From: Chlorobiota bacterium | Lineage (GTDB): Bacteria; Bacteroidota; Bacteroidia; Bacteroidales; JAADGE01 | Assembly (NCBI GenBank): GCA_013153575.1 | Contig: JAADEE010000240.1 | Span: 1-13,493, forward strand | Length of the DNA: 13,493 nt | Direction: 5' to 3' | Shown: in pieces, positions 1 through 13,493 of the stretch | How the letters are laid out: each line of letters starts with the position of its first letter | Position numbering within the stretch: the stretch's first letter is position 1 | Translations under genes and position numbers: made by a program | Notes under the pieces: model-generated | The model's input: the letters and a program-made list of their open reading frames with translations, nothing else | What the model was told of the DNA's origin: nothing | The model's database searches: none

Positions 1-186
1 TTTGAAAGAGTCTGGATTTTGAATTAGTTTGTATGCACAAATTTCAGCATTTCTTAAATTATCTTTTATTATATCTTTATTTTGGCTATTAACTTTTATA
101 AGATATTTTATTTCTGTATCTATATTTTGAGATTTAACTTCAAATATTACAGATATAAATATTAATATGTATATTATTTTTTTCAT
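1..186 (-). CDS. Exported protein of unknown function, N-terminal part only
   Basis: An open frame starts with ATG at 186 and runs off the window edge, giving 62 residues. The N-terminus has a lysine pair followed by a hydrophobic stretch (about residues 4-16) and ends at KSQ around residue 20, which looks like a cleavable signal peptide. The mature part is polar and helix-prone (KVNSQNKDII, NLRNAEICAYKLIQNPDS) and could be the start of a helical repeat region such as TPR, but too little is visible to assign a family. The start lies 33 bases after the stop of the preceding minus-strand gene, so the two are probably cotranscribed. The frame and the signal peptide are what the sequence shows; export and the operon are inferred. 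Confidence 0.6.
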   Translation of the reverse strand, partial: MKKIIYILIFISVIFEVKSQNIDTEIKYLIKVNSQNKDIIKDNLRNAEICAYKLIQNPDSFK

Positions 187-219
187 TATTTTAGTTTTTA
201 ATTTGAAAAAGATTTTGAG

Positions 220-783
220 TTAAAATTGAAGGTAAAAGTAAACACCCGGCACCGGATTTCCTTGCATGTTATTAACTAAACCTAAATTCATTTTCATGTT
301 ATATTTGTAACGTATGTTTTCTTGTTTTTTTCTTAAAATATGTTGACCGTGTATCCAATCAAAAAGATAAGTTCCGAATATTAATCCTATGGAACCATAT
401 GTAATAATTATGTCAGATGTAGGAACATCATCTTTTGTAAAATCTAAATCTGTGTTATTAAATAATGAAATGTCAACTTTGTCAGATGCTATCATATATG
501 CAAGTCCTCCGTATGCTGCAAGTCTTAATGCTAATAATTCGTAACCTGTCTTTTTTTCTTTTGCATAAAAATGTACATATCCCGGAACTACCATAGCATA
601 CATCATTTCTTTCATTCTTAAATCGCGTGATAAAATTCTGTATTCATCAATGCTCATTTGAGGGTTAATGTCTTCAAATTTGAACTTGTCATTTTGTTTC
701 TTTTGAAAAATGTCTATATCCTGCGAAAAAGAATATTCTGAAATAAACATAATCAAGCCTAATATTAAAATAGTTTTTTTCAT
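220..783 (-). CDS. Small signal-peptide-bearing membrane-associated protein, unknown function
   Basis: The product has 187 residues and a clear signal peptide (residues 1-21, ending SFSQ). After a polar stretch comes the motif VVPGYVHFYAKEKKTGY (65-81). It resembles the P-G-x-x-x-F-Y-x-x-x-K-x-x-G pattern of small Bacteroidota membrane proteins (DUF5683-like), but I am not sure of the family. Two hydrophobic segments follow (about 83-99 and 123-142), then a basic stretch (HILRKKQENIRYKY). The last residues, GVYFYLQF, end in an aromatic residue as outer-membrane strands often do, though the rest does not look like a barrel. It starts 10 bases after the stop of the acyltransferase gene and is the second gene of a leftward operon. 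No function can be assigned. Confidence 0.75.
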   Translation of the reverse strand: MKKTILILGLIMFISEYSFSQDIDIFQKKQNDKFKFEDINPQMSIDEYRILSRDLRMKEMMYAMVVPGYVHFYAKEKKTGYELLALRLAAYGGLAYMIASDKVDISLFNNTDLDFTKDDVPTSDIIITYGSIGLIFGTYLFDWIHGQHILRKKQENIRYKYNMKMNLGLVNNMQGNPVPGVYFYLQF

Positions 784-793
784 GTGTTATTTT

Positions 794-1654
794 TTATGTT
801 GTGAATTTTATATTCGGGTTTTTAGCAATTTTATAAACGTGTTCTTTAACTTCTTGTGCCCAATTGTAATGATTTTTCGAGTTGTCAAAAGTTTTGTAAG
901 AAATAGCTTCTCCAATTGTAATTTTAAGTTTGCTACCTCTTATTTTAAAAACTTCATCAACCAAAAAAAACATTTCAATATTTGATTTAATACCAATTTT
1001 CTTTCGCAAGTTAGCAATTCTGTAAAATTTATTGCTAAGTCGTCCTTCAACATGTATAGGAACAATATCTAGTTTGTGTTTTATTGCTCTGGAAATAAAA
1101 GTTTTTTTCCACTCTTTATCTGTAATAATGCCATTTTCTTTTCTTGAAACCTTGCCTGAAGGGAAAAATAAAACGGGTACTCCCATTTCAAAAATTTTGC
1201 TTAAATTTTCAACCTGCTCTCTTGGAGTTGAACCATGCAAATTTACCCCAACAAAAAAATCATTAAGATTCTTTAAATTAAGTAAAACATCATTAACAAC
1301 AGCCTTAACTTTGCCATATTTTTCATATAACATTCCTATTAAATGTAAGCCGTCAAAACTTCCTATAGGATGATTTGCTACAAAAATATATTTCCCGTTT
1401 TCCGGAAGTTTCTCTTTGTTTACAATTTCTGCACTAACATCAAATGCAATGAATGTTTCTTTTAAAAAATCAAATCCAAATTTGTCGTTATTTGCTTGAA
1501 TAAACTTGTTTAAGTCTTTTTGGTGTATTGTTTTTTTTATATAACGAATAACAAATTTAGGAATACTTCTATATAGTTTTGGATTTTTGTCTGAAATAAC
1601 TTTCTCAATATCTATGAGCTTAGTTTTTTCATTTTTATTTTCTAAAATCTCCAT
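794..1654 (-). CDS. Lysophospholipid/O-acyltransferase family protein (PlsC-like, GlsA/OlsF-like)
   Basis: This 286-residue protein has the signature of PlsC-type acyltransferases, which move an acyl chain onto a lyso-lipid at the inner membrane. The catalytic block is VANHPIGSFDG with His95 and Asp101, followed by GVNLHGSTPREQ (136-147), the FFPSGKVSRK block (163-172) and VPIHVEGR (198-205). His and Asp are five residues apart, whereas classical PlsC enzymes have four. As far as I recall, the NHPxGxxDG form and the FPxGxxSRK and EWKKTF blocks are typical of the branch that includes GlsA (O-acylation step of glycine lipids in Bacteroides) and the N-terminal half of OlsF (ornithine lipids). 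The substrate is therefore more likely a lyso-aminolipid than lysophosphatidate, but this is inference. No N-acyltransferase partner (GlsB-type) is in the window. It is the first gene of the leftward operon, with its own promoter at 1682-1711. Confidence 0.85.
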   Translation of the reverse strand: MEILENKNEKTKLIDIEKVISDKNPKLYRSIPKFVIRYIKKTIHQKDLNKFIQANNDKFGFDFLKETFIAFDVSAEIVNKEKLPENGKYIFVANHPIGSFDGLHLIGMLYEKYGKVKAVVNDVLLNLKNLNDFFVGVNLHGSTPREQVENLSKIFEMGVPVLFFPSGKVSRKENGIITDKEWKKTFISRAIKHKLDIVPIHVEGRLSNKFYRIANLRKKIGIKSNIEMFFLVDEVFKIRGSKLKITIGEAISYKTFDNSKNHYNWAQEVKEHVYKIAKNPNIKFTT

Positions 1655-1681
1655 TTATTAACCAAATAAAAAAATATTCCA

Positions 1682-1711
1682 CAAAGATAATAACACTTTT
1701 CATTGCTCAAA
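1682..1711 (-). promoter_or_regulatory. Predicted Bacteroidota-type promoter of the acyltransferase operon
   Basis: Read on the minus strand, TATCTTTG (1682-1689) matches the Bacteroidota -7 element TAnnTTTG exactly. TTTG (1708-1711) sits 18 bases upstream of it, as expected for the -33 element. Transcription would start around 1675-1678 and leave a leader of about 20 bases before the ATG at 1654. Both elements are seen directly; activity is inferred. Confidence 0.6.
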
Positions 1712-1826
1712 TTTTTTTTTGTTGATTTTTTTTATAAACATAAAATTGTTAGGTGTGTATGTTAATTTGTTGTTTTTCAATATAATTCATTGAATGTTAG
1801 TGTTGTTAATAACTCTTTGGTGTTAT

Positions 1827-1856
1827 AAAGTGGTGTAAAGTGGTGTGAAGTGGTGT
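1827..1856 (+). promoter_or_regulatory. Three MraZ-binding boxes (10-bp direct repeats)
   Basis: Three head-to-tail 10-base units lie at 1827-1836, 1837-1846 and 1847-1856: AAAGTGGTGT twice, then GAAGTGGTGT. A looser TTTGGTGT lies upstream at 1816-1823, out of phase. The unit fits the AAAGTG(T/G)NNN repeat described for MraZ in Mycoplasma and the TGG-type repeats bound by E. coli MraZ at its own promoter. The mraZ start is 42 bases further on, and the boxes cover the place where a -33 element would lie. MraZ autoregulation of the whole dcw transcript is the natural reading. Confidence 0.75.
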
Positions 1857-1865
1857 AAAAAGTTT

Positions 1866-1873
1866 TATATTTG
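1866..1873 (+). promoter_or_regulatory. Predicted -7 element of the dcw operon promoter
   Basis: TATATTTG matches the Bacteroidota TAnnTTTG consensus exactly. The expected TTTG about 19 bases upstream is missing; that place is occupied by the MraZ boxes. Transcription would start near 1880 with a short leader to the mraZ ATG at 1899. An AAAGG at 1885-1889 could act as a weak ribosome-binding site. Confidence 0.55.
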
Positions 1874-1898
1874 TGTCGTATTACAAAGGTAAAAATAA

Positions 1899-2360
1899 AT
1901 GACTAATTTTTTAGGAGAATATTCAGGTAAAATTGATGCAAAAGGAAGGGTGAACTTTCCTACTGCATTTATTAAACAAATGCCTGAGGATGCTTTAAGG
2001 AAATTTGTCATTAAAAAAGATATTTACAGTAAATGTCTTATAATTTACACAATGGAGGAGTGGGAGAGACAAGTGGAGCTTATTAAAAAAAATACAAATC
2101 CTTATAACAGAAAACATGCTGAATTTTTAAGGCAGTTTTTTAAAGGAGTTGCAGAACTTAAACTTGATGGAAATAATAGAATACTTATTCCTTCAAGATT
2201 ATTAGAAAGTGTTGAAATAACAAAAGAAGTTACATTCTTAGGTCAAATTCAAAAAATTGAATTGTGGGCAAAAGATGAATATGAAAAAAATGAAATGGAA
2301 GCTGATGATTTTGCAAATCTTACAGAAGAAATAATAGGAGGTGATTTCATAAATTTATAA
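1899..2360 (+). CDS. mraZ: Transcriptional regulator MraZ
   Basis: A 153-residue protein, a normal length for MraZ. It is a DNA-binding regulator that forms a ring and binds short direct repeats upstream of its own gene, controlling the dcw operon. The two SpoVT/AbrB-like halves are each marked by the family signature: GEYSGKIDAKGRVNFP (residues 6-21, with the DxKGR core) and LKLDGNNRILIPSRLL (about 87-102, with DxxxR). The ATG at 1899 gives the usual MraZ N-terminus a few residues before the first motif. It is the first gene of the cluster, directly behind three probable binding boxes at 1827-1856. Its stop is separated from the rsmH start by a single base. Assignment is firm; regulation of this operon is inferred from the boxes and from the family. 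Confidence 0.96.
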   Translation: MTNFLGEYSGKIDAKGRVNFPTAFIKQMPEDALRKFVIKKDIYSKCLIIYTMEEWERQVELIKKNTNPYNRKHAEFLRQFFKGVAELKLDGNNRILIPSRLLESVEITKEVTFLGQIQKIELWAKDEYEKNEMEADDFANLTEEIIGGDFINL

Positions 2361-2361
2361 A

Positions 2362-3288
2362 ATGAAGGAAATAGGATATCACATACCGGTTTTGTTAAAA
2401 CAATCTGTTGAGGGCTTAAATATTAATCCCGAAGGCATTTATGTTGATGTTACTTTTGGTGGTGGAGGTCATTCAAAAGAAATATTAAAAAAACTTACAA
2501 CCGGGAAATTAATTGCTTTTGACCAAGATGAAGATGCAAAAAAAAATGCCGAAAAAATAATCTCAAATAATGATTATAAAGATAAATTCATTTTTTTTCA
2601 AGGAAACTTCAAGCATATTTCAAATTTTTTAAGATATGCAGGTTATAGTAAAGTTGATGGAATACTTGCCGATTTAGGAGTGTCATCACATCAATTTGAT
2701 GTTGCAGAAAGAGGCTTTGCATTTCGTTTAGGCGGAATACCTGATATGAGAATGAACAAAAATGCAAAACAATCATCACTTGATATTTTAAATAATTATT
2801 CAGAAGATGATTTAGTAAAAATGTTCAGAAATTTTGGAGAACTTAAAAGTGCAAATAAATTATCATCGGCAATTGTAAGTTTCAGAGAAGAAACTCAAAT
2901 AAAAGATTTAGAACAGTTAAATTTAATTATAAACCAAACAATAAAAACAAATAAAGATTATAAAATTCTTGCAAAAGTATATCAAGCATTAAGGATTGAA
3001 ACAAATAAAGAACTTGAAGTTTTAGAGAAATTTCTTATTCAAAGTCCTAAATTACTTAAAAAAGGAGGAAGACTTGTTGTAATTAGTTATCACTCTTTGG
3101 AAGATCGTCCTGTAAAAAGTTTTATAAAGTTTAATAACTTCGAGAATAAGTCAATTACAGATGTTTTCGGAAGGCAAAAATTAGAATTTAAAGAAATTAC
3201 TAAAAAACCTATTGTTCCTAATGAAGAAGAAATTGAAAGAAACAATAGAGCAAGAAGTGCAAAATTAAGAATAGCTGAAAAAATATAA
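2362..3288 (+). CDS. rsmH: 16S rRNA (cytosine-1402-N4)-methyltransferase RsmH
   Basis: A 308-residue SAM-dependent methyltransferase (formerly MraW) that methylates N4 of C1402 in 16S rRNA, near the ribosomal P site. The start HIPVLLKQSVEGL is typical. The SAM-binding motif VDVTFGGGGHS is at residues 28-38, the acidic end of the next strand (AFDQDEDA) at 52-59, and GILADLGVSSHQFD at 100-113. GIPDMRMN (125-132), VISYHSLEDRPVK (240-252) and the C-terminal NNRARSAKLRIAEK (294-307) are all family landmarks. It follows mraZ after one base, and its stop overlaps the next gene in TAATG, so translation of the three genes is probably coupled. The ATG at 2362 is supported because the frame has a TAA at 2350-2352, leaving no room for a longer protein with a normal start codon. 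Confidence 0.97.
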   Translation: MKEIGYHIPVLLKQSVEGLNINPEGIYVDVTFGGGGHSKEILKKLTTGKLIAFDQDEDAKKNAEKIISNNDYKDKFIFFQGNFKHISNFLRYAGYSKVDGILADLGVSSHQFDVAERGFAFRLGGIPDMRMNKNAKQSSLDILNNYSEDDLVKMFRNFGELKSANKLSSAIVSFREETQIKDLEQLNLIINQTIKTNKDYKILAKVYQALRIETNKELEVLEKFLIQSPKLLKKGGRLVVISYHSLEDRPVKSFIKFNNFENKSITDVFGRQKLEFKEITKKPIVPNEEEIERNNRARSAKLRIAEKI

Positions 3289-3608
3289 TGGCTTTAAAAA
3301 TACTTAAACATATAATTACAGGAAACTGGCTTGGAGCAAAAATAAATAAATCAAATGTTTATTTCATTCTCTTTATTGTAGCATTCATAATATTTGTAAT
3401 TTATAATAGGTATAGAGCCGAAGAATTAATACTTGAAAAAAGAGCTTTAAAAAAAGAAGTTGAAATTTTACACTCAAAACATACAAAAATACAAACTAAA
3501 TTAATGTTTCTTGGCACCGAAAGAAAAGTTGCAGAGGATAGCACAATTATAAAATTAGGATTGCATTTGCCGGAAATGCCACCAAAACAATTAATTATTG
3601 AAGAATAA
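3288..3608 (+). CDS. ftsL: FtsL-like cell division protein
   Basis: A 106-residue bitopic membrane protein. It has a short cytoplasmic N-terminus, one transmembrane helix (about residues 24-41, VYFILFIVAFIIFVIYNR) and a periplasmic heptad-like helix (about 44-80) suited to a coiled coil. The tail GLHLPEMPPK (91-100) resembles the end of Bacteroidota FtsL-like proteins. FtsL joins FtsB and FtsQ and helps activate FtsW-FtsI at the septum. Sequence conservation in this family is poor, so the call rests on topology, size and position between rsmH and ftsI. Its ATG shares one base with the rsmH stop (TAATG at 3286-3290), and ftsI starts 8 bases after it ends. Confidence 0.85.
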   Translation: MALKILKHIITGNWLGAKINKSNVYFILFIVAFIIFVIYNRYRAEELILEKRALKKEVEILHSKHTKIQTKLMFLGTERKVAEDSTIIKLGLHLPEMPPKQLIIEE

Positions 3609-3616
3609 ATATTTAA

Positions 3617-5746
3617 ATGTCAGAAAGAAGTAACATAAAAGAACAAATAAAAACAAGATCATTTATAGTATATATGGTCTTTGTGCTTTTTGTTGCATAC
3701 TTACTTTTAAAGTTGTCAATTTTGTTATTTATTAATAATGATGAATGGAAACAAAAAATTAGTCCTATTGCAGTTGCTTTAAAAGAAAGTAAACCAAGCA
3801 GAGGAAATATTTATGATGTAAACGGAAAACTTCTTGCAACATCTGTAAGTTTCTTTGATATTCATATGGATACAAGGGCAGGAGGATTAACCGATGAAAT
3901 TTTTAATAAAAATGTAGATTCTTTGGCTTATTATCTTTCTAATTTCTTTAAAGATAAAACAAAAAACGAGTATAAAAGAATGCTTGTTAAAGCAAGAAAA
4001 AAAGGAAAACGATATTTAGAAATCGCAAAGCGAGTAACATACGACGAATATATTGAAATAAAAGAATTTCCTCTTTTTAGGTTAAATAGTAACAAAGGAG
4101 GTTTTTTAAGTAAGAAAACAACAATTAGGCAACAACCATTTAAAGGTTTAGCAAAAAGGACAATCGGTTTATTTGGTGAAGACCGTGCAACAGGAATAAA
4201 ACAAGGAAAAGCCGGTTTAGAATATACGTACAATCGTGAGCTTGGTGGAAGAGCAGGAAAAGCTTATATGAAAAAAATAGCAGGTGGTAATTGGACTGAA
4301 ATTAAAGGTGGTGAAGTTCTTGAAAAAGAAAACGGACTTGATTTAATAACTGCAATTGATATTAACCTGCAAGATTATGTTGATAATATCTTAAAAAAAC
4401 AACTTTCAAAATTAAAAGCAGAATACGGTTCTGTTGTTGTAATGGAAGTGAAAACAGGTTACATAAAAGCAATTGCAAACATAAAAAGGTATCCTAACAA
4501 TACTTTTGGCGAAGTTTTAAATTATGCAGTTGGCGAAAATCTTGCTCCGGGTTCAACATTTAAACTTCCTGTTCTAATGGCAGCCCTCGAAGATGGCTTT
4601 GTCGATTTAGATGATATTATTGATACAGGAAACGGACACATAGTATATCATGGAGTTCCTGTTGACGATGCAGGAAATCATGCTTTTGGGAAAATACCTG
4701 TTTGGGAAGTTTTTGCAAAGTCATCAAATGTAGGAATGCTTAAAATTGTTGATGATAATTATGTTAAGAAAGGAAGAATAGAAAGATTTTTAAAGCAATT
4801 AAATTCAATAGGAATTGGCGATATTTCAGGTGTTGATATTTATGGTGAAAATAAACCAACTATAAAAACACCTCAACATATAGATTGGGCTCCTTCAACT
4901 CCGGGTATGATTGCTCATGGTTATGAAGTAAGAATTTCACCATTGCAGCTTTTAACTTTTTATAATGCTGTTGCTAATGATGGTGTAATGGTTAAACCTC
5001 AAATAGTTACAAGAATAGAAAAGGATGGTTTAACAGTAAAAGAATATAAACCTATTGAGTTAAATCCTTTAATTTGTTCAAAAGAAACATTAAAAAAAGC
5101 AAAACGAGTTTTAAGAGCAGTTGTTGAAGAAGGCACAGCAAAAGCAATAAATACAAAACAATATAAAATATCGGGTAAAACAGGAACAACAGAATATTAC
5201 GATGCAAAATTAAGAACACATAATGGGCAATACAGAGCATCTTTTGCAGGATTTTTTCCTAGTGATAACCCAAAATACTCAATTATTGTAGTTATAAACA
5301 GACCACAAACTGATTATTATGGGGCATTAGCGGCAGCTCCTGTTTTTAAGAAAATTGCAGATGAAATTTTTAAAAGAGACAGGGAACTTAATCCTCCAAA
5401 AGAAGTTAAAACAAACCAAATTAAAACACCTCTTTCAAAAAATGGAAATTTGCAAGATTTAAAAATTGTTTTAGAAGAAACTTCAACCAGTGTTAAAAAT
5501 TCAGATATTAAAACTAAATGGGTTGAAACAGAAGCTCAAAAAGAAAATGTTGTTTTAAAACGGAAAAATATTGAAAAAAACATAATGCCCGATTTAAAAT
5601 ATATGGGTGCAAAAGATGCAGTTTATATTTTAGAGAAATTAGGATTGCAAGCTCAAATTAACGGGCGAGGCTTTGTCGTAAATCAGTCAATTGTTGCAGG
5701 TGATGAGGTTAAAAAAGGAATGAAAGTGAAATTAGAACTAAACTAA
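3617..5746 (+). CDS. ftsI: Septal penicillin-binding protein FtsI (PBP3-type transpeptidase) with C-terminal PASTA domain
   Basis: A 709-residue class B penicillin-binding protein that cross-links new septal peptidoglycan with FtsW. One transmembrane helix (about residues 15-38) anchors it. The N-terminal pedestal follows, with SKPSRGNIYDVNG (58-70) and GLEYTYNRELGG (200-211). The transpeptidase domain holds all three active-site motifs: nucleophile Ser313 in PGSTFK (313-316), SSN (369-371) and KTG (521-523) in SGKTGTTEYYD. A polar linker (about 592-654) leads to a single PASTA domain (about 655-709, beginning IMPDLKYMGAKDAVYIL). PASTA domains are widespread in Gram-positive PBPs and also occur in Bacteroidota FtsI, so here it fits the lineage. 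The gene starts 8 bases after ftsL and ends 3 bases before murE. SpoVD- or PBP2-type assignment is excluded by its position in the dcw cluster. Confidence 0.96.
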   Translation: MSERSNIKEQIKTRSFIVYMVFVLFVAYLLLKLSILLFINNDEWKQKISPIAVALKESKPSRGNIYDVNGKLLATSVSFFDIHMDTRAGGLTDEIFNKNVDSLAYYLSNFFKDKTKNEYKRMLVKARKKGKRYLEIAKRVTYDEYIEIKEFPLFRLNSNKGGFLSKKTTIRQQPFKGLAKRTIGLFGEDRATGIKQGKAGLEYTYNRELGGRAGKAYMKKIAGGNWTEIKGGEVLEKENGLDLITAIDINLQDYVDNILKKQLSKLKAEYGSVVVMEVKTGYIKAIANIKRYPNNTFGEVLNYAVGENLAPGSTFKLPVLMAALEDGFVDLDDIIDTGNGHIVYHGVPVDDAGNHAFGKIPVWEVFAKSSNVGMLKIVDDNYVKKGRIERFLKQLNSIGIGDISGVDIYGENKPTIKTPQHIDWAPSTPGMIAHGYEVRISPLQLLTFYNAVANDGVMVKPQIVTRIEKDGLTVKEYKPIELNPLICSKETLKKAKRVLRAVVEEGTAKAINTKQYKISGKTGTTEYYDAKLRTHNGQYRASFAGFFPSDNPKYSIIVVINRPQTDYYGALAAAPVFKKIADEIFKRDRELNPPKEVKTNQIKTPLSKNGNLQDLKIVLEETSTSVKNSDIKTKWVETEAQKENVVLKRKNIEKNIMPDLKYMGAKDAVYILEKLGLQAQINGRGFVVNQSIVAGDEVKKGMKVKLELN

Positions 5747-5749
5747 TAA

Positions 5750-7195
5750 ATGCAAAAAATATTAAAACATATTATCAATTCTATTAATCTTGAACTTATT
5801 TCAGGTTCTTTGGATGTTGCTATCACAGGAGTTAGTTTTGATTCCAGAGAAACAAAACAAGGGCACGTTTTTGTTGCAGTAAAAGGAGAAGCAACAGATG
5901 GGCATCTTTACACAAACAAAGCAATTGAAAATGGTGCAGTGGCTGTTGTTGTTGAAGATTTGCCATCTGTAAATGTTGGTGTAACCTTGCTTAAAGCAGA
6001 AAATACATCTTTTGCATTAGCATTGTTGGCTTCAAATTTTTATGATAATCCTTCTTTAAAAATAAAATTAATAGGAATAACGGGCACAAATGGAAAAACA
6101 ACAACTGCAACTTTACTTTATGATTTGTTTTTAAAATTAGGTTATAAAGTAGGACTTATTTCAACAGTTAAAAACTCAATAAACGGTAAAAATGTAACTG
6201 CAAAATATACAACACCCGATGCTGTAACATTCAATAAATTGCTTTTTGAAATGAATGAAGCAGAATGTGAGTATTGTTTTACCGAAGTTAGTTCACACGC
6301 AATTCATCAAAACAGAATTGCAGGATTAAACTTTGCAGGAGCAGTTTTTTCAAACATAACACACGACCATCTTGACTATCATAAAACATTTAAAGAATAC
6401 ATAAATGTAAAAAAGCAACTATTTGATAATTTAAATGAAGATGCTTTTGCACTTATAAATGCCGATGACAAAAATGGAAACATAATGTTGCAAAATACCA
6501 AAGCAAAAAAATATACTTATGCTTTAAGAACTTTTGCAGATTTTAATACCAAAATCATTGAGCAGCATATCGACAGTATGCTTCTTGAAATAAATGGTAA
6601 AGAATTTTGGACTTTGTTAACAGGAAGATTTAATGCTTATAATTTAACAGCGGTTTATGCAACAGCAAAATTGTTAGAACAAAATGAAGATGATATTCTT
6701 GTGACAATGAGCAGTTTAACTGCTGTTGAAGGAAGGTTTGAAACCGTAAAACATAATGGAATAACAGCAATAATTGATTATGCACATACACCTGATGCAA
6801 TCACAAATGTACTTCAAACCATTAATGAATTAAGGCACGAAGGACAATCATTAATAACAGTTGTGGGAGCAGGAGGAAACAGAGATAAAACAAAAAGACC
6901 TTTAATGGCACAAGCAGCACTTAAAGGAAGCGATAAAATTATTTTAACTTCTGATAATCCAAGAAATGAAAAGCCAGAGGATATAATTGAAGATATGTAT
7001 AAAGGTGTTGAGGCTGAAAAAATGAATGTTCTGAAAATAACAGACCGCAAAGAAGCAATAAAAACGGCAGTAATGTTTTCAAAAGCAGGGGATATAATTT
7101 TAATTGCAGGAAAAGGACACGAAAATTACCAAGAAATAAATGGTGTAAGAAACCATTTTGATGATAAAGAAATTGTTGAAGAATTTTTAAAATAA
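5750..7195 (+). CDS. murE: UDP-MurNAc-tripeptide synthetase MurE (meso-diaminopimelate-adding)
   Basis: This 481-residue cytoplasmic Mur ligase uses ATP to add the third amino acid to UDP-MurNAc-L-Ala-D-Glu. The N-terminal domain has the VSFDSRETKQGHVFVAVKG block (28-46) that binds the nucleotide sugar. The ATP loop GTNGKTT is at 112-118, and HDHLDYH at 205-211. The lysine expected to be carbamylated is K221 by alignment with E. coli MurE. IIDYAHTPDA is at 341-350. The motif DNPR (402-405, in LTSDNPRNEKPEDI) is diagnostic of enzymes that use meso-diaminopimelate; lysine-adding enzymes differ at the Arg. GKGHENYQ (454-461) completes the C-terminal domain. It lies 3 bases after ftsI and 6 bases before mraY. 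The usual proteobacterial neighbour murF is not next to it. Confidence 0.97.
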   Translation: MQKILKHIINSINLELISGSLDVAITGVSFDSRETKQGHVFVAVKGEATDGHLYTNKAIENGAVAVVVEDLPSVNVGVTLLKAENTSFALALLASNFYDNPSLKIKLIGITGTNGKTTTATLLYDLFLKLGYKVGLISTVKNSINGKNVTAKYTTPDAVTFNKLLFEMNEAECEYCFTEVSSHAIHQNRIAGLNFAGAVFSNITHDHLDYHKTFKEYINVKKQLFDNLNEDAFALINADDKNGNIMLQNTKAKKYTYALRTFADFNTKIIEQHIDSMLLEINGKEFWTLLTGRFNAYNLTAVYATAKLLEQNEDDILVTMSSLTAVEGRFETVKHNGITAIIDYAHTPDAITNVLQTINELRHEGQSLITVVGAGGNRDKTKRPLMAQAALKGSDKIILTSDNPRNEKPEDIIEDMYKGVEAEKMNVLKITDRKEAIKTAVMFSKAGDIILIAGKGHENYQEINGVRNHFDDKEIVEEFLK

Positions 7196-7201
7196 AAACA
7201 C

Positions 7202-8428
7202 ATGTTATATTACTTATTCGAATATCTTGATAAAATTGACATTGCAGGAGCAGGTCTTTTTAAATATTTATCTTTCAGAGCATCACTTGCTGCTGTAACT
7301 TCGCTTATTGTATCAATGGTTTTCGGTAAGAAAATAATAAGGCTTTTACAAAAAATGCAAGTTGGCGAAGTTGTTCGCGATTTAGGTCTTGAAGGACAAT
7401 ATGCAAAAAAAGGAACCCCAACAATGGGCGGTATTATCATAATTGCCGCAATTTTAATCCCTGTTTTGCTTTTTGCAGAACTTGGCAATGTGTATATAAT
7501 TTTAATGCTAATAACAACTGTTTGGTTGGGACTTATTGGTTTTCTTGATGATTATATTAAAACTTTCAAAAAAGATAAAGCTGGTTTAGCCGGAAAATAT
7601 AAAATTATCGGGCAGGTTGGTTTAGGACTAATTGTTGGTCTTACTTTTTATTTTAGCGATACAATTCAAATTCGTGAAAATCCGGAAGCAAGTGCTTTGT
7701 GCGATAAAGAAATTGTTCAAGAATATGAATACCCAACAAATGGAAATAAACCACTAAAAACCACTATTCCTTTTTTAAAGAATAATGAATTTAATTATGA
7801 AAGTCTTGTAGGATTTATGGGCGAACATAAAAAAAGTGCAGCATGGGTTATTTTTGTAATTATGGTAATTATAATCATAACAGCCGTTTCAAATGGTGCA
7901 AATTTAACCGATGGTTTAGATGGTTTGGCAGCAGGCACATCCTCAATAATAGGGGCAACACTTGCCATATTTGCGTATGTGTCGGGTAACTTAATTTTTG
8001 CCGATTATCTTAACATAATGTACATACCTCATATTGGTGAGCTTGTAATTTTTGCAAGTGCATTTATGGGAGCAACAATTGGCTTTCTATGGTTCAATTC
8101 ATATCCTGCACAGGTTTTTATGGGCGATACAGGAAGTTTAACTTTGGGAGGAATTATTGCAGTTTTTGCAATTATTGTACGAAAAGAATTTCTAATACCG
8201 CTTTTAGCAGGAATATTTTTAGTTGAGAATTTGTCTGTAATGATACAAGTTGCATGGTTTAAATATACAAGGAAAAAGTATGGAGAAGGAAGACGTGTTT
8301 TTCTTATGTCGCCACTTCATCATCATTTTCAGAAGAAAGGAATTCCTGAGCCAAAAATAGTAGCAAGGTTCTGGATTGTGGGAATTTTATTAGCAATTTT
8401 AACAATTATTACATTGAAAGTTAGATAG
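7202..8428 (+). CDS. mraY: Phospho-N-acetylmuramoyl-pentapeptide transferase MraY
   Basis: A 408-residue polytopic membrane enzyme that transfers phospho-MurNAc-pentapeptide from UDP to undecaprenyl phosphate, forming lipid I. Landmarks are GTPTMGG (71-77), the Asp pair in GFLDDYIK (D116, D117), [12 protein letters not shown] (234-245) with D237 and D240, MGDTGSL (307-313, D309) and the histidine loop [11 protein letters not shown] (370-380). About ten hydrophobic segments are visible. It is longer than E. coli MraY (360 residues). The extra length is mainly a polar insert between about residues 153 and 213 ([26 protein letters not shown]). I recall this insert as common in Bacteroidota MraY. 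The end (TIITLKVR) is a normal MraY C-terminus, so the foreign segment that starts at its stop codon has not damaged it. Confidence 0.96.
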
Positions 8429-8457
8429 TTGAAGTGTGGGGTGTGAGTTGCGAGTTT
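8428..8457 (+). repeat. Left inverted-repeat arm, four 7-base units
   Basis: Immediately at the mraY stop (its last base is the first base of the array) there are four degenerate 7-base units: 8428-8434 GTTGAAG, 8435-8441 TGTGGGG, 8442-8448 TGTGAGT and 8449-8455 TGCGAGT. On the complementary strand the inner two read ACTCACA and ACTCGCA, the same unit as in the right arm. GC content is well above that of the surrounding DNA. Confidence 0.7.
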
Positions 8458-8880
8458 AAAAGATGATTTTTAAATTAATAAATTATAATGAGTAGTTACA
8501 AAGATTTAGAAATATATAAAATGGCTTATAAATTAGCTATTGAAATTCATCATATGTCTTTGAAATTACCCAAATATGAATTGTATGAACAAGGAAGTCA
8601 AATTAGAAGGTCGTCAAAAAGTATCAAAGATACAATTGCAGAAGGTTATGGTAGAAAAAGATATAAAGCAGATTTTATTAAGTTTTTAACTTATGCACAT
8701 GCATCATGTGATGAAACAATATCTCAATTAAATATGATAAGTGATTTGTATTATCCTGAAACACCATTAACAAAACTGATTGAAGATTATAACAATTTAG
8801 GAGGAAAAATTAACAAGTTTATAAGATATGTTGAAAACAAGTGGAAAACATAAAACTCGAGACTCGCAACTCGTAACCCA
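8437..8880 (+). other. Predicted long-range RNA stem enclosing the four-helix-bundle gene
   Basis: In RNA, 8437-8457 can pair with 8860-8880 over 21 positions. Seventeen are Watson-Crick pairs (11 in one uninterrupted run, 8445-8455 with 8862-8872), three are G-U pairs (8443/8874, 8444/8873, 8456/8861), and one is a mismatch (8441/8876). The loop of 402 bases holds the whole gene including start and stop. The mraY stop and murD start both lie outside. Pairing was worked out by hand; formation in the cell is inferred. Confidence 0.5.
8488..8853 (+). CDS. Four-helix-bundle protein of the S23 / 23S rRNA intervening-sequence family
   Basis: A 121-residue protein matching the family named after ORFs in 23S rRNA intervening sequences (S23, four helix bundle; Avd of diversity-generating retroelements is related). 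Recognisable blocks are DLEIYKMAYKLAIEIH (6-21), GSQIRRSSKSIKDTIAEGYGR (36-56, the family core QIRRxxxSIxxxIAEGxGR), FIKFLTYAHASCDE (63-76, an FIxFLxxAxxSxxE-like block) and a basic C-terminal helix (KINKFIRYVENKWK). Length is normal and the frame is intact. The molecular role of stand-alone members is unknown; binding of nucleic acid has been proposed because the bundle is basic. It has no known job in peptidoglycan synthesis and interrupts mraY-murD. It starts 59 bases after mraY and ends 77 bases before murD, much wider gaps than elsewhere in the cluster. No promoter element of its own is visible. Confidence 0.9.
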   Translation: MSSYKDLEIYKMAYKLAIEIHHMSLKLPKYELYEQGSQIRRSSKSIKDTIAEGYGRKRYKADFIKFLTYAHASCDETISQLNMISDLYYPETPLTKLIEDYNNLGGKINKFIRYVENKWKT

Positions 8881-8892
8881 AAACACGCAACC
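8855..8892 (+). repeat. Right inverted-repeat arm, 7-base unit array
   Basis: One base after the stop codon (TAA 8851-8853) of the four-helix-bundle gene, units of 7 bases follow in phase: ACTCGAG 8855-8861, ACTCGCA 8862-8868, ACTCGTA 8869-8875, ACCCAAA 8876-8882, ACACGCA 8883-8889, then ACC. The first three differ only at the last two positions. The array is inverted with respect to the left arm and contains the palindrome CTCGAG (8856-8861). Confidence 0.75.
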
Positions 8893-8930
8893 ATTAAAAA
8901 TAAATAAAGAGAAAAGAAGCAATTAAATAA

Positions 8931-10265
8931 ATGAACAAACGAATAGTCATATTAGGAGGAGGAATAAGCGGAGTTGGAGCAGCAATTCTTGCAAAAAAGC
9001 AAAGTTTTGATGTTTTTGTTTCTGACTTTGGAAAAATAAGTGAAGAAAACAAAAAACTTCTTTCAAATGAAGGAATTAACTTTGAAGAAGAAAAACACAC
9101 ATATGAACTTATTCTTAATGCAGATGAAATTATTAAAAGTCCGGGAATACCTGATAATGCACCTATAATTGTTTCTGCAAAAGAAAAAAGCATATCAATA
9201 ATTTCAGAAATTGAATTTGCATCAAGATATACAAATGCAAAAATGATTTGCATAACAGGCAGCAATGGAAAAACAACAACAACAGAACTAACATATCATA
9301 TTTATAAAAAAGCAGGACTAAATGTTGCGATGGCAGGAAATGTAGGAAAATCATTTGCTTTGCAAGTTGCAAAAGGAAATTACGATTATTTTATTTTAGA
9401 ATTAAGTAGTTTTCAACTTGACGGAATGTTTAACTTTAAAGCAGATGTAGCCATACTTCTTAACATAACGCCTGACCATTTAAATAGGTATAACAATGTT
9501 TTTCAGAATTATATAAATTCAAAATTCAGAATAACACAAAACATGACTGAAGATGACATTTTTATTTATAATGAAGATGACCCAATAATTCTTGAAGAAA
9601 TAAAAAAAAGAAACATTAAAGCTCAAAAAATTCCTTTTTCAGTTAAAAATGAATTAGAAGTTGGAGCATATAAAAAATTAGAAAAAATAATTATTAATAT
9701 CAATTCAAAACACTTTAATATGGAAAACAGTTTATTATCATTAGAAGGAGATCATAATGTTTATAATTCAATGGCTGCTGGTATTTCCGGTTTAGTTGAA
9801 GGTATTAGTAATCAGCAATTAAAGAAAAGTTTTTCTGATTTTGCAGGTGTTGAGCATCGTCTTGAAAAATATATAAAAGTAAGAGGAATTCAATTTATAA
9901 ATGACTCAAAAGCAACAAATGTAAATTCAGTTTGGTATGCCTTACAATCAATTGATGATGATATTGTTCTTATTATGGGAGGCAAAGAAGACGGGAATAA
10001 TTACTCAACTTTAAAAGATTTAGTAAGGCAAAAAGTGAAAGCAATTGTTGCAATGGGAGTTGATAATTCAAAAATTATTGAAGCATTTAAAGATATTACG
10101 AAAGTTTATGATACAAACTCAATGGAAGATGCTGTGAATACTTCATACAAAATTGCAAAACATGGAGATGTTGTTTTGTTATCACCGGCATGTAAAAGTT
10201 TTGATTTGTTCAAAAACTTTGAAGATAGAGGAAAACAATTTAAACAAGCAGTAAGAAATTTATAA
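8931..10265 (+). CDS. murD: UDP-N-acetylmuramoyl-L-alanine--D-glutamate ligase MurD
   Basis: A 444-residue cytoplasmic Mur ligase that adds D-glutamate to UDP-MurNAc-L-Ala with ATP. The N-terminal Rossmann-like domain opens with RIVILGGGISGVGAAIL (4-20). It includes EIIKSPGIP (66-74) and ISEIEF (91-96). The ATP loop is GSNGKTTTTEL (110-120), followed by LELSSFQLDG (156-165) and NITPDHLNRY (178-187). K198, in NYINSKFRIT, aligns with the carbamylated K198 of E. coli MurD. NDSKATN (324-330) and LSPACKSFDLFKNFEDRG (417-434) are C-terminal domain signatures. The ATG at 8931 is the only start that gives the standard N-terminus. The gap of 77 bases before it, unusual for this cluster, is taken up by the right repeat arm (8855-8892) and an AT-rich leader. 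FtsW follows after 26 bases. Confidence 0.97.
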   Translation: MNKRIVILGGGISGVGAAILAKKQSFDVFVSDFGKISEENKKLLSNEGINFEEEKHTYELILNADEIIKSPGIPDNAPIIVSAKEKSISIISEIEFASRYTNAKMICITGSNGKTTTTELTYHIYKKAGLNVAMAGNVGKSFALQVAKGNYDYFILELSSFQLDGMFNFKADVAILLNITPDHLNRYNNVFQNYINSKFRITQNMTEDDIFIYNEDDPIILEEIKKRNIKAQKIPFSVKNELEVGAYKKLEKIIININSKHFNMENSLLSLEGDHNVYNSMAAGISGLVEGISNQQLKKSFSDFAGVEHRLEKYIKVRGIQFINDSKATNVNSVWYALQSIDDDIVLIMGGKEDGNNYSTLKDLVRQKVKAIVAMGVDNSKIIEAFKDITKVYDTNSMEDAVNTSYKIAKHGDVVLLSPACKSFDLFKNFEDRGKQFKQAVRNL

Positions 10266-10291
10266 TAACTAACACAAAAAACACAAAAAGA

Positions 10292-11437
10292 GTGACTGCA
10301 ATTTTAAAATTCATAAAAGGAGATAAAGTTATTTGGGGAATAACTTTGGTTCTATTGCTTTTGTCTATACCTGCTGTGTATAGTGCATCTGCAATGATAT
10401 CTGCAAAATCACAAGGAGATGTGCATTTTCTTGTAAGGCAAATATCTGCGGTCGTTTTTGCATTAATTGTTGTTTTTGCATTTTCACATTTGAATTATAA
10501 ATCATATTTAGCAATAATTAAACTAATATTTCCTATTGTTTTAGTAATGTTGCTAATGACGTTGTTTTCAGGGGTTTCACACAATAATGCAAAGCGTTGG
10601 ATTGAACTTCCTGTTGTAGGAATTGAACTTCAAACTTCTGAAATTGCAAAAATTGCTTTGATAATATTTGTTTCAGCATTTTTAGCGAAACAAAAAAATA
10701 ATGAGGAAGCTTACAAGAGAAATGAAAGAATTGCTACAATAGTTTTTGTTGCAACTGTGGGATTAATTTTTCCTGCCGATTTATCTTCGGCATTAATGAT
10801 TTCGGCAATAATTGTATTAATAATGTTTGTAGCATCGGTTAGGATAAAAAATATTTATGTAATTATTTTGGTGGCATTAGGTTTGGCAATTTTGTATGTT
10901 TTACTGGCCGAAGCTTTTCATTGGCCCGGCAGGTTGTCAACTTGGACACACAGAATTGATGTGTTTTTTGGAAATAGTGAAACTTTAAGTAGCGATGAAA
11001 CTTATCAGTCGGATATTGCAAAAATGGCAATTGTGAATGGAGGTTTATTAGGGCAAGGTCCGGGTAATGGAACTGTTAGGTATTTATTGCCACAATCACA
11101 TTCCGATTTTATTTTTGCTTTTATTGTTGAAGAATACGGTGCTTGGATGGCAGTAATTATAACAATGTTGTATTTAGCATTGCTATACAGAGGAATTAGA
11201 ATTGCCCGAAAAACAAAAAGTTTATTTGCTGCCTACCTTGTTTTAGGTTTAACCTTTGCAATTGTATTACAGGCATTTATAAATATAGGAGTTTCCGTAG
11301 GGGCATTGCCGGTAACGGGGCAAACACTTCCTTTAATAAGTATGGGAAGAACATCTTTATTAGTTACAAGTTTTTCATTAGGTGTTATTTTAAACATTAG
11401 CAAATATAATGAAGAACAAGAATTTGAAAATCAATAA
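10292..11437 (+). CDS. ftsW: Septal peptidoglycan glycosyltransferase FtsW (SEDS family)
   Basis: A 381-residue polytopic protein of the SEDS family that polymerises lipid II into glycan at the septum together with FtsI. About ten hydrophobic helices are visible, starting at residues 13-32. Family blocks are NNAKRWIELPVVGIELQTSEIAK (98-120), GQGPGNGTVRYLLPQSHSDFIFAF (254-277) with Asp272 at the position of the essential Asp of FtsW/RodA, and LPVTGQTLPLISMGRTSLL (339-357). The start is GTG at 10292: no in-frame ATG or TTG exists between the murD stop and this codon, and the next ATG lies inside the first helix. FtsW is preferred over RodA because of the position between murD and murG. In the last block, SMGRTS stands where E. 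coli has SYGGSS; I cannot tell whether this is usual for the lineage. Confidence 0.95.
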   Translation: MTAILKFIKGDKVIWGITLVLLLLSIPAVYSASAMISAKSQGDVHFLVRQISAVVFALIVVFAFSHLNYKSYLAIIKLIFPIVLVMLLMTLFSGVSHNNAKRWIELPVVGIELQTSEIAKIALIIFVSAFLAKQKNNEEAYKRNERIATIVFVATVGLIFPADLSSALMISAIIVLIMFVASVRIKNIYVIILVALGLAILYVLLAEAFHWPGRLSTWTHRIDVFFGNSETLSSDETYQSDIAKMAIVNGGLLGQGPGNGTVRYLLPQSHSDFIFAFIVEEYGAWMAVIITMLYLALLYRGIRIARKTKSLFAAYLVLGLTFAIVLQAFINIGVSVGALPVTGQTLPLISMGRTSLLVTSFSLGVILNISKYNEEQEFENQ

Positions 11438-11448
11438 CCATAAAACAG

Positions 11449-12558
11449 ATGAAAAAAAACATAAAAATAATTATTAGCGGAGGCGGAACAGGAGGACATA
11501 TTTTTCCTGCAATTGCTATTGCACAAGCATTGAAAAGAATTAATTCTGAAATTGATATTCTTTTTGTTGGAGCAAAAGGTAAAATTGAAGAAAAGAAAGT
11601 TCCTGAAGCAGGATTTGATATTAAACTACTTGATATTAGAGGTTTTCAAAGAAAGTTTTCTTTTGAAACTTTAAAAAATATTTTTCGTTTGTTTGCAAGT
11701 ATTATAAAATCGAAAAAAATAATAAAGAAGTTTAAACCTGATGTTGTTGTTGGAGTTGGTGGTTATGCAAGCGGACCATTAGTTTTTTCTGCAACAAAAA
11801 AAGGAATTCCTGCATTAATACAAGAGCAAAATTCATATCCGGGTGTTACAAATAAAATTTTATCAAAAAAAGCAAGTAAAATTTGTGTGGCATATAGTGG
11901 AATGGAAAGGTTTTTTCCTAAAAATAAAATTATTTTAACAGGAAATCCTGTAAGAAAAAAAATTGTTGATACAAGTGCAACGAAAGAGGAAGTTTTAAGT
12001 TTTTTTAATCTTGAAGCAGATAAAAAAGTAATTTTAAGTCTTGGCGGAAGTGGTGGAGCAAAAAGCATTAATGATAGCATAAAATTAAATATTGAGAAAA
12101 TTGCAAAGCAAGATTTTTATTTTATCTGGCAAACAGGAAAAAATTATTTTGAAGAAAGCAAAAAAGCAGTTGAAGATGCAGGAGCAAAAAATATTTTAGT
12201 TTATGATTTTATTTCAAGAATGGATTTAGCATACAAAGCTGCTGATATTGTAATTTCAAGAGCTGGTGCAGGAACAATTTCAGAATTAGAATTGTTGGGA
12301 AAAGCTACAATTTTAATTCCGTCGCCAAATGTTGCCGAAGACCACCAAACAAAAAATGCAATGGCACTTGTAAATGAAAATGCAGCAATTATTGTTAAAG
12401 ATGTTGAGGCAAGAGAAAAATTAGTTGATGAGGCTATTAATTTAATTAATAATGAAGAAAGAATAAATGAGCTTTCAGAAAATATTTCTAAACTTAAAAA
12501 AGAAAATTCTGACCATAAAATTGCAGAAGAAGTTTTAAAACTTATAAAACAAAATTAA
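11449..12558 (+). CDS. murG: UDP-GlcNAc:undecaprenyl-PP-MurNAc-pentapeptide GlcNAc transferase MurG
   Basis: This 369-residue peripheral membrane GT-B glycosyltransferase (family GT28) adds GlcNAc to lipid I, making lipid II. The first glycine loop SGGGTGGHIFPAIAIA is at residues 10-25 with His17, a family-conserved active-site residue. GVGGYASGPL (102-111) and QEQNSYPGVTNK (125-136) complete the N-terminal half. GNPVR (165-169) marks the linker. The C-terminal half has SLGGSGGAKSIN (197-208) and the donor-binding region SRAGAGTISELELLGK (270-285). It ends with PSPNVAEDHQTKNA (291-304), where E298 and the H299-D/Q region contact UDP-GlcNAc in known homologues. It starts 11 bases after ftsW and ends 2 bases before murC. 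Confidence 0.97.
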   Translation: MKKNIKIIISGGGTGGHIFPAIAIAQALKRINSEIDILFVGAKGKIEEKKVPEAGFDIKLLDIRGFQRKFSFETLKNIFRLFASIIKSKKIIKKFKPDVVVGVGGYASGPLVFSATKKGIPALIQEQNSYPGVTNKILSKKASKICVAYSGMERFFPKNKIILTGNPVRKKIVDTSATKEEVLSFFNLEADKKVILSLGGSGGAKSINDSIKLNIEKIAKQDFYFIWQTGKNYFEESKKAVEDAGAKNILVYDFISRMDLAYKAADIVISRAGAGTISELELLGKATILIPSPNVAEDHQTKNAMALVNENAAIIVKDVEAREKLVDEAINLINNEERINELSENISKLKKENSDHKIAEEVLKLIKQN

Positions 12559-12560
12559 AG

Positions 12561-13493
12561 ATGTTGAACAAAAATCACATATCAAACAAAATAAAACTTG
12601 CTTATTTCATTGGAGTAGGAGGGATTGGTATGAGTGCTCTTGCAAGATATTACAATAGCATTGGTGTTAAAACTTTGGGTTATGATAAAACACCAAGTAG
12701 CATTACTGAAAGTTTGATAAGTGAAGGAATAGAAATACATTTTGAGGATGACATAAACTTAGTTCTTAATAAATTAAACGTATTAAAAAAAGAAGAAGTA
12801 ATTGTTGTTTATACACCTGCTGTGCCAAGTTCTCATTCTGAATTTCAGTGGTTTAAAGCAAACAACTATAAAATTTATAAAAGAGCAGAAGTTTTAGGAT
12901 TAATTACAAATGAATTTAAAACTTCGGCTGTTGCAGGTACGCATGGGAAAACATCTGTTTCAACAATAATTGCACATATTTTTAAATATACAAACCAACA
13001 GTTTAATGCTTTTTTAGGAGGAATTTCAAAAAATTATAATTCAAATTTAATATTAAGTTCAAAACCTGATAAAGCAATATTTGCAGTAACCGAAGCAGAT
13101 GAATTTGACCGTTCATTTTTGCAGCTTTTTCCTTGGAGTGCAGTTATAACTTCTGTTGATGAAGACCATTTAGATATTTACGAAGATATACATGATTTAA
13201 GGAAAACTTTCAGCAAATTTACAGGACAAATTCACAAAGATGGTTTTTTGGTAATTAAAAAAGGAGTTGAAATTGATAAATCAAATTTTCCTAAAAATGT
13301 TTACACTTATTCATTAAATGATGAGGCTGATTTTTATGCAAAAAATATTGTAAATGAAGCTAATAGAAGTATTTTTGATGTTGTTACACCAAAAGGAATA
13401 ATTGAAAGTGTAGAAATAAATATTCCGGGAAACCTAAATGTTGAGAATGTAGTTGCAGCAACAGCAATTGCAGTTTTGCATGAAATTAATGTT
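12561..13493 (+). CDS. murC: UDP-N-acetylmuramate--L-alanine ligase MurC, C-terminal part missing at window edge
   Basis: The frame from ATG 12561 stays open to the window end (311 codons). MurC enzymes are usually about 450-490 residues, so roughly two thirds is present. It joins L-alanine to UDP-MurNAc with ATP, the first peptide step of the pathway. The N-terminal domain has the dinucleotide-fold-like FIGVGGIGMSALAR (16-29) and VVYTPAVPSSHSE (82-94). The ATP loop is AGTHGKTS (125-132), followed by VTEADEFDRSF (176-186) and the DEDHLDIY block (200-207), all typical of MurC. Mpl, a related recycling ligase, also has a GTHGKT loop, but position directly behind murG favours MurC. It begins 2 bases after the murG stop. 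The remaining cluster genes (ftsQ, ftsA, ftsZ) would be expected beyond the edge. Confidence 0.94.
   Translation, partial: MLNKNHISNKIKLAYFIGVGGIGMSALARYYNSIGVKTLGYDKTPSSITESLISEGIEIHFEDDINLVLNKLNVLKKEEVIVVYTPAVPSSHSEFQWFKANNYKIYKRAEVLGLITNEFKTSAVAGTHGKTSVSTIIAHIFKYTNQQFNAFLGGISKNYNSNLILSSKPDKAIFAVTEADEFDRSFLQLFPWSAVITSVDEDHLDIYEDIHDLRKTFSKFTGQIHKDGFLVIKKGVEIDKSNFPKNVYTYSLNDEADFYAKNIVNEANRSIFDVVTPKGIIESVEINIPGNLNVENVVAATAIAVLHEINV

Follow-up and report, generated by a model that had tools for sequence, protein, structure and literature searches.

Intervening sequences (IVSs) are found in the 23S rRNA genes of Coxiella, Leptospira, Salmonella and other bacteria, where, according to PMC4990558, they occur sporadically and are thought to be horizontally acquired. 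The same paper describes a Coxiella IVS of 428-444 nt with a 28-bp stem and RNase III cleavage, and cites work in which the S23 protein of Xanthomonas is a homopentamer. The four-helix-bundle family to which S23-type proteins belong (PF05635, TIGR02436; structures 2GSC and 2RLD) has no function assigned in its model descriptions, which also mention no flanking heptad arrays. REP elements, associated with RAYT (Y1_Tnp) genes, are intergenic palindromes that occur with and without the gene. A resemblance of PF05635 to Avd of diversity-generating retroelements is stated in the extract of PMC10053308.

Arrays of heptamers have been described in Beggiatoaceae, Cyanobacteria and Bacteroidetes as intergenic TAACTGA repeats, many of them near start codons (extract of PMC4679880). 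These are direct repeats with one fixed unit, unlike the inverted, locus-specific heptads described below, and the terms four helix, intervening and S23 are absent from the main text of that paper. In Flavobacterium columnare, a four helix bundle gene lies between the guanylate kinase and nicotinate-nucleotide adenylyltransferase genes (extract of PMC5524665, in which the word heptamer is absent), and a four helix bundle domain is named in a legend of PMC10910872. A search of openly licensed PMC papers, within the extracts that it returned, found no description of heptad-flanked S23 genes outside rRNA.

Here we describe an S23-type gene in the window, i.e. the whole 13,493-nt stretch of Chlorobiota bacterium DNA that was analysed, and compare it with homologous loci. 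The gene lies in an element of about 464 nt (8429-8892) between two protein-coding ORFs, which on balance we read as a copy of an IVS-like insertion element of protein-coding operons, composed of an array, an S23-type gene and an inverted array. Its features are listed below; the names mraY and murD come from an earlier, sequence-only reading of this DNA and not from a family search.

8426-8428, plus strand: stop codon of the upstream gene (mraY), from the sequence; the element starts right behind it.
8431-8458, plus strand: left array of four heptads (GAAGTGT, GGGGTGT, GAGTTGC, GAGTTTA), from the sequence, including the left arm 8437-8457; pattern matches at 8443-8456 (exact) and 8436-8449 (3 mismatches); best lag-7 identity upstream 18/28.
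8437-8457, plus strand: left stem arm, 21 nt (pairing table, RNAfold, inverted repeat).
8488-8853, plus strand: S23/23S_rRNA_IVP four-helix-bundle ORF, 121 aa (PF05635, TIGR02436, AlphaFold2, 2GSC match).
8854-8892, plus strand: right array of reverse-complement heptads (CTCGAGA, CTCGCAA, CTCGTAA, CCCAAAA, CACGCAA), from the sequence; minus-strand pattern matches at 8854-8867, 8861-8874 and 8868-8881 (3 mismatches each); best lag-7 identity 19/28.
8860-8880, plus strand: right stem arm, 21 nt (pairing table).
8931-8933, plus strand: start codon of the downstream gene (murD), from the sequence and the ORF list.

The 121-aa protein matches PF05635 (2.2e-26, 92.6 bits against a cut-off of 33.8; the sole match in the profile search) and TIGR02436 (1.1e-28, 99.7 against 24 bits), so that the earlier suggestion of an S23-like gene is borne out as membership of the 23S rRNA intervening-sequence protein family. 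Its AlphaFold2 model has four helices (pLDDT 94.4), and a structure search with this model finds 2GSC (TM 0.85) and also 2RLD (S23 family, Bacteroides); the window protein thus shares sequence family, length and fold with these structures. Avd entries (4DWL, 8UB7 and related) are matched weakly, with TM 0.63-0.67, E-values of 0.2-1.2 and about 10% identity, while at sequence level the profile search finds 2GSC alone. The fold is similar to that of Avd; in contrast to diversity-generating retroelements, no linked reverse transcriptase, template or variable repeat was seen in the window, its ORFs being judged by eye.

The sequence-only reading had proposed a 21-position stem with 20 positions paired, and a pairing table confirms this position by position: 8437-8457 and 8860-8880 form 17 Watson-Crick pairs (11 of them consecutive) and three G-U pairs, with a single mismatch (8441/8876) and a loop of 402 nt (8458-8859). 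It was also right that the whole ORF lies inside the stem, with the mraY stop and the murD start outside; the S23-type gene is the only ORF of at least 80 aa between the arms. An inverted-repeat search reports the pair as 8437-8455/8862-8880 with 84% complementarity. In the fold comparison with shuffled controls that it had suggested, RNAfold of 8420-8900 gives -96.3 kcal/mol against -75.4 for shuffles (z -4.0, none of 100 shuffles as low), and its minimum-energy structure pairs the arms. For the two gaps, the energy of the RNA duplex is -34.3 against -17.7 (sd 3.4) for shuffles, 1 of 1000 being as good. As a local alignment, the stem scores 11.5. Shuffling the two intergenic gaps gives at least this score 21 times in 2000, and shuffling with 300-nt flanks 384 times in 2000; flanking DNA around 124 other genes has a mean of 10.3 and a 95th percentile of 19.5, a range that includes the score of the stem. 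By itself, the window stem is modest, being moderately unusual; it exceeds chance because its arms are pieces of 7-nt arrays and because homologues carry similar inverted heptad arrays.

A terminator reading of the stem was rejected, as no run of T stands behind the right arm. No Rfam family is found in the window at the gathering threshold. Elsewhere in the window, 3.4 copies of tandem TAAAGTGGTG repeats (1826-1859) lie upstream of the ORF at 1899, and these we take to be possible MraZ-binding boxes.

The element resembles an rRNA IVS in its size (about 464 nt, compared with 428-444 nt in Coxiella) and in enclosing an S23-type ORF between complementary ends able to form a long stem. It differs in lying in a gap between protein-coding genes, outside any rRNA gene, and in having arms that are arrays of a locus-specific 7-nt unit; RNase III cleavage is here a proposal. 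We do not class it as an rRNA IVS, because it is outside an rRNA gene and its excision is only proposed. Unlike a classical insertion sequence, it contains no transposase gene between its inverted ends, and has an S23-type gene instead.

Homologous loci were compared in two sets. The close set of 81 comprises the window and the best 80 of 239 loci (60-77% identical). The diverse set of 141 comprises 110 loci (30 + 80) from PF05635 matches listed in relatives and 31 others; places interrupted by stop codons, together with a few more, were left out of it. The homologue listing covers the best 120 of 4502 proteins, 24 of which fall in group A1 with the window. Five duplicate records (L116, L083, L101, L091 and L178) were removed from the lag-7 counts, the identity-bin scores and the folds of 212 elements, and were retained in the autocorrelation, the diverse-set permutation, and the G-U, duplex-energy and neighbour counts.

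In both sets, autocorrelation of the flanking DNA peaks at lags 7, 14 and 21, with lag-7 values of 0.37-0.42 near the gene against 0.25-0.26 far away, and the peaks are gone 400-520 nt away. At a per-locus threshold, 129 of 214 S23-type loci have a lag-7 array in at least one arm (57 in both) and 85 have none. The same threshold finds lag 8 in 23 of the 214 loci and other lags in 0-6, and lag 7 in 3 of 206 for DNA 400-530 nt away. The unit itself varies among the diverse PF05635 loci (e.g. AGTATTC, GGCAGTT, GAGTAGT, GTGAAAA). In the close set, the pair motif GTTNCNNGTTNC has 128 plus-strand matches within 100 nt upstream, compared with 34 on the other strand, and 242 minus-strand matches within 150 nt downstream, compared with 5 on the other strand; beyond 500 nt its density is 0 to 0.18 per kb. 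This strict GTTNC motif is present in both arms of 49 of these 81 loci, in one arm of 25 (window included) and in neither arm of 7. In one locus, L135 (Bacterium BMS3Bbin07), the arms are unusually long (>120 nt, local score 64.5), and GTTGC heptads are mixed with longer A-rich repeats.

At genome level, at least 5 matches of a triple GTTNC motif occur in 12 of 45 relatives with PF05635 and in none of 15 without (Fisher p 0.027), a weak test, since it covers one unit type and its reversed-pattern control is itself a heptad repeat, commoner in some genomes (205 against 12 in G042).

Mutation alone might generate such flanks, with replication slippage producing 7-nt arrays, template switching producing their inversion, and the gene merely tolerating them. 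Copy number does differ between near-identical orthologues, as in the left arrays of L213 and L217, and arrays without a gene exist. However, the period is mostly 7 whatever the unit, the arrays are concentrated near the S23 family and almost absent 400-530 nt away, and the Y1_Tnp genes of the same genomes, which are also palindrome-flanked, have no lag-7 peak as a group (39 usable of 40 loci, L342-L381). We consider this explanation very improbable.

The Y1_Tnp loci are REP-RAYT-like in their own right, many having a short palindrome on each side, the two matching each other (score 18.5 for own pairs and 9.6 for swapped ones; 39 loci). The heptad elements are similar to REP-RAYT systems in being intergenic, palindromic and found with and without a gene, and differ in that the window element has no HUH transposase and the Y1_Tnp loci of relatives lack the 7-nt period. 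A REP-RAYT system was tried as mobiliser, since Y1_Tnp counts seemed by eye to track PF05635, yet it was rejected on the missing lag-7 peak. No PF01797 match is present in G000, the draft genome that contains the window (70.7% complete).

The two arms of a locus match each other, although units differ between loci. In the 139 diverse loci with sufficiently long flanks, the mean inverted-match score is 16.0 with a locus's own right arm and 9.0 with the right arms of other loci; the own partner is the best match in 47 and is among the top 5% in 92 (7 expected). None of 10,000 permutations attains the summed score. The match is much weaker in direct orientation (first in 13, top 5% in 28). Swapping arms among the 78 close loci with sufficient flanks makes the own partner best in 3 and places it in the top 5% in 10, a weak result because close homologues share one heptad family; the diverse set was decisive. 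Scores of at least 13 are reached by 124 of 212 loci, compared with 14 of the 124 control flanks, and 88 of the 212, the window among them, fall below. Minimum-energy folds of 212 elements have at least 20 arm-arm pairs in 157 cases with the own right arm and in 78 with a swapped one. At one orthologous site in 8 genomes, the own score is 17.1 and the cross score 12.4, with 33 of 40,320 pairings equal or better.

Across 212 loci, no identity bin has an own-arm score outside 13.7-16.9. The cross score drops with falling identity from 13.7 (>95%) through 14.2, 12.2, 11.7, 11.4, 9.3 and 8.8 to 8.9 (<35%), about 6% of the pairs below 45% identity and half of those at 55-65% being sampled. The arms of a locus therefore diverge together over long times. 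Close orthologues can alter one arm alone: L172, L188, L189 and L190 have an identical right arm and differing left arms, and L213 and L217 differ in the copy number of the left array.

If pairing were kept in the sense RNA, mismatches that stay G-U in the sense strand should exceed the mirror kind. Among loci scoring at least 13 (the window, at 11.5, lies outside this count) no such excess is found, with ratios of 92:91 in 83 diverse loci and 57:49 in 44 close loci. Duplex energies do not separate the two strands either (217 loci: 119 stronger, 98 weaker; p 0.54), and antisense folds have at least 20 arm-arm pairs in 149 of 212 elements, with a median of 30 arm-arm pairs on either strand. The window taken singly has a sense duplex of -41.3, stronger than the antisense one of -37.1, and its fold has 43 arm-arm pairs antisense and 27 sense. 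Taken over the family, these results do not bear out the argument that G-U pairs hint at a structure maintained in RNA.

These results bear on the main rival to an RNA cleavage step, namely a role of the arms in DNA. The arms would then be element ends, acting through a cruciform or through end recognition by the S23 protein and copied from each other, and the sense orientation of the gene would reflect its need for the operon promoter. The absence of strand asymmetry, the similar pairing of the arms in antisense folds and the matched units in both arms (consistent with copying between ends) all speak for such a role, as do gene-less hairpins and single arrays elsewhere in related genomes. Among 20 places hand-picked as examples, and not as a rate, in the GTTNC-rich relatives G009, G013, G018 and G039, six (L290, L291, L292, L294, L296 and L297) are hairpins in which two inverted heptad arrays enclose a loop some tens of bases long, and others (L298-L302, L305 and L307-L309) are single arrays, with no 80-aa ORF between arms. 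The genomes with these intergenic arrays (L290-L309) also carry PF05635 genes. However, of the 18 hand-picked places with both neighbours in the ORF list, 17 also lie between co-directional genes, which a need for gene expression cannot explain. In addition, the S23-type gene as sole ORF of at least 80 aa between the arms leaves no transposase, target duplication was not seen by eye at the one site inspected, and there is no sign of intragenomic spread. We regard a DNA-level role of the arms as rather unlikely.

S23-type genes mostly fill the stop-to-start gaps of co-directional genes, in sense orientation. Of 78 close loci, 70 have both neighbours running in the direction of the gene, as do 106 of the 127 diverse loci with both neighbours called; for other genes on the same stretches of DNA the count is 24 of 49 (Fisher p 6e-7 and 8e-6). 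Among the co-directional loci, 101 have an arm score of at least 13; in these, a median of 3 nt separates the outer left edge of the element from the stop codon upstream and a median of 9 nt separates its outer right edge from the following start codon, so that the element nearly equals the intergenic gap. A minority is not sense-oriented, e.g. L320 in G101, where a PF05635 gene with heptad arms lies antisense at the L209 site discussed below.

Clustering the proteins on either side of the close loci gives 45 groups upstream (80 proteins) and 44 downstream (79 proteins), the largest having 11 members; related elements therefore occur at many sites together with their arms, and some sites recur. 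Where the neighbours of homologues are unrelated, the same heptad family is still present on either side of the gene, so that array, gene and inverted array travel together. Homologues that are 60-65% identical and have heptad arms come from records labelled Scalindua, Brocadia, Desulfobacterales, Deltaproteobacteria and Nitrospirae; these are mostly MAGs, in which binning errors are possible, and a transfer reading follows the record labels. With this qualification, the window element would, like rRNA IVSs, be sporadic and horizontally acquired.

Comparison of operon junctions shows the element present, absent, replaced or apparently decayed at the same place in related genomes. In the mraY-murD gap, the S23-type gene is absent in all 12 judgeable congeners (of 13), ten of which have short gaps; G006 and G010 share an unrelated insert of about 230 nt without an S23-type gene (L049, L053), and G013 has another gene upstream of murD. 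In G009, a relative that is 80% identical, with a different heptad variant, lies in the next gap, after murD. For the L209 junction, the comparison covers 14 genomes, all from one other family (f61). The junction is empty in three (G124, G136 and G148), where the two genes overlap in ATGA; it carries one element type in G085, G097, G113 and G159, another type in G105, DNA related to an S23-type gene in G151, and a gene-less hairpin of another heptad in G120. In G128 (L316) it has an apparent remnant of the start of an S23-type gene, the sole PF05635 match of this genome among the matches listed lying elsewhere and having an internal stop codon; the gaps of G140 and G167 are left unclassified. 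The L183 junction precedes a gene that looks thiolase-like by eye. Of the 14 genomes, 8 have this junction occupied, G101 and G128 have it empty, and G140 has heptad-like DNA without the gene there; G105, G136 and G167 are left unassigned.

A resident regulatory gene, whose protein binds the heptads around it and tunes the operon, with absence as ordinary gene loss, is another reading of this pattern. It agrees with the low dN/dS of S23-type genes (median 0.06, range 0.02-0.17; 44 unsaturated of 54 pairs), which shows the protein to be under purifying selection. It agrees as well with the occupation of one site in 8 of 14 genomes, and with the window's type being single-copy in six genomes, each with a match of at least 66% and a next best of at most 42%. 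However, homologues of 60-77% identity are found at many different sites, in records labelled as several phyla, the occupant of the L209 site changes between different element types and a gene-less hairpin, and the empty form of that site has overlapping genes. We consider a resident regulatory gene improbable.

The lack of near-identical copies in the same genome counts against the insertion-element reading, being unlike what an actively transposing element would be expected to leave. None of 89 loci, i.e. those of the 110 sampled that have a sampled companion in the same genome, has its nearest sampled relative there, and the best same-genome identity has a median of 46% and a maximum of 59%. 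Further points against the preferred reading are the lack of a strand-specific signal in the arms, the one-arm changes in close orthologues, the loci with no lag-7 array or with an incomplete GTTNC motif, the arm scores below 13 (the window's among them) and the minority of genes that are not sense-oriented.

Under the preferred reading of an IVS-like insertion element, the element would be transcribed together with its host operon, and the arms would close into a long stem in the operon transcript. The stem would make the insertion tolerable, and we tentatively suggest that it does so through RNase III cleavage separating the two cistron messages, as in the rRNA IVSs; this step is favoured because it accounts most economically for the sense orientation and for how operons tolerate the element. 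The S23 protein, whose solved relative is a pentamer, probably binds the heptad arms and may serve maintenance or spread of the element. A far more speculative idea, to which we give little credence, is that the element moves through its own transcript: arm-paired RNA would be cut from the mRNA, its ends copied from each other while paired, and an Avd-like S23 pentamer on the heptads, perhaps with a resident reverse transcriptase, would guide it into another co-transcribed gap, with one copy per heptad type per genome. Copying of paired ends would keep both heptad arrays of a locus alike, although the units differ between loci. RVT_1 is present in 30 of 60 relatives, and the 70.7% complete G000 has one RVT_1 match, on a different contig (C162).

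The interpretation given in the sequence-only reading is therefore partly supported: an S23 ORF inside complementary arms stands, with inverted heptad arms that recur in homologues and diverge together, around a gene that is mostly sense-oriented between co-directional genes. The G-U argument is not supported, and RNase III excision, a split transcript and a stable RNA would be proposals. If many S23-type genes are the cores of IVS-like elements, a large set of genes of unknown role would form one element family, recognisable by its signature. Insertions that spare the genes on either side would then be part of operons such as the cell-wall operon, and rRNA IVSs and their puzzling S23 proteins would gain many non-ribosomal relatives in which repeat binding and stem cutting in mRNA could be tested.
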